A program made the translations under genes and the position numbers. Below the pieces are notes generated by a model. That model did not search any database. It had not been told where the DNA came from and worked only from the letters and a program-made list of their open reading frames with translations. A DNA stretch of 64,000 nucleotides from Pseudarthrobacter defluvii (GTDB lineage: Bacteria; Actinomycetota; Actinomycetes; Actinomycetales; Micrococcaceae): assembly GCF_030816725.1 (NCBI RefSeq), contig NZ_JAUSYG010000001.1, positions 2,480,001 through 2,544,000 of the forward strand, in the 5' to 3' direction. Shown one piece after another: positions 1-64,000 of the stretch (the stretch's first letter is position 1; each line of letters begins with the position of its first letter).

Positions 1-529
1 GCGCCAGCAGGACGGCGCCGCTGTGGGACAGCCGCTCCAGCAGGTCTCCGGCAGTGTCCTGCGGCCTGACGGCCTCGGTCAGCGTGCCAAAAACGGGGCC
101 GGTGTCCAGTCCTTCCTCCAGCTGGAAGGTAACGGCACCGGTGACATCGTCGCCTGCCATGACCGACCGCTGGACCGGCGCCGCGCCACGCCAGGCGGGC
201 AGCAGGGAGAAATGCAGGTTGACCCAGCCGTGCCGCGGTATGCGCAGTGCTGCAGGGGGAACCAGTCCGCCATAGGCGACGATTGCCGCAACGTCCGGCT
301 GCACAGCAGAGATTTTGGTGATGGCCTCCGCGTCCAGGCGTGCCGCGTAGATGACTTCGATGCCCAGTTCAACGGCGCGCTGCGCAACCGGTGACGGCGT
401 AAGCACGCGTTTGCGTCCCACCGGTGCATCGGGACGGGTCAGGACCGCAACGACGTCAAAGCCGGCCTTTACAAGCGCGTCAAGGGATGGGACTGCGACG
501 GCGGGCGTCCCCGCGAAAAGGACCCTCAC
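1..529 (-). CDS. fmt: Methionyl-tRNA formyltransferase, 3'-truncated by the window edge
   Basis: Formylates the methionine of initiator tRNA using 10-formyl-tetrahydrofolate, giving fMet-tRNA for translation initiation. About 176 N-terminal residues are visible. They begin [19 protein letters not shown] and contain the family's [18 protein letters not shown] segment as [15 protein letters not shown], which carries substrate and folate contacts in this family. The GTG start at 529 overlaps the TGA of def by 4 nt (GTGA), implying translational coupling in a def-fmt operon, the usual bacterial arrangement. The C-terminal part lies beyond base 1. The family assignment is clear from the N-terminal Rossmann segment. 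Confidence 0.93.
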
Positions 530-1129
530 CCGGCTGCGCCGAAGCTGGAGCCCGAAGTGCTGCTGCCACCGAAGCTTGCTCCGCCGAAGCTCGACCCCAC
601 GCTCTTGGCCCGCTTGGCAGTGGTGCGCTCGGTGACGGCGTCGTAGTTGGCGTTCCGGATGGACCGCAATGCCGCCTTCCGGTCCTCGCCCTCCAGCCGG
701 TCCGTGTAGAGAATGCCGTCCAGGTGGTCGTTCTCATGCTGGAAGCAGCGCGCCAGCATCCCCTCCCCCTCGATGGAGACAGGGTTGCCGTGCATGTCCA
801 CACCGGTGACCTTTGTGGCACGGAAGCGGCGGACCGGGAAGCCAAGACCCGGGATGGAGAGGCAGCCTTCCACGTGGTCCGGCTGGTAGTCATCGCTGTT
901 TTCCAGGACCGGATTGATGATGTGCCCTTCGACGCCGTCGATGCGGTAGGTGAAGACGCGCTTGCTGACGCCGACCTGGGGCGCGGCAAGGCCGGCCGCC
1001 GTCCACGTCCTCCATGGTCTCGGTCATGTCGGCGACCAGTTTGGCAAGCTCGGGTCCGAATTCCGTCACGGGATCGGCAACTGTGCGCAGCACAGGATCG
1101 CCGATGATGCGGATATTCAGAATAGCCAT
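526..1129 (-). pseudogene. def: Peptide deformylase with an apparent 1-nt frameshift
   Basis: Peptide deformylase removes the formyl group from nascent N-terminal Met. The reading frame starts at ATG 1129 (MAILNIRIIGDPVLRTVADPV). It then leaves frame at motif I, where an extra G around 991-1001 turns the expected GAGLAAPQVGV into unrelated residues. After skipping one base the frame continues through the rest of the enzyme. Motif II, EGCLSIPG, and motif [12 protein letters not shown] (the HExxH metal site), are intact, and a Ser/Gly-rich tail runs to the TGA at 526. The corrected product would be about 200 aa, normal to slightly long for the family. The stop overlaps fmt. Everything else is conserved, so a sequencing error is as likely as a true mutation. 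If the shift is real, the protein loses both catalytic motifs. Confidence 0.85.
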
Positions 1130-1217
1130 GCGCTGTTTGTCCTCACGGTTGGCGGCAATTGGAACTTATCCAGTTTAGGTGCAGTCCTGGTGGCGGCACT
1201 GAGCCCGATGCATGCAG

Positions 1218-2078
1218 CTAGGCGCTGCGGGTGTGGGCCAGCGGCGGAGGTGCGATGGGCAGCAGCGCCGTTCCGGCACTGATGGTGTCTGCGGACAACT
1301 CCCACACCCGGCGCAACGCACAGAACTTCCACCAGTGGTGCTTGAGGACTTCAGGGTTGGCGCGGACGGGGCGGACCTCGGTCTCGCCGATGGCGACGGC
1401 CAGCAGGACCGGGTTTTCCCCAAATTTCCAGGGCTCCCAGGTTCCGGCCTCAGCATCGACGAGGCTCTCTTCTGCCTTCATCCCGGCCACCAACTGCATG
1501 ACCACTTTGTCGTCCAGGGGCTTGACCAGGCCGTCCCGGGTGGTGCCCTTGGTCTTGTAATCGATCAGGCAGATACGTCCGTTGATCCTGGCGACGAGGT
1601 CAAGGGTTCCGGCGTACCCCACTGAGTTGTTCCACACCGTGATTTCGGGGGCGATGGGCTCCACCCGGAAGAGCTCCCACCATTCATCGAAGCGGACGGC
1701 GAAGGCTTCCTCCCCGTTGGCGGCCAGGGCTTCACGTGCCTCCTTCATGGCATGGGGGCGTCCCAGCGCCCGCAGCGCCACCTGTTCGCAGTAATTATGG
1801 ACGCGGTCTCCGCGCCTGGCGGCATCGTCCCGGTAGGCTTCGGCAGCCTTGGCCGCCCGGTTGACGGCCTGCTTGATTTTGGCCGGGCTCCCCAGGCAGT
1901 CCGACAGCAGTGGATCATTGGCCAGGCTGCTGGCACCCATATACCCGAACCAGCCGTCGAGTCCGTGGGGCTGCTGGCTGATCACGGTGGTGATTGAAGG
2001 TACGGAGAACTGCTCAGACGTGGACCGTGCGTACATCCGGCCATATTCGGTGGCGTGGGCGAGAAGCGGATCAGTCAT
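1218..2078 (-). CDS. Orphan PD-(D/E)XK (RecB/Cas4-fold) nuclease-like protein
   Basis: A 286-aa protein whose C-terminal half contains GYAGTLDLVARINGRICLIDYKTK. This matches the PD-(D/E)XK nuclease core: Asp after GT, then D-Y-K on the next strand, as in RecB, Cas4 and phage exonucleases. It lacks the four-Cys iron-sulfur cluster of Cas4, and no cas genes are present. ATG 2078 is chosen because upstream in-frame codons run through a tRNA gene; the leader has a weak AAAGAG ribosome site. It sits alone downstream of tRNA-Val, separated from it by two terminator-like hairpins. The substrate is unknown. DNA repair or processing is only an inference from the fold. Confidence 0.75.
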   Translation of the reverse strand: MTDPLLAHATEYGRMYARSTSEQFSVPSITTVISQQPHGLDGWFGYMGASSLANDPLLSDCLGSPAKIKQAVNRAAKAAEAYRDDAARRGDRVHNYCEQVALRALGRPHAMKEAREALAANGEEAFAVRFDEWWELFRVEPIAPEITVWNNSVGYAGTLDLVARINGRICLIDYKTKGTTRDGLVKPLDDKVVMQLVAGMKAEESLVDAEAGTWEPWKFGENPVLLAVAIGETEVRPVRANPEVLKHHWWKFCALRRVWELSADTISAGTALLPIAPPPLAHTRSA

Positions 2079-2110
2079 ACAAAAGACTCTTTCACAGGGG
2101 GCAGACAAAA

Positions 2111-2127
2111 GCTCCGGGGGCCGGAGC
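2111..2127 (-). terminator. Second terminator-like hairpin in the nuclease leader
   Basis: Perfect 7-bp arms GCTCCGG/CCGGAGC around a 3-nt loop. On the minus strand they are followed by TTTTG. It lies 33 nt upstream of the nuclease start codon, so it would have to be read through, or act as an attenuator, for that gene to be expressed from an upstream promoter. Confidence 0.55.
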
Positions 2128-2139
2128 CGCACACGAAAA

Positions 2140-2176
2140 AGGTCCGTCTCCGCTGCTGATGAGCGGAAACGGACCT
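2140..2176 (-). terminator. Rho-independent terminator after tRNA-Val(CAC)
   Basis: Arms AGGTCCGT/ACGGACCT extended by an inner CCGCT/AGCGG stem, followed on the minus strand by a T5 run (2135-2139 on the plus strand). It begins 7 nt after the mature tRNA-Val end. Confidence 0.8.
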
Positions 2177-2182
2177 CTGCGG

Positions 2183-2254
2183 TGGGCGATACTGGGTTCG
2201 AACCAGTGACCTCTTCGGTGTGAACGAAGCGCGCTACCACTGCGCCAATCGCCC
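2183..2254 (-). tRNA. tRNA-Val(CAC)
   Basis: 72-nt cloverleaf: acceptor GGGCGAT/ATCGCCC, anticodon stem CTTCG/CGAAG with loop TTCACAC (anticodon CAC, reading GUG), and T-arm CTGGTTCGAACCCAG. Outside the anticodon arm it is nearly identical to the two Val(GAC) genes on the plus strand, so these are paralogues. Confidence 0.95.
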
Positions 2255-2266
2255 CGATGCATTTGA

Positions 2267-2294
2267 ATGCTAGCCCACCTCTGCCCCAATTCAA
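2267..2294 (-). promoter_or_regulatory. Candidate promoter of tRNA-Val(CAC)
   Basis: On the minus strand, TTGAAT (2289-2294), a 16-nt spacer and TAGCAT (2267-2272), ending 12 nt before the tRNA 5' end. The match to a primary-sigma promoter is reasonable. Confidence 0.55.
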
Positions 2295-2471
2295 AAATCG
2301 AAGATGCCGCACCCGGCCACACCGCTGGTCCAGGGACTTCCCCACCCCGCACCATTGCACCCCTGCCCGGCAAACCAAGTCCCGGCGTCGTGAATTACAC
2401 GGCTGTAACTAGCCCGATCCCTGGAATCACGCGGGAGTAGGGGTCATGCGACCTCAGGCAGCCGGAGCGAT

Positions 2472-2500
2472 TTGGAGATTCCCGGAACCTCCTATATTGT
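2472..2500 (+). promoter_or_regulatory. Candidate promoter of the Gly-Cys-Val-Gly-Val tRNA array
   Basis: TTGGAG (2472-2477), a 17-nt spacer and TATTGT (2495-2500), in an AT-rich patch 59 nt before tRNA-Gly. Confidence 0.5.
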
Positions 2501-2559
2501 TTTTACTCGTTGGAACGCGAGGAAATGCCGGAAACGGCAGGGAATCAACCCTCCAAAAT

Positions 2560-2632
<73 letters not shown>

Positions 2633-2679
2633 CGCAGGACACTGTCACAGCAAACATTCTTCGGAATTGACGCTAACAC

Positions 2680-2750
2680 GGTGGGTTGGCCGAGAGGCGA
2701 GGCAGCGGCCTGCAAAGCCGTATACACGGGTTCGAATCCCGTACCCACCT
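2680..2750 (+). tRNA. tRNA-Cys(GCA)
   Basis: 71-nt cloverleaf with acceptor GGTGGGT/ACCCACC, anticodon loop CTGCAAA (anticodon GCA) and T-arm CGGGTTCGAATCCCG. It is the only single-copy gene in the plus-strand array. Confidence 0.95.
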
Positions 2751-2786
2751 CGGTGAAAACCTTGGATTCCGATTTTCGGGTTCAAT

Positions 2787-2858
2787 GGGCGATTGGCGCA
2801 GCGGTAGCGCGCTTCCCTGACACGGAAGAGGTCACTGGTTCGATCCCAGTATCGCCCA
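2787..2858 (+). tRNA. tRNA-Val(GAC), copy 1
   Basis: 72-nt cloverleaf: acceptor GGGCGAT/ATCGCCC, anticodon stem CTTCC/GGAAG, loop CTGACAC (anticodon GAC). The genome does not encode the full CCA end here (CT follows). Confidence 0.95.
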
Positions 2859-2912
2859 CTGGCAAGGAAACTTGCCCGCAGTACCACCGGTTTACCGGGA
2901 CATCCTGCACAT

Positions 2913-2985
<73 letters not shown>

Positions 2986-3019
2986 CTCTTTGTATCCCAC
3001 TTACCGGTCTTCCGGTTCC

Positions 3020-3091
3020 GGGCGATTGGCGCAGCGGTAGCGCGCTTCCCTGACACGGAAGAGGTCACTGGTTCGATCCCAGTATCGCCCA
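3020..3091 (+). tRNA. tRNA-Val(GAC), copy 2
   Basis: Same sequence as the gene at 2787-2858, but followed directly by an encoded CCA (3092-3094). It is the last gene of the array, just before a terminator. Confidence 0.95.
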
Positions 3092-3096
3092 CCAAG

Positions 3097-3123
3097 AAAA
3101 AGCAGCTCTCCGGGGCTGCTTTT
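3097..3123 (+). terminator. Terminator of the tRNA array
   Basis: AAAGCAGC pairs with GCTGCTTT across an 8-nt loop and ends in a T run, immediately after the last tRNA. Confidence 0.8.
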
Positions 3124-3238
3124 GTCGTTTCCGCGCATCCGCTGCAGGCGAACGCGATTCCCTTGGCACCCCGTCTCCGCCCCGATAAGATCGAATGCGC
3201 GAGGAGCGACCTGGCTCCGCGATTGAAGGGAGGTGCTC

Positions 3239-3502
3239 GTGGGTTTAATTGGCGACCTAAAGGGCAAGGCTCAAGGTCTCATCCGTGGCAACGAGCAGGC
3301 CATCAAGAACGGCATCAGCAAGGCCGGCGATCTGGTTGACAAGAAAACCGGAGGCAAGTACTCCGGCCACGTCAATAAGGTCCAGGATGGCGCTTCCAAG
3401 CTCATTGACAAGAACGGAAACCCGGGCCAGGCACCTGCCGCCGGGCACGTTCCCCCGGCAGCTCCTGGAAATCCGGTTCCACCGGTAGACAGGGCTCCGT
3501 AA
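3239..3502 (+). CDS. MT0933/Rv0909-like antitoxin family protein
   Basis: An 87-aa protein beginning VGLIGDLKGKAQGLIRGNEQ, with the family hallmark ISKAGDLVDKKTGGKYSGHV followed by NKVQDGASKLIDK. This resembles the mycobacterial Rv0909 (MT0933) antitoxin family, which pairs with an SRPBCC-fold toxin. A short Pro/Ala-rich tail follows. GTG 3239 is preferred over GTG 3233 because GGGAGG at 3228-3233 lies 5 nt before it. No SRPBCC toxin gene lies on either side: the neighbours are the tRNA array and convergent zapE. It is therefore an orphan, and may serve as a general stress protein instead of an antitoxin. Confidence 0.75.
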   Translation: MGLIGDLKGKAQGLIRGNEQAIKNGISKAGDLVDKKTGGKYSGHVNKVQDGASKLIDKNGNPGQAPAAGHVPPAAPGNPVPPVDRAP

Positions 3503-3539
3503 AGGATTTGGCCAGGGCTTTGCCCTAGCACGTCAACGG

Positions 3540-3573
3540 GGCGCGGGTCCCGCCGTGAGGCGGCGCCCGCGCC
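3540..3573. terminator. Hairpin between the convergent antitoxin and zapE genes
   Basis: GC-rich arms GGCGCGGG/CCCGCGCC enclose an inner CCGCC/GGCGG stem with a GTGA loop; TTTGG follows on the plus strand. It lies between two convergent genes and may serve both. Confidence 0.55.
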
Positions 3574-3627
3574 TTTGGCGTTTAATCCCGCCGAACCCGT
3601 CCGCAGTCAAGGCGGCCCGGGGACGCG

Positions 3628-4665
3628 CTAGGAAGGTTCGTGGTTCTGGCCTTCGCGGGCCAATGCGGTGAGGCGGGAGACGGCGCGGAAGTACTTTTTC
3701 ATGTACCCGCCGGTCATCATTTCCTCGGTGAACAGCTTGTCGAACGGAACACCGCTGGCCAGGATGGGAACGTCCTTGTCGTAGAGCCGGTCTGCCAGCA
3801 CCACGAAACGCAGCGCCACAGCCTGTTCGGTGATGGTTTCCACGTTGCGCCACACGACGCCGTCGATACCGTGGATCAACTGGCGGTAGCGGCTGGGGTG
3901 CACGCCGGCCAGGTGGTGGATGAGGGTGGAAAACTCGTCCTGGGCCACGGTCTTGCCGTCGAACTCCGCCTTCATGTGGGCGTTGAGTTCGCTGTTCCGC
4001 AGCGGGGCCGGTGCTGCGGGGAGGCCACGGTGCCGGAAATCCTCGCCATCGATGCGGATAACCTCGAACTGGTCCGCCAGGACCTGGATTTCGCGCTGGA
4101 AGTCCACGGCGGCGAAACGGCCGTCGCCCAGGGATCCCGGCAGGGTGTTGGAGGTGGCGGCAAGCTTGACGCCGGCATCGGCCAGTTCCCGCATGAGCCG
4201 GGACATCAGGACGGTGTCGCCCGGATCGTCCAGTTCGAATTCGTCGATGCAGACCAGTTGGTAGCTGCTCAAGGCATCCACGGTCTTGCGGAAGGACAGG
4301 GCACCCACCAGGTTGGTGTACTCCACGAAGGTGCCGAAAGCCTTGGGGCCAGGCGCTGCGTGCCACAGGGACGCGAGCAGGTGGGTCTTGCCCACGCCGA
4401 AGCCGCCGTCCAGGTAGATACCTGCCCTGGATTCGTCCTTCTTGCCGAACAACTTCTTGAAGAGCCCGCCCCCGTTACCGGACCCCACGCCGTCGGCAAA
4501 TCCCTCCAGCGCACGCACCGCCGCGGCCTGGCTGGGCTGCCTGGGGTCCGGGCGGTAGCTCGAAAAGGAAACCTCCCCAAACCGCGGCGATGGGTAGAAA
4601 CCCTTGAGGAGTTCATCCACCGAAACTGCCGGAGTGCGGGCGGCAAGCTGTTCGATCTGTACCAA
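3628..4665 (-). CDS. zapE: ZapE/AFG1-family P-loop ATPase
   Basis: A 345-aa AFG1-like ATPase. ZapE associates with the FtsZ ring in proteobacteria; the mitochondrial homologue AFG1 is linked to protein quality control. Visible motifs are an N-terminal DELLKGFYPSPRFGEVSF segment, the family's F-x-x-Y-x-P(D) linker, Walker A GGFGVGKTH, Walker B LVCIDEFELDD, and a sensor-like AATSN. The frame is open upstream to about 4836, but conserved sequence begins at LVQIEQLAARTP. A TTG at 4665 is therefore the likely start, although no good ribosome site is seen and the start is uncertain. It is divergent from sseA. Confidence 0.88.
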   Translation of the reverse strand: MVQIEQLAARTPAVSVDELLKGFYPSPRFGEVSFSSYRPDPRQPSQAAAVRALEGFADGVGSGNGGGLFKKLFGKKDESRAGIYLDGGFGVGKTHLLASLWHAAPGPKAFGTFVEYTNLVGALSFRKTVDALSSYQLVCIDEFELDDPGDTVLMSRLMRELADAGVKLAATSNTLPGSLGDGRFAAVDFQREIQVLADQFEVIRIDGEDFRHRGLPAAPAPLRNSELNAHMKAEFDGKTVAQDEFSTLIHHLAGVHPSRYRQLIHGIDGVVWRNVETITEQAVALRFVVLADRLYDKDVPILASGVPFDKLFTEEMMTGGYMKKYFRAVSRLTALAREGQNHEPS

Positions 4666-4880
4666 GGTGGTCCGTTCTGCTGGTGGTTGGTCCCCAGAAA
4701 GGATACCGGCAATGCACACCCAACCCGGGAGGGACGCCGTCCCGCCGCCCCTCGGCGTGACGAAGGCAACATTTCGCCCTATTAACGGAATACGGACAAG
4801 CCTGCGGGCGCTGGTTAGTGTGGGAACAGATTCCAATGCATGTTCCGCGGTTTCCCGTGCTCTTACTGAAAGGCCCAGTC

Positions 4881-5807
4881 ATGCCCTACCCGGTTGAACA
4901 GAATGAGAAGTTCGCAGCCTACGCCCACCCCGAGCGGCTCGTTTCCACCGAGTGGCTCGCGGCCGCCGTCGAAAGCGGCGCAGTGGCGGCCGGCGATCTC
5001 GTCGTAGTGGAATCCGACGAGGACGTGCTCCTGTACGAGACCGGCCACATCCCGGGCGCCGTCAAGATCGATTGGCACACGGACCTGAACGACGAAGTTT
5101 CCCGCGACTACGTTAACGGTGAAGCTTTCGCCGAACTCGCCGCGTCGAAAGGCATTTCCCGTGACAGCACCGTGGTCATCTACGGCGACAAATCCAACTG
5201 GTGGGCAGCGTACGCCCTCTGGGTCTTCGAACTCTTCGGCCACCGGGACGTCCGGCTGCTGGACGGCGGCCGCGACAAGTGGGTTGCCGAAGGCCGCGAA
5301 CTGACCAAGGACCGGCCTGCTCCCGCTTCCGGAAACTACCCGGTGGTTGAGCGTGACGATGCCCCGATCCGCGCCTTCAAGGATGACGTCCTGGCCCACC
5401 TGGGCACCGGTCCCCTGATCGATGTCCGCTCCCCCGAGGAATACACCGGCCAGCGCACCCACATGCCGGCCTACCCGGAAGAGGGCGCACTGCGCGGCGG
5501 CCACATCCCCACCGCCGCCTCCATCCCGTGGGCACGTGCCGCTGCCGCCGACGGCACCTTCCGCAACAGGGAAGAGCTGGAGGCCATCTACCTGGGCGAG
5601 GCCGGCCTGACCGAGGGCGACGACGTCGTGGCCTACTGCCGCATCGGCGAGCGTTCCAGCCACACCTGGTTCGCCCTGAAGTACCTCCTGGGCTTCGATT
5701 CCGTCCGCAACTACGACGGATCCTGGACCGAGTGGGGCAACGCCGTACGCGTTCCCATCGTCAAGGGCGCCGAGCGCGGTTCCGTGCCTGTCGCCGTCGG
5801 AGCCTGA
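4881..5807 (+). CDS. sseA: Thiosulfate/3-mercaptopyruvate sulfurtransferase (tandem rhodanese)
   Basis: Transfers sulfane sulfur from thiosulfate or mercaptopyruvate to an acceptor via a Cys persulfide. The 308-aa protein has two rhodanese domains. The N-terminal one is inactive, with [10 protein letters not shown] where the catalytic loop should be. The C-terminal one carries Cys253 in [13 protein letters not shown]. The CRIGER loop resembles actinobacterial SseA more than the CRxGxT of classical rhodanese. The ATG at 4881 has GAAAGG 7 nt upstream. The next genes are sufE-like and ybaK; sseA-sufE adjacency is conserved in mycobacteria and points to sulfur delivery. Confidence 0.93.
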
Positions 5808-5824
5808 GACAGCCCTCCCCCGCG

Positions 5825-5837
5825 TAGAATTGGACCG
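5825..5837 (+). promoter_or_regulatory. -10 hexamer positioned for a leaderless sufE transcript
   Basis: TAGAAT at 5825-5830 is followed by 7 nt and then ATG. Initiation would fall on or next to the start codon, and no Shine-Dalgarno sequence is present. Confidence 0.5.
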
Positions 5838-6290
5838 ATGACTACTCAAGCCTTGCCTTCCGCCCTGGCGGCCATCGTGGACGATTTCCAGGCCCTGTCC
5901 GAACCGGAGAGGCTGCAGCTCCTGCTGGAGTTCTCGGAAGGACTGCCGGAACTCCCCGACCGGCTCAAGGACCACCCTGAGCTCCTTGAGCAGGTGGTGG
6001 AGTGCCAGTCGCCGTTGTTCCTCACCGTTGAGACGGGAACCAACGACGACGGCGCCGTCCGCCTGTTCTTCAAGGCACCGCCTGAGGCGCCCACCACGCG
6101 CGGTTTCGCCGGGGTGCTGCACGAGGGCCTGGACGGTTTGACAGCGGACGAGATCCTGTCGGTGCCGGACGACATGCCGGAACTGCTGGGACTCACCCGC
6201 GCCATCACCCCCCTGCGCATGCGGGGCATGACCGCCATGCTGGGCAGGATCAAGCGCAAGGTGGCCGCCGCGTCCCAAGCCCAGGCCTGA
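5838..6290 (+). CDS. SufE-family cysteine desulfuration protein
   Basis: A 150-aa SufE fold. SufE accepts persulfide sulfur from a cysteine desulfurase and passes it to Fe-S assembly. The acceptor Cys56 sits in VVECQSPLFL, the family motif (E-C-Q-S). The C-terminal helices include LGLTRAITPLRMRGM. It follows sseA by 30 bp and precedes ybaK by 9 bp. Because it lies beside a sulfurtransferase and not beside the suf operon, it may take sulfur from SseA; that is inference. Its own leaderless-type promoter suggests independent transcription. Confidence 0.88.
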   Translation: MTTQALPSALAAIVDDFQALSEPERLQLLLEFSEGLPELPDRLKDHPELLEQVVECQSPLFLTVETGTNDDGAVRLFFKAPPEAPTTRGFAGVLHEGLDGLTADEILSVPDDMPELLGLTRAITPLRMRGMTAMLGRIKRKVAAASQAQA

Positions 6291-6299
6291 CGCGCGTCG

Positions 6300-6812
6300 A
6301 TGGCGCGGAAGAACACATCCCAGGGAACCCCGGCCACAGCGGCCCTGACCGCGGCCGGGGTTCCCTTTGTGCTGCATCCGTACACCCATCATCCCTCCGC
6401 GGCGAGTTACGGTGCCGAAGCTGCGGAAGCACTGGGCATCGATCCCTCCCGCGTCTTCAAGACCTTGATGGTAGAGGTTGAGGGCAGGCTCGCCGTGGGC
6501 ATCGTCCCGGTGAGCGGGAGCCTGGACCTGAAGGCCATGGCCGGCGCGCTGGGAGCCAAGAAGGCTGCCATGGCCGATCCTGCGGCAGCCCAGCGCCGCA
6601 CCGGGTACGTGCTGGGCGGCATTTCCCCGCTAGGCCAGCGCCAGCCGTCTCCCACAGTGCTGGATTCCAGCGCCCTGGGCCTGGACAGCATGCTGGTGTC
6701 CGGAGGCAGGCGCGGCCTGGACATTGAGCTCGCCCCGGCGGACCTGGTCCACCTGACTGGCGCCGTCACCGCCCCGATCAGCTCGCTCACGGCTGGCAGC
6801 CCCCGGCCGTAG
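6300..6812 (+). CDS. ybaK: YbaK/EbsC-family aminoacyl-tRNA deacylase
   Basis: A 170-aa editing-domain protein that in this family hydrolyses Cys-tRNA(Pro) to prevent mistranslation. Family features are VPFVLHPYTHH near the N-terminus, the segment YGAEAAEALGIDPSRVFKTLMVEV containing the catalytic Lys region, and GYVLGGISPLGQRQPSPTVLD with the conserved GGISPLG loop. It starts 9 nt after the sufE-like stop and is probably co-transcribed. It is convergent with the SDR gene, 14 nt away. Confidence 0.92.
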   Translation: MARKNTSQGTPATAALTAAGVPFVLHPYTHHPSAASYGAEAAEALGIDPSRVFKTLMVEVEGRLAVGIVPVSGSLDLKAMAGALGAKKAAMADPAAAQRRTGYVLGGISPLGQRQPSPTVLDSSALGLDSMLVSGGRRGLDIELAPADLVHLTGAVTAPISSLTAGSPRP

Positions 6813-6826
6813 CAGGCTAAGTGGGA

Positions 6827-7636
6827 CTACCTGGTTCGGCCGGTGAAGTGGTCCATGGTCTGGTTGACTCCCAGCACGTCCATGAGCCGGTCAAAGAGGC
6901 TGACCGGCAGGATCCGGAGGACCGGAAGCAGGTTCACGAGGGGCGGCAGGACCAGCTTCCGGCGGCCGGCCTCGATGGCCTCCAGGACTTTGGCTGCCAC
7001 ATCCTCTTCCTCAAGGATGGGGAGGAGCCGAGGCCAGCGGGTCTGCACACCGTCGAACATGCCGGTGTCGATGTAGTAGGGACACACCACCAGCGTGTTG
7101 ACGCCCACCTTTCCGGCGCGGAGTTCTGCCCGCAGCGACTCGTTGAAGCCGAAGGCCGCGAACTTGCTGGCAGAATAGTCGGTTTGTCGGGCGACGCCCA
7201 CCAGTCCGGCAGCACTGGCAACGGTCACCACCGTCCCCCGGCGCCGGTCTGCCATCCCGCCGAGGAATGCGCGGGTCACCCAGTAAAGGGCCATGACGTT
7301 GACCTTCATGGTCCGTTCGATGGCTTCATCGGTTGCGTCGAGGAACTGCTGCCCGCTGACCACTCCGGCGTTGTTGACCACCACGTCCACCGGGCCTGCG
7401 GCAGCGGCGGCGGCGCTAACCGCCGCACGGTCGGTAACGTCCACGGCCTGGGCCTCGGCGGACCCGCCAGCGGCCCGGATCTCGTCGCGCACGGCCGCTC
7501 CCGCTTCAGCATCCACGTCCCAGATGACCACCCGGCTTCCACGCCGGGCCGCTCCAAGCGCCATGCGGCGGCCCAGTCCGCTTCCCCCGCCCGTAATCAA
7601 CAGTGTTGCGCCGGAAAGCCGGGTCCCTCTGGCCAT
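6827..7636 (-). CDS. Short-chain dehydrogenase/reductase
   Basis: A 269-aa classical SDR: cofactor motif TGGGSGLG near residue 15, NNAG, catalytic Ser in VTVASAAG, and YSASK for the Tyr-Lys pair. The acidic residue after beta-2 (VIWDVDAEAG) favours NAD over NADP. The C-terminal hydrophobic stretch LPPLVNLLPVLRILPVSLFD resembles SDRs acting on retinoids, steroids or lipids. It is the third gene of a minus-strand cluster after the alpha/beta hydrolase and the aldehyde dehydrogenase, with a 132-bp gap. The natural substrate cannot be read from sequence. Confidence 0.85.
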   Translation of the reverse strand: MARGTRLSGATLLITGGGSGLGRRMALGAARRGSRVVIWDVDAEAGAAVRDEIRAAGGSAEAQAVDVTDRAAVSAAAAAAGPVDVVVNNAGVVSGQQFLDATDEAIERTMKVNVMALYWVTRAFLGGMADRRRGTVVTVASAAGLVGVARQTDYSASKFAAFGFNESLRAELRAGKVGVNTLVVCPYYIDTGMFDGVQTRWPRLLPILEEEDVAAKVLEAIEAGRRKLVLPPLVNLLPVLRILPVSLFDRLMDVLGVNQTMDHFTGRTR

Positions 7637-7768
7637 GTCAGTTCTCCTGGTGTTTGGCGGTACGTGCTCTGGTTTGGTTTGTCCTGGTCCTGGCCCTGCT
7701 TATGCGGCACCACGCGCTACCGCCGCACCGCCATCCGGCGGCCGGGTTTACCCGTGCCTGTCTGCGGA

Positions 7769-9343
7769 TTACCGGTTTCGGGGAAAGCGGCCCATCAGCG
7801 TGATTGCAGCTTTCATGATCCGTGCATAAGTCCTGTTGGACATGCCGGGAGGGGGCGCCACCCGGAGCAGCCGCTGCACGGCAATGGTTTGCGGCTCGGT
7901 ATATTTCAGGATCCCCTCCCGGCCGTGGCGGCGGCCGGCGCCGGAGTCCTTCATCCCGCCAATGGGCGCATCGTGGGAGGCCCACGTGGCGGCGTAGCCT
8001 TCATTGACGTTGACGGTGCCGGTCAGGAGCCGGCGGGCCACCTCTTCCCCGCGGCGGGCGGACCATACGCTGCCGTTCAGCCCGAAGTCGGAATCGTTGG
8101 CAAGTGCCACGGCCTGGTCGTCGTCCGCTGCCCGGTAGACCGCAACAACAGGTCCGAACGTCTCCTCCCGGGCGAGGAGCATGTCCGGAGTGACCCCGGC
8201 CAGGACAGTAGGTTCGTAAAACAACGGCCCGAGGTCCGGCCTCCGCCGTCCGCCGGCGAGCAGTTGTGACCTCTCTCTGGCCACTGCGTCCTGGACGTGG
8301 CGGTCCACCCGTTCCACCTGCGCGGCGCTGATGAGGGACCCCATGCCGATGTCCCAGTCCGGTCCCGCACCCATCCGGATTGCCTTCACGTCGGCTGTGA
8401 ATGCCGCCAGGAAGCTGTCGTACACATCGGCGTGGACGTAGATCCGTTCGATGCTGACGCACAGCTGCCCGGAATTGAAAAAACAGGCGTGCACTGCGCC
8501 GCTGGCGGCTTTGGCCACATCCGCGTCGGCTAGCACCAGCATGGGGTTCTTGCCGCCGAGTTCGGCCGAGTAGCCGATCAGCCGCTCACCGCACTGCCTG
8601 GCCACCGTCTTGCCGGTCTGGGAGGAGCCGGTGAACATCAGGAAGTCGACGCGCTCAATCAAGGCAGGGCCGATTGCGGTGCCGGGGCCGGTGACGATCT
8701 GGAAGAGATCCGCGGGCAGGCCGGCCTGGCGGAGCAGTTTGAGCATCAGCAGGGCCGTAAAGGGCGTTTGCGAATCCGGCTTCAGGACGATGCCGTTTCC
8801 GGCCAGGAGGGCTGGTAGGGCGTCGGAGACCGCAAGGGTCAACGGATAGTTCCACGGGCTGATGACACCTACCACGCCCTTGGGCACGCGGTATTCGGTG
8901 GTGCGGGTCAGGACGGGGGCGGCGCCCTTCCGGGGGCGCGGCTTCAGGTGCTTTTCGGCGCTGCGCTCGTAATAGTTTGCCGTCAGGACAACGTCCGCCA
9001 ACTCCTCGAAGGCGCTCAGCCGGGACTTGCCGCTCTCAGCCTGCACCATGTCCAGGATGTCCTGCTCCCGGACCAGCAGCAGCTCCCGGAAACGCCGGAC
9101 TACCGCCCGGCGTTCACCAGCCGGGAGGCCCGCCCATTGGTGCTGTGCCTTCCGGGCGCGGTCTACGGCGGCGCCGACGTCGGCCGTGGTGCATACCGGT
9201 ACTTCGCCTACCAGCGTGCCGTCAAAGGGGGCATGGGACGCCTGCGTTGGCCTGCCTGCTGCGGCCGCTACTAGTTGCGGGAGCTCCGCCGCCAGGAGCC
9301 GTCCCCGGTCAATGACTGCGCCGGTTCCACGCGGTTTCGCCAC
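7769..9343 (-). CDS. gabD2: NAD(P)+-dependent aldehyde dehydrogenase, succinate-semialdehyde type
   Basis: A 524-aa ALDH with the usual motifs: PWNYPLTL, cofactor-binding FTGSSQTGK, general base Glu261 in AELGGKNP, and nucleophile Cys295 in NSGQLCVSIERIYV. The SIERIYV context and overall pattern match the GabD2/succinic-semialdehyde dehydrogenase branch common in actinobacteria. The GTG start at 9343 lies 1 nt after the hydrolase stop, so the two are translationally close. Semialdehyde specificity is a family-level inference; a lipid-derived aldehyde would also fit the hydrolase and SDR neighbours. Confidence 0.83.
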   Translation of the reverse strand: MAKPRGTGAVIDRGRLLAAELPQLVAAAAGRPTQASHAPFDGTLVGEVPVCTTADVGAAVDRARKAQHQWAGLPAGERRAVVRRFRELLLVREQDILDMVQAESGKSRLSAFEELADVVLTANYYERSAEKHLKPRPRKGAAPVLTRTTEYRVPKGVVGVISPWNYPLTLAVSDALPALLAGNGIVLKPDSQTPFTALLMLKLLRQAGLPADLFQIVTGPGTAIGPALIERVDFLMFTGSSQTGKTVARQCGERLIGYSAELGGKNPMLVLADADVAKAASGAVHACFFNSGQLCVSIERIYVHADVYDSFLAAFTADVKAIRMGAGPDWDIGMGSLISAAQVERVDRHVQDAVARERSQLLAGGRRRPDLGPLFYEPTVLAGVTPDMLLAREETFGPVVAVYRAADDDQAVALANDSDFGLNGSVWSARRGEEVARRLLTGTVNVNEGYAATWASHDAPIGGMKDSGAGRRHGREGILKYTEPQTIAVQRLLRVAPPPGMSNRTYARIMKAAITLMGRFPRNR

Positions 9344-9344
9344 G

Positions 9345-10646
9345 TCACGCCCCCGCTGCAGTGCGGTGGGCCGGTGCTTCCGGAAGGGGCCTCGAACCCG
9401 GGTCGAGCCGTGGCGCCAGTTGTTGACGCAGCCAGGCCTTCACCAGCCGTTCCCAGCGTTCGGGATCCACGTTCCATTCCTTGGTGTGGCGGGCATGGTT
9501 GAACGTTTCGAACGTCACCATCTCCGGGTTCCGCTCGGCCAGCAGCGCGGAGGGTCCATACGGTACGTACTCATCATCAACGCTGTGGATGATGAGGGTG
9601 GGCGTGCGCAGCTCCACGGCCCGGGACACCCAGTCCATGACCTTCAGGTCCACCGGCGCGGACAGCCCGGTGAGCCTGCGCCCCAGCGGATGGCCAAGCA
9701 TTAGCTGCCCGTACCTGCCCACCAGCGACGGGATCCGGTTCAGCTGCGCGTGGTGCGCCAGGACCGTAACCCAGTCGATGACCGGCGCGTCGAGCACCAT
9801 GGCCCGGATCAGGTGCCGGTACCGGGAGAGGTCTGCTGTCTGCAGGCAGATGGCTCCTCCCATGGACCAGCCGAACAGCACCACTTCTTCGGCGCCCTGG
9901 GCCAGTGCGTATTCGATGGCAGCCTCAATGTCCTGCCATTCCGTGGAGCCCAGCCCGTACCGTCCGTCGTCGGCCGACGGCGCAAGTCCGTCGTTCCGGT
10001 AGGACACCAGCAGGCTGGTCAGTCCCAGCTCCAGGGCCGGGCCCACTGCCCGGAGGACCTCCTGCCGGGTGGCACCGCGCCCGTGCACCATGATGGCCCA
10101 CGTGCGGGCCATTCCTTTGGCACGGACCAGCCAGGCGGGCGCCTCGCCCCGCTCAACGGGAATCAGCACATCTTCGGCAGGAATTCCGACGGCGGCCGGG
10201 TCCGGGTGGATAGCGCCGCTCCACCACCCCCAGCGGGCGGCGGAGAGGTCACCGCTGTAGACGGCCTCCACCTCGCGCAGGACCGTCCGCTCGGCAGGCG
10301 AGTAGGAAACGATGCGGCCGATCCGGGCGTGGCCCTTGCCGCCGTCGAAAAAGAACCCGTAGACCCCATCCACCGTGGTGTCATCGTCCGCAGCCAGGAT
10401 CAGCTGCTGTTTTTGGCCGTCCCGGATCACGGCCAGCACTTCCTTGTCCGCCGCGCGCTGCCGGGCAGGGGTGATCACGCGGCGGGCAAAGTAGACGGCG
10501 AGCGCGGAGGACCCTGCCCCCAGCAGGCCTGCCACCGAGCCGCCGGCGATGGCCCCGCCGATAGCCCATTTTGCCCCCGGCGACATTCCGCCGGAGTCCC
10601 GGGTGGGTGCAGTCATTGCAGGGCTCGCTCGCCGGAAAGGTGCCAT
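9345..10646 (-). CDS. Membrane-anchored alpha/beta hydrolase
   Basis: A 433-aa serine hydrolase with a single N-terminal transmembrane helix (residues about 22-53, WAIGGAIAGGSVAGLLGAGS...) that probably anchors it to the membrane. The catalytic triad is visible: Ser in GWSMGG, Asp in HSVDDEYVP and His in NHARHTKEW. The ATG at 10646 is used because longer in-frame starts would run into the divergent gene at 10776; ATG 10616 is an alternative. AAGAAT 6 nt before the start hints at a leaderless transcript. It is first in a hydrolase-ALDH-SDR cluster that looks like an ester-to-acid catabolic route, substrate unknown. Confidence 0.8.
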   Translation of the reverse strand: MAPFRRASPAMTAPTRDSGGMSPGAKWAIGGAIAGGSVAGLLGAGSSALAVYFARRVITPARQRAADKEVLAVIRDGQKQQLILAADDDTTVDGVYGFFFDGGKGHARIGRIVSYSPAERTVLREVEAVYSGDLSAARWGWWSGAIHPDPAAVGIPAEDVLIPVERGEAPAWLVRAKGMARTWAIMVHGRGATRQEVLRAVGPALELGLTSLLVSYRNDGLAPSADDGRYGLGSTEWQDIEAAIEYALAQGAEEVVLFGWSMGGAICLQTADLSRYRHLIRAMVLDAPVIDWVTVLAHHAQLNRIPSLVGRYGQLMLGHPLGRRLTGLSAPVDLKVMDWVSRAVELRTPTLIIHSVDDEYVPYGPSALLAERNPEMVTFETFNHARHTKEWNVDPERWERLVKAWLRQQLAPRLDPGSRPLPEAPAHRTAAGA

Positions 10647-10763
10647 GGGACTATTCTTACCGGCCCTGCGGCCGATACCCGCATTCCAGGGCGGGACCGG
10701 CACGTCGCCGCACGGCTTGCGGGTGTGCACCGGGAGCGCGGTGCGGGCGTCCCCCACCGGCGC

Positions 10764-10775
10764 TAGGCTAAGGCC
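10764..10775 (+). promoter_or_regulatory. -10 hexamer positioned for a leaderless transcript
   Basis: TAGGCT at 10764-10769, then 6 nt, then ATG. The same TAGGCT spacing occurs at the acetyltransferase gene ending at 50209. Confidence 0.5.
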
Positions 10776-11267
10776 ATGAGTGATCCCATCGTCATCCTGA
10801 CCGAAGAACCACTGGGCGCGGAAGACCGCCTTAATATTGAACGGCTGGTGGATGGCGGGGACAGCCCCCTGCTGGTCCTGGTGCCGGCCAACACGGAGCG
10901 GCACCTGCTGGTGGACTTCCTTGAAAACCTGTCCCTGCTGGACGTTGCCAAGGCATTCCGGGACCTCGCGGCACGCAACCCGGACGCCGTCGTCGAAGGC
11001 GCACAGGCGGACGAAACCCTTACGGCCTCACTCGCGGCGCTGGCGGGACTGGGTTCCGGCGTAACCGGCCAGGTGGTGGACGGCAGGGCCGTGGACAGCC
11101 TGGTGGCGAAGGTCCGGGAGACCGGGGCGTCCCAGGCCGTGGTGATCACCAGGCCGCACGCCGTGGCCGATACCTTCCACACGGACTGGGCCAACAAGGC
11201 CCAGGACCAGCTCGGCGTCCCTGTGCTGCATCTGTACGCCGGCTCGGGATTTATCGGCGACTCCTGA
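10776..11267 (+). CDS. Conserved hypothetical actinobacterial protein
   Basis: A 163-aa soluble acidic protein (MSDPIVILTEEPLGAEDR...). The alternation of hydrophobic strands (SPLLVLVPAN, QAVVITRPHAV, VPVLHLYAGSG) and Ala-rich helices suggests a Rossmann-like or universal-stress-like alpha/beta fold, but no diagnostic nucleotide motif is present. It lies 14 nt upstream of msrB on the same strand and is probably co-transcribed with it, hinting at an oxidative-stress link. I do not recognise a function. Confidence 0.75.
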   Translation: MSDPIVILTEEPLGAEDRLNIERLVDGGDSPLLVLVPANTERHLLVDFLENLSLLDVAKAFRDLAARNPDAVVEGAQADETLTASLAALAGLGSGVTGQVVDGRAVDSLVAKVRETGASQAVVITRPHAVADTFHTDWANKAQDQLGVPVLHLYAGSGFIGDS

Positions 11268-11281
11268 GCGTTGGGAATGCT

Positions 11282-11797
11282 ATGAGCATCTTTGGAAACA
11301 GCATCTTCGGTAACAAGGCAACGGACACGGTTGGCGGCGGCCAGGAAAGCACCACCCCTGGGCGCGCCGTCGAGAAAACCGATGCCCAGTGGCGGGAGGA
11401 ACTGACCCCGGAGGAATACCACGTCCTCCGGCAGGCCGGCACCGAACGGCCTTACACCGGCGAGTACTGGGATACCCACACCGAGGGCGTCTACCAGTGC
11501 CGGGCCTGCGGCGCCGAACTGTTCACCAGCAATGAGAAGTTCGACTCCCACTGCGGCTGGCCCTCCTTCTGGGCTCCCTTGGCCGAGGGGAACGTCCGCT
11601 ACATCCACGACCGGACCCTGGGCATGGAGCGGATCGAAGTGCGGTGCGGGTCCTGCGACTCCCACCTGGGCCACGTCTTTGAGGGCGAGGGCTATGGCAC
11701 GCCCACCGACCAGCGCTACTGCATCAACTCCGTTTCCCTCCGGCTGGTCAGCAAGGATGACAGCACGGATGACGCCGGAAGCGGGTCCCAGAGCTAG
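11282..11797 (+). CDS. msrB: Peptide methionine-(R)-S-oxide reductase
   Basis: Reduces the R-diastereomer of methionine sulfoxide in proteins, using thioredoxin. The 171-aa protein has an N-terminal Gly/Ser-rich extension of about 30 residues. The MsrB core follows: zinc site CRAC and CGSC, FDSHCGWPSFW, GHVFEGEGYGTPTDQRYCINSVSL, where Cys of RYCIN is catalytic. A recycling Cys is plausible in SHCGWP. It shares a short operon with the preceding gene and ends in a strong terminator. Confidence 0.95.
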   Translation: MSIFGNSIFGNKATDTVGGGQESTTPGRAVEKTDAQWREELTPEEYHVLRQAGTERPYTGEYWDTHTEGVYQCRACGAELFTSNEKFDSHCGWPSFWAPLAEGNVRYIHDRTLGMERIEVRCGSCDSHLGHVFEGEGYGTPTDQRYCINSVSLRLVSKDDSTDDAGSGSQS

Positions 11798-11829
11798 CCC
11801 GCCGACACAACTGAGCGCAGTACCGCAAG

Positions 11830-11866
11830 CCAGCCCCCGTGCGTTGTTCCCACAGCCGGGGGCTGG
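11830..11866 (+). terminator. Terminator after msrB
   Basis: 10-bp arms CCAGCCCCCG/CGGGGGCTGG with a 17-nt loop, 33 nt after the msrB stop. Confidence 0.75.
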
Positions 11867-11934
11867 TCTCATTCCATCCGGGCTCACACCGAGACTAAGT
11901 CTTTCTTACTCATGCGCCCTGTGGGCATAAGTCG

Positions 11935-11980
11935 TTCTGGTTGCTTGTTACGCTCGCCAAAGAGACGCAAGCAACCAGAA
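11935..11980 (+). promoter_or_regulatory. Perfect 13-bp inverted repeat in the DUF6421 leader
   Basis: TTCTGGTTGCTTG (11935-11947) and CAAGCAACCAGAA (11968-11980) are perfect complements separated by 20 nt. The right arm ends 12 nt before ATG 11993, next to the AAAGG ribosome site. It could form an RNA hairpin restricting ribosome access or bind a dimeric regulator. A smaller hairpin, ATGCGCCC/GGGCAT, lies just upstream at about 11912-11928. Confidence 0.6.
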
Positions 11981-11992
11981 AGGCAGCCGACG

Positions 11993-13360
11993 ATGACAGA
12001 GATGCTGACCACCGCGGTCACCGGGATTTCCGCACAGAACCTCGACTGGCTCCGGCTCAAGGCCGCCGCCACGGCACTGCAGGCCCTCCAGGTCCAGGAC
12101 GGATCCGTTCCCGAGCGCGCCCACCACGCGGCAGCAGCCGGGCATGTGGACACCATCGTCACCGCAATCAGGGCATTGTCCCCCGCCTTCCCGCATGACG
12201 CCGCCTACCTCCAAGCCGCCTGCGCAGACTTCGAAGCCTGGGCAGCCGGCGGCTTCGCCGTGCCGGACTTCCTGTCTTCCCTGCTGGCGTTCCAGCCCCA
12301 GGAGCAGCGCCACGACGGCCTGCAGCACCTGGTGGTCTTCCCCATGTACACCCAAAACGGCAGCAGCAACCGCCTGGTGGAGGCCGTGCTGGTCGAGGTC
12401 ATCTGGCCGGAGTTCATCGCAGGGCTTGAGGCCGGCGAATACTCGAACAAGCTGTTCGTGCCCATCCGCTTCGTCGACTTCACCCCCGGCTACGACACCA
12501 ACTCCGCCGTCCTGTTTCCCGAGACGGTGGCCGTCAGCCAGACCCCCACCTTCACCTGGGGCGCCATCTTCGCCGACCGCGAAGCCGCAAGGTTCCGCCG
12601 TGTCCTTAAAGCCGCCGCGGAGATCACCTCGCTGGAGCTGCCGGAGGGAGCCGCGGAACTGCTCGCGGACCAGGACCTCACCGAGGCAACGTTCGTGATG
12701 TGGGACCTGATCCACGACCGGACGCACATGCGCGGAGACCTGCCGTTCGACCCCTTCATGATCAAGCAGCGGATGCCCTACTTCCTGTACTCGCTGGAGG
12801 AACTGCGCTGCGACCTCACCGCTTTCCGCGAGTCGGTCCGGATCGAAAAGGACGACGACGCCGACCCCGAAACCCGGCGGCACGCGAAGCTGGTGCAGTA
12901 CGCCATCATCTTCGACCGCATCTTCCGCTTCGCCATTACCGGCAGCCGGGTCCGCAACTATGACGGCCTGGGCGGTCAGCTCCTCTTCGCCTGGCTGCAC
13001 CAGCAGCACGTGCTGCATTGGACGGACACGCGGCTTACCATCGACTGGGATGAGGTGGCGGACGCCGTCATCGCTTTGGGAGCCGGCATCGATGAACTGT
13101 ACTGGCGTTCCATCGACCGGCCCAAGACCGCCCATTGGCTGGCGGCCTACCAGCTGGTGTCGGCTACCGTCACACCCAACCCGGCCTCCGTGTGGGCCAA
13201 GGGCCCCGACGCGCTGCCGCTGGCGGGAACACCCCGCGGCCTCACGGACCAGGTCCTGGATGACGAATTCCCGCTGTCCATGTTCTACGAGGCATTGGAG
13301 AAGAAAATGCGCCCGGTCATTGAGTCCACCGCCGGCATTACCGGCCGCTCCGCACTGTGA
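11993..13360 (+). CDS. DUF6421 family protein
   Basis: A 455-aa protein found in actinobacteria; function unknown. It is soluble and helix-rich, with conserved blocks such as LVVFPMYTQNGS, FVPIRFVDFTPGYDTNSAVLFPETV, MWDLIHDRTHMRGDLPFDPFMIKQRMP and DGLGGQLLFAWLHQ. The HDRTH and acidic clusters could be metal ligands, but this is speculative. ATG 11993 is preceded by GAAAGG; upstream in-frame codons fall in the hairpin leader. The stop overlaps the GTG of the following SDR by 4 nt, so the two proteins are probably made in step and may work together. Confidence 0.87.
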   Translation: MTEMLTTAVTGISAQNLDWLRLKAAATALQALQVQDGSVPERAHHAAAAGHVDTIVTAIRALSPAFPHDAAYLQAACADFEAWAAGGFAVPDFLSSLLAFQPQEQRHDGLQHLVVFPMYTQNGSSNRLVEAVLVEVIWPEFIAGLEAGEYSNKLFVPIRFVDFTPGYDTNSAVLFPETVAVSQTPTFTWGAIFADREAARFRRVLKAAAEITSLELPEGAAELLADQDLTEATFVMWDLIHDRTHMRGDLPFDPFMIKQRMPYFLYSLEELRCDLTAFRESVRIEKDDDADPETRRHAKLVQYAIIFDRIFRFAITGSRVRNYDGLGGQLLFAWLHQQHVLHWTDTRLTIDWDEVADAVIALGAGIDELYWRSIDRPKTAHWLAAYQLVSATVTPNPASVWAKGPDALPLAGTPRGLTDQVLDDEFPLSMFYEALEKKMRPVIESTAGITGRSAL

Positions 13361-14088
13361 CAGGCACGGTGACCGGGTCCAAGCCGGCCCGTGTCCTGGT
13401 GACCGGCGGCAGCGGCGCGTCCGGAATCGCCGTGGCCCGCGCCCTCGCCTCCGCAGGGCATCGAGTGGCCACAGTGGGCTCCGACCAGGCCAGGATCAGG
13501 GCCGCGGCGAAGGAGGCGGGCGACGGCGTCACCCCCTTCACGTGCGACCTCGCGGATTTCGACGGCGTGCGGCAGCTCCGGGAGCAGCTCAGCGTGACCT
13601 TCGGGTCGGTGGATGCCGTCATCCATCTGGTGGGCGGCTGGCGCGGGGCCAAGGGAATTTCTGACCAGTCCGATGACGACTGGGACTTCCTGGAACGCGG
13701 CGCCGTCACCACGCTGCGGAACGTATCGCGCGTCTTCTTCGACGATATTGCCGCCTCCACCGCCGGACGGTTCGCGATGGTGTCCTCCACAGCAGTGGAC
13801 AAGCCCGCCGCAGCGGTGGCCAGCTACGTGGCGGCGAAAGCTGCGGCGGAAGCCTGGACCATGGCCATGGCGGACGGCTTCCGCCGAATCTCCGAAGCCG
13901 GCGGCGGCAACGCGGCCGCCACCGTGCTGGTGGTCAAAGCCCTGGTGGACGACGAACTCCGCCGCGCCCACCCCGAGCGGAAGTTCCCGGGGGCGACGGA
14001 CGTCGCTGACCTGGCTGCCGCCGTCGTCCGGCTTTTCGGCGCTCCGTCCACCGAGCTCAACGGTGCACGCCTGCGGCTGGCGGACTGA
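13357..14088 (+). CDS. SDR-family NAD(P)-binding protein, partner of DUF6421
   Basis: A 243-aa SDR with TGGSGASG near residue 17, HLVGGW in place of NNAG, Ser in MVSSTAVD, and YVAAK for the catalytic Tyr-Lys. The altered NNAG position is typical of atypical SDRs. The GTG start sits inside the TGA of the DUF6421 gene (GTGA), so translation is coupled. DUF6421-SDR pairs recur in Micrococcaceae to my knowledge, which suggests a shared pathway, but no substrate is evident. Confidence 0.85.
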   Translation: MTGTVTGSKPARVLVTGGSGASGIAVARALASAGHRVATVGSDQARIRAAAKEAGDGVTPFTCDLADFDGVRQLREQLSVTFGSVDAVIHLVGGWRGAKGISDQSDDDWDFLERGAVTTLRNVSRVFFDDIAASTAGRFAMVSSTAVDKPAAAVASYVAAKAAAEAWTMAMADGFRRISEAGGGNAAATVLVVKALVDDELRRAHPERKFPGATDVADLAAAVVRLFGAPSTELNGARLRLAD

Positions 14089-14104
14089 CCGCCGTGACTG
14101 TACC

Positions 14105-14116
14105 TAGACTGAAAGC
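14105..14116 (+). promoter_or_regulatory. -10 hexamer positioned for a leaderless threonine aldolase transcript
   Basis: TAGACT at 14105-14110, then GAAAGC, then GTG. The GAAAG could instead be a weak ribosome site. Confidence 0.45.
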
Positions 14117-15226
14117 GTGAGCAACCCTATGACGACAACAGTAGAAACCGGCGCGGCGTTGCGGCTGCACGATCCCAGCGTGCGCGGCTTTGCCTCGGAC
14201 AACTATTCCGGCGTGCACCCCGAAGTCCTGGCCGCCCTTGCCGCGGCCAATGAAGGGCACCAGGTCTCCTATGGCGAAGACGACTACACCGCCCGGCTGC
14301 AGGAACTGATGGTTGAGCACTTCGGCCCTGGCATCGAATGCTTCCCGGTCTTCAACGGCACCGGCGCGAACGTCCTGTCACTGCAGTCCCTGCTCCCCCG
14401 CTGGGGTGCCGTGGTGTGCGCCTCTACCGCCCACATCAACATGGATGAGAACGGGGCCCCCGAACGCATCGGCGGCCTCAAGCTCCTGCACGTTCCCACG
14501 CCGGATGGAAAGCTCACCCCCGAACTGATCGACCGGGAGGCCTGGGGCTGGGGCGACGAACACCGCGCCCAGCCGCTGGCCGTCTCCATCACCCAGACCA
14601 CCGAGCTGGGCACCTGCTACACGCCCGAAGAGGTTCGCGCCATTGCCGACCACGGGCACGCCAAAGGCATGAAGCTGCACATGGACGGCGCCCGGCTGGC
14701 CAACGCGGCTGCCCACCTCGGTGTGCCCCTGCGCGCCTTCACCAGGGACGCCGGGGTGGACATCCTGTCCTTCGGCGGCACCAAGAACGGCCTGCTCTTC
14801 GGCGAGGTGGTGGTGGCGCTGAACCCCGAGGCGGCGCACGGCCTGGTCTACCTGCGCAAGATGGACATGCAGCTTGCCTCCAAGATGCGGTTCATGTCGG
14901 CCCAGTTCATCGCCCTGCTGGAAGGCGACCTGTGGCTGCGGTCGGCCTCGCACGCCAATGCCATGGCCGCCCGGCTGCGTGCCGCCGTGGACAGCATCGA
15001 CGGCGTCCGGCCCACCCAGAAGACCGAATCGAACGGCGTCTTCGCCATCCTGCCGCCCGGCATCGCGGACAGGCTGCGCAGTTCCTTCCGCTTCTACGAC
15101 TGGGACGAAGCCACAGGGGAAGTCCGGTGGATGTGTTCCTTTGACACCACGGAGGAGGATGTTGATGCCTTTGCCGCCGCGATCCGCCACGAACTTCGGG
15201 ATTACCGGGACGGGCAGGCCGGCTGA
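14117..15226 (+). CDS. ltaE: Low-specificity L-threonine aldolase family protein
   Basis: PLP enzyme that cleaves L-threonine or allo-threonine to glycine and acetaldehyde. The 369-aa protein shows the family features: GVHPEVLAAL near the N-terminus, HINMDENGAPERIGGLKL, the aspartate before the cofactor in LHMDGARLANAA, and the Schiff-base Lys in LSFGGTKNGLLFGE. GTG 14117 is chosen over ATG 14129 because of the leaderless-type hexamer directly before it. It is separated from the SDR by 28 nt. Related beta-hydroxy-amino-acid lyases cannot be excluded. Confidence 0.9.
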   Translation: MSNPMTTTVETGAALRLHDPSVRGFASDNYSGVHPEVLAALAAANEGHQVSYGEDDYTARLQELMVEHFGPGIECFPVFNGTGANVLSLQSLLPRWGAVVCASTAHINMDENGAPERIGGLKLLHVPTPDGKLTPELIDREAWGWGDEHRAQPLAVSITQTTELGTCYTPEEVRAIADHGHAKGMKLHMDGARLANAAAHLGVPLRAFTRDAGVDILSFGGTKNGLLFGEVVVALNPEAAHGLVYLRKMDMQLASKMRFMSAQFIALLEGDLWLRSASHANAMAARLRAAVDSIDGVRPTQKTESNGVFAILPPGIADRLRSSFRFYDWDEATGEVRWMCSFDTTEEDVDAFAAAIRHELRDYRDGQAG

Positions 15227-15272
15227 CCGTCCGCCGACGGCGAGCCTTCCTGTCCCGCCCCGCCCCGCACCG

Positions 15273-15284
15273 TAATCTGCCAAG
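15273..15284 (+). promoter_or_regulatory. -10 hexamer positioned for a leaderless DUF3000 transcript
   Basis: TAATCT at 15273-15278 is followed by 6 nt and GTG 15285, with no ribosome site in between. Confidence 0.5.
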
Positions 15285-15974
15285 GTGAACGCACTTGACC
15301 AGGTTCCCCCGGATTTTCTCCATGCCCTGGGAACCCTCAGGAAAGCCCGGTGCCGCAAGGAACTGCGCCTCGCGGAGATTCCTGCCCCTGCCCGCCTGGC
15401 TCCTTTCGCCGTCGCGCTGGGCGCCGAAGTGATGGCGCCCAGCGCCGGTACCCCTGCCACCCCCATGCACGGGCCGGCGGCGCTGGCCTTCGCTGCTGCC
15501 TCCGGAACAGCCACCCCAGCGTCCGATGAGGACGAAACGGAACTTGCCACGGGGCGCTTCATCCTCCTTCACGATCCGGAGGGCTCGGCCGTGTGGGACG
15601 GGGAGTTCCGCATCGTCACCTACATCCGGGCCGAGCTGGAACCGGAGATGGGCAACGACCAGATGCTGGGGACAGTGGCGTGGACCTGGCTGGTGGAGGC
15701 GCTGGAGAACCACAATGCCGGCTACCGGGCGGCGGGCGGGACCGCCACCCGGGTCCTCTCCGAAAGCTTCGGCACCCTTGCGGAACGCCCGGGATCGATC
15801 GACATCGAACTCCGTGCCTCCTGGACCCCGGATTCTTCCGACGTCCAGGCCCACCTTGAGGCGTGGTCCGACATGGTGTGTACCTTCGCCGGGCTCCCGC
15901 CGCTGCCCGACGGGGTCACTGCGCTCCCGCCCCGGCGCCGAAGCCAGCCGAACGGTTACGGTACCGGCCGGTAA
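15285..15974 (+). CDS. DUF3000 domain-containing protein
   Basis: A 229-aa actinobacteria-specific protein of unknown function. Recognisable family pieces are the N-terminal PPDFLHALGTLRKARCRKEL, the WDGEFRIVTYIRAELEPEM block, VAWTWLVEALENHNA, and ELRASWTP followed by HLEAWSDMVCTFAGLPPLPDGV. It has no membrane segments. The gene sits directly before ribonuclease D, a conserved actinobacterial adjacency, and its TAA stop overlaps the -10 element of rnd. Confidence 0.9.
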   Translation: MNALDQVPPDFLHALGTLRKARCRKELRLAEIPAPARLAPFAVALGAEVMAPSAGTPATPMHGPAALAFAAASGTATPASDEDETELATGRFILLHDPEGSAVWDGEFRIVTYIRAELEPEMGNDQMLGTVAWTWLVEALENHNAGYRAAGGTATRVLSESFGTLAERPGSIDIELRASWTPDSSDVQAHLEAWSDMVCTFAGLPPLPDGVTALPPRRRSQPNGYGTGR

Positions 15975-15986
15975 ACTGGGGGCATC
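15972..15986 (+). promoter_or_regulatory. -10 hexamer just upstream of rnd
   Basis: TAAACT at 15972-15977 lies 9 nt before ATG 15987, implying a leader of about 3 nt. Its first three bases are the stop codon of the DUF3000 gene. Confidence 0.4.
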
Positions 15987-17321
15987 ATGACCCTAAACAC
16001 TCCGGAAAACACCACAGCCGGCGTCCCGGCTGCTGCTGCCGCACCCCACATCACGGTGGAGGGCTTCGACAGCCCCATCCCCGAAATCATCGACCTTGAC
16101 GCTCCCCGGGAGGGCGTCCCGCTGGTCATCGAAACCCAGTCCGGCCTGGAGCGGTGCGCTGCCGCCATCGCCGCCGGGACCGGACCCGCCGGCGTGGACG
16201 CCGAGCGTGCTTCCGGTTTCCGCTACGGCCAGCGCGCCTTCCTGGTGCAGATACGGCGTGAGGGGGCCGGCACCTGGCTGATCGACCCCGAGCCGTTCGG
16301 GAACCTGGACATCATCAACGACGCCCTGCGCGGCGTCGAATGGATCCTGCACGCCGCCAGCCAGGACCTGCCCTGCCTTTCCGAGCTGGGCATGTGGCCG
16401 GACAAACTCTTCGACACCGAACTCGCCGCGCGGCTGGCCGGACTGCCCCGCGTGGGCCTGGCCGCAGTCATCGAGCAGCTGCTGGGGTTCGGGCTGGCCA
16501 AGGAACACTCCGCCGCGGACTGGTCCACCCGGCCCCTCCCGGAGCCGTGGCTGCGCTATGCCGCACTGGACGTCGAAGTCCTGGCCGAACTGCGCGAGGA
16601 ACTCATCGAGCTGCTGCAGGCCAACGGGAAACTGGAGTACGCCGAGCAGGAATTCGCAGCCATCCTGGCCGCGGGCATCGCTCCCCCGCGGGTGGACCCG
16701 TGGCGCAAGACGTCCGGCCTGCACCAGATCCGGGACCGTCGCCAGCTGGCCGCCGTCCGCGAGCTCTGGCTGGAACGCGATGCACTGGCGCAAAAGCGTG
16801 ACGTGGCCCCCGGCAGGCTGCTTCCCGATTCCGCCCTCGTTGCGGCGGCAAAGGCCATGCCCGCCACGGTTCCGCAGCTGCTCACCACCAAGGGTTTCCA
16901 TGGGCGCGCCGCCCAGCGTGAAGCTCCCCGCTGGCTGCGCTGCATCTCCACAGCCCGCACGCTCGAGGAACTGCCGCCGCTGCACCTGGCCACCAACGCA
17001 CCGCCCCCTCCGCGGGTCTGGGCGGACCGTGATCCGGAAGCCGCCGCCCGCCTGGCCACGGCCCGGCCCTTGCTCCAGGCCAAGGCTGAGGAACTGGACC
17101 TGCCGCTGGAAAACCTCCTGACGCCCGACTACCTGCGGCGGGTGGCCTGGCGGCCCCCGGCGGAGGTCACGGAAGAGTCGATTTCGGCCGAGCTGCTCAC
17201 GCTCGGTGCCCGGAAGTGGCAGGTGGAACTCTCTGCTCCCCTGATCGCGGGTGCCTTCCTGGACCCGCAGCCGCTGCCGCCCAAGGAGTCGAAGGCAGCC
17301 ACCGCAGCCAGCGGCCAGTAA
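15987..17321 (+). CDS. rnd: Ribonuclease D (3'-5' exonuclease with HRDC domain)
   Basis: A 444-aa DEDD-family exoribonuclease acting on tRNA and other RNA 3' ends. The exonuclease domain (about residues 45-230) shows D-x-E in GVDAERASGFRYGQRAFLVQI, the middle Asp in ILHAASQDLPCL, and the final motif region RYAALDVEVLAEL. An HRDC domain follows at about residues 230-310 (QLAAVRELWLERDALAQKRD...). Note YAALDV supplies a Tyr and Asp at motif III as in DEDDy enzymes. It probably has its own start site. Confidence 0.92.
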   Translation: MTLNTPENTTAGVPAAAAAPHITVEGFDSPIPEIIDLDAPREGVPLVIETQSGLERCAAAIAAGTGPAGVDAERASGFRYGQRAFLVQIRREGAGTWLIDPEPFGNLDIINDALRGVEWILHAASQDLPCLSELGMWPDKLFDTELAARLAGLPRVGLAAVIEQLLGFGLAKEHSAADWSTRPLPEPWLRYAALDVEVLAELREELIELLQANGKLEYAEQEFAAILAAGIAPPRVDPWRKTSGLHQIRDRRQLAAVRELWLERDALAQKRDVAPGRLLPDSALVAAAKAMPATVPQLLTTKGFHGRAAQREAPRWLRCISTARTLEELPPLHLATNAPPPPRVWADRDPEAAARLATARPLLQAKAEELDLPLENLLTPDYLRRVAWRPPAEVTEESISAELLTLGARKWQVELSAPLIAGAFLDPQPLPPKESKAATAASGQ

Positions 17322-17339
17322 CTCCGCCGATTCCAGCCC

Positions 17340-17368
17340 TTGCTTGCTAAGTTACTCACGAGTAACAT
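17340..17368 (+). promoter_or_regulatory. Promoter of the beta-oxidation operon with an embedded palindrome
   Basis: TTGCTT (17340-17345), 17-nt spacer, TAACAT (17363-17368). The perfect palindrome GTTACTC-AC-GAGTAAC at 17351-17366 fills the spacer and enters the -10 box, the position expected for a TetR-type repressor site. The leader to GTG 17443 is about 68 nt and contains GAGGAG at 17430-17435. Confidence 0.7.
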
Positions 17369-17442
17369 CGAGGTGACCCACGTCAGGCCGCTGCCGCCTC
17401 CGGCATGCGCCCGGCGCGTTACGTCTCGATGAGGAGTTACAC

Positions 17443-18738
17443 GTGAGCCAGCACGGAAGCGGCGCATCCCAGCGCACTGTCCGCGACGTCGTCTTTGTGG
17501 ACGGCGTCCGCACACCCTTCGGCAGGGCCGGCGAGAAAGGAATCTACGCCGGAACCCGGGCCGACGACCTGATCGTGAAATGCATCCGCGGCCTGCTGCG
17601 CCGCAACCCGTCCCTTCCGCCGGAACGGATCGACGAGGTGGCCATCGCCGCCACCACCCAGACCGGCGACCAGGGCCTCACCCTGGGCCGGACCGCCGCG
17701 CTGCTGGCAGGCCTCCCCCGCACGGTCCCCGGCTTCGCCATCGACCGCATGTGCGCCGGGGCCATGACCGCCGTCACCACGACGGCAGGTGGCATCGGCT
17801 TCGGCGCCTACGACGTGGTGATCGCCGGCGGCGTGGAACACATGGGCCACCACCCCATGGGCTCCGGAGCGGACCCGAACCCGCGGTTCATGTCCGAACG
17901 CCTGGTTGATCCGGCGGCCCTGAACATGGGCAACACGGCAGAAAACCTGCACGACCGTTTTCCGGCCATCACCAAGCAGCGCACCGACGCCTACGCGGTG
18001 GCCTCCCAGGACAAGTTGGCAGCCGCCTACCAGGATGGCCGGATCCAGCCGGACCTGGTTCCCGTCGCTGCCCGCAAGCCCGGCGAGGGCTGGACCGTCC
18101 ACAGCAAGGACGAACCTCCCCGGCCCGGCACCACGGTCGACGACCTCGCTGCCCTTCGCACCCCCTTCCGCGCCCACGGCCGGGTCACTGCCGGGAACGC
18201 GGCCGGCCTCAATGACGGCGCCACCGCAGCCGTCCTGGCATCCTCCGACACCGCCGCAGAGCTGGGCCTGCCCGTGAAGATGCGGCTGGTCAGCTACGCC
18301 TACGCAGGCGTGGAGCCGGAAGTCATGGGCATCGGCCCCGTGCCGGCCACCGAGAAGGCGCTGCAGAACGCGGGACTGGGCATCGACGACATCGGCCTGT
18401 TCGAAATCAACGAGGCGTTCGCCGTCCAGGTCCTGAGCTTCCTGGACCACTACGGCATCGCCGACGACGACCCCCGGGTCAACCGGTACGGCGGCGCCAT
18501 CGCCGTGGGCCACCCGCTCGCTTCCTCCGGCGTCCGGCTGATGATCCAGCTGGCCCGCCAGTTCGAGGAAGATCCCACCGTCCGGTACGGAATCACCACC
18601 ATGTGCGTGGGCCTGGGCATGGGCGGCACCGTGATCTGGGAAAACCCGCACCACCCCGACTACAGTGGAAACCCCTCCGGCCACACCGCCGCTGATGTTT
18701 CCGCCGCCGCTGACGTTTCCGAAGGAGCCCTGGCATGA
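17443..18738 (+). CDS. fadA: Acetyl-CoA C-acyltransferase (thiolase)
   Basis: Thiolase performing the last step of beta-oxidation (3-ketoacyl-CoA plus CoA to acetyl-CoA and shortened acyl-CoA). The 431-aa protein has the nucleophile Cys in IDRMCAGAMTA, the NEAFAVQ loop, His in GHPLASSG, and the second catalytic Cys in TMCVGLGMGG. A GTG start with GAGGAG 7-12 nt upstream is used. A short Ala-rich tail after the catalytic core ends in an ATGA overlap with fadB, so the two subunits are coupled as in classical beta-oxidation complexes. Confidence 0.94.
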   Translation: MSQHGSGASQRTVRDVVFVDGVRTPFGRAGEKGIYAGTRADDLIVKCIRGLLRRNPSLPPERIDEVAIAATTQTGDQGLTLGRTAALLAGLPRTVPGFAIDRMCAGAMTAVTTTAGGIGFGAYDVVIAGGVEHMGHHPMGSGADPNPRFMSERLVDPAALNMGNTAENLHDRFPAITKQRTDAYAVASQDKLAAAYQDGRIQPDLVPVAARKPGEGWTVHSKDEPPRPGTTVDDLAALRTPFRAHGRVTAGNAAGLNDGATAAVLASSDTAAELGLPVKMRLVSYAYAGVEPEVMGIGPVPATEKALQNAGLGIDDIGLFEINEAFAVQVLSFLDHYGIADDDPRVNRYGGAIAVGHPLASSGVRLMIQLARQFEEDPTVRYGITTMCVGLGMGGTVIWENPHHPDYSGNPSGHTAADVSAAADVSEGALA

Positions 18739-20909
18739 GCGCCGCAGATTTCCGCAAGTTGGCCGACCTTTTCCCCAACGAAACCGTGACCCACTCCTAC
18801 GTGCAGGACATCACCCTCCCCGGCACGGCAGGGAAACCAAGCCCGGGCACCTTCGCCCTGGTCACCCTGGACAACGACCTGGACCACACCAAGCCCACCA
18901 CACTGGGACCCAACACCCTGGTGGAGCTGGGCACCGTGCTGGAGGGCCTGCGGGACCGTGCCGCGCGGGGCGAAATCGTGGGCGTCGGCGTCACCGGCAA
19001 GCCGCACTACCTGGTGGCTGGAGCCGATCTTTCCGCGGTGAAGTCGCTGGAGAAGCGCGAGCACGGACTGTGGATGGCGCAGTTGGGCCATGACGTCTAC
19101 GCCACCCTGGCTAACCTGGGCGTCCCCAGCTTCGCCTTCATCAACGGCGCAGCCCTCGGTGGGGGCCTCGAAATCGCCCTGCAGTCCACCTACCGCACCG
19201 TGTCCACCGGTGCGGGCGCCCTGGCGCTGCCCGAAGGTTTCCTTGGCCTGGTGCCCGGCTGGGGCGGCGTCTACATCCTTCCCCGCCTTGTGGGTCCGGA
19301 AAATGCCGTCAAGGTCATGATCGAGAACCCGCTGAGCAACAACCGGACCCTCTCCGGCGCCCAGGCCTTCCGCATGGGCATCGCCGACGCCGTCTTCGAA
19401 CCCGCCGACTTCCTGGAACAATCGCTTGCCTGGGCCGCGGAAATCATCTCCGGCGACGTCGTCCCGGAGCGGCCCAACGCCGTCGACCCCTCCGCCCCGG
19501 ACAGCGCAGCCCGCTGGACCGCGGCCGTTGACGCCGGCCGGAAGTTCGTTGAAGGCAAGACCTCCAACGCCTCCCCCGCCCCCGCCAAGGTCCTGGAACT
19601 CCTCGAGGCCAACCGGACCATGACAGCCGCGGAATCCGCCGCGCTGGAATGCGCAACGCTGGCCGACCTCATGCAGACGGACGAGTTCCGCTCCACCGTC
19701 TACGCCTTCCTGGACCTGGTGCAGAAGCGCGCCAAGCGCCCGGCCGGCGCCCCCGACCGCAAGCTGGCCCGCCCCGTCACCAAGGTAGGTGTCGTCGGTG
19801 CCGGGCTCATGGCGGGCCAACTGGCGCTGCTCTTCGCCCGGCAGCTGAAGGTACCGGTGGTCCTGACCGACATCGACCAGGCGCGCGTGGACAAGGGCGT
19901 TGCCTACGTCCATGCCGAGGTGGACAAGCTGCTGGCCAAGGGGCGCGTCAGCCAGGACGCAGCCAACCGCACCAAGGCGCTGGTCACCGGATCGGTGTCC
20001 AAGGAAGCCTTCGCGGATGCTGACTTCGTGATCGAGGCCGTCTTCGAAGAACTCCACATCAAGAAGCAGGTGTTCGCCGAACTCGAAGGGATTGTTGCGC
20101 CGGAGTGCGTCCTGGCCACCAACACGTCATCCCTCTCTGTGACGGAAATGGCCGCCGACCTGCAGCACCCTGAGCGGCTGGTGGGTTTCCACTTCTTCAA
20201 CCCGGTGGCCGTCATGCCGCTGCTGGAGATCGTCCGCGCCCCGCGGACCGATGACGCCGTGCTGGCCACCGCTTTCGAGCTTGCGAAAGCCCTGAAGAAA
20301 ACCGGCGTGCTGGTCAAGGACGCCGCTGCGTTCGTGGTCAACCGCATCCTGCTCCGGCTCATGGGGGAAGTGACGGCCGCGTTCGACGAAGGGACCCCGG
20401 CAGACGTGGCGGACAACGCGCTGCGGCCCATGGGCCTTCCCATGAGCCCATTCACGCTGCTGGCCATGGTTGGCCTTCCCGTGGCCCAGCACGTCCAGGA
20501 ATCGCTGCACACCGCTTTCGGCGACCGCTTCCCAGTCTCCGCCAACCTGAAAAAGCTCATCGACAACAACGTCAAGGCGCTCTGGGAAAACAGCCCCGAC
20601 GGTTCCCGCGCCGTCCCGGCCTCCACGCTCGAGCTGATGTCCTTCGGCACCACGCCTTCCACCGAAGAGCAGGTGCTGCGCCGCGTCCAGGATGCCCTGG
20701 CCGAGGAAATCGGCCTGATGCTGGACGAGGGCGTCGTGGCCGGGCCTGAGGACATTGACCTCTGCATGATCCTTGGTGCGGGCTGGCCGATGTTCCTGGG
20801 CGGCATCACGCCGTACCTTGACCGGGTGGGCGCCGCCGAGCGGATCAACGGTAAGCGTTTCCTGGCGCCCGGCGTCGCGTCCCCGGCGGACGGCCAGCCG
20901 CAGCAGTAG
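18735..20909 (+). CDS. fadB: Multifunctional enoyl-CoA hydratase / 3-hydroxyacyl-CoA dehydrogenase
   Basis: A 724-aa FadB-type protein. The N-terminal crotonase domain (about residues 1-200) includes VTGKPHYLVAGADLS and the oxyanion-hole GAALGGGLEIAL, plus the catalytic-Glu region LPEGFLGLVPGWGG. A central linker follows. The NAD-binding dehydrogenase domain starts at about residue 345 with VGVVGAGLMAGQLA, and GFHFFNPVAVMPLLE carries the conserved His. Two C-terminal dehydrogenase repeats follow. It overlaps thiolase by 4 nt and together they form a trifunctional-type complex. Confidence 0.94.
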   Translation: MSAADFRKLADLFPNETVTHSYVQDITLPGTAGKPSPGTFALVTLDNDLDHTKPTTLGPNTLVELGTVLEGLRDRAARGEIVGVGVTGKPHYLVAGADLSAVKSLEKREHGLWMAQLGHDVYATLANLGVPSFAFINGAALGGGLEIALQSTYRTVSTGAGALALPEGFLGLVPGWGGVYILPRLVGPENAVKVMIENPLSNNRTLSGAQAFRMGIADAVFEPADFLEQSLAWAAEIISGDVVPERPNAVDPSAPDSAARWTAAVDAGRKFVEGKTSNASPAPAKVLELLEANRTMTAAESAALECATLADLMQTDEFRSTVYAFLDLVQKRAKRPAGAPDRKLARPVTKVGVVGAGLMAGQLALLFARQLKVPVVLTDIDQARVDKGVAYVHAEVDKLLAKGRVSQDAANRTKALVTGSVSKEAFADADFVIEAVFEELHIKKQVFAELEGIVAPECVLATNTSSLSVTEMAADLQHPERLVGFHFFNPVAVMPLLEIVRAPRTDDAVLATAFELAKALKKTGVLVKDAAAFVVNRILLRLMGEVTAAFDEGTPADVADNALRPMGLPMSPFTLLAMVGLPVAQHVQESLHTAFGDRFPVSANLKKLIDNNVKALWENSPDGSRAVPASTLELMSFGTTPSTEEQVLRRVQDALAEEIGLMLDEGVVAGPEDIDLCMILGAGWPMFLGGITPYLDRVGAAERINGKRFLAPGVASPADGQPQQ

Positions 20910-20955
20910 GCCGGACCCCGAGGGGAATGCCGCGCAGACAGATGGGCAGGGACGG

Positions 20956-22683
20956 TTAGGCCGGCACCAGCCGTCCGCCGTCGAGGGCCAGGATGCGGTG
21001 CGCCGCCGAACGTGCGTAGCCCAGGTCATGGGTGACAAGCACGACGGCGGCGCCCTCCGCCGCTGCCGAGCGGACGGCGGCGTCGAGCAGGGCCAGCCCG
21101 TCCCCGTCCAGAGCCACAGTGGGTTCATCAAGCGCCAGGACCACCGGCCTGCGCGCCAGGACGGTGGCCAGGGCCAGGAGGCGCTGGGCGGAGGCCGGAA
21201 GCTCGGCCGGGTGATCGTCAGCCGCGCCAGCCAGGCCCACAGCGGCCAGGGCTGCGGCGGCTCGTTCCTTCGCCGTTGCCGGGCCCACCAGGCGGTCCAG
21301 CCCGAAGCCGACCTCCCGGAGCACGGTCCGTTCAAACAACTGATCACGCGGCTGTTGGAACAGCAGGCCCACCGAGGCCGCGGTCGTTCCCACCGGAGCT
21401 CCGGCGATGTCGGTGCCGCGGACTGCAACACTCCCGGACGTGGGACGCAGCAGGCCATTGAGATGCCGCAGGAAGGTGGATTTTCCGGCACCGTTGGGTC
21501 CGGTGACCGCCACGATCTCACCCGGCTGGACGGCTAAGTTAATGTCCTCCAGCACCAGGGTCCGGGCGTCCTGTGCCGCTGCTTTCCGGCGTTTCCTGCC
21601 CCGGGCCGGCACCGCGTACCCGAAGGACACGCCTTGCAGCTGCAGGGCGGGCGGCCCCGGTTCTACCGCCGCAGCCTGCGGAGGTGGCGGCGTCCCAAGT
21701 GGCGGCGTCCCAGCCGGCAGGGAACCAGGGCGGCGGATGGCCGGCGGCAGCGATCCCGTGTCCAGGCCGGCAGGTGGCCCGCTTGCGGTGGCCGTACCGT
21801 CCGACAGCACCACCCAGGTGTCCGCCTCCTGCAGCAGCGGATCCACCGTCTGGCTGAGGATCACGACGGCGGTGCCGCGCTTCAGGAGGTCACGTACCAG
21901 GGCCGCAAGCTCCTTGATCCCTGCCGCGTCCAGGGAGGCGAAGGGCTCATCCATGACCAGTACCGGGGGCCCGGCGATGATCGCGCAGCCAATGGCCAGG
22001 CGGCGTTGCTGGCCGCCAGAGAGCCGTGCCGGGTCCTGGTCCAGCAGGCTGGCGAGTCCCAGCAGGCCAGCGGTGCGCTCCACGGCCGCCACCATGTTGC
22101 CGCGCTCCACCCCGGCGTTTTCCAAGCCAAACGCCAGCTCCTCCGCCACCGTTGCCCGGACGGTGGACAGGACGGTGGCGGGGTCCTGCGGGACGAAGCC
22201 CACCTGGCGGCCCCACCCGGCCGGGTTGATCCGCGGGTCCCCCTGGCCGCCGTCGAACTCCAGCCGCGTGCCGTCCAACTCAAGGAAGCCCGACAGGGTT
22301 CCGTAGCCGCCCGGCGGCAGCCAGCCTGCCAGGAGGCGGCCCAGGGTGGACTTGCCGCTCCCGGAAGCGCCGAGGACGGCCGTGAAGGAGCCCGGCGGAA
22401 AGGAAACTGCAAGGTCATGCAGGGCCGGGGCGTGCCCGTCGTGGAAGGTGAAGCGCCGGATCCCGGCTGCGAGCACAGGCGCAGTTCCATTACCGGCATC
22501 ACTGTCATTGCCTGCATTGCCTGCATTGCAAGCATTACAGGCATTGCTGGCATTGCCTGCATTGCCTGCATTGCAAGCATTACTGGCATTGCTGGCATTG
22601 CCTGCATTGCTGTCATTACCTGCATCACTGTCATTGCCTGCATTGCTGTTACTGCCAGGTTTCAAGGGGCCGCCCGTGACCAT
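20956..22683 (-). CDS. ECF transporter ATPase, two fused ABC domains
   Basis: A 575-aa fusion of the two ATPase subunits of an energy-coupling-factor vitamin/metabolite importer. After an Asn-Ala-Gly repeat tract (about residues 10-65), NBD1 has Walker A GASGSGKST, signature LSGGQQRR and Walker B VLVMDEP, but its switch is LSQTVDP with Gln for His. NBD2 has GPNGAGKST, LALDEPT and a normal THD switch, but its signature is LPASAQ. One composite site is thus canonical and the other degenerate. ATG 22683 lies 4 nt after the T-component stop. A GTG just after the repeat tract is an alternative start. Confidence 0.87.
   Translation of the reverse strand: MVTGGPLKPGSNSNAGNDSDAGNDSNAGNASNASNACNAGNAGNASNACNACNAGNAGNDSDAGNGTAPVLAAGIRRFTFHDGHAPALHDLAVSFPPGSFTAVLGASGSGKSTLGRLLAGWLPPGGYGTLSGFLELDGTRLEFDGGQGDPRINPAGWGRQVGFVPQDPATVLSTVRATVAEELAFGLENAGVERGNMVAAVERTAGLLGLASLLDQDPARLSGGQQRRLAIGCAIIAGPPVLVMDEPFASLDAAGIKELAALVRDLLKRGTAVVILSQTVDPLLQEADTWVVLSDGTATASGPPAGLDTGSLPPAIRRPGSLPAGTPPLGTPPPPQAAAVEPGPPALQLQGVSFGYAVPARGRKRRKAAAQDARTLVLEDINLAVQPGEIVAVTGPNGAGKSTFLRHLNGLLRPTSGSVAVRGTDIAGAPVGTTAASVGLLFQQPRDQLFERTVLREVGFGLDRLVGPATAKERAAAALAAVGLAGAADDHPAELPASAQRLLALATVLARRPVVLALDEPTVALDGDGLALLDAAVRSAAAEGAAVVLVTHDLGYARSAAHRILALDGGRLVPA
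22488..22656 (-). repeat. 9-bp tandem repeats encoding an Asn-Ala-Gly/Ser/Cys tract
   Basis: On the minus strand, units of AATGCAGGC and variants repeat about 18 times, giving Asn at nearly every third residue. A 45-bp higher-order duplication is visible: the same 33-nt stretch begins at 22506 and again at 22551 on the plus strand. Units are multiples of 3, so copy-number change keeps the frame. Confidence 0.85.
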
Positions 22684-22687
22684 GTGC

Positions 22688-23473
22688 TCAGCCACCCGCG
22701 CCTGCCTGCACCAGGCGGAGAACCACCGCTGCCAGGGCCGCCAGCACCAGGACTGCACGCGCCGTCCGTTGCGGGCCGGAATCAGGAACCTCCCGGTAGC
22801 TGGTCCGCGGACCGGCATTGCTCAGTCCCCGGGCTTCCAAGGCGGCCGCCCTGGTGCCGGCGTCCTCGATAAGGGACAGGACAAGGGGAACGGCCTGCAC
22901 CCGGAACGCCGCGATCCTGGATGCCAGGCCGGGGGAGACCACCAGCCCGCGGGATTCCTGGGCCTGCCGGATCCGGTGTGCGCGCGCCGCGATGGCAGGC
23001 AGCAGGGTCAGCGTGGAGGCCAGCACGAAAGCGAACCGGCCCTGCACGCCGCGGGCGGATAACGCCGCAACGAGGTCAGGAACACTGACGCTGAAGGAGA
23101 ACAGCAGCAGGGCCATGACAACGGCGGCCAGCAGCAGGATCCGCTGCCCCGCGAAGCCCAGGCCTTCTGCTGTGACCCGGGCAGGTCCCCACTCTGCCAG
23201 GACGGTCCGACCCTCCGGAAAGAACAGTCCGTGCAGCACCAGCAGTGACAGTCCCAGCGGGACCAGGACTGCTGCGGCGGCCGGCAGCACCCGGCGGCCC
23301 GTGCCGCCTGCCAGCGACAGGCAAAGGCACGCGGCAACCACGGCCACGGACAGCTGCCAGCTTGCGGCCGCCGTCGTGATGGCCGCCGTGCTGCCGGCAG
23401 CCGCAAGCCAGGTCAGGGGATTAAGCCGGCCCCGCCTGGTTTGGGCCGTCCTGCCGGCCCGGAATGCTGTCAC
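22688..23473 (-). CDS. ECF transporter transmembrane (T) component
   Basis: A 261-aa EcfT/CbiQ-family protein with four to six hydrophobic helices (for example WLAAAGSTAAITTAAASWQLSVAVVAAC and VLPAAAAVLVPLGLSLLVLHGLFF). It carries the two Ala-Arg-Gly coupling motifs that engage the ATPases: SARGVQGRF and LEARGLS. It sits between the S and ATPase genes with 9-nt and 4-nt gaps, so the three are one transcription unit. Confidence 0.88.
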   Translation of the reverse strand: MTAFRAGRTAQTRRGRLNPLTWLAAAGSTAAITTAAASWQLSVAVVAACLCLSLAGGTGRRVLPAAAAVLVPLGLSLLVLHGLFFPEGRTVLAEWGPARVTAEGLGFAGQRILLLAAVVMALLLFSFSVSVPDLVAALSARGVQGRFAFVLASTLTLLPAIAARAHRIRQAQESRGLVVSPGLASRIAAFRVQAVPLVLSLIEDAGTRAAALEARGLSNAGPRTSYREVPDSGPQRTARAVLVLAALAAVVLRLVQAGAGG

Positions 23474-23482
23474 GGGGTCCGG

Positions 23483-24427
23483 TCAGTCCTTCGGGGCTGA
23501 CCCATGCGATGTGTGGCCTGCCGCGGGTGCGGTCCCGTTGGCCTGATCCCGCACGGCAGCTTCCGCCTGCATCTTCGCCGCCGGACCGCTGCCGGCCGCG
23601 ACAGTAGCCTGCCCGGCGTTTGCTTCCGGGGTGTTGCCGGCCAGCACCCGGTGGCGCCGGATGAAGGGGAACTGCTGGCGTGCCCGGCGGGGCAGCGCAT
23701 AGACCAGGACGGCCACGATCGTGAACACGATCGCCTTATCCATGGGATCCGAGATCAATGCCTGCTTGGTGATGGCGGCCAGGAGGGTATCGCCCATGGC
23801 CCGGAACGCGCTCACGATCGCGCCCGTGGCAACGCCGGAGGTCCCGCCGAAGACGAAGGCCGCCACTGGCGCGGACACCACGCCCGCGATGATGCCGGTG
23901 ACGAAGCCGGCGACCGGAGCCAGGTAGAAACGGCGGAAGAGGCCGTAGCGGGCTGCCAGTCCTGCCAGGCATCCGATGAGGGCGGCGCCGGCGGCGAACG
24001 GCAGCACCGTGGGGTTGAAGAAGGACCAGACGATGCTGCTGAGGGCCCCGGTGGCTGCACCGGCTGCCGGACCGGCGAGGACGGCGATCAGCACGGTACC
24101 GATGGCGTCCAGGTAGAAGGGCACCAGCGTGCTGCCGACGAACTGGCCCAGCACGATGTTCAGGACCAGTGCCACCGGAATCAGCACAAGGGTGGACGCC
24201 GGCAAGGTGGGCAGGACGGCGGCGATCAGCAGGACCGCCCCGGCCAGGAAGCCGGTGAGGGCGATGAGGGCCGACGCGCTGCCCGGGCCTCCGGTGATGT
24301 CTGCCGGCTGGTTGAGCACCAGGTAGAGGTAGGTGGCGGCGATGGCCAGGGCGCCGAGGATTTCCAGCAACCGGCGCCGGACCGGGCGGCGTTCCTGTGG
24401 CGGAAGCGTCAAAGAGGGCGATGACAT
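23483..24427 (-). CDS. ECF transporter substrate-binding (S) component
   Basis: A 314-aa membrane protein with about six hydrophobic segments in residues 22-245, including GFLAGAVLLIAAVLPTLPAS, VPFYLDAIGTVLIAVLAGP and APVAGFVTGIIAGVVSAPVA. A soluble Ala/Gly-rich C-terminal tail of about 70 residues is unusual for S components. The DAIGTVL and SSIVWSF loops fit the S-component fold, but the ligand is not evident. Upstream on the same strand is a nucleoside hydrolase, which makes a nucleoside or base a reasonable guess. No TPP or similar vitamin riboswitch was recognised in the 199-bp leader. Confidence 0.82.
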   Translation of the reverse strand: MSSPSLTLPPQERRPVRRRLLEILGALAIAATYLYLVLNQPADITGGPGSASALIALTGFLAGAVLLIAAVLPTLPASTLVLIPVALVLNIVLGQFVGSTLVPFYLDAIGTVLIAVLAGPAAGAATGALSSIVWSFFNPTVLPFAAGAALIGCLAGLAARYGLFRRFYLAPVAGFVTGIIAGVVSAPVAAFVFGGTSGVATGAIVSAFRAMGDTLLAAITKQALISDPMDKAIVFTIVAVLVYALPRRARQQFPFIRRHRVLAGNTPEANAGQATVAAGSGPAAKMQAEAAVRDQANGTAPAAGHTSHGSAPKD

Positions 24428-24626
24428 GGGGAATGTTCCTTTGGGTGCAGGCAGTGTCCCGGCAGTACCGGGCGGGAAGATGGCTGCCTATGTCACCTCG
24501 GCAGCAGCCGGCGGCGACTGCGCCGGGCCGGTCCGGAGCCTATTCTACCGGCCATTCTCGGGGCAGCGTCCTACACAGGATCAGCCGTGAGCCGGCTCCG
24601 CAATTTATCCCGCCCGGACTATCCCA
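24428..24626 (-). other. 199-bp leader of the ECF operon
   Basis: No gene is seen. On the minus strand a TAGAAT hexamer (24540-24545 on the plus strand) could be a -10 box for the transporter genes; its -35 partner is poor. GC-rich inverted patches are present but no known riboswitch signature was recognised. Confidence 0.3.
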
Positions 24627-25659
24627 CTAGGGTTTTCCCATGCGGCGCGCCAGCTTCCCGACGGCGGACACCAGCTCGCCAAAGGCCTGTTCCGGGTTGT
24701 TGGCGGACACGATCCGGGCGTTGGGGGGTGCGCCCCAGAGCCCGCGGAAGTCGGCCACGGTGGTTCCCGCCAGGAGCGGTGAGTCGGTTTCGACGTCGAC
24801 AGTGGCGGGGCGGGCCGTGTACTCGAGCGTGCCGGCGGCGACACCGGCGGCGAAAAAGTCATGGACGTGGGCCAGGTACCCCTGGTCGTAGTGCCGGTGG
24901 AACTCGAAATAGAAGCGGAGGGCGTCCGAGAGGTGCCTGACCAGCATGTTGTCAGAGGTGCTGGGCAGCCCCTCGGAATCCTCGGGGAGCACCAGCGTCC
25001 GGGACGGAAGCGCCGGCCGCCTCTGCCAGTGCCCTGACGTGGGCGGGGTGCAGCTCCATGCGTTCTGTGGTGTCCAGGGAGCAGACGACGGGCAGTTTTT
25101 CCAGCGGCCGGCCCCGGTACGCCGCATAGACCTCCTTGGCGGCGTGCGGGTCCACATGGGTGTTCCACTCGGCCGTGGGCGTGGTGTTGCCCTGGTGATA
25201 GAAGGCACCGCCCATAATCACCACCTTGGCCAGGAGGTCGGGAAGTTCCGGTTCCTGCCGCAATGCCAGGGCGAAATTGGTGAGCGGGGCAGTTATGAGT
25301 GCGGTGAGCTCGCCCGGCCTGGCCCTGGCATGTTCGATCCAGAGGTCCACCGCGTTCCGGGGGCTGAGCTGCCCTGACGGTGCAGGCAGCACCGCGTAGC
25401 CGATGCCCTGGGGGCCGTGGGTCTCCGGGGTGGTGAGCAGCGGGATGGACAGCGGCTTCCGGGCACCCACCGCCACCTGCACCCCTGGCCGGCCGCACAG
25501 CTCCAGCAGCGCCAGGGTGTTGCGGGCCACCTGGTCGGCGTCGACGTTGCCCGGCGTCGCCGTGACTGCCACGAACTCGGTGTCCGGGAGCGCGGCAAGG
25601 TAGGCAAGCGCCAGGGCATCGTCGATGCCGGTATCAACGTCCAGCAGGTAGGCGGGCAC
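24627..25659 (-). pseudogene. Nucleoside hydrolase with an apparent 1-nt frameshift
   Basis: Inosine-uridine preferring nucleoside hydrolase family: cleaves ribonucleosides to base and ribose. The N-terminal motif LLDVDTGIDDALAL (D-x-D-x-x-x-D-D calcium and ribose site) and the ITAPLTNFALAL and VVIMGGAF blocks are intact. After about residue 215 the frame shifts near 25003-25012, where an extra A (T on the coding strand) appears. The other frame then resumes SRTLVLPEDSEGLP, HLSDALRFYFEFHRHYDQGY and HVHDFFAAGVAAG to the stop at 24627. The corrected length is about 343 aa, normal for the family. It starts 6 nt after the aldo/keto reductase stop. Real mutation and sequencing error cannot be told apart here. 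Confidence 0.85.
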
Positions 25660-25665
25660 GGCGGC

Positions 25666-26643
25666 CTAGAAGAGTGCCACCTTGGGCACCGCGGGGAAGA
25701 TATCGTCCAGGACGGCAAGGTCCTCCGCGGTTGGAACCCAGTCGGCCGCCTCCGCATTCTGCCTGACCTGCTCCGGCCTGGTGGCGCCGGCGATGACGCT
25801 GGCCACCGAGGGCTGGGCGGCGAGCCAGGAAAAGGCAACCTCGATCTCCGTCAGGCCGCGTTCCTTGGCGAAGGCGCTGAACTCGCCCAACTGGTCCCAG
25901 TCGGCGTCGTTCACCAGGTTGGTGCGGGTGTGGCTGAGGCGTGACCCTTCAGGCGCGTGGCCGGGCGCGTATTTGCCGGTGAGCAGCCCGTTGGCGAGCG
26001 GGAAGTACGGCAGCACGCCCAGGCCGAACTCTTCCGCGGCCGGCGTCACTTCGAGCTCGGCGCGCCGGTCCAGGAGGTTGTAGTGGTTCTGCGAGGAGAT
26101 GAAGCGGGCCGTCCCCAGTTCACGGGCCACATACTCGGCCTGCGCGATCTGCCAGCCCGAGCGGTTGGAGTGGCCGATGTAGCGGACCTTGCCGCTGCTG
26201 ACCAGGGTGTCCAGCGCCGCCAGGGTCTCGTCGATGGGAGTCAGCGGGTCCGGAGTGTGGAACTGGTACAGGTCGATCCAGTCGGTACCCAGCCGCCGAA
26301 GCGAGGCCTCCACCGCCTGGATGATGTACCGCCGGGAGCCGCGGGCACCGAAGTCCGGTCCGTTGGCGCCCTTGGCATCCATCCCGAACTTGGTTGCCAG
26401 GACCACGTCTCCACGGCGGCGCCCGAGGGCTTTGCCGAGCATGGTCTCGCTGAGGCCGGGTTCCCGTCCGTAGGTGTCCGCCACGTCGAACAGGGTGATT
26501 CCGGCGTCGATTGCTGCATGGACGACGGCGTCGGTGGCGTCCTGCGACTCAGTGGCGGTATGTGCCCGGCCCAGGTTGTTGCAGCCCAGGCCCACAGTGG
26601 AGACGGTGAGGCCTGACTTTCCGAGGCGGCGGTAACTGGTCAA
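25666..26643 (-). CDS. Aldo/keto reductase
   Basis: A 325-aa NADPH-dependent oxidoreductase of the AKR superfamily. Visible are the N-terminal YRRLGKSGLTVSTVGLGCNNLG, the catalytic Asp and Tyr in FDVADTYG, catalytic Lys in VLATKFGM, His in IDLYQFHTPD, and the cofactor tail SVASVIAGATRPEQVRQNAEA. The start is TTG 26643 with AGGAGA 5 nt upstream. It lies in the minus-strand series downstream of dxs, between an unknown gene (9 nt) and the nucleoside hydrolase. Its substrate is unknown. Confidence 0.9.
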   Translation of the reverse strand: MTSYRRLGKSGLTVSTVGLGCNNLGRAHTATESQDATDAVVHAAIDAGITLFDVADTYGREPGLSETMLGKALGRRRGDVVLATKFGMDAKGANGPDFGARGSRRYIIQAVEASLRRLGTDWIDLYQFHTPDPLTPIDETLAALDTLVSSGKVRYIGHSNRSGWQIAQAEYVARELGTARFISSQNHYNLLDRRAELEVTPAAEEFGLGVLPYFPLANGLLTGKYAPGHAPEGSRLSHTRTNLVNDADWDQLGEFSAFAKERGLTEIEVAFSWLAAQPSVASVIAGATRPEQVRQNAEAADWVPTAEDLAVLDDIFPAVPKVALF

Positions 26644-26652
26644 TGACGTCTC

Positions 26653-27213
26653 CTAAAGGCTGAAGCTGCTGTTGGGCTTGGCTGAGTGCTTGAGTTTGTA
26701 ATGGTCCGGGTCGCTGTAGGGTGCGGCGCCGATGCTGAGCTTGGTGAAGTCCAGGTCCTCACCGCGGATGCAGACCTTGATGGCGTTAACTGCCTTGTTC
26801 ACATCCGGGCACAGGCAGAAGACGTTGAGCTTGTAGTCGGTGAATTCCGACCGCTCCACCGTGCCCAGGCCGCGCCATGCCAGGTGGCTGATCAGGGCGT
26901 CCTTGGCCTTTTGCTCCAGGTAGCGGTCCCGCTCCGTGCCTTCCCGGGTTTTGAGGGCGAACTGGGCCACCACCCAGAACTGCTCCTCGTTGGGGATCTC
27001 GGCGTACCCGTCCTCCGCGCACTGGGCCGCAAAGGCGTCCAGGAGGCCGTCGGCGGAAGCGGCATCGGGGACGTCGGTCTCCTCCGTCTTGCTCTGGTGC
27101 CCCACGGCACCGAAATTCATGACGAACTGGGAGTACTCCTCGTCGAACCAGGCCTCCCTGAACTGGAGGGCGCCCTCGTCGTCGCGCTTGTACACCCTGA
27201 CAATGCCGCTCAT
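26653..27213 (-). CDS. Hypothetical protein in the dxs operon
   Basis: A 186-aa soluble acidic protein ([38 protein letters not shown]...). The C-terminal half has three Cys residues in LNVFCLCPDVNKAVNAIKVCIRGED, but no obvious CxxC metal pair. I recognise no domain. The ATG overlaps the DUF402 stop by 4 nt, so it is translationally coupled to it. Confidence 0.72.
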   Translation of the reverse strand: MSGIVRVYKRDDEGALQFREAWFDEEYSQFVMNFGAVGHQSKTEETDVPDAASADGLLDAFAAQCAEDGYAEIPNEEQFWVVAQFALKTREGTERDRYLEQKAKDALISHLAWRGLGTVERSEFTDYKLNVFCLCPDVNKAVNAIKVCIRGEDLDFTKLSIGAAPYSDPDHYKLKHSAKPNSSFSL

Positions 27214-27830
27214 ATGTTGCGTCCTTTGGTAAACCAGTCGACGTCGGTGCCGTCGAACGGCGCTTGCTGCGCCTTGACTGCATGGTAAAGATCGTCCGCG
27301 GCGGCCTGGATGTCCTGGATCAGCCGCTCCGGGTAGTGCATGGAGACGCTGTGCTCCGCGAACTCATCCTGGTCGTCGATGAAGACCCCGCGGCTTGCGG
27401 TCCAGATGACATCCAGGTCCATATCAATCACATGGAACTCGGTCACGGCGGGCCTGATGCGCGTCCACTCGTGGCCCACCGCAAGGTCGATGTAGACACG
27501 GACACCGCCAGGATGGGCTGAGTCGTAGAACGTGGCCACCCAGTCGCCCTCGCGCGGTACCAAAAGGACGGCGTCGGAACGGGTGTAGAAGGCGGCGCCG
27601 GGGCGGGAACAGAACTCGTTGGTGCCCTGGAAGATCCACCAGCCGTGCTGGTCTTCGCCGAGGTACCGCCCGGGCACCACCCAGTGGGCCTTGCCGTTCC
27701 ACTTGCGGTTCCGGGAGACCACCAGGTGGCCCGGCTCCAGTCCGTTGGGGACGCGTGTTGTGGTGGTGTGCAGAACCGGTCCGGACTCCCCCGCAGGGGC
27801 GGGGTACTTCAGTTCATCCTCGTCCCTCAC
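27210..27830 (-). CDS. DUF402 domain-containing protein
   Basis: A 206-aa protein with the DUF402 beta-barrel pattern. Proteins of this fold include nucleoside-diphosphate phosphatases (Ntdp) and RNase-associated proteins. The core runs [29 protein letters not shown]... then [29 protein letters not shown], which supplies the conserved acidic metal ligands (DxD, DDQDEF). The GTG start lies within the dxs stop (GTGA). Activity on nucleotides is a family-based guess. Confidence 0.83.
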
Positions 27831-29800
27831 AGGATCGGAAGGCTGCCGGTGGTGGGGTGCTGCTGTCCGGGCAGGGGCCGCGCAAACGGTACCTTCGTGC
27901 CCAGGACCTGTGCCACGACGTCGTGTGTAATCTGCTGGGCGGTAAGCCCAACGCGCTCCAGCACCTGGTTGCGGGTGCCATGCTCCAGGAATTCGACGGG
28001 AAGTCCCACCTCGTTCAGCGCGGTGTCCACGCCGGCGGCGCGCATCTCCTGGCGGATGCGGGAGCCGACGCCGCCGGCCCGTACGCCGTCTTCGATGCAG
28101 ATCACCAGCCGGTGGTGCGAGGCCAGCGCAATGATGGAGCGGCGGACGGGGAGTACCCAGCGCGGGTCCACCACGGTGGTGCTGATGCCTTGGGCACCGA
28201 GCCGGTTGGAAACGTCCAGGGCCAGCTCGGACATGGCGCCGACACTGACGATCAGCACGTCATTTTCGGTGGAGCCGGAGGGGCGGCGGGCAAGGACGTC
28301 CACGCCATCGCCCAGCCGTTCCAGCGCCTCGACTGCCGGCCCGACGGATCCCTTGGAGAAACGGACCACGCTGGGTGCGTCGCTGATGGCCACGGCCTCG
28401 CGCAGCTCCTCGCGGAGCCGGGTGGCGTCACGTGGCGCCGCCAGGTGCAGGCCGGGGACGATCTGCACCATGGCCATGTCCCACATGCCGTGGTGGCTGG
28501 CGCCGTCAGGCCCAGTGACGCCGGCGCGGTCCAGGACGATGGTGACGCCGGCCTTGTGGAGGGCGACGTCCATGAGCAGCTGGTCGAACGCACGGTTCAG
28601 GAACGTGGCGTAAACGGCCACCACGGGGTGCAGCCCGCCGAAGGCCATGCCCGCGGCGGCGGTCAGCGCATGCTGCTCGGCGATGCCGACGTCGATGACC
28701 CGCTTGGGGTGCTTGGCGGCGAACTTGTGGAGGCCCACCGGAATCAGCATGGCGCCGGTGACGCCCACGATGTCGTCGCGGTCGTCAGCGATGGCGGCAA
28801 TCTCGTCCGCGAACACAGACGTCCACGATTGTGCGCCGCCGCTCCCGGTGGGCTCGCCGGTTTCAGGGTCGATGATGCCGACGGCGTGGAACTGGTCCGC
28901 TTCATGGGCGCGGGCGGGGGCGTAGCCGTGGCCTTTTTCCGTCATGGCGTGCACGATCACAGGGCCGCCGTAATTCTTGGCGGTGGAGAGTGCAAGCTCC
29001 ATGGCCTGGAGATTGTGCCCGTCCACCGGGCCGATGTACTTCATGCCGAGGTCCTCGAACATGCCCTGCGGCGCCCACCAGTCCTTGATGCCCTTTTTCA
29101 TGGCGTGCAGGCTCTTGTAGGTGAACTGGCCTGCGGGGCCGCCGTTCTGTAGCTTTTTCTTCCACCAGTCCAGCGCGCCTTCGTAGGCCGGGGCGGCACG
29201 GAAGGAGTCGATGGTGGGGCGCAGGGAGGCAAGGTAGTCGGCGAATCCGCCCACTGTGGGCGCGTAGGACCGGCCGTTGTCGTTGACCACGATGACCACG
29301 CGGCGCTTCTTGTCCGCTGCGATGTTGTTGATGGCCTCCCATGCCATTCCGCCGGTGAGGGCACCGTCACCCACGATGGCCACCACGTGGCGGTCGCTTT
29401 CGCCCGTGAGCTGGCGGGCGCGGGAGATGCCGTCGGCCCAGGACAGGGACGACGACGCGTGCGAGCTCTCCACGATGTCGTGTTCGGACTCGGCCCGGGC
29501 GGGGTAGCCGGAGAGTCCGCCCTCCTGGCGGAGGGTGCTGAAGTCCTGGCGCCCGGTGAGGAGCTTGTGGACGTAGGACTGGTGTCCGGTATCGAAGACG
29601 ATGCTGTCACGGGGAGATTCGAAGATGCGGTGCACGGCCAGCGTCAGTTCGACGACGCCGAGGTTGGGTCCGAGGTGGCCGCCCGTTTGGGAGACGTTCG
29701 TGATCAGGAAATCCCTGATCTCCGAAGCCAGCTGTTCCAGCTGTTCCTCGGTCAACTCGTTCAGGTCCTGCGGATTCCGGATGGTGTCCAAGATTCCCAA
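27827..29800 (-). CDS. dxs: 1-deoxy-D-xylulose-5-phosphate synthase
   Basis: TPP enzyme that condenses pyruvate and glyceraldehyde-3-phosphate, the first step of the MEP isoprenoid pathway. The 657-aa protein has [17 protein letters not shown] and [16 protein letters not shown], the TPP/Mg motif [16 protein letters not shown], the transketolase central domain with [15 protein letters not shown], and a C-terminal domain. TTG 29800 is preferred because GAAGGAGGGG lies 5 nt upstream; longer frames lack support. It heads a coupled dxs-DUF402-unknown-AKR-nucleoside hydrolase series. Confidence 0.95.
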
Positions 29801-29875
29801 TGACCCCTCCTTCGGGTGGTAGACGTGCCGTTTAACTCTAACGCCTCGCCTCAAAAGCAAAGCTTACTTGCAAAG

Positions 29876-29914
29876 CCGAAGCCCCGGCTGGTCGGTGACC
29901 GGCCGGGGCTTCGG
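29876..29914 (-). terminator. Terminator after acnA
   Basis: Perfect 12-bp arms CCGAAGCCCCGG/CCGGGGCTTCGG with a 15-nt loop. On the minus strand a short T run follows. It separates acnA from dxs. Confidence 0.8.
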
Positions 29915-29942
29915 GGAGGATGCTGCCTGCTGGCAGAGCCCG

Positions 29943-32768
29943 CTAGTTGGCGGAGATCTGGCGCAGCACGTACTGCAGGATGCCGCCGTTGCGGTAGTAG
30001 TCCGCTTCGCCCGGGGTATCGATGCGCAGGACGGCGTCGAACGACTTCGAGGAGCCGTCCTCGGCGGTGGCGGTGACCTTCAGGGTCTTGGGCGTGGTGC
30101 CCTCATTCAGGGCGGTAACGCCCTCAACCGAGAAGGTTTCCGTACCGGTCAGGCCCAGGCTGGCGGCGTTCTCGCCTGCCGGGAACTGCAACGGGAGGAC
30201 GCCCATGCCAATGAGGTTGGAGCGGTGGATGCGCTCGTAGCTCTCGGCGATGACGGCCTTGACGCCCAGCAGCGCCGTGCCCTTGGCGGCCCAGTCGCGG
30301 GACGAACCGGAACCGTACTCCTTGCCTGCCAGGACCACCAGCGGGGTGCCGGCTTCCTGGTAGTTCTGGGCGGCGTCGTAGACGTAGGCCTGCGGGCCAT
30401 CGGCCTGGGTGAAGTCGCGGGTGAAGCCGCCTTCAACGCCGTCCAGGAGCTGGTTCTTGATGCGGATGTTCGCGAACGTGCCGCGGATCATCACTTCGTG
30501 GTTGCCACGGCGGGAGCCGTAGGAGTTGAAGTCCTTGCGCTCCACGCCGTTGGCCAGCAGATACTGGCCGGCGGGGGTGTCGGACTTGAAGGAACCGGCC
30601 GGGGAGATGTGGTCGGTGGTGACGGAGTCGCCGAGCTTCAGGAGCACGCGGGCACCGGTGATGTCCTTGACCGGCTCCGGCTGAGCCTGCATGCCCTCGA
30701 AGTACGGGGGTTTCCGGACGTAGGTGGACTTCTCGTCCCAGGCGAAGGTGTCGCCGGCCGGCGTGTCGAGCGCCTTCCAGCGGTCGTCACCTTCGAAGAC
30801 GCCTTCGTAGCCGCGGGCGAACATTTCCTTGTCAATCGAGGAATCGATGACCTGCTGGACCTCTGTCGGGTTCGGCCAGATGTCCCTCAGGAACACGTCG
30901 TTGCCGGCTTCGTCCTGGCCCAGGGCATCGTTTTCGAAGTCGAAGTCCATGGTGCCAGCCAGGGCGTACGCGATGACCAGCGGCGGGGACGCCAGGTAGT
31001 TCATCTTGACGTCCGGGTTGATCCGGCCTTCGAAGTTGCGGTTGCCGGACAGGACAGCGGTGACCGAAAGGTCGTTGGCCTGGATGGCCTCGGAGATCTC
31101 GGCGTCAAGCGGGCCGGAGTTGCCGATGCAGGTGGCGCAGCCGTAACCGACGATGTAGAAGCCAAGCTTCTCCAGGTACGGGGTCAGGCCGGACTTGTTG
31201 TAGTAGTCGGTGACAACCTTGGAGCCGGGGGCGACGGAGGTCTTGACCCACGGCTTCGAGGTCAGGCCCTTGTCCACGGCGTTGCGGGCCAGCAGTGCGG
31301 CGGCCAGCATCACGGACGGGTTGGACGTGTTGGTGCAGGAGGTGATCGAGGCGATCGAAACGGCACCGTGGTCCAGTTCGAATTCACGGCCATCTTCGGT
31401 CTTCACTGTCACGGCGTTGGAGGTGCGGCCGGCAGCGCCATGGGCGGCGGAGTAGACGGGCGGAATCCGGTCCGTGTCCGTGACGTGCGAATCAGGCTGT
31501 GTGAACGAAGGCGCGTCTGAAGCGGGGAACGACTCCTCCAGCGATTCGTCGACCGTGCCGGCGTCGGCATCGTGGGCAACGTAGTTCAGCAGGTCGTGGC
31601 GGAACTCGTCCTTGGCCTCCGTGAGCACGATGCGGTCCTGGGGCCGCTTCGGACCGGAAATGGAGGGCACAACGGTGGAGAGGTCCAGCTCAAGGTACTC
31701 GGAGAACTTGATCTCGCGGGAAGGATCGTGCCAGAGGCCCTGTTCCTTGGCGTACGCCTCGACAAGGGCAACACTTTGCTCTGAACGGCCGGTGAGCCGC
31801 AGGTATTCGAGCGTGACGTCGTCGATGGGGAACATCGCAGCGGTGGAGCCGAATTCCGGGCTCATGTTGCCGATGGTGGCGCGGTTGGCCAGCGGCACCG
31901 CAGCCACGCCTTCGCCGTAGAACTCGACGAACTTGCCCACGACACCATGCTTGCGCAGCATTTCGGTGATGGTCAGGACGACATCGGTGGCGGTGGCGCC
32001 GGCGGGGATGCTGCCGCTCAGCTTGAAACCGACAACACGCGGGATCAGCATGGAGACGGGCTGGCCGAGCATGGCGGCTTCGGCTTCGATGCCGCCTACG
32101 CCCCAGCCCAGGACGCCCAGGCCGTTGACCATGGTGGTGTGCGAGTCGGTGCCCACGCAGGTGTCAGGGTAGGCCCGGAGGGCGCCGTCCACTTCGCGGG
32201 TCATCACGGTGCGGGCCAGGTATTCGATGTTGACCTGGTGCACGATGCCGGTTCCCGGCGGAACGACCTTGAAGTCGTCGAACGCAGTCTGGCCCCACCG
32301 CAGGAACTGGTAACGCTCACCGTTGCGCTGGTATTCGATCTCCATGTTGCGTTCCAGTGCGCCGGCGTTGCCGAAGGCGTCGATCTGGACGGAGTGGTCG
32401 ATGACCATTTCGGCCGGTGCCAGCGGGTTGACCCGCTTGGGGTCACCGCCCAGTTCCTTGACCGCTTCACGCATGGTGGCAAGGTCAACCACGCAGGGAA
32501 CGCCGGTGAAGTCCTGCATGATCACGCGTGCCGGCGTGAACTGGATTTCTGTATCGGGCTCCGCATTGGGATCCCAGCCTGCCAAAGCGCGAACGTGATC
32601 GGCAGTGATGTTCGCGCCGTCCTCGGTCCTCAACAGGTTTTCAAGCAATACCTTGAGGCTGAACGGAAGGTTTTCTGCACCTTCAACGGAGTTCAACCGG
32701 AAAATTTCGTATTCGGTTCCGGCTACATTAAGTTTGCCTTTTGAACCGAAGCTGTCCACAGTGCTCAT
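29943..32768 (-). CDS. acnA: Aconitate hydratase
   Basis: [4Fe-4S] TCA-cycle enzyme interconverting citrate and isocitrate. The 941-aa length is typical of the actinobacterial AcnA/IRP form. Cluster ligands are in ITSCTNTS and [13 protein letters not shown], and active-site [21 protein letters not shown] is intact. The C-terminal swivelling domain carries [13 protein letters not shown]. An acidic insert after [10 protein letters not shown] ([21 protein letters not shown]) is common in actinobacterial aconitases. The ATG has GAGGAG 6-11 nt upstream. A near-perfect palindrome lies 53 bp before the start. Confidence 0.97.
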
Positions 32769-32820
32769 CGCAGGACTCCTCTCGCAACAGTTTCATCTTT
32801 GTCGCGCGGTTGACCGCCTG

Positions 32821-32842
32821 CTAGTTAGGACGCCCTAAGTAG
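32821..32842. promoter_or_regulatory. Candidate operator upstream of acnA
   Basis: A 22-bp near-palindrome with arms CTAgTTAGG and CCTAAgTAG (one mismatch per arm) around ACGC. The core TTAGG/CCTAA recalls iron-regulator half sites, but the 4-bp spacing differs from the 9-bp spacing of DtxR/IdeR boxes. An AcnR-type or other dimeric regulator is possible. Confidence 0.5.
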
Positions 32843-32934
32843 TTTCCAGGGCCCGAAAATTGCACACGGCCGGCCGAGAATTCGGGCGCGACGTGGGACT
32901 ACTACCGCCATCGTAGTCGAAAACCCCGGCGGCA

Positions 32935-34317
32935 TCACGGACCTGGAGTCAGCAGTGCCACGGTCTCCAGGTGGTGGGTGTGGGGGTACAGATCGAACGC
33001 CCGCAGCCCTGCGAGCTCCCAGCCTGAGCGGCGGAAGTAACCCAGGTCACGGGCAAACGACGCCGGGTCGCAGGACACGTAGGCGATGGCACGGGGGCGC
33101 GAGGCAACCAGTTGCCCGACGACGGCTTTCCCGGCGCCCGCCCGGGGCGGATCGAGGACCAGAGCGTCGAAGTTCCGCGGTTTCTGGCGCAGGACCCGCT
33201 CCACGCGGCCTTGCACCACCTCCACCTGGGCGGCTGAGTGCAGGTTTTTGCGGGCGTCGCGGCTGGTTCCCGGCGCCCCTTCCACGGACAGCACCGACCC
33301 CGCCTCACCCACGGCGTCGGCAAGGACGGCGGTGAAGAGGCCGGCGCCCGCGTAGAGGTCGGCAACCACCGCACCGGGGTGGATGAAGTCCCCTCCCTGC
33401 AGGAATTCTGTGACAGCGCCCACAAGAGTCCCGGGCGCGTCGCGGTGGATTTGCCAGAAGCCCTCGCCGGTGACGCGGTACTCGTGGCCCACGGCGGACT
33501 CCTGCACCCAGGTGCGTCCCCGGAGCTGGGTCACCTGCCCGGTCAGCGGATCGAAGGCCGCAACGGAAGCTTCCCCCGGCACATCCGCGGCAATCGCCCG
33601 CAAACGCTTCTCCTTGGTTCCCGGCGCCGGGGCCAGGAGCACCAGGGGGCGCGACCCGTTGGCCGGCGCGGCCACCTCGACCCGCTCCACAGCCTGCAGG
33701 TCCAGCTCCCACAGGTGCAGGGCGTTGATCGCTTCGCTCGCCAGGGGCATTTCCCGGACCGGAATGATGTGGTCGGAGCGGTGGGCGTGCATTCCGAGCC
33801 TGCCGCCGGGGGTGACCGAAAAACTTGCGCGGGTGCGCCACCCAAGGCCGGTGCCGCCGTCGTGCTTCTCCCCCACCTGTTCCACGCCGCCGGTCCACAC
33901 GGACGGCATCTGCTCGAAGCCGGCCAGCCGGGTAAGCTGTTCACCCAGAACGTCCGCCTTGAGGCTGCGCTGCCGGTCCGGCGTGATGTGGCCGAACTCG
34001 GCGCCGCCCACCGGCGGGTGCCCGTGGCTCCAGGCTCGGAGGGAATCGGCCGGACGCCAGAAGTGCTCCACCCGGTCAGGGGAGGCTTCAAGCACCTCGA
34101 TGACGTCGGCCCGCCAGAATTTGGCGTCGTCCCCGGCCTCGGTCAGCCGGACCCGGACTTTCTCCCCCGGAATGGCGTGCCGGACAAAGACCACGCGGCC
34201 CTCGTGGCGCGCCACGCAGTGCCCGCCATGGGCCACGGGCCCGACGTCGAGCACCGCCTCTTCGCCGGCGTGGCCGGCTTCTGCGGTCTGGGCGGCGGTG
34301 GAGGTTCTGCTGGTCAC
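32935..34317 (-). CDS. TrmA/RlmD-family SAM-dependent RNA (uracil-5-)methyltransferase
   Basis: A 460-aa RNA methyltransferase. The N-terminal TRAM domain (VLDVGPVAHGGHCVARHEGRVVFVRHAIPGEKVRV) binds RNA. The SAM-binding domain has ADLYAGAGLFTAVLA and VLDPPRAGAGKAVV, with the catalytic Cys in YVSCDPASFARD. It probably makes m5U in tRNA or 23S rRNA; the exact target is not given by sequence. The GTG start overlaps the permease stop by 4 nt, a pairing conserved in mycobacteria. Confidence 0.9.
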   Translation of the reverse strand: MTSRTSTAAQTAEAGHAGEEAVLDVGPVAHGGHCVARHEGRVVFVRHAIPGEKVRVRLTEAGDDAKFWRADVIEVLEASPDRVEHFWRPADSLRAWSHGHPPVGGAEFGHITPDRQRSLKADVLGEQLTRLAGFEQMPSVWTGGVEQVGEKHDGGTGLGWRTRASFSVTPGGRLGMHAHRSDHIIPVREMPLASEAINALHLWELDLQAVERVEVAAPANGSRPLVLLAPAPGTKEKRLRAIAADVPGEASVAAFDPLTGQVTQLRGRTWVQESAVGHEYRVTGEGFWQIHRDAPGTLVGAVTEFLQGGDFIHPGAVVADLYAGAGLFTAVLADAVGEAGSVLSVEGAPGTSRDARKNLHSAAQVEVVQGRVERVLRQKPRNFDALVLDPPRAGAGKAVVGQLVASRPRAIAYVSCDPASFARDLGYFRRSGWELAGLRAFDLYPHTHHLETVALLTPGP

Positions 34318-36290
34318 TGCACGTCCTGGAGGTTCTTTGCTTCTTCGGATGATTTGAGCTGCCAGGGAACGCTGGCCACCATGACGCCCGGCTCAAAGTG
34401 GAGGCGGGCCTTGATGCGCAGGGCGGTCTGGTTGTGCACCAGCTGCTCCCACCATTTGCCCACCACATATTCAGGGATGTACACCACCACGAGGTCCCGC
34501 GGGGAGTCCAGCCGCATCTGCTTGACGTAGTCCATGATGGGCGTGACGGTTTCCCGGTAGGGGCTGGCCAGGACGGTCAGCGGGACCGGGATTTCGAGCT
34601 TTTCCCAGTCGGCAATGGTGTGCGCCGTCTCCTCGGGGTCGATATCCACCGTGATGGCATCAAGCCGGGAAGGCCGGGAGGCCCGGGCGTAGGCGAGGGC
34701 CCGCAGGACGGGCTTGCGGACATGGGACACCAGCAGGACGGCGTGCACCCGGGTGGGCAGCGCCCGCGGGGAGGAGTCCTCGTCCACCGCGAGTTCCTTG
34801 GCCACGTTGTCGTAGTGGGCGCGGATGCTCCACATGATCAGGAACAGGATGAACATGGCCAGCAGCGCGATCCAGGCGCCCTGTTCGAACTTGGTGATGA
34901 GGACGATCACCAGCACCAGGCCCGTCATTCCGAAACCTATGGTGTTGATGGTGCGGGACTTGATCATCCGGCGCCGCACGGCCTTGTCCTTGGCGAGTTT
35001 CAGTTCCCGGCCCCAGTGCCTGATCATTCCCAGCTGGCTGAGGGTGAATGAGATGAAGACGCCAACGATATAGAGCTGGATGAGCTTGGTGACGTCGGCG
35101 TCGAACGAAATGATCAGGATCAGGGCGCCCGCCGCGAGGGCCAGCACACCGTTGCTGAAGGCCAGGCGGTCGCCGCGGGTGCGCAGCTGCCGGGGCAGGT
35201 ACCCGTCCTGGGCGAGGATGGAGCCCAGGACCGGGAAGCCGTTGAAGGCGGTGTTGGATGCGAACACCAGGATGACGCCGGTGGCGGCCACCACGATATA
35301 GAAGGGGATACTGCCCGCGCCGAAGATCGTCTGGGCAATCTGGCTGATGGCGGGGTTCTGGATGTAGCCCTCAGGCAAGGGGCTTCCGTTCAGCAGGAAT
35401 TCCTTGGCAGGGTCCAGGACGATGTGGACCTTGGTGGCATTGGCCAGGTAGATGATGCCGGCCAGCATGGCGGCGCCGATCACGCCCAGGAGCAGCAGGG
35501 TGGTGGCCGCGTTCTTGCTCTTGGGGTGCCGGAAGTTGGGCACGCCGTTGCTGATGGCCTCGACCCCGGTAAGCGCCGCGGCGCCGGAGGAGAAGGCCCG
35601 CAGCAGCAGGAAGGCGCCGGCCAGGCCCACCAGGCCCTGGTCGAAGCCCTCCGCCGGGACGATGGTGAAGGCCGCCGATGGCGCCTGCCCCAGTTGCCCC
35701 GTGGCGGCCTGGAACATGCCCACCGCGGTCATGCCCAGGATGGAGGCCATGAAGATGTAGGTGGGGACGGCGAAGACGCTGCCCGCTTCCTTGATGCCGC
35801 GCAAATTCACTAGGGCAAGGATGACGACGCCGATGGTGGCGATGACGGCCTGCTCACCGTGCAGGGACGGGACAGCCGTGGTGAGGTACGCGGCGGCCGA
35901 GGACATGGACACGGCAACCGTCAGGACGTAGTCCACCAAGAGGGCGGAGGCCACGGTCAGGCCCGCGTACTTGCCCAGGTTTTCGTTGGCGATTTCGTAG
36001 TCACCGCCACCGGACGGGTAGGCGTGCACGTTCTGCCGGTAGGAGGCCACGACGGTCAGCAGCACCACCATGACGGCCAGCCCCACCAGCGGCGAGATGG
36101 CGACGGCACTGACGCCGGCGAGGGCCAGGGTGAGCAGGATCTCATCCGGGGCGTAGGCCACGGATGACAGGGCGTCCGACGCGAAGATCGGAAGTGCGAT
36201 CTTCTTCGGGAGGAGGGTGTGGGCCAGGCGGTCGTTCCGGAAGGGCCGGCCCACCAGTACGCGTTTGACGGCGTTCAGTATTGTCAACAC
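34314..36290 (-). CDS. APC-superfamily permease, KimA-like potassium transporter
   Basis: A 658-aa membrane protein with about 12 transmembrane helices (residues about 35-490) and a cytosolic C-terminal domain of about 160 residues. It resembles Bacillus KimA (YdaO), a high-affinity K+/H+ symporter inhibited by c-di-AMP. Supporting segments are PIFASDALSSVAYAPDEILLTL, YPSGGGDYEIANENLG and TGVEAISNGVPNFRHPKSKNAATTL. It is divergent from two TrkA-type genes. GTG 36290 lies 6 nt after the hexamer TAACTT, so the mRNA is probably leaderless. That leaves no room for a c-di-AMP riboswitch. Amino-acid transport is the alternative. Confidence 0.85.
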   Translation of the reverse strand: MLTILNAVKRVLVGRPFRNDRLAHTLLPKKIALPIFASDALSSVAYAPDEILLTLALAGVSAVAISPLVGLAVMVVLLTVVASYRQNVHAYPSGGGDYEIANENLGKYAGLTVASALLVDYVLTVAVSMSSAAAYLTTAVPSLHGEQAVIATIGVVILALVNLRGIKEAGSVFAVPTYIFMASILGMTAVGMFQAATGQLGQAPSAAFTIVPAEGFDQGLVGLAGAFLLLRAFSSGAAALTGVEAISNGVPNFRHPKSKNAATTLLLLGVIGAAMLAGIIYLANATKVHIVLDPAKEFLLNGSPLPEGYIQNPAISQIAQTIFGAGSIPFYIVVAATGVILVFASNTAFNGFPVLGSILAQDGYLPRQLRTRGDRLAFSNGVLALAAGALILIISFDADVTKLIQLYIVGVFISFTLSQLGMIRHWGRELKLAKDKAVRRRMIKSRTINTIGFGMTGLVLVIVLITKFEQGAWIALLAMFILFLIMWSIRAHYDNVAKELAVDEDSSPRALPTRVHAVLLVSHVRKPVLRALAYARASRPSRLDAITVDIDPEETAHTIADWEKLEIPVPLTVLASPYRETVTPIMDYVKQMRLDSPRDLVVVYIPEYVVGKWWEQLVHNQTALRIKARLHFEPGVMVASVPWQLKSSEEAKNLQDVQ

Positions 36291-36296
36291 CCCACA

Positions 36297-36302
36297 AAGT
36301 TA
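36297..36302 (-). promoter_or_regulatory. -10 hexamer positioned for a leaderless permease transcript
   Basis: TAACTT on the minus strand, 6 nt before GTG 36290. Confidence 0.4.
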
Positions 36303-36408
36303 GTCTGATTCGCGGGCGATGTCATGACGGGGCCGGGCCCGGCTGAACCAGGGCCGTGCCGGTAGAGTTCTAGCTGCACGATCCTGACATAAATACAGAG
36401 GAGATACG

Positions 36409-37083
36409 GTGGCGCATTTCGTGATCATGGGATGTGGCCGGGTGGGGGCAACGCTGGCGCACACGCTGGAGGATGCCGGGCATTCCGTGGCCATCATCGA
36501 CCAGGACGACCGCGCTTTCCGCCGGCTCCGGCAGGGCTTCACCGGCCGGAAAGTCACCGGTGTGGGCTTTGACCGGGACACCCTCAAGCAGGCAGGAGTG
36601 GCCGAGGCCTACGCCTTCGCCGCCGTTTCCAGCGGTGACAACTCGAATATCCTGGCAACCCGGGTGGCCCGCGAAACCTTCCACGTGCCGCATGTGGTCG
36701 CCCGGATCTACGACCCGGGCCGCGCCGAGATCTACCAGCGCCTGGGCATCCCCACCGTGGCCGCCGTCCGCTGGAGCGCCGACCAGGTGCTGCGCCGCAT
36801 CCTTCCGGAACAGCATCTGGCAGGCGACTTCCGTGAGCCGTCCGGACGGCTGGTCCTGGCCGAACTGGACCTGGACGCCGGCTGGATCGGGCACCGGATC
36901 AGCAGCATCGAAAAGGCCGCGGACGTCCGCGTTGCCTACCTCACCCGCTTTGGCGAGGGCCTGCTTCCCGATGCGGGGACTGCCTACCAGGACGGCGACA
37001 CAGTGCACGCCATGCTGCAGGTGGACCGCAGCGCCCAGATCTCCCAGATCCTCGCCAAAGCCCCCGCCAAGGAGTATCAGTGA
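36409..37083 (+). CDS. ceoB: TrkA/RCK potassium-uptake regulatory protein (CeoB-type)
   Basis: A 224-aa RCK protein. The N-terminal Rossmann fold HFVIMGCGRVGATLAHTLEDAGHSV (GxGxxG) binds NAD(H) or nucleotide, and Asp in VAIIDQDD ends beta-2. A C-terminal TrkA_C-like domain follows (about residues 140-215). It gates K+ flux through a membrane partner. The GTG start has GAGGAG 6 nt upstream. It overlaps the next trkA by 4 nt and is divergent from the KimA-like permease, as in the mycobacterial ceoBC locus. Confidence 0.9.
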   Translation: MAHFVIMGCGRVGATLAHTLEDAGHSVAIIDQDDRAFRRLRQGFTGRKVTGVGFDRDTLKQAGVAEAYAFAAVSSGDNSNILATRVARETFHVPHVVARIYDPGRAEIYQRLGIPTVAAVRWSADQVLRRILPEQHLAGDFREPSGRLVLAELDLDAGWIGHRISSIEKAADVRVAYLTRFGEGLLPDAGTAYQDGDTVHAMLQVDRSAQISQILAKAPAKEYQ

Positions 37084-37835
37084 AAGTCGTTATCGTCGGC
37101 GCCGGCAGCGTCGGATCATCCATCGCCCGGGAACTGCTGGCGCATAAGCACGAGATCCTGCTGATCGACCTCAAACCCGAGGTGATCGGCCGCAGCGGGC
37201 TTCGGGGCGCCCACTGGCTGGTAGGCGACGCCTGCGAGCTTTCCACTCTGCAGGGCGCCAAGGTGGAGGACGCCGACGTCGTGGTTTCCGCCACCGGCGA
37301 TGACAAGGTCAACCTGGTGGTGTCCCTGCTGGCGAAAACCGAGTTTGGTGTCGGCCGCACGGTGGGCCGGGTGAACAACCCGAAGAACGACTGGATGTTC
37401 AACGATTCCTGGGGCGTGGACGTCGCGGTCAACACCCCGCAGCTGATGACCGCCCTCGTGGAGGAGGCAGTGGAGATCGGCGACCTTGTCCGACTGCTGA
37501 CGCTGCAGACCGGGGTGGCGTCCCTGGTGGAATTCACCGTCCCGCACGACTCGCATGTGATCGGCATGACCGTGGGCGACATCCACTGGCCTGAGGACGC
37601 CACCCTGGTGGCAATCCTTCGGGATCAGGCACCCATCACCCCCAGCCGGGACGACGTGATCGACGGCGGCGACGAACTCTTCTTCGTGACCACCATTGCA
37701 GCCGAGGACGGACTGCGGGAGCTGCTCTCCTCGGCCCCCGGCAGCATCGACACCGGCGAACAGCCCGCGGAGGCTGCGACCCCTGCGGCCGCCGGCCACG
37801 GGCATGCACCGGACGACGACGGCTTCGACGGCTAG
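37080..37835 (+). CDS. ceoC: TrkA/RCK potassium-uptake regulatory protein (CeoC-type)
   Basis: A 251-aa second RCK protein: Rossmann motif VVIVGAGSVGSSIARELL, acidic residue in ILLIDLKPEV, then a TrkA_C domain (about residues 140-220). A His/Ala/Asp-rich tail follows. The GTG lies in the TGA of ceoB (GTGA). Together the two probably form a hetero-oligomeric ring. No TrkH/KtrB-type channel subunit lies in the window. Confidence 0.9.
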   Translation: MKVVIVGAGSVGSSIARELLAHKHEILLIDLKPEVIGRSGLRGAHWLVGDACELSTLQGAKVEDADVVVSATGDDKVNLVVSLLAKTEFGVGRTVGRVNNPKNDWMFNDSWGVDVAVNTPQLMTALVEEAVEIGDLVRLLTLQTGVASLVEFTVPHDSHVIGMTVGDIHWPEDATLVAILRDQAPITPSRDDVIDGGDELFFVTTIAAEDGLRELLSSAPGSIDTGEQPAEAATPAAAGHGHAPDDDGFDG

Positions 37836-37839
37836 GTTC

Positions 37840-37864
37840 CTGCCGCGCCTTTGGCGTCAGGCAG
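37840..37864. terminator. Possible bidirectional hairpin between ceoC and DUF3159
   Basis: CTGCC/GGCAG arms enclose a CGCC-TTT-GGCG stem between the two convergent genes; there is no strong T run. Confidence 0.35.
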
Positions 37865-38627
37865 CTTGGTCCGCGCCGGCTTCAGTTTCGGCTGGAGCCG
37901 GCCGGGTTACGAGCCAGGCCACCCAGACGCCGAGGATGTACAGGGGTGCTCCCATGATCAGGCGCGTCGTGGCGAGGGCGGCCAGGCCCTCGGTGCCCAT
38001 CAGGTAGAGGGGCACCTGGACGATAAGCCGGAGCGCCAGGACGGCGACGATGATCCACGTGCCAAGACGGTATGCCTTGACCCGGGCGGGTTCCTTGCGC
38101 CACTCCACGCCCTCATTGCGGATGAAGCCGAAGAGGAGCCCGGCCACGGGCCACTTAACGGCGATTGAGAGCACCATCGCCAGGATGTAGGCGGCGTTGG
38201 TGAAGAAGCCGGGGAGGTAGAAGTCTTCCGCTTTGCCGGTGGTGTTGGCCAGCCATGCGGAAATGCCGACGCCGGCGACACCCGCCAGGGCCTGGGTCAG
38301 GGGCCGGCGCTGCACCAGCCGGACAACGGTGAACACGGCCGCCGACGCCAGGGCCGCAATCAGGGACACTGGAAGTTCGCGGGTGACGGTGAAGGCCACC
38401 AGGAAGACCAGGCCGGGAACGATGCTTTCGGCAATGCCCTGCACTCCGCCGGCGCTGCGAAGCACATCCACCCGCCCGTCGTGGGTGCGGTGGAGGCCGG
38501 CCTTGGCTGCGTATTCAGCGGCGAGCCCGGCAACCGGGGACGGGGCAGCAGTCTTCGGCTCTCCCTCCTGCGGCCGTCCGGGAGGGTTTGAAGCACCGGA
38601 TGGCTGGTGGGGCTGGTGCTCGGTCAT
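37857..38627 (-). CDS. DUF3159 membrane protein
   Basis: A 256-aa protein with a disordered Pro-rich N-terminus and about six transmembrane helices (for example VPGLVFLVAFTVTRELPVSLIAALASAAVF and AYILAMVLSIAVKWPVAGLLFGFI). The HDGRVDVLRSAGGVQGIAESIVPG block is typical of DUF3159, an actinobacterial family of unknown function. The ATG has GGAGGG upstream and overlaps the OB-fold gene stop by 4 nt. Confidence 0.9.
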   Translation of the reverse strand: MTEHQPHQPSGASNPPGRPQEGEPKTAAPSPVAGLAAEYAAKAGLHRTHDGRVDVLRSAGGVQGIAESIVPGLVFLVAFTVTRELPVSLIAALASAAVFTVVRLVQRRPLTQALAGVAGVGISAWLANTTGKAEDFYLPGFFTNAAYILAMVLSIAVKWPVAGLLFGFIRNEGVEWRKEPARVKAYRLGTWIIVAVLALRLIVQVPLYLMGTEGLAALATTRLIMGAPLYILGVWVAWLVTRPAPAETEAGADQAA

Positions 38628-39004
38628 TCGCCCTCCTGGCGGGACAGTATCTCGTAACGCGGGTTGAAGATGGTGGGCATGTCCTTGCCGCGGGCCAGCA
38701 TCCCTTCGACCCGGATCTCGGCTCCCGCTTCGATGCCCGGCACGCGACGCCGGCCCAGCCAGACCACGCGGAGCCGAGGCGGCTTGCCCCGCCCCGCCCC
38801 TGCGGCGGGACGGTCGGCGTCGTCCTCGGCAACAATGGCGCTGAACTGAGGGGTGCGGTCGGCCGGAACGAAGGTCACTGAGTCGACGTGCCCCTGGCAG
38901 AGGACCCGTCCCCTGTCCGGCAACTGCCCCAGGGGTGTGATGCCGGAGCCGGCTGCGGCACCGTCCCGGTGGGGCTCAGCCGATCTGGGTAACTTCGGGA
39001 CCAC
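38624..39004 (-). CDS. OB-fold nucleic-acid-binding domain protein
   Basis: A 126-aa protein whose C-terminal half (VLCQGHVDSVTFVPADRTPQFSAIVAEDD ... LRVVWLGRRRVPGIEAGAEIRVEGML) fits an OB-fold of the RecG-wedge/tRNA_anti type. GTG 39004 is proposed because GGAGGAG lies 7 nt upstream, although it overlaps DUF3710 by 29 nt. A later internal start is possible. The order DUF3710-OB-DUF3159 is conserved in actinobacteria. Confidence 0.75.
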   Translation of the reverse strand: MVPKLPRSAEPHRDGAAAGSGITPLGQLPDRGRVLCQGHVDSVTFVPADRTPQFSAIVAEDDADRPAAGAGRGKPPRLRVVWLGRRRVPGIEAGAEIRVEGMLARGKDMPTIFNPRYEILSRQEGE

Positions 39005-39689
39005 GTTCGGGCTCCTCCAGGGTGGGCGCGGCGGGCGGAGGAGTGGCGGAGGCGTCCTTGGGCAGCCGCAGTTGCAAAAGGTCACGCGGCGGCATGGGGC
39101 TGTCACCACGGACCACGACGACCTGCCGGAACAAAGCCTCAAGCGGTTCAGCTGCGGGCCGTTCCAGTGCCGCCGGTCCACCCAGGACGCCGCGCAGGAA
39201 CCAACGGGGGCCGTCAACGCCGATGAAGCGGGCCACCCGGTAGCCCTGGCTGCCGTCCGGGAGCCCGGCGGGCAGCTTGGCCACCAGCTCCGTGCCGAAG
39301 GCGCCTTCCACCTCTTCGACCTGGCCGCCCTGGGCGCCGACCGACTGGCCGATCTGTTCACGGATTTCGTCCCAGAGCGTCTCGGTCTTGGGGGCGGCGA
39401 AGGCCTGCAGCTGAAGGCTGGAGCCGTTCAGGTCAAGGGTCACAGCCACAACGCGCTGCGTGGCCTCTTCCACCTCAAGCCGCAGCTGGAGGCCCTCGCT
39501 CGGCGCGATCAGCAGGGCGCCCAGGTCCACGAAGCCGTCGCGGCTGGTGATCTCGGCCTCGTCCAACGGACCCTGCCCGCGCCGTGCGTCCGGTGCCGGC
39601 GCGTCTTCGCCGGCCTCCGCCAGGGTGAGCTCCTCTACCGGCTCCGCCGGATCTTCCTTCTTTGCTTTCCTGCCGAACCCAAAGACCAT
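38976..39689 (-). CDS. DUF3710 domain-containing protein
   Basis: A 237-aa soluble protein, function unknown. DUF3710 features are FVDLGALLIAPSEGLQLRLEVEE, LQLQAFAAPKTETLWDEIREQI, GTELVAKLP and GPRWFLRGVLGGPAA. A charged N-terminus and a Pro-rich C-terminus flank the domain. The ATG is preceded by AAGGAG. It lies 105 bp downstream of dut and overlaps the OB-fold gene. Confidence 0.9.
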   Translation of the reverse strand: MVFGFGRKAKKEDPAEPVEELTLAEAGEDAPAPDARRGQGPLDEAEITSRDGFVDLGALLIAPSEGLQLRLEVEEATQRVVAVTLDLNGSSLQLQAFAAPKTETLWDEIREQIGQSVGAQGGQVEEVEGAFGTELVAKLPAGLPDGSQGYRVARFIGVDGPRWFLRGVLGGPAALERPAAEPLEALFRQVVVVRGDSPMPPRDLLQLRLPKDASATPPPAAPTLEEPERGPEVTQIG

Positions 39690-39794
39690 GGGTGACTCCT
39701 TAATTCTTCAAGTGTGCCAGTTCTGAAACCTGCCGGCCGGGACCCTGGAGGTTCCGGCGTCGTGCATGCTGGCGTGGCAGCGGGTGCAGCCGGG

Positions 39795-40313
39795 TTATGC
39801 TCCGGGAACGTTGAATCCGCCTGTGGAGCCAAAGCCTCCCGTACCGCGCACGGACCCGCTCAATTCACTGACAGGAATGAACTGGGCATACTCCACCCGC
39901 TGGATGACCATTTGGGCAATTCTATCGCCGCGCCGGAGCTCTATTGGCCGGGATGAGTCGGTGTTGAGCAGGGTTACCGATATCTCGCCCCGGTAGCCCG
40001 CATCCACGGTACCGGGAGCGTTGACGATCGTGAGACCGTGCTTGGTGGCCAGGCCGGACCGGGGGTGGATCAGCGCCACGAAACCGTCAGGCAGCGCAAT
40101 GGCCACGCCCGTGGGAACCAGTTTCCGCTCCCCCGGCAGCAGGACCACGTCCTCGCGGGCGCGAAGATCTGCGCCGGCGTCGCCCGGATGCGCGTAGGAC
40201 GGCGCCTCCAGCTCCGGATCCAGCATTTTCAACTGCACCTGCAGGGTGGGGGCAGCAGCAGCGGGTGATGCTGCGCCAGGGGCAAGGTCTACCGTTGCGG
40301 GTTGATCAGTCAC
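39795..40313 (-). CDS. dut: dUTP diphosphatase
   Basis: Hydrolyses dUTP to dUMP, keeping uracil out of DNA. The protein is about 172 aa and all five trimeric dUTPase motifs are visible: [40 protein letters not shown] and [10 protein letters not shown]. An Ala/Pro-rich N-terminal extension precedes the core. GTG 40313 is preferred over GTG 40319 because TAGAGT (40322-40327 on the plus strand) is then spaced for a near-leaderless start. It is divergent from the DUF3093 gene. Confidence 0.95.
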
Positions 40314-40441
40314 AGTCACTCACTCTAACCCGCGCCCCCGAATCAGTCCTAGGCAGCCTTTGCCGGAATGGCCGGCGAAAGCGGCAGCACAGCGGGGCCG
40401 CCCAAGGTGAAATACCCAGCCAAAGGTGGAAAGCTTGGCCT

Positions 40442-40930
40442 ATGCCCGAATCAAGCCCGCACGCATCCGTTCCCAGCACACCCTCCGCCGGGGCACCTGT
40501 TACCTACAGGGAGAAGCTGTGGCCCAACGCCTGGATCTGGATCATCGGTGCCGGCGTCTCCGCTGCCGGAATCCTGGTTTTCGCCCCCATCAGCATGGCG
40601 GCGGGCTACACCGCGGCGCTGGTGCTCTTCGCGATCATCGCGGTCCTTCTGGTTCTCTCCACCCCCGCCATCACCGTGACCGCGGATACCCTTGCCGTTG
40701 GAAGGGCCACCATCGAACGACGGTTTGTCGGCAGCGTGCAGCAGTTCACCGGCGAAGAAGCGACGGCGGAACGGGGCACCCGGCTGAATGGGCTGGCCTA
40801 TCTTTGCATCCGCGGCTGGATTAATCCCGTGGTGAAGATCGAGATTACGGACCCGGCCGACCGTACCCCGTACTGGCTGGCTTCAACCCGCCACCCGGAC
40901 CAGCTGACGGCAGCCCTCACCCGGCGCTGA
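40442..40930 (+). CDS. DUF3093 membrane protein
   Basis: A 162-aa protein with two adjacent transmembrane helices (AWIWIIGAGVSAAGILVF and AAGYTAALVLFAIIAVLLVL) followed by a soluble beta-rich part. The typical YREKLWPNAWIW entry and WLASTRHPDQL ending match DUF3093. ATG 40442 follows a weak AAAGGTGGAAAG site. It lies next to dut, as in mycobacteria. Function unknown. Confidence 0.88.
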   Translation: MPESSPHASVPSTPSAGAPVTYREKLWPNAWIWIIGAGVSAAGILVFAPISMAAGYTAALVLFAIIAVLLVLSTPAITVTADTLAVGRATIERRFVGSVQQFTGEEATAERGTRLNGLAYLCIRGWINPVVKIEITDPADRTPYWLASTRHPDQLTAALTRR

Positions 40931-41080
40931 TGCCGGCCAATTCCCGGCTGCGGGCCCTTCACCCGGCCTTGAGCCCTGGAATCGAGCGGAAATTCACGGC
41001 GCGCCCTGCTCCTTGAGGCAAATACGGGCCGCCGGGTGGCAGAGTTTCGCTTGATAGTAATGCCAGGGTGGAGGATTTGT

Positions 41081-42412
41081 ATGCAGGATCTACGGCTTGT
41101 AGGCGTGCACGACGACGGGACGCATCTCCTGTTGAGCGGGGCCGGCGGCGAGATGTTCCAGCTGCCGATCGACGAGGCACTCAGGACAGCCAGCCGGTCT
41201 ACGGCAAAACCACGGACGGAACGGCCAGCTGTTCCCATGTCCCCAAGGGATATCCAGGCCCGGATCCGCGCCGGCGCCACCGCTGCGGATGTCGCCGAAC
41301 TGTCCGGGATGCCGTTGGCCAAGGTGGAACGATATGAGGGCCCCGTCCTGGCGGAGCGCGAATATGTTGCCCAGCAGGCCCGGAAGGTTGAAGTCGCGGC
41401 GCCCTCCCCCGGCCACGACATCTACCGGTCTGCGTTCGGCGACAACCCCGCAACCCTGAACGACATGGTGGCCCACCGCCTGTCAGCCCACGGCATCGAC
41501 CCTTCCACAGTGGAGTGGGATTCGTGGCGGCGCCAGGACGGCACGTGGACTGTCTCGGCAAGCTTCGAGGCAAAGCCCGGCGGAACCTCCGGCATCGGCG
41601 AGGAACCACCGGCTTTGTGGACGTTCAACCCTGCCCGCAAGACGCTGCAGAACACCAACCGCTGGGCCCAGCAGCTGAGTGAACTCGAGCCGTTGGACGG
41701 GCCTGTTCCCGCCCGCCGGCTCACTGCGGTGTCCGACCGGCCCTTCGATTTTGAGACCGACGCGGATACGGCCAAGGCTTCTCCCGGCAACCAGGCCGGC
41801 CCTGCCCAGGATTCCGGCAAGGACCCGGACGGCCTGCTGGACATGCTCCGGTTGAGGCGTGGTCAGCGGCTGGGCGTGGATGAGGATTCCGACGACGCCC
41901 TGGCCTTGCTTCTGACGCATGGCGTGCCGGCCGCCCACCCCCGCCCGTCCGAGGTAGCCGCCGAACCGGAGGCAGAGCAACCGGAGCCCCAGGATGACCA
42001 GCGGGATGCGCCGGCCGCCCAGGGCGATTCCTTTATCCGGCGCAGGGATACCCGGCCGTCCATGCTTTCAAGGCTCAGCCTGATTCCTCCGCACCGGGAC
42101 GGCCACGACGACGCATTGCGGCTTCATGACGGCGTCAGCACCGACACGAGGGAAATCACCATCGCGGCCACCCCGCAGAAACCCTCCGGATCCGCGCCGG
42201 CTTCAGGGTCCGGGGCAGGTTCCGGAAGTTCCGGTGGGGGCGGGTTGGATGAACTGCTGGGCGGCAACCCCCGCCGCCCCGCCAAGCAAGACGACGCATC
42301 GCCGGCCACCGGCCAGCTGCCGGAGACCGAGGCGCCGGAGCGGCCTGCCCGGCCCAAGCGGTCCAGCGTCCCGTCCTGGGATGAAATCGTCTTCGGCACC
42401 CGAAGCGACTAA
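41081..42412 (+). CDS. sepH: Cell-division protein SepH
   Basis: A 443-aa protein of the actinobacterial SepH family (DUF3071), which binds FtsZ and promotes its assembly. The N-terminal domain begins MQDLRLVGVHDDGTHLLLSG and includes a helix-turn-helix-like segment IQARIRAGATAADVAELSGMPLAKVERYEGPVLAEREY. A long disordered acidic, Pro/Gly-rich region follows, with a Gly-Ser stretch near residues 385-400. The protein ends in PSWDEIVFG, a short conserved C-terminal tag. ATG 41081 has GGAGG 9 nt upstream. Confidence 0.9.
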   Translation: MQDLRLVGVHDDGTHLLLSGAGGEMFQLPIDEALRTASRSTAKPRTERPAVPMSPRDIQARIRAGATAADVAELSGMPLAKVERYEGPVLAEREYVAQQARKVEVAAPSPGHDIYRSAFGDNPATLNDMVAHRLSAHGIDPSTVEWDSWRRQDGTWTVSASFEAKPGGTSGIGEEPPALWTFNPARKTLQNTNRWAQQLSELEPLDGPVPARRLTAVSDRPFDFETDADTAKASPGNQAGPAQDSGKDPDGLLDMLRLRRGQRLGVDEDSDDALALLLTHGVPAAHPRPSEVAAEPEAEQPEPQDDQRDAPAAQGDSFIRRRDTRPSMLSRLSLIPPHRDGHDDALRLHDGVSTDTREITIAATPQKPSGSAPASGSGAGSGSSGGGGLDELLGGNPRRPAKQDDASPATGQLPETEAPERPARPKRSSVPSWDEIVFGTRSD

Positions 42413-42505
42413 GGGCATTTCCCCGACGTTGATCCTTCCCGCCTCCGCTGCGTGTTAGGATCCCCGCACACTGTCGGTCAAAAGCTGTAAAAGCGGAGGT
42501 TCGCC

Positions 42506-43114
42506 ATGCCGTTCACCACCTGCCACATGTCCATGTCGCTGGACGGCTTCGTCGCCGGCCCTGACCAGAGCCGCGAGAACCCCTTGGGCAAGCGGGGACT
42601 GGAGCTGCACGGCTGGCATATCGGCGATCCTCGGGCGAACGATGAGGACAAGACCGCCGCTGACTGGCTGATGCGACCCAGGGGTGCGTACGTGATGGGC
42701 AGGAACATGTTCGGCCCCATCCGCGGCGAGTGGGATGGTGACTGGACCGGGTGGTGGGGCCCCGAACCGCCTTACCACGCTCCGGTGTTCGTACTGACGC
42801 ATCATGCCCACGACCCGATCCAGATGGAGGGCGGGACAACCTTCCACTTTGTTACTTCGGGCTTCGACGCGGCCTACGCGGCAGCCCTTGAGGCCGCCGG
42901 GGGCAACGGGGTGGACATCGCGGGTGGTGCCTCGACTGTCCGGCAGGCACTGGCCGCAGGCGTGATCGACGAACTCACCTTGGACATCGCTCCCGTCCTG
43001 CTTGGTTCGGGTGAACGGATCTTCGAAGGTGCCGGGTCCTTTGGCTTCGAACCCGTCGAGGTCCTGCATTCCCCGCTGGCCACGCACATCCGCTACCGCC
43101 GCACCCCGCAATAG
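42506..43114 (+). CDS. Dihydrofolate reductase-like (RibD C-terminal) family protein
   Basis: A 202-aa member of the RibD_C/DHFR-like superfamily. MSMSLDGFVAGPDQS, RPRGAYVMGRNMFG, and VDIAGGASTVRQALAAGVIDELTLDIAPVLLGSGERIFEG are typical. Many such proteins are annotated only as DHFR family; the physiological substrate is unknown. ATG 42506 has GGAGG 8 nt upstream. It stands alone between sepH and a DUF222-HNH gene. Confidence 0.88.
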   Translation: MPFTTCHMSMSLDGFVAGPDQSRENPLGKRGLELHGWHIGDPRANDEDKTAADWLMRPRGAYVMGRNMFGPIRGEWDGDWTGWWGPEPPYHAPVFVLTHHAHDPIQMEGGTTFHFVTSGFDAAYAAALEAAGGNGVDIAGGASTVRQALAAGVIDELTLDIAPVLLGSGERIFEGAGSFGFEPVEVLHSPLATHIRYRRTPQ

Positions 43115-43243
43115 AACGCCCCGCCAACCAGGACAGCCCATCCCGCAACAAAACGCCAGGCAGCGCTCATCCAGTGGTGCCGAAGTGACAGTCCCAGTAG
43201 TAAGCAGCGCGACTCAACCAGCAGTGTGCCGCAACTATGCAGG

Positions 43244-44710
43244 TTACATGGCGAGGTACTGGAGGAGGGCGTCTTCCAGGAGGCTGCGTTCTTCGGGTCT
43301 GTTGCGGGCCGCAGGCAAGAACTCGGGCGGCCAGCGGGGTGGTTCCCAGTCCTGGTCTTCGCTTTGGTAGTGCCGGCCGGTGGGTGAGATCCAGCCGGGT
43401 GGTTCGTTCTTGGTGGCCGCGGTGGGTCTCCACCCGGTGGTGTGTCGAAGTTTGTGGTGTTTCGGGCAGGGCTGACCCAGGTTGGCGATCCCTGTTGTGC
43501 CGCCGTTGGCCCAGGCTAGGAGGTGGTCGGCGTCGTTGTCCAGGGAGTTGTTGCTGCAGCCAGGGAACGGGCACTTGCCGTCCCGCATCCGCAGCCAGGC
43601 CCGCATCGCGCCGGTCACCCGGTAACTTTCCCGGCCGATCTCCAACGGCGCCCCGTCCCGCGGATCCACCAACACCCGGTAAAACGAGCCTGCACCGTTC
43701 GCGACCAGGCCCCTGGCCATCGACGGCGGGATGGGGCCGTACCCGTCCAGCATCGCCGGCTCATCGGTCATACCCATCAGGGAGAACACCGGGACCGTGA
43801 CCAGCACCTGCGCCCGGATCGGTGATTGCACACGGTCCCGGACGGTGCCTGCACCCTTGGTGAAGCTATCGCTGCCACGGGTGTCGCCGTCGTTCGTGGT
43901 GCCGTAGGTGAGGATCACGTCGGCGAAAGTGTCCGCCCGGAGCTGGGTCAGGCTGCGGCATTCATCCGGTCCCTGCATGCTCCGGGCGATAGCCGTAAGC
44001 CGGTTCCACCCGGCCAGGGCCTGAGCAGCGGGCAGGCACGCTGCCAGCCACGCCATCCCGTCCTTGTCCGCCCGGAACTCCACCCGCCGGTCCGCCACCC
44101 CCTTAGCATGCCGGACTTCGATGCTCTCAGCATGGTGGCGTTCCCGCCAGGTGCGGGCCTTGGCCTTGAACCGGTGCGCCGGAAGCCCACCCACCGGGCA
44201 CCCCCGCGCCGGGTCCGGTGCGTCCGGGTCAAGGAAATGGGCTTCCAACGCCGCCGCCCCAACAGCGTCCAGACTGGCTGTCTCGTCCGCCATTACCACC
44301 GCGTGGCTCCAGGAGATCACCCCGGCCTGCAAAGCCTCCAACGTCCGCGGCAACGTCGCCGTGACGGCGTGCGAGGTGGCCAGGAACGAACCCGCCGCCC
44401 GCGGCCCCAGAGCCAGCACGCATCCGATCTCCGCCGCGACCGCCATCTCCTGCGCCTGCACCGGAACATCCGGCCCCGCAACAGCAGCGGCGCTCTCCAC
44501 ATACGCAACCGCCGCCCTGGCCTTCAACGCAGCAATCCCGGCCTCCACCTCCCGGGACCCGGCCAGAATGTCCAGGCACCCATCCGCCAAGCCAGCCAAC
44601 GGATCAGCAGCCGAGAACGGCAACAAACCCTGCCCGTCCACCTCCGCACTAAGCACAGCAAGGGCAGCCCGGATATCCGCAAAAGCCCTCACCACCGCCG
44701 CTGTTCCCAT
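43244..44710 (-). CDS. DUF222 / HNH endonuclease-signature protein (13E12 type)
   Basis: A 488-aa protein: DUF222 region (about residues 50-360) and a C-terminal HNH signature, CPFPGCSNNSLDNDADHLLAWANGGTTGIANLGQPCPKHHK. This carries the zinc Cys pairs, the D-x-D-H active core and HH. These proteins are multi-copy in Arthrobacter and mycobacteria (REP13E12 family) and may be remnants of mobile elements. No inverted or direct repeats bound it here. It interrupts the space between the DHFR-like gene and tdk. Nuclease activity is unproven. Confidence 0.88.
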   Translation of the reverse strand: MGTAAVVRAFADIRAALAVLSAEVDGQGLLPFSAADPLAGLADGCLDILAGSREVEAGIAALKARAAVAYVESAAAVAGPDVPVQAQEMAVAAEIGCVLALGPRAAGSFLATSHAVTATLPRTLEALQAGVISWSHAVVMADETASLDAVGAAALEAHFLDPDAPDPARGCPVGGLPAHRFKAKARTWRERHHAESIEVRHAKGVADRRVEFRADKDGMAWLAACLPAAQALAGWNRLTAIARSMQGPDECRSLTQLRADTFADVILTYGTTNDGDTRGSDSFTKGAGTVRDRVQSPIRAQVLVTVPVFSLMGMTDEPAMLDGYGPIPPSMARGLVANGAGSFYRVLVDPRDGAPLEIGRESYRVTGAMRAWLRMRDGKCPFPGCSNNSLDNDADHLLAWANGGTTGIANLGQPCPKHHKLRHTTGWRPTAATKNEPPGWISPTGRHYQSEDQDWEPPRWPPEFLPAARNRPEERSLLEDALLQYLAM

Positions 44711-44799
44711 AAACCAATCATGACAACGGGGTACGACAATGAGGCCTCGATGCCTTGCACCAGCAGAAGTGTTGGGGAATCAGCGGACCACAAACAGCC

Positions 44800-45528
44800 C
44801 TACGTCCCGCGGTTCTCCCCCAGCCCGCCGGAACCCCGCCACAGGCACGCATCCACCTCGAACGGCAGCAACTGGTCCTGCTGTGCCATCAATGACGCCC
44901 CATGCGCCGTGACCCGTCGCATGAAGTGTCGGCGGCACAGCGTCTCGTAGCCCACCACGGGAACGTGCCCGGCCTCCGGGGCGGCGGCTTCGGCCACCAT
45001 GTCCACGTCGCCCACCACCACCTGCGCGCCCTCGGTGACCATGACGCCGTCGACCGTCCTGGCGTTGTGGGTGGCCCGGCGGCCGCACCAGCACAGCGCC
45101 TCCACCTGAAGCACCTGCACGCGGTCGGCGAGCTCGATGAGCCGCTGTGAGCCCGGAAACAGGCGGGTGCGGAAGTCAGCGGTGATGCCGAACGCGAAGA
45201 CGTCGACGTCAATTTCGTCCACCACCTTGGCCAGCTGCTCCACCTGCCCGGGGGTGTAGAACTGGGCTTCGTCGCAGATCAGGTAGTCAACGCGCTGGCC
45301 CTGCGTGCGCCGGACCATGACTTCCTCCCAGAAATCCGTGCTGTCCAGCACCTCCACCGCGTCCGTCTCCAAACCGAGCCGGCTCGAGATGCGGGACTCG
45401 CCGGCGCGGTCATTCCGGCTGAACCGCACGCCGCCGCGGCCCCGGGCGCGGTGGTTGTAGTCCATCTGCAGGGCCAGGGTCGATTTACCGCAGTCCATGG
45501 TGCCGGAGAAGAAGATGAGCTCAGCCAC
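44800..45528 (-). CDS. tdk: Thymidine kinase (type II)
   Basis: Phosphorylates thymidine for salvage. The 242-aa protein has P-loop SGTMDCGKST, Walker B/DEAQ motif YLICDEAQFYTPGQ, and the structural zinc site CWCGRRA with CRRH. GTG 45528 has AAGGAG 6 nt upstream and overlaps the phosphodiesterase stop by 8 nt. The protein is longer than many TDKs because of its C-terminal tail. Confidence 0.94.
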   Translation of the reverse strand: MAELIFFSGTMDCGKSTLALQMDYNHRARGRGGVRFSRNDRAGESRISSRLGLETDAVEVLDSTDFWEEVMVRRTQGQRVDYLICDEAQFYTPGQVEQLAKVVDEIDVDVFAFGITADFRTRLFPGSQRLIELADRVQVLQVEALCWCGRRATHNARTVDGVMVTEGAQVVVGDVDMVAEAAAPEAGHVPVVGYETLCRRHFMRRVTAHGASLMAQQDQLLPFEVDACLWRGSGGLGENRGT

Positions 45529-46738
45529 GGCGGCTCCTTCCCTGGGCGGTAAAGCAGAGCAGCGGAACCTCCCGCTCGGCCTTGGTCAGCGAGCCGTGCT
45601 GGCCCACTACTTCCATGGCAGTGGGCCGCATGCGCCGGCCGTCGTAAAGCGCGACGGCGTCACGCGCCGCGACCATCACGTCACCGATCCTGCCTTCCAC
45701 AGCAGGACGCACGTCGCCAAAGAGCCCACCTGCAATGGCCTCCTCGCGGGTGAAGGCCCACACCCGGTCACCGAACCGGGCTTTCCACGCGGCGAGCAGC
45801 CGCTCGCGGCCGCCGGCAGCCGCCTCCAGGTGCGCCTCTTCCAGGTACAGGTGCACCATGCGCGGCTCACCGGCGGTGTGGCGGACGCCGTCCACCAGTT
45901 CCGGGTCTTTCGAAAAATCAATGCGCTGCGGCTCGGGGATATCCAGCATTCCGTGGTCGGCGGTGAGCAGGATGGTGGTGCCGGCGGGAAGGGACGAGTT
46001 GAGCCGCTTGACGGTGGCGTCGAGCTCTTCCAGCTGGTGTTCCCACTGCTCCGACTTGCAGCCGTAGCGGTGGCCGGCCTTGTCCAGTTCGTTCATGTAG
46101 AAGTACATGAGGGACGGGCCGGAGGCGGACATGGCTTCGGCAGCGGCCGCGGTCCGGGCATGGGAGGTCGTTCCCGAAATGAACCTCCCGCCCCGCAGCG
46201 CGGCCCGGGTCATGGGCGAGCCGTCAAACTGGGCAAGGCTGACAGTGCTGACGTCCACGTCCTCAGCGATCCGTTCAAAAACCGTGGGGAACGGCTGCCA
46301 GGCGGACGGGTCGACGCCGGGATCCCAGTTCCCCAGCAGGTTGACCACCTTGTCCTGGTCCGGATCCAGGACGTCGTAGCCCACCATGCCGTGTTGCCCG
46401 GCCGGAAGACCGGTGCCAAAGCTGGACAATGCCGCGGCGGTGGTGGAGGGAAAGGCGGAGTCCAGCCACACGGGGACCTCACCCTGCCCCGCCTGCATCA
46501 CGGCGCGGAGGAAGGGCGTGTGCGCGGCCTTTTGCTTCAGGAGGTTCCGGCCAAGGCCGTCGGCCAGGACGATGCAGACCCTGGAGGCGCCGGGAAGTCC
46601 CAGGGTGTTGGTGAAGCCGTCCACGCCGAGGCTGGCTGCCGCGCTGGTTAGGACTTCGGCGATGGAACGGTGCCCGTAGGCGGGAGCGGGCGGAAGGTCG
46701 GGAGCGGCTTGTACTGCTTGGTGGCGGTCTTCCGGCAT
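45521..46738 (-). CDS. Alkaline phosphatase-family nucleotide pyrophosphatase/phosphodiesterase
   Basis: A 405-aa enzyme of the type I phosphodiesterase/alkaline phosphatase superfamily. Metal and nucleophile motifs are visible: VCIVLADGLG (first Asp), SAFPSTTAAALSSFGTGLPAGQHGMVGY (Thr nucleophile region and His), MNELDKAGHRYG and TADHGMLD (Asp-His pair). There is no signal peptide, so it is probably cytosolic. ATG 46738 abuts the DUF5998 stop with a 1-nt gap. It forms a DUF5998-PDE-tdk operon. Confidence 0.87.
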   Translation of the reverse strand: MPEDRHQAVQAAPDLPPAPAYGHRSIAEVLTSAAASLGVDGFTNTLGLPGASRVCIVLADGLGRNLLKQKAAHTPFLRAVMQAGQGEVPVWLDSAFPSTTAAALSSFGTGLPAGQHGMVGYDVLDPDQDKVVNLLGNWDPGVDPSAWQPFPTVFERIAEDVDVSTVSLAQFDGSPMTRAALRGGRFISGTTSHARTAAAAEAMSASGPSLMYFYMNELDKAGHRYGCKSEQWEHQLEELDATVKRLNSSLPAGTTILLTADHGMLDIPEPQRIDFSKDPELVDGVRHTAGEPRMVHLYLEEAHLEAAAGGRERLLAAWKARFGDRVWAFTREEAIAGGLFGDVRPAVEGRIGDVMVAARDAVALYDGRRMRPTAMEVVGQHGSLTKAEREVPLLCFTAQGRSRRG

Positions 46739-46739
46739 C

Positions 46740-47483
46740 TCAGCGCTGCTGGTGCCCGCGGCTGAGCCGGTTGCCGAACACTCCCGAGCGCGGCCGGGGC
46801 GCCATGGACTGGACGTGCGGGACGGGCGCGGCGGAACCGGTGTTGACTGCGCGCAGGGCCCGGGCGAAGAGCTTGGCGTCCTGCACCGCCTGCAGGCCGT
46901 CCGCCTCGGCACTGATCCGGAGCACGATGTCTTCCTGGGCGATGGTTCCGGTGTAACCGTGGTCCGCTTCGCACTGCGGGTCACCGCAGCTGGCCGGACC
47001 CATGTCCAGCCGCTGGCCGCCGGACCAGGCGATGGACAAGGTGAGCTCGCGGACAGGGTCCGATGGCTTGTAGTTCTGCGGCTGGGCGTACATGTAGCTG
47101 AGGACCACGGACCGGATCTGGGCCACGGGAACAGACTCCGTGGAGATTTGGGCGACGATCTGTTCGCCGGCGTCATCCAGTTGCTGGTCATCCACATGGG
47201 TAATCACCAGCATGTCCGCGGTCAGGACCAGCACGGTGATGTGGCGGCGTACCTCGGCGCGGTCGAAGTGGGTTTCCAGGTGCACCAGGTGGGCCACGCA
47301 GTCCCGGCCGTCCAGTGCATCGTCGACGACATCCGAGACCAGCGGCGGGTAGAACCCCGCCTTCTGCAGCGCATCTTCCAGGCTCTGGCCCTGGACTCCG
47401 TGGTTGTGTGAGCTGTGCTGGCGGACTGCCTGGTTTTCATTGTCGGGCGTTTCGGGCGCCGACGCGGGAGGCTGGAAGCTCAT
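46740..47483 (-). CDS. DUF5998 family protein
   Basis: A 247-aa actinobacterial protein of unknown function. Conserved features are LQKAGFYPPLVSDVVDDALDG, HLVHLETHFDRAEVRRHITVLVLTADMLVITHVDD, and ASCGDPQCEADHGYTGTIAQEDIVLRISAEADG. The CGDPQC pair could bind a metal. ATG 47483 is used because upstream frame lacks a ribosome site. It is the first gene of a coupled set with the phosphodiesterase. Confidence 0.87.
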   Translation of the reverse strand: MSFQPPASAPETPDNENQAVRQHSSHNHGVQGQSLEDALQKAGFYPPLVSDVVDDALDGRDCVAHLVHLETHFDRAEVRRHITVLVLTADMLVITHVDDQQLDDAGEQIVAQISTESVPVAQIRSVVLSYMYAQPQNYKPSDPVRELTLSIAWSGGQRLDMGPASCGDPQCEADHGYTGTIAQEDIVLRISAEADGLQAVQDAKLFARALRAVNTGSAAPVPHVQSMAPRPRSGVFGNRLSRGHQQR

Positions 47484-47524
47484 GCCCCCATTTTCACAGA
47501 TCGTCCGGTCACTTGCTAACCGCG

Positions 47525-50209
47525 TCAGCCCAGCATGGCCCGGCGGGCACTGTCCGTGCGCTGCGCGGCGTTGCCGATCCGTACGTCGGCGGCGAGTATG
47601 GTTACCCCCGCAGTGCCGCACAAAACGGGGTTGAATTCCACCAGCGCGATCTCCGGGTGGTTGTCCTTCATCCACGCCAGCCTGCCGGCGAGGTCCTCCA
47701 GGGCCTGCACGTCAACAGCGGGCAGGCCCTGGTAGCCGAAGAGCTTCCGGGAGGCCCGCGGGGCACGGATGAAGTCGTGCACGTCCGCGGCGGAAAGCGG
47801 CGGCACCCGGTGCGACCAGTCGTCGAGCAGGTTGACGGCGTCGCCGGCGAGCCCGAACGAGATGACCGGGCCCAGCAATGGATCCTCGATGGCACGGAAG
47901 GTGCAGGCCTGCCCCACAGGCGCCATCGCCTGCACTTCCAGCGCAGGGTCTCCATAGGACGCGAGCGCACGCCGCATCTGCACCAGGTTCTGGCGCAGCG
48001 ACTGCTCGTCCTCGATGCCCAGGCGCACCCCGCCCAGATCCAGCCGGTGGCGAAGGGCAGGAGCAGTGGTTTTCAGGACCACGGGCCAGCCCAGCGCGTC
48101 AGCGGCCGCCACCGCCTCATCCGGTGTGGTGAACGGCAGCGAGGGCAGGACGGAGATGCCGTAGTGCCCCAGCAGGGAAGCAGTTGCGGCGGGGTCCAGC
48201 TGCTTGAGCTGTTCCCCCGCGACATCCCGCAGCAGTTCGTCGAGCTCGGCTTCGGCCTGCCGGGGGTCGCAGCCGGCGGGTTCCACAAACTGCCCCTGGT
48301 CGCGCGCGGCCCACTCCGCGTACCTGACCACGGCGGCGAGCGCGGCCACGGCGGCACCGGGATTGGAATAGCAGGGGACGGTGCATCCCTCCGCTCCCAC
48401 CAGGCCCTCCACGTGGATGGCGGGATCCAGGATGCCGGTGAAGGCAGCCACCACGGGTTTACCGGCGGTTGCCGAGCATTCGGCCAGGACCTGCGCGACG
48501 GCGTCGGCGGTCAGGCCGCGGGCGGGCAGCAGTGCTGCGACGGCGGCGTGCACCGCGTCCGAGGCCAGGGCGTCAAGGAGTGCCTTCCGCAGCGCGGGAA
48601 GGGCCACCGACTGGCCGGCGTCGAGGTCCAGTCCTGAGACCACCTGTGCCACCCCCAGTCCGTGCGCCGCGGCGCTGTCCGCCACCACGTTGCCCAGCGC
48701 CTGGGAGTTGCTGAAGACCGCAACGTCAGGTCCGGCGGGAAGCGGCTGGCCGGAGACCACCTGTGCCACGTCCACGAGCTGCTCCACGGTTTCCACCCGG
48801 ATCACGCCGGACTGGCGCAGCATCGCGTCCAGCGCCCCGGCCGGGGCCTGGGTGGTGCGGACGGCATGGCCCGGCGGCAGGCGCAGCCCCATGGTGTCCG
48901 ACTTCGCCACGATGACCGGCTTGGTGCGGGCCAGGCGCCGCGCGATCCGGGAGAACTTGCGCGGGTTGCCGATGGACTCGAGGTACAGGCCCACGGCGGA
49001 GGTATCGGCGTCGTCCTCCCAGTACTGCATCATGTCGTTGCCGGACACATCCGCCCGGTTGCCGGCCGAGAGGAGGCTGGACACTCCCAGCCGGCGCCGG
49101 CTGGAGGCGGCGTACAGCGAGACGCCGATGGCCGCCGACTGGCTGAACAGGCCCAGGCTGCCGCGCAGCGGCATGGTGGGCGCCATGGAGGCGTTCAGCG
49201 ACACGTCGGGGTGTGTGTTGGCGATGCCCAGCGATGCCGGCCCGATCACCCGCATGCCGTTCGCCCTGGCCTGGCGCACCAGGGCGCGCTGCCGCAGCAG
49301 GCCGCGTTCGCCGTCGTCCGCGAAGCCTGCCGAGGCGACCACCACGCCCTTGACGCCCGCTGTCGCGCACTCTGCCACCACCCCGGGGACTTCCTCGTAC
49401 GGCACGGCGATGATGGCCAGCTGGACGGGTTCGGGAACTTCGGAGAGCTTGCCGTAGGACATCATCCCCGCGAGCTCCAGCGCGTCCGGGTTGATGGCGT
49501 AAACGGAGCCGTGGAAGCCGCCCTCGATAATGTGTTCCAGCAGCTGGTACCCCACGGTCCCCCATTTGCGGCTGGCACCGATGACGGCAACGGACGACGG
49601 CGCCAGCAGCTCCCGGACGCTCCTCGCCTCGGCGCGGTGCTCGCGGGATTCCATCACGGCCCGGGATTTTTCGGTGGGGTCGATGTTGAACTCGAGGCTG
49701 ACGACGCCGTCGTCGAAGTGGCGCTTGACGTCGTAGCCGGCGTCCGAGAAGACCATCAGCATCTTGCGGTTTTCCGGCAGCACCTCCGCGGTGAACTTCC
49801 GGATCCCGTTCTCATGTGCGGCGGTGGCGAGGTGTTCCAGCAGGATGGAACCGATCCCCCTCCCCTGGTGGGCATCGGCGATGTTGAAGGCGACTTCCGC
49901 CTCGGTGGGATCGATGAGCCGGTCGTACCGTCCAATGCCGATGATTTCGCCGTGGATGGTGATCACGAACGCCACCCGGTCCTTGTAGTCCACCTCGGTG
50001 AAGCGCTTGAGCTCCTTGGCGGACAACCTGGCCTTGAACGCGAAGAAGCGCATGTAGATTGAATTCTGCGACTGCCCGGTGTGGAAGGCCTGGACGGCGT
50101 CCACGTCCGACGGGTGGATGGGCCGCAAATGCGCGGTTCCGCCGTCCCGCAGGACGACATCGGCTTCCCAATGTTCCGGATATTCGCCGTCCCCGGGCTG
50201 ATCCACCAT
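47525..50209 (-). CDS. Fused GNAT acetyltransferase / ADP-forming acyl-CoA synthetase (Pat-like)
   Basis: An 894-aa protein lysine acetyltransferase-like fusion. The GNAT domain comes first (about residues 20-175; acetyl-CoA motif AHQGRGIGSILLEHL). CoA-binding and ligase domains follow (SSVAVIGASRKWGTVGYQLLEHI, VKGVVVASAGFADDGERG, LGLFSQSAAIGVS). A C-terminal ATP-grasp-like domain completes it (about 660-890; GWPVVLKTTAPALRHRLDLGGV, ISFGLAG, EFNPV). Enterobacterial Pat has the opposite order; GNAT-first forms occur in actinobacteria. Likely targets are acyl-CoA synthetases. ATG 50209 is 6 nt after TAGGCT, so it is probably leaderless. Confidence 0.9.
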   Translation of the reverse strand: MVDQPGDGEYPEHWEADVVLRDGGTAHLRPIHPSDVDAVQAFHTGQSQNSIYMRFFAFKARLSAKELKRFTEVDYKDRVAFVITIHGEIIGIGRYDRLIDPTEAEVAFNIADAHQGRGIGSILLEHLATAAHENGIRKFTAEVLPENRKMLMVFSDAGYDVKRHFDDGVVSLEFNIDPTEKSRAVMESREHRAEARSVRELLAPSSVAVIGASRKWGTVGYQLLEHIIEGGFHGSVYAINPDALELAGMMSYGKLSEVPEPVQLAIIAVPYEEVPGVVAECATAGVKGVVVASAGFADDGERGLLRQRALVRQARANGMRVIGPASLGIANTHPDVSLNASMAPTMPLRGSLGLFSQSAAIGVSLYAASSRRRLGVSSLLSAGNRADVSGNDMMQYWEDDADTSAVGLYLESIGNPRKFSRIARRLARTKPVIVAKSDTMGLRLPPGHAVRTTQAPAGALDAMLRQSGVIRVETVEQLVDVAQVVSGQPLPAGPDVAVFSNSQALGNVVADSAAAHGLGVAQVVSGLDLDAGQSVALPALRKALLDALASDAVHAAVAALLPARGLTADAVAQVLAECSATAGKPVVAAFTGILDPAIHVEGLVGAEGCTVPCYSNPGAAVAALAAVVRYAEWAARDQGQFVEPAGCDPRQAEAELDELLRDVAGEQLKQLDPAATASLLGHYGISVLPSLPFTTPDEAVAAADALGWPVVLKTTAPALRHRLDLGGVRLGIEDEQSLRQNLVQMRRALASYGDPALEVQAMAPVGQACTFRAIEDPLLGPVISFGLAGDAVNLLDDWSHRVPPLSAADVHDFIRAPRASRKLFGYQGLPAVDVQALEDLAGRLAWMKDNHPEIALVEFNPVLCGTAGVTILAADVRIGNAAQRTDSARRAMLG

Positions 50210-50221
50210 AGGCTTAGCCTA
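50210..50221 (-). promoter_or_regulatory. -10 hexamer positioned for a leaderless Pat transcript
   Basis: TAGGCT (plus-strand 50216-50221) followed by AAGCCT and ATG on the minus strand. The same bases form TAGGC-TTA-GCCTA, a short palindrome probably incidental to the promoter. Confidence 0.5.
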
Positions 50222-50286
50222 GCCAAAAACTCCGGCAGCACACCCCAACGGCTGCGCTGTAAACCCAGAAGGATTCACCAAACCCC

Positions 50287-52797
50287 ATGGCCCGCCGCCA
50301 AAGTCCAGCCCCGATCCCCGACGAGAACTACACGGAGAACATCGTCGATATCGATGTCACCTCCGAGATGCAGGGATCGTTCCTGGAGTACGCGTACTCG
50401 GTGATCTACTCGCGTGCGCTCCCCGACGCCCGTGACGGGCTCAAGCCGGTACAGCGCCGCATCCTCTACATGATGAGCGACATGGGCCTGCGCCCGGACC
50501 GCGGCCACGTCAAGAGCGCCCGTGTGGTGGGCGAGGTCATGGGCAAGCTGCACCCGCACGGCGACGCCGCCATTTACGACGCCATGGTGCGCATGGCGCA
50601 GGACTTTTCGCTGCGCCTTCCGCTCATCGACGGACACGGCAACTTCGGCTCGCTCGACGACGGCCCGGCAGCGCCGCGGTACACCGAGGCCCGGCTGGCG
50701 GCGGCCGCCCTCACGCTCACCAACCACCTCGACGAAGACGTGGTGGACTTCGTCCCCAACTACGACAACCAGCTCACCCAGCCGGACGTCCTTCCTGCAG
50801 CCTTCCCCAACCTGCTGGTCAACGGCGCCACGGGCATCGCCGTCGGCATGGCCACCAACATGGCCCCGCACAACCTGGTGGAGGTCATCTCCGCGGCCCG
50901 GCACCTGATCGCCAACCCGGACGCCACCCTGGATGACCTCATGCGGTTCGTCCCGGGACCGGACCTGCCCAGCGGCGGCCGGATCGTGGGCCTGGACGGC
51001 ATCCGGGATGCGTACGCCACCGGCCGCGGATCCTTCAAGACCCGCGCCAAGGTGGAAATCGAACAGCTCTCCGCGCGCCGCACCGGCCTGGTGGTCACCG
51101 AACTGCCGTACATGGTGGGCCCGGAAAAGGTGATCGAGAAGATCAAGGACGCGGTCAACGCCAAGAAGCTGACCGGCATCAGCGACATCGTGGACCTGAC
51201 CGACCGCAAGCACGGGCTGCGGCTGGTGATCGAGCTCAAGAACGGCTTCAACCCGAACGCCGTGCTGCAGCAGCTGTACCGGTACACGCCGATGGAGGAC
51301 TCCTTCGGCATCAACAACGTCACCCTGGTGGACGGCCAGCCGCAGACGCTGGGCCTGGTGGACCTGCTGTCCGTCTACGTCAACCACCGCATCAACGTGG
51401 TCCGCCGCCGCACCGTGTTCCGGCTGGGAAAGAAGAAGGACCGGCTGCACCTGGTGGAGGGCCTCCTCATCGCCATCGTGGACATCGACGAGGTCATCCA
51501 GATCATCCGGTCCTCCGACGAGGCCGCCGCCGCCCGTGAGCGGCTGATGTCCATCTACGACCTCACCGAGATCCAGGCCAACTACATCCTGGAGCTGCGC
51601 CTGCGCCAGCTGACCAAGTACTCCCGGATCGAGCTGGAGAAGGAGCAGGACGAGCTGCGCCGCGAAATCGCCGAGCTGCAGGCCATCCTGGACTCCGAGG
51701 AGCTGCTGCGCACCGTCGTCTCCGACGAACTCGCCGCCATCGCCGAGGAACACGGCACCCCGCGGCGGACGGTCCTGCTGGAATCCGAGGCCGTGGCCCC
51801 CACCGTGGCCGCCGAAATTGCCGGGGCCAGGAAGGGCAAAGCCGCTCCGCTGTCACTGGAAATCGCCGACGACCCCTGCTGGGCCATCCTCACCGCCTCC
51901 GGGCAGGTGGCCCGCACCAGCAACCAGGAGCCCCTCGCCGAGGCAGGTCCGCGCAGCAAACATGACGTCTACACCTCGGTGGTGAAGACGTCCGCGCGCG
52001 GCGAGATCGCGGCCGTCACCTCGCTGGGCCGCATGCTCCGGCTCCAGGTCATGGACATGCCGGTGCTTGCGCCCATGGCCGGGCTGCCCAACCTGGCCGG
52101 CGGCGTTCCAGCCAAGGACTTCCTCACGCTGGTGAAGGGCGAGTCGCTGGTGGCGTTCGTTCGCCTGGATGAAGTCCTGGCCGTCGGCACGGCACAGGGC
52201 GTGGTCAAGCGTGTCCAGCCGGACTACCCGCTGAACCGCGAAGACTGGGAAGTCATCACCCTCAAGGACAAGGACTCCGTGGTGGGCGTGGCTCCGGCCG
52301 GCGCTGACGACGCCGAACTGGTGTTCCTCACCCGGGAGGCCCAGCTGCTGAAGTTCCCCGCCTCCGCCGTCCGTCCCCAGGGGCGTACCGCCGGCGGCAT
52401 GGCCGGGATCAAACTCGCCGCGGGTGACCAGGCCATTTTCTTCGGCGCCGTACAGCCCAATGACGGGTCCGCCGTCGTGGTCACCATCGCCGGCACCAAC
52501 GGTGCCCTCCCCGGCACGGCCCCGGGCACGGCCAAGGTCACGGCGCTTTCCGAGTATCCCGCAAAGGGACGCGCCACCGCGGGTGTCAGGTCACACCGGT
52601 TCCTCAGGGGCGAGGACATGCTGCTGCTCGCCTGGGCAGGGCACGGCCCGGCGAAGGCTTCATCCGCCGCCGGGGTGGCACGGTCGCTGCCGCAGGAACA
52701 CGGCCGGCGTGACGGCTCCGGCGTACCGCTCTCCCAGGCCGTCGAAGCGGTGGGCCCGGCCATGGCCTGGCCGGACGCTTCTTCAGCGGAGGACTGA
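50287..52797 (+). CDS. parC: DNA topoisomerase IV subunit A
   Basis: An 836-aa type IIA topoisomerase A subunit that decatenates chromosomes with ParE. The DNA-cleavage domain has the catalytic Tyr132 in AAPRYTEAR. The quinolone-determining region is [12 protein letters not shown]: Ala94 stands where GyrA/ParC usually has Ser, and Asp98 is retained. A coiled-coil region ([20 protein letters not shown]) and a C-terminal beta-pinwheel follow. The C-terminal domain lacks the GyrA box (QRRGGxG), supporting ParC over GyrA. ATG 50287 follows AGAAGGA. Its partner parE is 8.4 kb away on the other strand. Confidence 0.93.
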
Positions 52798-52841
52798 CGC
52801 GGCGGCGTAGCTTGTAGCGCAGCTGCGCCAACCGCACCGCT

Positions 52842-52853
52842 TAGACTGCTCCC
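52842..52853 (+). promoter_or_regulatory. -10 hexamer positioned for a leaderless DinB transcript
   Basis: TAGACT at 52842-52847, then GCTCCC and ATG 52854. Confidence 0.5.
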
Positions 52854-53372
52854 ATGCCTATCGTTCCTGATGAAAAAGACTGGACCTGGGTCCTGTCCCG
52901 CCCCTGCCCGGAATGCAATTTCGATGCCTCCTCCGCCACCCCGGCAACGGTTCCAGGGAGCATCGAAAGCATGATTCCCCGGTGGCTGGCCGTCCTCCGC
53001 CGGTCGGACGCGGCGGAGCGCCGCGACGACCAGACGTGGTCGGCACTGGAGTACGCGTGCCACGTGAGGGACGTCTTCACCCTGTTCGTCCAGCGGCTGA
53101 ACCTGATGCTGGCGGAGGACGGCGCCCGCTTCGCGGACTGGGACCAGGACCGGACAGCCATCGAGAAGGACTACGCCAACGCCGACCCATCAGAGGTGGG
53201 ACCCGAGCTGGCCGCAGAAGGGCATGAGGCCGCCGAGTCCTTCGCCGGGGTCCCGGAAGAGGACTGGGGACGCAGGGGGCTGCGGAGCAACGGCTCGGAG
53301 TTCACCGTCCTCACACTCTCCCAATACTTCCTGCACGACGTCGTCCATCACCTGCACGACGTCGACGGCTAG
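52854..53372 (+). CDS. DinB-family protein
   Basis: A 172-aa four-helix-bundle protein of the DinB/MDMPI superfamily, which often binds a metal through three His residues and may use mycothiol or bacillithiol. Candidate ligands are His in ALEYACHVRDVF and two in YFLHDVVHHLHDV. It begins with PIVPDEKDWTWVLSRPCPECNFD, a common actinobacterial entry. It stands alone between parC and convergent cydDC. A mycothiol-dependent role is inference only. Confidence 0.85.
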   Translation: MPIVPDEKDWTWVLSRPCPECNFDASSATPATVPGSIESMIPRWLAVLRRSDAAERRDDQTWSALEYACHVRDVFTLFVQRLNLMLAEDGARFADWDQDRTAIEKDYANADPSEVGPELAAEGHEAAESFAGVPEEDWGRRGLRSNGSEFTVLTLSQYFLHDVVHHLHDVDG

Positions 53373-53382
53373 GAGTACGCTT

Positions 53383-53399
53383 CCCGGGTCCCTCCCGGG
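53383..53399 (-). terminator. Weak hairpin at the end of the cyd operon
   Basis: CCCGGG arms separated by 5 nt, between the convergent DinB and cydDC genes; no clear T run. Confidence 0.3.
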
Positions 53400-53401
53400 C
53401 T

Positions 53402-56400
53402 TCAGCGCGAACGCGCCAGCGGCGCCCGGCCCCTTGCGGCGAATGCCGGGAGGTCGAGGCGTCCGTCACCGGCCAGGATGTCGGCCGGGTTATGGGTGAC
53501 CAGCACCACCGTGCGGTCCCGCAGGCCGGAACGCAGGTCCGCGAGCATGGCTGCCGCAGACTCCGCGTCCAGGTGCGCGGTGGGCTCATCCAGCAGGATC
53601 ACTTCCGCGCCGGTCAGCAGTGTCCGCGCCACCGCCAGGCGCTGGCGCTCGCCGCCGCTCAGGAAGGCACCGCCGGGCCCGATCCGGGTGTCCAGCCCGG
53701 CCGGCAGCCGGCCCACCAGCCCGGAAAGTCCGACGGCGGCCAGGACGGCCTCCAGCTCGTGGTCCGCCGCCGGCGGTGCGCCCTTTGCTGCCGGCCGTCC
53801 CAGCAGCAGGTTCCCCCTGATGGTGGAGTCGAAGAGGTGGGCCTCCTGGGGGCACCACGCCGCCCGGCCGGTCACCTTCACCTGGCCTGCGGCGGGCGGC
53901 AGGAAACCCAGCAGGACCGAGAGCAGGGTGGACTTGCCGGAGCCTGAGGGCCCCGTGACCGCCAGCCAGCGCCCGGGGGCTGCCGCGGCGTTCACTCCTG
54001 CAAACACCGGAGAGCCTCCCGGCCAGGCTGCTGCCAGGTCCACCAGTTCGACGCCTGGGGCCCCGCCTGTCCTGGGGGGAACGGGATGCAGGCCGTCGGT
54101 CGTTGCGCCGCCTCCCTCAAGGGCCCCGGACTCCCCCACGCGGCGCAGGACGGCACGGAGCGCGGGGTACTGTCGCACCGCCGTCGTCATGGCTGCATAC
54201 GGTTCCACCAGCGCGAGGACCAGCAGGACGATGACCGCTGCCGTGGCGGGCGCCACCCGGGTTTCCAGGACCTCCGGGCCCGCGAGCAACGCGGCGGCCA
54301 GGGCGGCAGCACCGCAGGCGGCGGTGGCAACGGCGTGTCCCAGGCCGTCGGCCCATGCGGAGCGCTGGGACGCGCGGGTGGCCTCCCGGTCCTCCGCCAG
54401 CAGCGCGTCGAGCACGCGGGGCGCCACGCCGTTGGCGTGCAGTTCGGCCCGGGCATCGAGGGCAGCGGAGACGCGGCGCAGGACGCCGGAGCGCAGGGAC
54501 TGCTCGGCGCTGGCGGACTTCCGGTCTCCCCACAGGGCGGCGGCGGGCGCCAGCAGCAGGCCGCTGATGGCAGCGCCCACCACGGCCGGAAGGGCGGCCG
54601 GGACCAGGACGCCCGTCGCGGCCACGGCCAGGATGGAGACCGCAAATGCCGTGACGGGCGGCAGGACCACGCGCGGCAGGAGGTCGCGGACGGTGTCGAC
54701 GTCGTCGATCACCGTACCCAGCACGTTGCCGCCCTGCAGGAGCCGGCGCAGTGACAGTGCCCTGCGGCTCAGGGATTCCCACAGCCGGCCGCGGAGGCGG
54801 GTGAGGGCTGCGAACACGGCATCATGCAGCAGCAGCCGTTCCCAGTAACGGAACACCGCGCGGCCAATGCCGAAGAAGCGGACGCCGACGATGGCCGTCA
54901 GGAGGTAGAGGATGGGCGGCTGCTCACTGGCACGGATGATGAGCCAGCCGGAAAGGCCGGAAAGCGCGATGGCGAAGACGGCCGCCAGGGTGCCGACGAA
55001 CGCCGCAGCAGCGAACTTGCCCCGGACCGGCGCCAGGAGCGCTGCGAGAAGCCGGCCGGCGCTAGGAGCGGACCGGGCAACGCCGGCCCTGGCCTTACGG
55101 GTGTCTCCGCCGGACTTTCCGTCCCCGTGCACCGCGATTGCCGTGGCGGCTGGCTCCGATGCGCCGGGCACGTCTGCGGATGCCGGGCTGTTTGCCGGGG
55201 CGGGTGCTGCCGGCAGGATGCCGTCAACGCTGCCGTGGTGCACCGCTGCCGGCGTCGGGTCCGCCGGCAGCACGGGCACCAGCAGGTCCGCCAGCTGGCG
55301 GGTGCGCTGGTTGTGGGCCACCAGGATCACGGTGACCTGGCCGCGGAGCCGGCGGATCGTGTTCTCGACGATGAGTGCCGAGGCGTCGTCCAGGTGGGCG
55401 GTGGGCTCGTCGAGCAGCAGCAGGGTGGCACCGGCGTCGATCCTGGCCAGGCCGCGGGCCAGGGCAACCCGGCGCAGCTCGCCCGGGCTCAGCTCCGCCG
55501 GGTGCTTGCCGGCCAGGTGGCCCGCTCCTGCCCGTTCCAGGCAGCGGCGGGCAGCAGCTTCGGCTGTGAACCGGTCCAGGCCGTGGGCGGAGTCCGGCGA
55601 AAGGTACAACAGCACCTCGTCCAGGACGGTTGCGGCCACCATGACCGGGTGCTGCGGCACCCAGGCCACGGCACCGCGGTCCAGGCCGCTGATGGATCCG
55701 GTGATGCTGGTCCCAGTGCCGCTTGTCCCTGTGCTGCTGGTCCCGGTACCGCCCGTTCCGCCGCCGTGGCCGATGGTGCCGGCGAGGACGCCCAGGACGG
55801 TGCTCTTGCCGGCGCCGCTGGGGCCGTCAAGGGCGGTGATCCTGTCCTGCGGCGCGGTGAAGGTGAGGGGGCCGACGGCGGCTCCTGACCTCCCTGCATA
55901 GGTCACGGTGAGTGCGGTGACCTCCAGGGGGGCGCCCGGCCTGCCGGCCTTGGCCGCGGCCAGCGGTGTTGGCTCGGGGGCACCGGTCACGGCGGCCGTT
56001 TCGGCGAGCGCCACCCTGCCATCGTCGCTGGCGTGGTGGGCGGTGCCGAGTTCCCGCAGCGGGAGGTAGCAGTCCGGCGCCAGGAGGAGCGCCAGGAGGC
56101 CCGCCTCCAGCGGCATGTCGCCGTGGACCAGCCGGACGCCGATGAAGACGGCCACGACCGCCACGGAGATGGTGGCGATGAGTTCCAGGGCCAGGGCGGA
56201 CAGGAACGCCGTCCGCAGGGTGCCCATAGTGCGCGAGCGGTATTCCTCCGAGATCTCCTCCAGCGCCTTGCGCTGCGCCGTGGCCCGGCCCAGCCCGACG
56301 AGGACCGGGAGGCCCTTGGCGAGCTCGAGCATGTGCGCAGACAGCCGCGCCAGGGAGGCCTGGGCCTGCCGCACGTTGTCCTCGGTGTACCGGCCGATCA

Positions 56401-56905
56401 GGACCATGAACACCGGGATCAGCGGCACGGTCAGCACGATGACCAGTGCGCTGACCCAGTCCGCAAAGAGGATCCGGGCTCCCAGTAACAGCGGAACGGC
56501 GGCGCAGTTGACCAGCGCCGGAAGGAACTGGGTGTAGTAGCTGTCCAGGGCGTCCAGGCCGCGGGTCGCCAATACCGCCAGGCCACCGTCGCCGGGGCCG
56601 GTCCCGCGCACCCCGCTGCGCAGGGCCCGCTCCAGCAGTTCGGCGCGAAGCTCTTCCTTGACGCCCAGTGCTGCGCGGCGGGCGGCGACGGCCTGCCCCC
56701 AGACCGTCAGGGACCGGAGGACGACGCCGGCGAGCCCGGCCGCGATCTGCTGCGCCCAGGCAGGGTTCCCGCCGACCAGTCCGGCAAGGACGGAGGCCAC
56801 CGCCTGCCCGATGAGGACCAGGGAGAGGGCCTTGAGCGCAGCCAGCAGTCCCAGCCAGTAGATTGCGGACCGGGTTGCCGGACCGGCGGGGAAGGACGGC
56901 CGCAT
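53402..56905 (-). CDS. cydDC: CydDC fused ABC exporter for cytochrome bd assembly
   Basis: A 1167-aa single-chain version of the CydD and CydC half-transporters, which export glutathione/cysteine-type reductants or haem-linked cargo needed to mature cytochrome bd. The first half has a transmembrane region (about 15-310) and an NBD with GPSGAGKST, signature LSPGEL and LLLLDEPTAHLD. The second half (about 600-1160) repeats this with GPSGSGKST, canonical LSGGERQR and VILLDEPTAHLD; both have the His switch (VAHN, VTHN). ATG 56905 lies 1 nt after the cydB stop. Confidence 0.92.
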   Translation of the reverse strand: MRPSFPAGPATRSAIYWLGLLAALKALSLVLIGQAVASVLAGLVGGNPAWAQQIAAGLAGVVLRSLTVWGQAVAARRAALGVKEELRAELLERALRSGVRGTGPGDGGLAVLATRGLDALDSYYTQFLPALVNCAAVPLLLGARILFADWVSALVIVLTVPLIPVFMVLIGRYTEDNVRQAQASLARLSAHMLELAKGLPVLVGLGRATAQRKALEEISEEYRSRTMGTLRTAFLSALALELIATISVAVVAVFIGVRLVHGDMPLEAGLLALLLAPDCYLPLRELGTAHHASDDGRVALAETAAVTGAPEPTPLAAAKAGRPGAPLEVTALTVTYAGRSGAAVGPLTFTAPQDRITALDGPSGAGKSTVLGVLAGTIGHGGGTGGTGTSSTGTSGTGTSITGSISGLDRGAVAWVPQHPVMVAATVLDEVLLYLSPDSAHGLDRFTAEAAARRCLERAGAGHLAGKHPAELSPGELRRVALARGLARIDAGATLLLLDEPTAHLDDASALIVENTIRRLRGQVTVILVAHNQRTRQLADLLVPVLPADPTPAAVHHGSVDGILPAAPAPANSPASADVPGASEPAATAIAVHGDGKSGGDTRKARAGVARSAPSAGRLLAALLAPVRGKFAAAAFVGTLAAVFAIALSGLSGWLIIRASEQPPILYLLTAIVGVRFFGIGRAVFRYWERLLLHDAVFAALTRLRGRLWESLSRRALSLRRLLQGGNVLGTVIDDVDTVRDLLPRVVLPPVTAFAVSILAVAATGVLVPAALPAVVGAAISGLLLAPAAALWGDRKSASAEQSLRSGVLRRVSAALDARAELHANGVAPRVLDALLAEDREATRASQRSAWADGLGHAVATAACGAAALAAALLAGPEVLETRVAPATAAVIVLLVLALVEPYAAMTTAVRQYPALRAVLRRVGESGALEGGGATTDGLHPVPPRTGGAPGVELVDLAAAWPGGSPVFAGVNAAAAPGRWLAVTGPSGSGKSTLLSVLLGFLPPAAGQVKVTGRAAWCPQEAHLFDSTIRGNLLLGRPAAKGAPPAADHELEAVLAAVGLSGLVGRLPAGLDTRIGPGGAFLSGGERQRLAVARTLLTGAEVILLDEPTAHLDAESAAAMLADLRSGLRDRTVVLVTHNPADILAGDGRLDLPAFAARGRAPLARSR

Positions 56906-56906
56906 G

Positions 56907-57956
56907 TCAGCCCTTGGTGGTGAAGGCCTTGGCCGCCACCGCCGGGAGGAAGCTGTGGGCTTCCGGGATGTGCGCCGCGCTGACGCGCCGGCGGAACACC
57001 CAGTAGGTCCAGGCCTGGTAGGCAATCACCAGGGGAAGGCCAAAGGCGGCCACGATGCTCATCAGCCCCAGGGTGTAGTCCGAGGATGAGGCGTTGGAAA
57101 TGGTGAGGTCAAAGGCGCTGTCCAGCGTGGAGGGAAGTACCACCGGAAACACGGCCCCGAAGATGGAGGCGGTGCCCAGGACCAGGAAGGCGCCCAGGGC
57201 CAGGAATGCCCTGCCTTCGGATCCGTTCCGGGCCAGCAGCCAGGCGGTGGCGGCAGCGCCAACGGCCAGGACCACGGCAGCCCAGGTCCACGGCTTGCCA
57301 TCCATGAACTGGACGGCAAGGGCCCATGCCGCGATGGGCAGGAGCAGGACCGGCAGGAGCCGCACGAACCACTGGCGGGCACGGTGCCGGACCTCGCCGT
57401 CGGTCTTGAGGGCCAGGAAGGCCAGGGCGTGGAGCAGTGCGAACCCCACCACCGCGACCCCGCCCAGCAGGGCGTAGCCGCTGAACCAGGCCATGGGACC
57501 GCCTTCGCGGTCGCCGTTGGCGTTCAGCGGCAGGCCGGTGGTGGTCAGGGCCAGGGCGGCGCCCACACCGAAGGCCGCGAAGAAGGAACCCAGTGCGATG
57601 GCCCAGTCCCACCGGTTCCGCCAGCTGTCCGTGTCCACCTTGCCGCGGTACTCGAACGCGACTGCACGGAAGATCAGGGCCAGCAGGACCACCAGCAGGG
57701 GAAGGTAGAGCGCGGAGAACAGCGAGGCGTACCAGAGGGGGAAGGCGGCGAAGGTGGCGCCTCCGGCGGTCAGCAGCCACACTTCGTTGCCGTCCCATAC
57801 GGGTCCGATGGTGTTCAGCAGCACGCGGCGTTCGGTGTTGTTGCGGGCGAAGAGCTTCATCAGCATGCCGACGCCCAGGTCGAAGCCCTCCAGGAAGAGG
57901 TAGCCGGTCCACAGCACCGCGATGGCGATGAACCATATGGTGGGAAGCAGTTCCAT
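56907..57956 (-). CDS. cydB: Cytochrome bd ubiquinol/menaquinol oxidase subunit II
   Basis: A 349-aa membrane subunit with about eight to nine helices. The family start ELLPTIWFIAIAVLWTGYLFLEGFDLGVGML and the block NTIGPVWDGNEVWLLTAGGATFAAFPLWYA are diagnostic. It partners CydA in a high-affinity, non-proton-pumping terminal oxidase used under low oxygen or respiratory stress. It lies 15 nt after cydA and 1 nt before cydDC. Confidence 0.96.
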   Translation of the reverse strand: MELLPTIWFIAIAVLWTGYLFLEGFDLGVGMLMKLFARNNTERRVLLNTIGPVWDGNEVWLLTAGGATFAAFPLWYASLFSALYLPLLVVLLALIFRAVAFEYRGKVDTDSWRNRWDWAIALGSFFAAFGVGAALALTTTGLPLNANGDREGGPMAWFSGYALLGGVAVVGFALLHALAFLALKTDGEVRHRARQWFVRLLPVLLLPIAAWALAVQFMDGKPWTWAAVVLAVGAAATAWLLARNGSEGRAFLALGAFLVLGTASIFGAVFPVVLPSTLDSAFDLTISNASSSDYTLGLMSIVAAFGLPLVIAYQAWTYWVFRRRVSAAHIPEAHSFLPAVAAKAFTTKG

Positions 57957-57971
57957 TGTGTGTTTCCTCTG

Positions 57972-59576
57972 CTAGTAGGCGAAGGCCAGGACGTCGTCGG
58001 CAGTTTTGGATTCCCCGTTGCCGCCGGGGCCGGGGGTTTGGTCCTCGTTCTCGTCAGCCGGTGCTGAGCCAAGTTCCGGCATTGCGGACACGACGCCGCC
58101 GCGGATGTACTTGACCAGCAGTTTCACTTCCACCACCAGCAGGACCGCGTACACGGCGGTCAGGGCAACCAGCGACGTGATCAGCTCCCCCGCGGAGACG
58201 CCCGGGGATACCGCGGCGGCGGTGAACATGAACACCTGGTCGATGCCGCTGGGATCGGGGTTGGGCGCCACGACGAAGGGCTGGCGGCCCATCTCGGTGA
58301 AGATCCAGCCTGCGGCGTTGGCGCCGAAGGGGGCCAGGATGCCGAAGACTGCCAGGCGCATGAGCCAGCGGGATTCCGGCACTGTCCCCTTGCGGGTGAG
58401 CCAGAGCGCCACCAGTGCCGCCAGGGCGGCGAGGCCGCCGAAGCCGATCATCATCCGGAATCCCCAGTAGGTGACCTCCATGACGGGCACGTACTGGATC
58501 TCCTGGCCGGCGCGCTCACCGTAGATGGGGTTGTCCGGCAGGTGGGTTCCGTAGTTGGCCTTGTATTCGGGCAGCAGGCTGTTGACGCCCTTGACCTCGG
58601 TGGTGAAGTCGCCCTTGGCCAGGAAGGACAGGATGCCCGGGACTTCGATCACGGCCACCACGTCGTCGCAGTTCTTGGATCCCACGTTTCCGACGCTCAG
58701 GACGGAGAAGCCGGTGCCGTCGTGGCAGGCGGCCTCGGCGGCGGCCATCTTCATGGGCTGCTGCTGGAACATCAGCTTGCCCTGCAGGTCGCCGGTGACC
58801 GCGGTGCCGGCGAACGAAATCATGGCGACGACGGCGCCGATGCGCAGGGACCGGATCCACACGTTGTGGTCGGCAAGGTCGCGCCCCGGGATGCGGGCGT
58901 CTTCCCCGGGGATGACCCGGCCGTCGGCACCCACCGTATCCACGCCATCGTGCCTCCTCCGCCAAAGGTGGTACCAGGCGATTCCCAGGAGGAAGCCGCC
59001 TGCCACGGCGAGGGCGCCGAACAGGGTGTGCGGGACGGCCACGAGCGCTGTGTTGTTGGTGAAGACGGCCCAGGCGTCGGTCATCACCGGCCGGCCGTTG
59101 ATCATTTCCACCCCCACCGGGTGCTGCATCCAGCTGTTGGCGACGATGATGAAGTAAGCGGAAAGCGCCGAGCCGATGACCGCCACCCACAGGCAGGCAA
59201 GGTGGATGGCGGGCTTGAGCTGCTTCCAGCCGAAGATCCACAGGCCCAGGAACGTCGACTCGACAAAGAAGGCCAGGAGGGCCTCAAGGGCCAGGGGCGC
59301 CCCGAAGACATCCCCCACGAAGCGGCTGTACTCGCTCCAGGCCATCCCGAACTGGAACTCCTGCACAATGCCGGTGGCCACGCCCATAATGAAGTTGATG
59401 AGGAACAACTTTCCCCAGAACTTGGTCATGCGCAGGTACTCGGGCTTGCCGGTGCGGTACCAGGCGGTCTGGATGACGGCCACCACGAGGCCGAGGCCGA
59501 TGGTCAGCGGCACCATCATGAAGTGGTAGACGGTGGTGATACCAAATTGCCAGCGTGCAATTTCCAAGGCGTCCAT
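57972..59576 (-). CDS. cydA: Cytochrome bd oxidase subunit I
   Basis: A 534-aa haem-bearing subunit. His18 in VYHFMMVP is the probable haem ligand; NSWMQHPVG supplies another His; GWIFTEMGRQPFVV carries the conserved Glu-Met-Gly-Arg segment. The quinol-binding Q loop is short (no long insert after EIQYVPVMEVTYW), as in most Gram-positive enzymes. ATG 59576 has AGTAGGGA upstream. The leader contains two copies of TTCTACnnnnnGTAGAA, placing the operon under a BlaI-type regulator. Confidence 0.96.
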   Translation of the reverse strand: MDALEIARWQFGITTVYHFMMVPLTIGLGLVVAVIQTAWYRTGKPEYLRMTKFWGKLFLINFIMGVATGIVQEFQFGMAWSEYSRFVGDVFGAPLALEALLAFFVESTFLGLWIFGWKQLKPAIHLACLWVAVIGSALSAYFIIVANSWMQHPVGVEMINGRPVMTDAWAVFTNNTALVAVPHTLFGALAVAGGFLLGIAWYHLWRRRHDGVDTVGADGRVIPGEDARIPGRDLADHNVWIRSLRIGAVVAMISFAGTAVTGDLQGKLMFQQQPMKMAAAEAACHDGTGFSVLSVGNVGSKNCDDVVAVIEVPGILSFLAKGDFTTEVKGVNSLLPEYKANYGTHLPDNPIYGERAGQEIQYVPVMEVTYWGFRMMIGFGGLAALAALVALWLTRKGTVPESRWLMRLAVFGILAPFGANAAGWIFTEMGRQPFVVAPNPDPSGIDQVFMFTAAAVSPGVSAGELITSLVALTAVYAVLLVVEVKLLVKYIRGGVVSAMPELGSAPADENEDQTPGPGGNGESKTADDVLAFAY

Positions 59577-59605
59577 GGCGGTCCCTACTGTTAGCCAATG
59601 CAGTC

Positions 59606-59622
59606 TTCTACGCTTTGTAGAA
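59606..59622. promoter_or_regulatory. BlaI-type operator, site 1
   Basis: TTCTAC-GCTTT-GTAGAA, perfect 6-5-6 inverted repeat starting 30 bp before the cydA start codon. Confidence 0.75.
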
Positions 59623-59629
59623 CTCCAAC

Positions 59630-59646
59630 TTCTACAAAGTGTAGAA
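59630..59646. promoter_or_regulatory. BlaI-type operator, site 2
   Basis: TTCTAC-AAAGT-GTAGAA, centre 24 bp from site 1. It overlaps a possible cydA -10 box (TACACT on the minus strand). Confidence 0.75.
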
Positions 59647-59716
59647 CATCCTCGATGGCGGACGAAAACCACTCCCCCTCCCTAGGATGGCGCGTCGGGG
59701 CGCGGCGCGCCAGATG

Positions 59717-59733
59717 TTCTACCCGATGTAGAA
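59717..59733. promoter_or_regulatory. BlaI-type operator, site 3
   Basis: TTCTAC-CCGAT-GTAGAA, about 104 bp before the blaI-like start and next to a possible TAAATT -10 box (59752-59757), consistent with autoregulation. Confidence 0.72.
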
Positions 59734-59836
59734 GGTTTGCTGGTTTCGGGGTAAATTTAGTTGTGTAGTTGAACAACCGCGTGACGTCACCGCGCCCCTC
59801 CGGGCGCACGGTGCGGGGAAATAAAGGAAAAATGAC

Positions 59837-60220
59837 ATGGCTAGTCTTGGTGAACTGGAACGGGCAGTGATGGATCTGCTCTGGGGGGGCCAGGAAGCGG
59901 CTACGGCCAATACCCTGAGGGACCAGTTGGCGCGCACGTCGGCGGCACAGGGCGGTACCGGGCACGAGGGCAAGGAACTGGCCGTTACCACGGTGCTCAC
60001 GGTCCTCTCCCGCCTGGAGAAGAAAGGGCTGGTGGAACGCGAACGCGGAACCCGCCCGCACCGCTACCAGGCTGTGTCGAGCCGTGCGGACCACACCGCG
60101 GAACTGATGCATGAGGTCCTCGGCTCAGCGCCGGACCGCGAGGCCGTCCTGGCCCGCTTCATTGGGTCTGTGTCCGAAGGTGAAGCCGAAACGCTGCGCA
60201 AACTGCTGGGCCACCTCTAG
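59837..60220 (+). CDS. BlaI/MecI/CopY-family transcriptional repressor
   Basis: A 127-aa winged-helix repressor. The N-terminal MASLGELERAVMDLLWGGQEAATANTLRDQL and VTTVLTVLSRLEKKGLVERERGTRPHRYQAV are the BlaI family's DNA-binding domain. The C-terminal part (from about residue 85) is the dimerisation domain cleaved by the partner protease in BlaI/MecI. ATG 59837 follows AAAGGA. The gene is divergent from cydA with three matching inverted repeats between them, and 6 nt upstream of an M56 protease gene. Confidence 0.92.
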   Translation: MASLGELERAVMDLLWGGQEAATANTLRDQLARTSAAQGGTGHEGKELAVTTVLTVLSRLEKKGLVERERGTRPHRYQAVSSRADHTAELMHEVLGSAPDREAVLARFIGSVSEGEAETLRKLLGHL

Positions 60221-60226
60221 CAGACC

Positions 60227-61219
60227 ATGTTCTGGGCCTCATACCTGCTGGCGGTCCTTGCGATCATCCTGGCCTGGCCGGTGCCGATCCTCCTGTCACG
60301 GGCACATTGGCCCGCCAGGTCGCCGTTCACGGCAATGCTCCTGTGGCAGGCCATCGCGCTGGCAGGTGGACTGTCCATGATCGGTGCCATGCTGGTCTAC
60401 GGCCTGGAGCCTGTTGGTGACAACCTCATCGCGGGGCTGCGCGCCCTCGCCGGAATGGTGCTTTTCAACGCCCCCACCACGGCACTTGGCTTCTGGCACA
60501 TCTTCGCGCTGTCCGCTGCCGCCCTGCTCACGGCCCACCTGGTCTTTACGCTGCTGCTGACGTACTACAAAATCCAGCGCCAGCGCCGCCGCCACCGCGA
60601 ACTGCTCGCGCTGCTCGCGTCACCTTCCAGCCAGGACGCCGGCACCCTGGTCATCAGCCATGACTCACCGGTGGCCTACTGCCTTCCGGGCGGCGCCCGT
60701 TCCGTGACAGTCCTGTCGGACGGCCTGATGGCAGCCCTTGAACCGGCAGAACTCCGGGCCGTCCTGATCCACGAGAACGCCCATTTGAACCAGCGGCACC
60801 ACCTTTTGCTCTGGGCCTTCGCCGCCTGGCGGCAGGCCCTGCCGTGGCTGCCCACCACACGGCTGGCCCAGGAATCCGTGAACTCGCTGATCGAGATGCT
60901 GGCCGACGATGTGGCCCTGCGGACCGAGAGCAAAACCACCCTCATTAAGGCCATCGCCATCGTGGCAAGTGGCTCAGCGGGGGGTGCCGGCGCCGGTGAT
61001 GTCCGGCCTTCCTCTCCCACCCTGGCCCTGTCCGGGCTTGAAGCGGCATCAGGCGGATCCGGCTCGGACGCCGTCCGTACCGCAGCTTCGCGGGTCAGCC
61101 GCCTCCTGACGCCCCAGCCGCCGCTTCCTGTCGCCGTCCGCAGCGCGGTCATGGCCGGCAGTGCCCTGCTGCTCGCCCTGCCGACCGCATTGCTGGTGGT
61201 TCCCGGACTGCTCGGCTGA
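60227..61219 (+). CDS. M56-family membrane zinc metalloprotease (BlaR1-like, no sensor domain)
   Basis: A 330-aa protein with four or five transmembrane helices. The gluzincin motif HENAH is at residues 182-186, a downstream Glu lies in SLIEMLADDVAL, and LVISHDSPVAYCLPGG precedes as in BlaR1/MecR1. The penicillin-binding sensor domain of BlaR1 (another 250 residues) is absent, so beta-lactam sensing is unlikely. It lies 6 nt after the repressor gene and is convergent with parE. It probably inactivates the repressor by cleavage. Confidence 0.9.
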   Translation: MFWASYLLAVLAIILAWPVPILLSRAHWPARSPFTAMLLWQAIALAGGLSMIGAMLVYGLEPVGDNLIAGLRALAGMVLFNAPTTALGFWHIFALSAAALLTAHLVFTLLLTYYKIQRQRRRHRELLALLASPSSQDAGTLVISHDSPVAYCLPGGARSVTVLSDGLMAALEPAELRAVLIHENAHLNQRHHLLLWAFAAWRQALPWLPTTRLAQESVNSLIEMLADDVALRTESKTTLIKAIAIVASGSAGGAGAGDVRPSSPTLALSGLEAASGGSGSDAVRTAASRVSRLLTPQPPLPVAVRSAVMAGSALLLALPTALLVVPGLLG

Positions 61220-61229
61220 CCCACCGCGG

Positions 61230-63338
61230 TCAGGCGTCGATGCGCTCCCGGTCCAGGCTGGACGCTCCGGCGATGATGAAGTCCTTGCGGGGTGACACAT
61301 CCGAGCCCATCAGCAGGTCGAAGATCTCCTCCGCCTGCTGCGCGTTTTCGATCCCGACTTTGCGCAGCGTGCGGTGCCGCGGGTCCATGGTGGTCTCCGC
61401 CAGCTGCTCGGCGTCCATCTCCCCCAGGCCCTTGTACCGCTGGATCGGTTCCTTGTACCGCTTGCCCTCCTTGGCCAGGCGGGCCAGGAGCACGTGGAGT
61501 TCCGCCTCGGAGTAGGTGTAGATCATCTCGTTGGCCTTCTGGCCGGCGTTGATGACCTCCACGCGGTGCAGCGGCGGCACCGCTGCGAATACCCTTCCCT
61601 CCAGGATCATGGGGCGCATGTACCGGAAGAACAGGGTCAGCAGCAGGGTCCGGATGTGGGCGCCGTCCACGTCGGCGTCCGTCATGAGGATCACCTTGCC
61701 GTACCGGGCGGCGCTGATGTCGAAGCTGCGGCCGGAGCCTGCGCCCACCACCTGGATGAGGGCCGCGCACTCGGCGTTGGACAGCATGTCCCCCACCGAC
61801 GCTTTCTGGACGTTCAGGATCTTGCCGCGGATGGGCAGCAGCGCCTGGAAGTCGGAGGAACGCGCCAGCTTGGCAGTGCCCAGCGCGGAGTCGCCTTCCA
61901 CAATGAACAGTTCGGAACGCTCGACGTCGTCCGTCCGGCAGTCAGCAAGCTTAGTGGGCATCGAGGAAGTTTCCAGCGCGTTCTTGCGCCGCTGCGTCTC
62001 CTTGTGGACGCGGGCCGAGATGCGCGACTTCATCTCGCTGACGATCTTTTCCAGCAACAGCGCGGACTGGGCCTTGTCATTGCGGTTGCTGGCGGACAGC
62101 TTGGCGGAGATTTCCTTCTCCACCACCCGGGCTACGATGGCCCGGACGGCGCTGGTGCCGAGGATCTCCTTGGTCTGGCCCTCAAACTGCGGTTCCGCCA
62201 GCCGCACGGTCAGCACCGCCGTCAGGCCAGCAAAGATGTCGTCCTTTTCGATCTTGTCGTTGCCGGCCTTGAGCTTGCGAGCGTTCGCCTCCACCGCTTT
62301 GCGGAAGGTCTTAACCAGGGCCTGCTCGAAGCCCGACTGGTGCGTCCCGCCCTTGGGGGTGGAGATGATGTTTACGAAGCTGCGCACGGTGCTGTCGTAG
62401 CCGATGCCCCAGCGCAGCGCCACGTCCACCTCGCAGTCCCGCTCCACCTCGGCCAACTGGCTGTGTCCGCGGTCGTCAAGGACCGGGACGGTCTCCTTGA
62501 ATTTTCCCGAGCCGTGCAGGCGCCAGACGTCGGTGACGGCAGGATCAGCGGCGAGGAACTCGACGAACTCCGAGATGCCGCCGTCGTGGTGGAAGACCTC
62601 CTCATGCGGCCCCGCTTCGCCGGGGGTCCCTGCCAGCCTGCGCTCGTCCCGCACCGTGAGCTTGAGTCCGGGCACCAGGAAGGAGGTCTGGCGGGCACGT
62701 GCCACCAGGTCCTCGTAGGAGAACTTGGCATCCGGGGTGAAGATCTGCCGGTCGGCCCAGTAGCGGATCCGGGTTCCGGTGACGCCGCGTTTGGCCTTGC
62801 CAACGACGTCCAGCACGGAGTCGTTGACGAACGGGGTGAACGGCGCTGCCGGGTCCAGGCGGGACCCGGTGTCCGTGAAGCGTCCGGGTTCACCCCGCCG
62901 GAAGGACATTTTGTAGGTCTTGCCGCCGCGGTCCACCTCCACGTCCAGGCGGGAGGACAGGGCGTTCACCACGGAGGCGCCCACGCCGTGCAGGCCGCCC
63001 GAGGCGGTGTAGGAGCCGCCGCCGAACTTACCGCCGGCGTGCAGCTTGGTGAAGACCACCTCGACACCGGTGAGTCCCGTCTTGGGCTCCTTGTCGATGG
63101 GGATGCCGCGGCCGTCGTCGTGGATCTCCACCGAGTTGTCGGCGTGGAGGATGATGCGGATGTCGTGGCCGAACCCGGCCAGGGCCTCATCCACGGAATT
63201 GTCGATGATTTCCCAGAGGCAGTGCATGAGGCCGCGCGAGTCGGTTGAGCCGATGTACATGCCCGGGCGCTTGCGGACGGCTTCGAGGCCTTCCAGGACG
63301 GAGAGGTGCCGGGCGGTGTACTCAGAGCTTGGTGCCAC
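61230..63338 (-). CDS. parE: DNA topoisomerase IV subunit B
   Basis: A 702-aa ATPase subunit. GHKL motifs are EIIDNSVDEALAG, DDGRGIPID and GGLHGVGASVVNALS; the TOPRIM domain has FIVEGDSALG and LMTDADVDGAHIRTL; QRYKGLGEMD ends the core. Absence of a long insertion and pairing with a ParC-type A subunit support ParE over GyrB. The GTG 63338 has AAGGAG 10 nt upstream. The parE-DUF7455-sigA order matches Streptomyces. Confidence 0.94.
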   Translation of the reverse strand: MAPSSEYTARHLSVLEGLEAVRKRPGMYIGSTDSRGLMHCLWEIIDNSVDEALAGFGHDIRIILHADNSVEIHDDGRGIPIDKEPKTGLTGVEVVFTKLHAGGKFGGGSYTASGGLHGVGASVVNALSSRLDVEVDRGGKTYKMSFRRGEPGRFTDTGSRLDPAAPFTPFVNDSVLDVVGKAKRGVTGTRIRYWADRQIFTPDAKFSYEDLVARARQTSFLVPGLKLTVRDERRLAGTPGEAGPHEEVFHHDGGISEFVEFLAADPAVTDVWRLHGSGKFKETVPVLDDRGHSQLAEVERDCEVDVALRWGIGYDSTVRSFVNIISTPKGGTHQSGFEQALVKTFRKAVEANARKLKAGNDKIEKDDIFAGLTAVLTVRLAEPQFEGQTKEILGTSAVRAIVARVVEKEISAKLSASNRNDKAQSALLLEKIVSEMKSRISARVHKETQRRKNALETSSMPTKLADCRTDDVERSELFIVEGDSALGTAKLARSSDFQALLPIRGKILNVQKASVGDMLSNAECAALIQVVGAGSGRSFDISAARYGKVILMTDADVDGAHIRTLLLTLFFRYMRPMILEGRVFAAVPPLHRVEVINAGQKANEMIYTYSEAELHVLLARLAKEGKRYKEPIQRYKGLGEMDAEQLAETTMDPRHRTLRKVGIENAQQAEEIFDLLMGSDVSPRKDFIIAGASSLDRERIDA

Positions 63339-63594
63339 TGGTGGTGAACTCCTTCAGGGACGTCGTTGCGGCGCTGGAACCGCACCTTCCAGAGTAGTCG
63401 GCGGCGGCGGTGAGAGCCGTCTGCCACACCCGCCGGCGGCTGTGCGGCGCGCCACGGACCTCCGTGTCCGGCGGAACTTGGCCATTCTTGACGGAAGCTT
63501 GCGGATACGCGCACAGCGAACTTGCCCCATCCTTGCGATGGTTTGGATACGAATGCTGGTTATATAGATGTACTGATCTACTAAGGAGGCCGAC

Positions 63595-63816
63595 ATGACA
63601 ACAGCAGTGGCAGACCGCACGCTCAACGCACTCGACCGGTGCGACCGTTGCGGAGCCCAGGCATATGTGCGGGTTGTACTCGAGTCCTCCGGCGGTGAGC
63701 TGCTGTTCTGCGGCCACCACGCCCGTGCAGTCGAGGCGACGCTCAAGCCGTTGAGCTCCGACTGGCACGATGAGACGGGAAAGCTTCACGAGAAAGCTGC
63801 CGTGGAAATCGACTAG
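63595..63816 (+). CDS. DUF7455 zinc-ribbon-like small protein
   Basis: A 73-aa protein with CDRC and CGHH metal ligands (RCDRCGAQAYVRVVL ... LLFCGHHARAVEATLKPL). Found beside the principal sigma factor in many actinobacteria; function unknown. ATG 63595 has a strong AAGGAGG 5 nt upstream. The AT-rich stretch at 63530-63580 probably contains its promoter. A strong terminator follows. Confidence 0.9.
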   Translation: MTTAVADRTLNALDRCDRCGAQAYVRVVLESSGGELLFCGHHARAVEATLKPLSSDWHDETGKLHEKAAVEID

Positions 63817-63840
63817 ATGAGGCATCGGTAACAACGAACC

Positions 63841-63875
63841 CTGCGGGGCCTTTCCACCACGGAAGGGCCCCGCAG
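63841..63875 (+). terminator. Terminator after DUF7455
   Basis: 15-bp arms CTGCGGGGCCTTTCC/GGAAGGGCCCCGCAG (one G-U pair) with a 5-nt loop, 25 nt after the stop. Confidence 0.8.
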
Positions 63876-63917
63876 GCGTTTAACGGCGCAGCGCCTCACT
63901 GGGAAAAACGGCACCTA

Positions 63918-63975
63918 AAAAGCATGGGCCGTTCCGGAGCCACCCAAGGGTGGGTCCGGAACGGCCCCTGCTTTT
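63918..63975 (-). terminator. Large terminator downstream of sigA
   Basis: AAAAGCA...TGCTTTT outer arms and GGGCCGTTCCGGA/TCCGGAACGGCCC inner arms, with A and T runs on both sides so it could stop transcription in either direction. It lies 9 nt beyond the sigma-factor stop codon. Confidence 0.78.
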
Positions 63976-63984
63976 CGTGCGGGC

Positions 63985-64000
63985 CTAGTCCAGGTAGTCC
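63985..64000 (-). CDS. sigA: C-terminal codons of the principal RNA polymerase sigma factor
   Basis: Only the last codons are in the window: D-Y-L-D then TAG. The ending matches the LRDYLD terminus of RpoD/HrdB/SigA, and the DUF7455-parE neighbours match the sigA context in other actinobacteria. Assignment rests on this short ending and synteny. Confidence 0.55.

What the first reader, a model, noticed from the sequence alone, without database searches (positions are those of the whole stretch)
59606..60220. Three BlaI-type operators put cytochrome bd under a repressor/protease pair
Seen: TTCTACnnnnnGTAGAA occurs three times (59606, 59630, 59717), all in the 260-bp gap between cydA and a divergent BlaI/MecI-family gene. 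Two sites lie in the cydA leader, one near the repressor promoter. Known: BlaI proteins bind TACA/TGTA-type dyads, and the mycobacterial BlaI regulon is reported to include ATP-synthase genes besides blaC. Inference: this is a dedicated respiratory switch for cydABDC, released when the co-transcribed M56 protease cleaves the repressor.
Basis: partly seen in the sequence, partly recalled or inferred. Interest (0 to 1): 0.82.

Follow-up and report, generated by a model that had tools for sequence, protein, structure and literature searches.

The report
BlaI-protease system controlling respiration genes
A soil actinobacterium carries a repressor and membrane-protease pair, related to the one that controls penicillin resistance in staphylococci, whose predicted DNA sites mark not just one oxidase but a set of respiration, haem and energy genes, and similar arrangements recur in related bacteria.

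Summary
In detail: three exact TTCTAC-N5-GTAGAA dyads lie in the 260-bp cydA-blaI gap; in relatives their half-sites are the gap's only invariant runs of three or more bases. They are very probably BlaI operators: exact sites occur in 17 of 18 searched relatives with this BlaI and 0 of 20 without, and half-site and recognition helix change together in 24 of 24 BlaIs with a site.

The "dedicated cydABDC switch" is not supported. Five further exact sites precede hemQ, a cytochrome c biogenesis operon, hmp and two genes of unknown role. Two relatives lack cydA but keep blaI and 5 and 15 sites. The core looks old: cydA (17 of 17 copies) and atp (5 of 5 found) promoters of mycobacteria or Nocardia carry a like dyad. 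A paper citing earlier work already says mycobacterial BlaI binds cytochrome bd and ATP synthase promoters.

The neighbouring protease has BlaR1's zinc site and membrane fold but no beta-lactam sensor domain. Repression, release by proteolysis and the signal are inferred.

The parts
59606..59622 (.). BlaI operator O1 TTCTACGCTTTGTAGAA, 29 bp upstream of cydA
   Evidence: exact match; half-sites invariant in the 6 aligned gaps, own included
59630..59646 (.). BlaI operator O2 TTCTACAAAGTGTAGAA, 53 bp upstream of cydA, 24 bp from O1 start to start
59717..59733 (.). BlaI operator O3 TTCTACCCGATGTAGAA, 103 bp upstream of blaI (probable autoregulation)
   Evidence: (one of the 6 has its last base changed)
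59837..60220 (+). blaI: BlaI/MecI/CopY-family winged-helix repressor, 127 aa, no cysteine
   Evidence: PF03965 73 bits, cut-off 22.6; 2g9w/Rv1846c 59.8 bits; model; no Cys
60227..61219 (+). M56/M48-type membrane zinc protease, 330 aa, HENAH at residues 182-186, E223, four hydrophobic stretches, no extracellular sensor domain; starts 6 bp after the blaI stop
   Evidence: PF01435 38.6 bits (cut-off 20.3), PF05569 23.5 (cut-off 31, not reached)
57972..59576 (-). cydA, cytochrome bd subunit I, 534 aa
   Evidence: PF01654
56907..57956 (-). cydB, cytochrome bd subunit II
   Evidence: PF02322, TIGR00203
53402..57025 (-). fused CydD-CydC ABC exporter, one open frame of 1207 aa (start codon uncertain)
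   Evidence: TIGR02857 over 52-583 and TIGR02868 over 661-1180

Best explanation
blaI encodes an autoregulated winged-helix repressor that binds 17-bp dyads (TTCTAC-N5-GTAGAA here) close to the promoters of a respiratory regulon. Members are its own operon, cydAB-cydDC and, elsewhere in this genome, hemQ, the cytochrome c biogenesis operon (histidine phosphatase-TlpA-like-ResB-CcsA), the flavohaemoglobin hmp, a PPOX-like gene and a small membrane protein gene; atp, qcrC and the ABC-COX15 (heme A synthase) stretch carry weaker, one-mismatch sites. The core (blaI, cyd, atp) is shared with mycobacteria; the haem and cytochrome targets look like an expansion in this family. The next gene makes a BlaR1-like membrane zinc protease without the beta-lactam sensor; it most likely inactivates BlaI when respiration or the membrane is disturbed, so that the operons are derepressed together. 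Shown here at sequence level: sites, regulon, linkage, covariation, protease architecture. Inferred: binding, repression, cleavage, and the signal.
Against: No binding, expression or cleavage data for this organism. One-mismatch sites as a class equal the control. The hemQ site is absent outside the family (0 of 11 BlaI+ genomes of f18 and f6 and 0 of 8 mycobacteria at 11 or more of 12). atp sites in Micrococcales do not all sit at one position, and at 10 or more of 12 they hardly exceed the backward control (13 against 9 of 15). Whole-genome counts in 10 mycobacteria/Nocardia are hardly enriched (56 against 47). Some sites lie inside genes or by genes without a respiratory role, above all in f6. 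One BlaI+ genome (G006) has no exact site. No sigma-70-like promoter was recognised in the gap. A published QcrB-inhibitor response in M. tuberculosis names cyd, but the passages seen do not name atp. The covariation splits along two lineages, so it is not many independent events.
Confidence: 0.75

Rival explanations
1. One reading: a switch dedicated to cydABDC.
For: Three of eight exact sites are in this gap; blaI is within 500 bp of cydA in 35 of 50 BlaI+ genomes.
Against: Five further exact sites, each recurring at the same gene in relatives; G067 and G109 have no cydA match but keep blaI, protease and sites; atp sites in mycobacteria.
Confidence: 0.05
2. BlaI is a constitutive or otherwise controlled repressor and the neighbouring protease does something else; proteolytic release does not occur.
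For: No cleavage shown; the sensor domain that drives BlaR1 is missing.
Against: A homologue of this protease lies beside blaI in 30 of the 30 best loci, and each of 44 loci has such a frame with HExxH and E..AD; fold closest to BlaR1; BlaR1 cleaves BlaI directly in S. aureus (passages).
Confidence: 0.2
3. The system answers cell-wall or beta-lactam stress first, and the respiratory genes are a side branch, as its name and mycobacterial blaC suggest.
For: Mycobacterial BlaI represses blaC, and amoxicillin-clavulanate induces blaR-blaI and cydAB (passages of PMC5473688).
Against: No sensor domain in the 35 aligned proteases; no beta-lactamase was noticed at the eight exact-site loci of this genome (read by eye; Pfam for part of the genes); regulon content is mostly haem and respiration in this family.
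Confidence: 0.15
4. Another regulator binds the TTCTAC dyads and BlaI is a bystander.
For: No binding data.
Against: Exact sites found only in genomes with BlaI among the 38 searched; dyad in blaI's own promoter across orders; half-site changes with BlaI's recognition helix.
Confidence: 0.06

Closest known systems
Mycobacterium tuberculosis BlaI-BlaR (Rv1846c-Rv1845c) regulon (Sala et al. 2009; paper not held, known only through passages of citing papers)
   Same: Homologous repressor (2g9w); sensorless protease neighbour (one search says mycobacterial BlaR lacks the sensor; mycobacterial neighbours); cyd and atp reported as targets and dyads seen at blaI, cyd and atp of other mycobacteria.
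   Different: Here blaI is divergent from cydA; half-site TTCTAC instead of TAC[TG]AC; hemQ, ccs, hmp and qcrC sites (no hemQ or qcrC site at 11 or more of 12 in 8 mycobacteria; ccs and hmp not tested there); no beta-lactamase target noticed.
Staphylococcus aureus BlaR1-BlaI
   Same: Repressor gene beside a membrane zinc protease; BlaR1 structures are the best fold matches.
   Different: Beta-lactam sensor domain missing; target genes are respiratory.
CopY copper repressor (same superfamily)
   Same: Weak similarity, 23.7 bits; some f6 relatives have sites by copper-linked genes.
   Different: Far below the CopY cut-off of 121.95 and no cysteine at all.
Rex (redox regulator; Streptomyces avermitilis paper PMC5355995, seen only in the listing)
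   Same: Listing shows a regulator of aerobic metabolism in a paper that mentions cydA 28 times; that Rex represses cyd is recalled.
   Different: Unrelated protein and mechanism (recalled).

Membership tests
BlaI/MecI/CopY (Penicillinase_R) repressors | PF03965 above gathering score | tested here: met
   73 bits, cut-off 22.6
BlaI/MecI/CopY (Penicillinase_R) repressors | Winged-helix fold as in Rv1846c | tested here: met
BlaI/MecI/CopY (Penicillinase_R) repressors | Binds a dyad operator | not testable with these tools
   Sites and covariation only
CopY | TIGR02698 equivalog cut-off | tested here: not met
   23.7 against 121.95 bits
CopY | C-terminal cysteine metal motif (recalled) | tested here: not met
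   0 Cys
BlaR1/MecR1 sensor-transducers | HExxH zinc protease in a membrane domain of BlaR1 fold | tested here: met
BlaR1/MecR1 sensor-transducers | C-terminal extracellular beta-lactam sensor domain | tested here: not met
   Chain ends after the last membrane helix; at most 11 further residues in 35 aligned proteins
BlaR1/MecR1 sensor-transducers | PF05569 gathering score | tested here: not met
   23.5 against 31 bits; PF01435 (M48) is met instead
Actinobacterial respiratory BlaI regulon (as cited for M. tuberculosis) | Operator at blaI, cyd and atp promoters | tested here: met
   blaI and cyd exact; atp one mismatch, at the same position in the four same-genus genomes, own included
Actinobacterial respiratory BlaI regulon (as cited for M. 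tuberculosis) | Beta-lactamase (blaC) as target | tested here: inconclusive
   None noticed at the 15 exact or one-mismatch sites of this genome (read by eye); not searched by family

The most novel reading that the evidence does not exclude
BlaI with its sensorless BlaR1-like protease is the general actinobacterial sensor of respiratory-chain distress: the protease, working within the membrane, detects loss of electron flow, haem/copper supply or membrane energisation and destroys BlaI, so that alternative oxidase, ATP synthase and (in Micrococcaceae) haem, cytochrome c and NO-defence genes rise together. It would be the missing regulator behind the joint induction of cydABDC and ATP synthase genes seen when mycobacterial respiration is inhibited.
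Probability: 0.4. Interest if true: 0.8.

Novelty: new variant of a known kind. Interest (0 to 1): 0.62.

Why it matters
The BlaI family is filed under antibiotic resistance, yet in actinobacteria its shared core targets appear to be an oxidase and the ATP synthase. That recasts it as a respiratory regulator and gives a candidate for a puzzle in mycobacterial physiology: what induces cytochrome bd together with ATP synthase genes when the bcc:aa3 branch is poisoned or copper-starved (co-induction described in passages of PMC12140626 and PMC7924339). It also predicts that a BlaR1-type protease can sense something other than beta-lactams with only its membrane and protease domains, and it points to unnamed small membrane proteins as possible respiratory factors.

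Tried and rejected
Dedicated cyd switch: rejected (other exact sites; genomes without cydA that keep the system). CopY-like copper sensor: rejected on score and lack of Cys, although three sites in genome G024 lie by copper-linked genes and copper as an indirect signal stays open. Treating all one-mismatch sites as real: rejected, because 15 against 14 for the control; I use only those that recur at the same gene in relatives (atp, qcrC, ABC-COX15, the 117-aa gene). The other one-mismatch sites (by sucCD, ilvD and a 113-aa gene) are left as possible chance. hemQ as an ancient target: rejected. Whole-genome enrichment in mycobacteria: hardly any (56 against 47). Promoter scan: nothing. Sequence match of the protease to solved structures: none at E 1; the fold comparison then gave BlaR1. 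Near-invariant Cys152 of the protease (33 of 35) as a redox switch: idea only. A 916-aa frame of the protease in L159 looked like an extra domain but runs through a stretch of N into the next gene; it had been left out of the alignment, which holds the window's protease, 30 of the other 43 loci frames and 4 database proteins. Family absences in fold lists are not used as evidence.

Full report
1. Observation. The pattern TTCTACN5GTAGAA occurs three times in the window, at 59606-59622, 59630-59646 and 59717-59733, with none in 100 dinucleotide shuffles. The gap between the cydA ATG (59576, minus strand) and the blaI ATG (59837, plus strand) is 260 bp. The first two sites start 24 bp apart and their near edges are 29 and 53 bp upstream of cydA; the third ends 103 bp upstream of blaI. 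In the whole genome (4.58 Mb) there are 8 exact sites, against 2 for the pattern read backwards and 0.03 from base composition. Allowing one mismatch gives 15 against 14, so one-mismatch sites as a class are not above chance.

3. Are the dyads operators of this BlaI? (a) A search of 119 genomes of the order found BlaI in 50. I then searched 38 of these 119 with the exact pattern: 18 BlaI+ genomes of families f1, f6 and f18, chosen because this half-site had been seen at blaI loci of those families, and 20 of the 69 BlaI- genomes. 17 of 18 BlaI+ genomes had sites, 88 in all (backward control 7); 0 of 20 BlaI- genomes had any (control 1). (b) In six aligned cydA-blaI gaps of the family, 35 of the 50 invariant columns are half-site bases, and every run of three or more invariant columns is a half-site or its immediate edge; the five-base spacers diverge. 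(c) Among 26 aligned BlaIs, chosen from the loci, the 13 with V/A/T/L50, L/H54 and E61 in or after the recognition helix have TTC[TG]AC in their best site; the 11 with Y50, M54 and A61 have TAC[TG]AC; for two no site was found (the recognition helix is placed by analogy). This follows two lineages, so it is not many independent events. (d) Mycobacterial and nocardial blaI promoters carry TACGACN5GTAGTA in 16 of 16 aligned (16 chosen of the 80 loci).

4. What the sites control. In this genome the five other exact sites lie: 52 bp before the histidine phosphatase of a phosphatase-TlpA-like-ResB-CcsA (cytochrome c biogenesis) operon, with a YceI-like gene (named by eye) reading the other way; before hemQ (PF06778); before a PPOX-like gene (PF12900); before hmp, flavohaemoglobin, next to an Rrf2-family gene; and before a 124-aa membrane protein without Pfam match. 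In the 8 sampled BlaI+ genomes of the family, this one included, exact sites precede hemQ in 8, the 124-aa gene in 6, hmp in 5, the histidine phosphatase in 4 (in a fifth the site lies between it and the TlpA-like gene), PPOX in 4 and qcrC in 2; with one mismatch qcrC also in three more. G067, with 15 exact sites, has them in front of SURF1, a ctaB-like UbiA, COX2 (ctaC), an sdhC-like gene and an ABC gene; the matching ABC gene of this genome stands 5' of an ABC-2 permease and COX15 behind a one-mismatch site. Of the 43 exact sites outside the cyd-blaI gaps in these 8 genomes I class 26 as haem, cytochrome, respiration or globin genes, 12 as recurring or small membrane/PPOX genes of unknown role and 5 as unassigned; this is my own reading. 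It includes the globin-like gene of L122, named by eye, for which Pfam gave no match, and the ABC gene, named by its neighbour. In family f6 the sites are more mixed: CtaG, DUF1775 (YcnI-like), multicopper oxidase, DsbD-like and CtaG/CopD genes, universal stress proteins and unnamed membrane proteins, with some inside genes. In f18, two genomes have a second site before a long fused ABC frame that looks like CydDC.

5. Core and age. I then tested a fixed degenerate dyad, T[TA]C[TG]ACN5GT[AC]G[AT]A, made from the blaI loci, on promoters not looked at before. cydA of 16 named mycobacteria and Nocardia: 17 of 17 copies have a 12/12 match starting 27-89 bp upstream; spacings of 4 or 6 and the backward pattern give none at 12. 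In the ten of these genomes scanned, cydA lies on another contig than blaI or more than 170 kb away. ATP synthase operon: 5 of 5 mycobacterial loci found (in 8 genomes searched) have 12/12; 9 of 15 BlaI+ Micrococcales have 11 or more (backward control 2) and 0 of 7 BlaI-, but positions vary, and at 10 or more the control is nearly as high (13 against 9). In the four same-genus genomes the site TTCTATN5GTAGAA is at the same place before atpI. hemQ: 0 of 11 BlaI+ genomes outside the family, 0 of 8 mycobacteria and 0 of 10 BlaI- at 11 or more. qcrC: 5 of 15 BlaI+, all in the family, 0 of 8 mycobacteria, 0 of 5 BlaI- at 11 or more. Whole-genome counts of the mycobacterial dyad in 10 genomes are hardly enriched (56 against 47), so only the placement speaks there. 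I conclude that blaI, cyd and atp form an old core and that haem and cytochrome targets were added in this family.

6. Not dedicated to cyd. cydA is in 110 of 119 genomes of the order. It lies within 500 bp of blaI in 35 of 50 BlaI+ genomes and within 6 kb in 41 (some far BlaI hits may not be orthologues). Yet G067 and G109, of this family, have no cydA match, while a parC match, blaI and the protease are kept (parE too in G109), with an operator 70 and 95 bp before blaI. Their 15 and 5 exact sites remain. Conversely G053 of the same family has cydA, no BlaI match and no site.

7. Mechanism. Sites mostly 10-100 bp before the matched start of a gene suit a repressor at the promoter; no sigma-70-like promoter was recognised in the gap, so the exact overlap is unknown. 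By analogy with S. aureus, where BlaR1 cleaves BlaI directly (passages of PMC9834060), the neighbouring protease probably removes BlaI. It cannot sense beta-lactams through the BlaR1 sensor domain, because it has none. The regulon suggests a respiratory signal. Published passages fit: copper deprivation of a chalkophore mutant induces cydABDC, qcrABC and ATP synthase genes in M. tuberculosis, and Q203 is said to induce cydAB and ATP synthase (PMC12140626). In a sigC mutant cyd and atp genes are raised under copper limitation, and blaI is discussed in that context (PMC7924339). Clofazimine in M. abscessus changes 14 genes at 24 h, among them cyd, with ATP synthase enrichment (PMC8765290). Less fitting: a QcrB inhibitor raised 13 genes, with cyd and mymA as the main operons; the passages seen do not name atp (PMC6178619).

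8. What is known. PMC5473688 (passages) states, citing Sala et al. 2009, that BlaI binds the promoters of cytochrome bd and ATP synthase genes, and proposes a WhiB4/BlaI/BlaR link to respiration. PMC12565901 (passages) reports BlaI binding at the Rv1303-atp promoter. Sala et al. itself is not held. So cyd control by a BlaI is not new as an idea. In nine searches of the library I saw in the listings, which are capped, no title or abstract start on the cyd-linked arrangement in Micrococcales, on this operator, on hemQ, ccs or hmp as BlaI targets, or on BlaI as mediator of the response to Q203; the library lacks most subscription journals. Verdict: a new variant of a known kind.

Noticed in passing
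window 50287-63338: The cyd-blaI-protease block (with a DinB-like gene) sits between parC-like and parE-like topoisomerase genes; a parE match is also beside it in 13 of 30 blaI loci, and in two relatives a parC match precedes blaI with no cyd genes between.
   Followed up: partly
window 53402-57025: CydD and CydC are fused in one open frame of 1207 aa; long fused ABC frames that look alike also in L097 and L098.
   Followed up: no
L022:8016-8387 and L029:2384-2734: Two small membrane proteins without Pfam match carry dyads that recur in relatives (124 aa: exact in 6 of 8 family genomes; 117 aa: one mismatch here, exact in G095): candidate unnamed respiratory factors.
   Followed up: partly
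window 60227-61219: Cys152 in the AYCLPG motif of the protease domain is kept in 33 of 35 homologues; a possible redox or metal switch.
   Followed up: no
   Followed up: no
L038, L042, L043: In three f18 genomes three dyads, some imperfect, stand 21 bp apart in a row between cydA and blaI, i.e. about two helical turns, suggesting cooperative binding.
   Followed up: no
L023 (own genome, about 3739350-3739499): A second, weak and partial PF03965 match just over cut-off (23.3 bits against 22.6); not studied.
   Followed up: no
window 47525-50209: GNAT-acetyltransferase fused to an acyl-CoA-synthetase-like (CoA-binding and ATP-grasp) protein.
   Followed up: no
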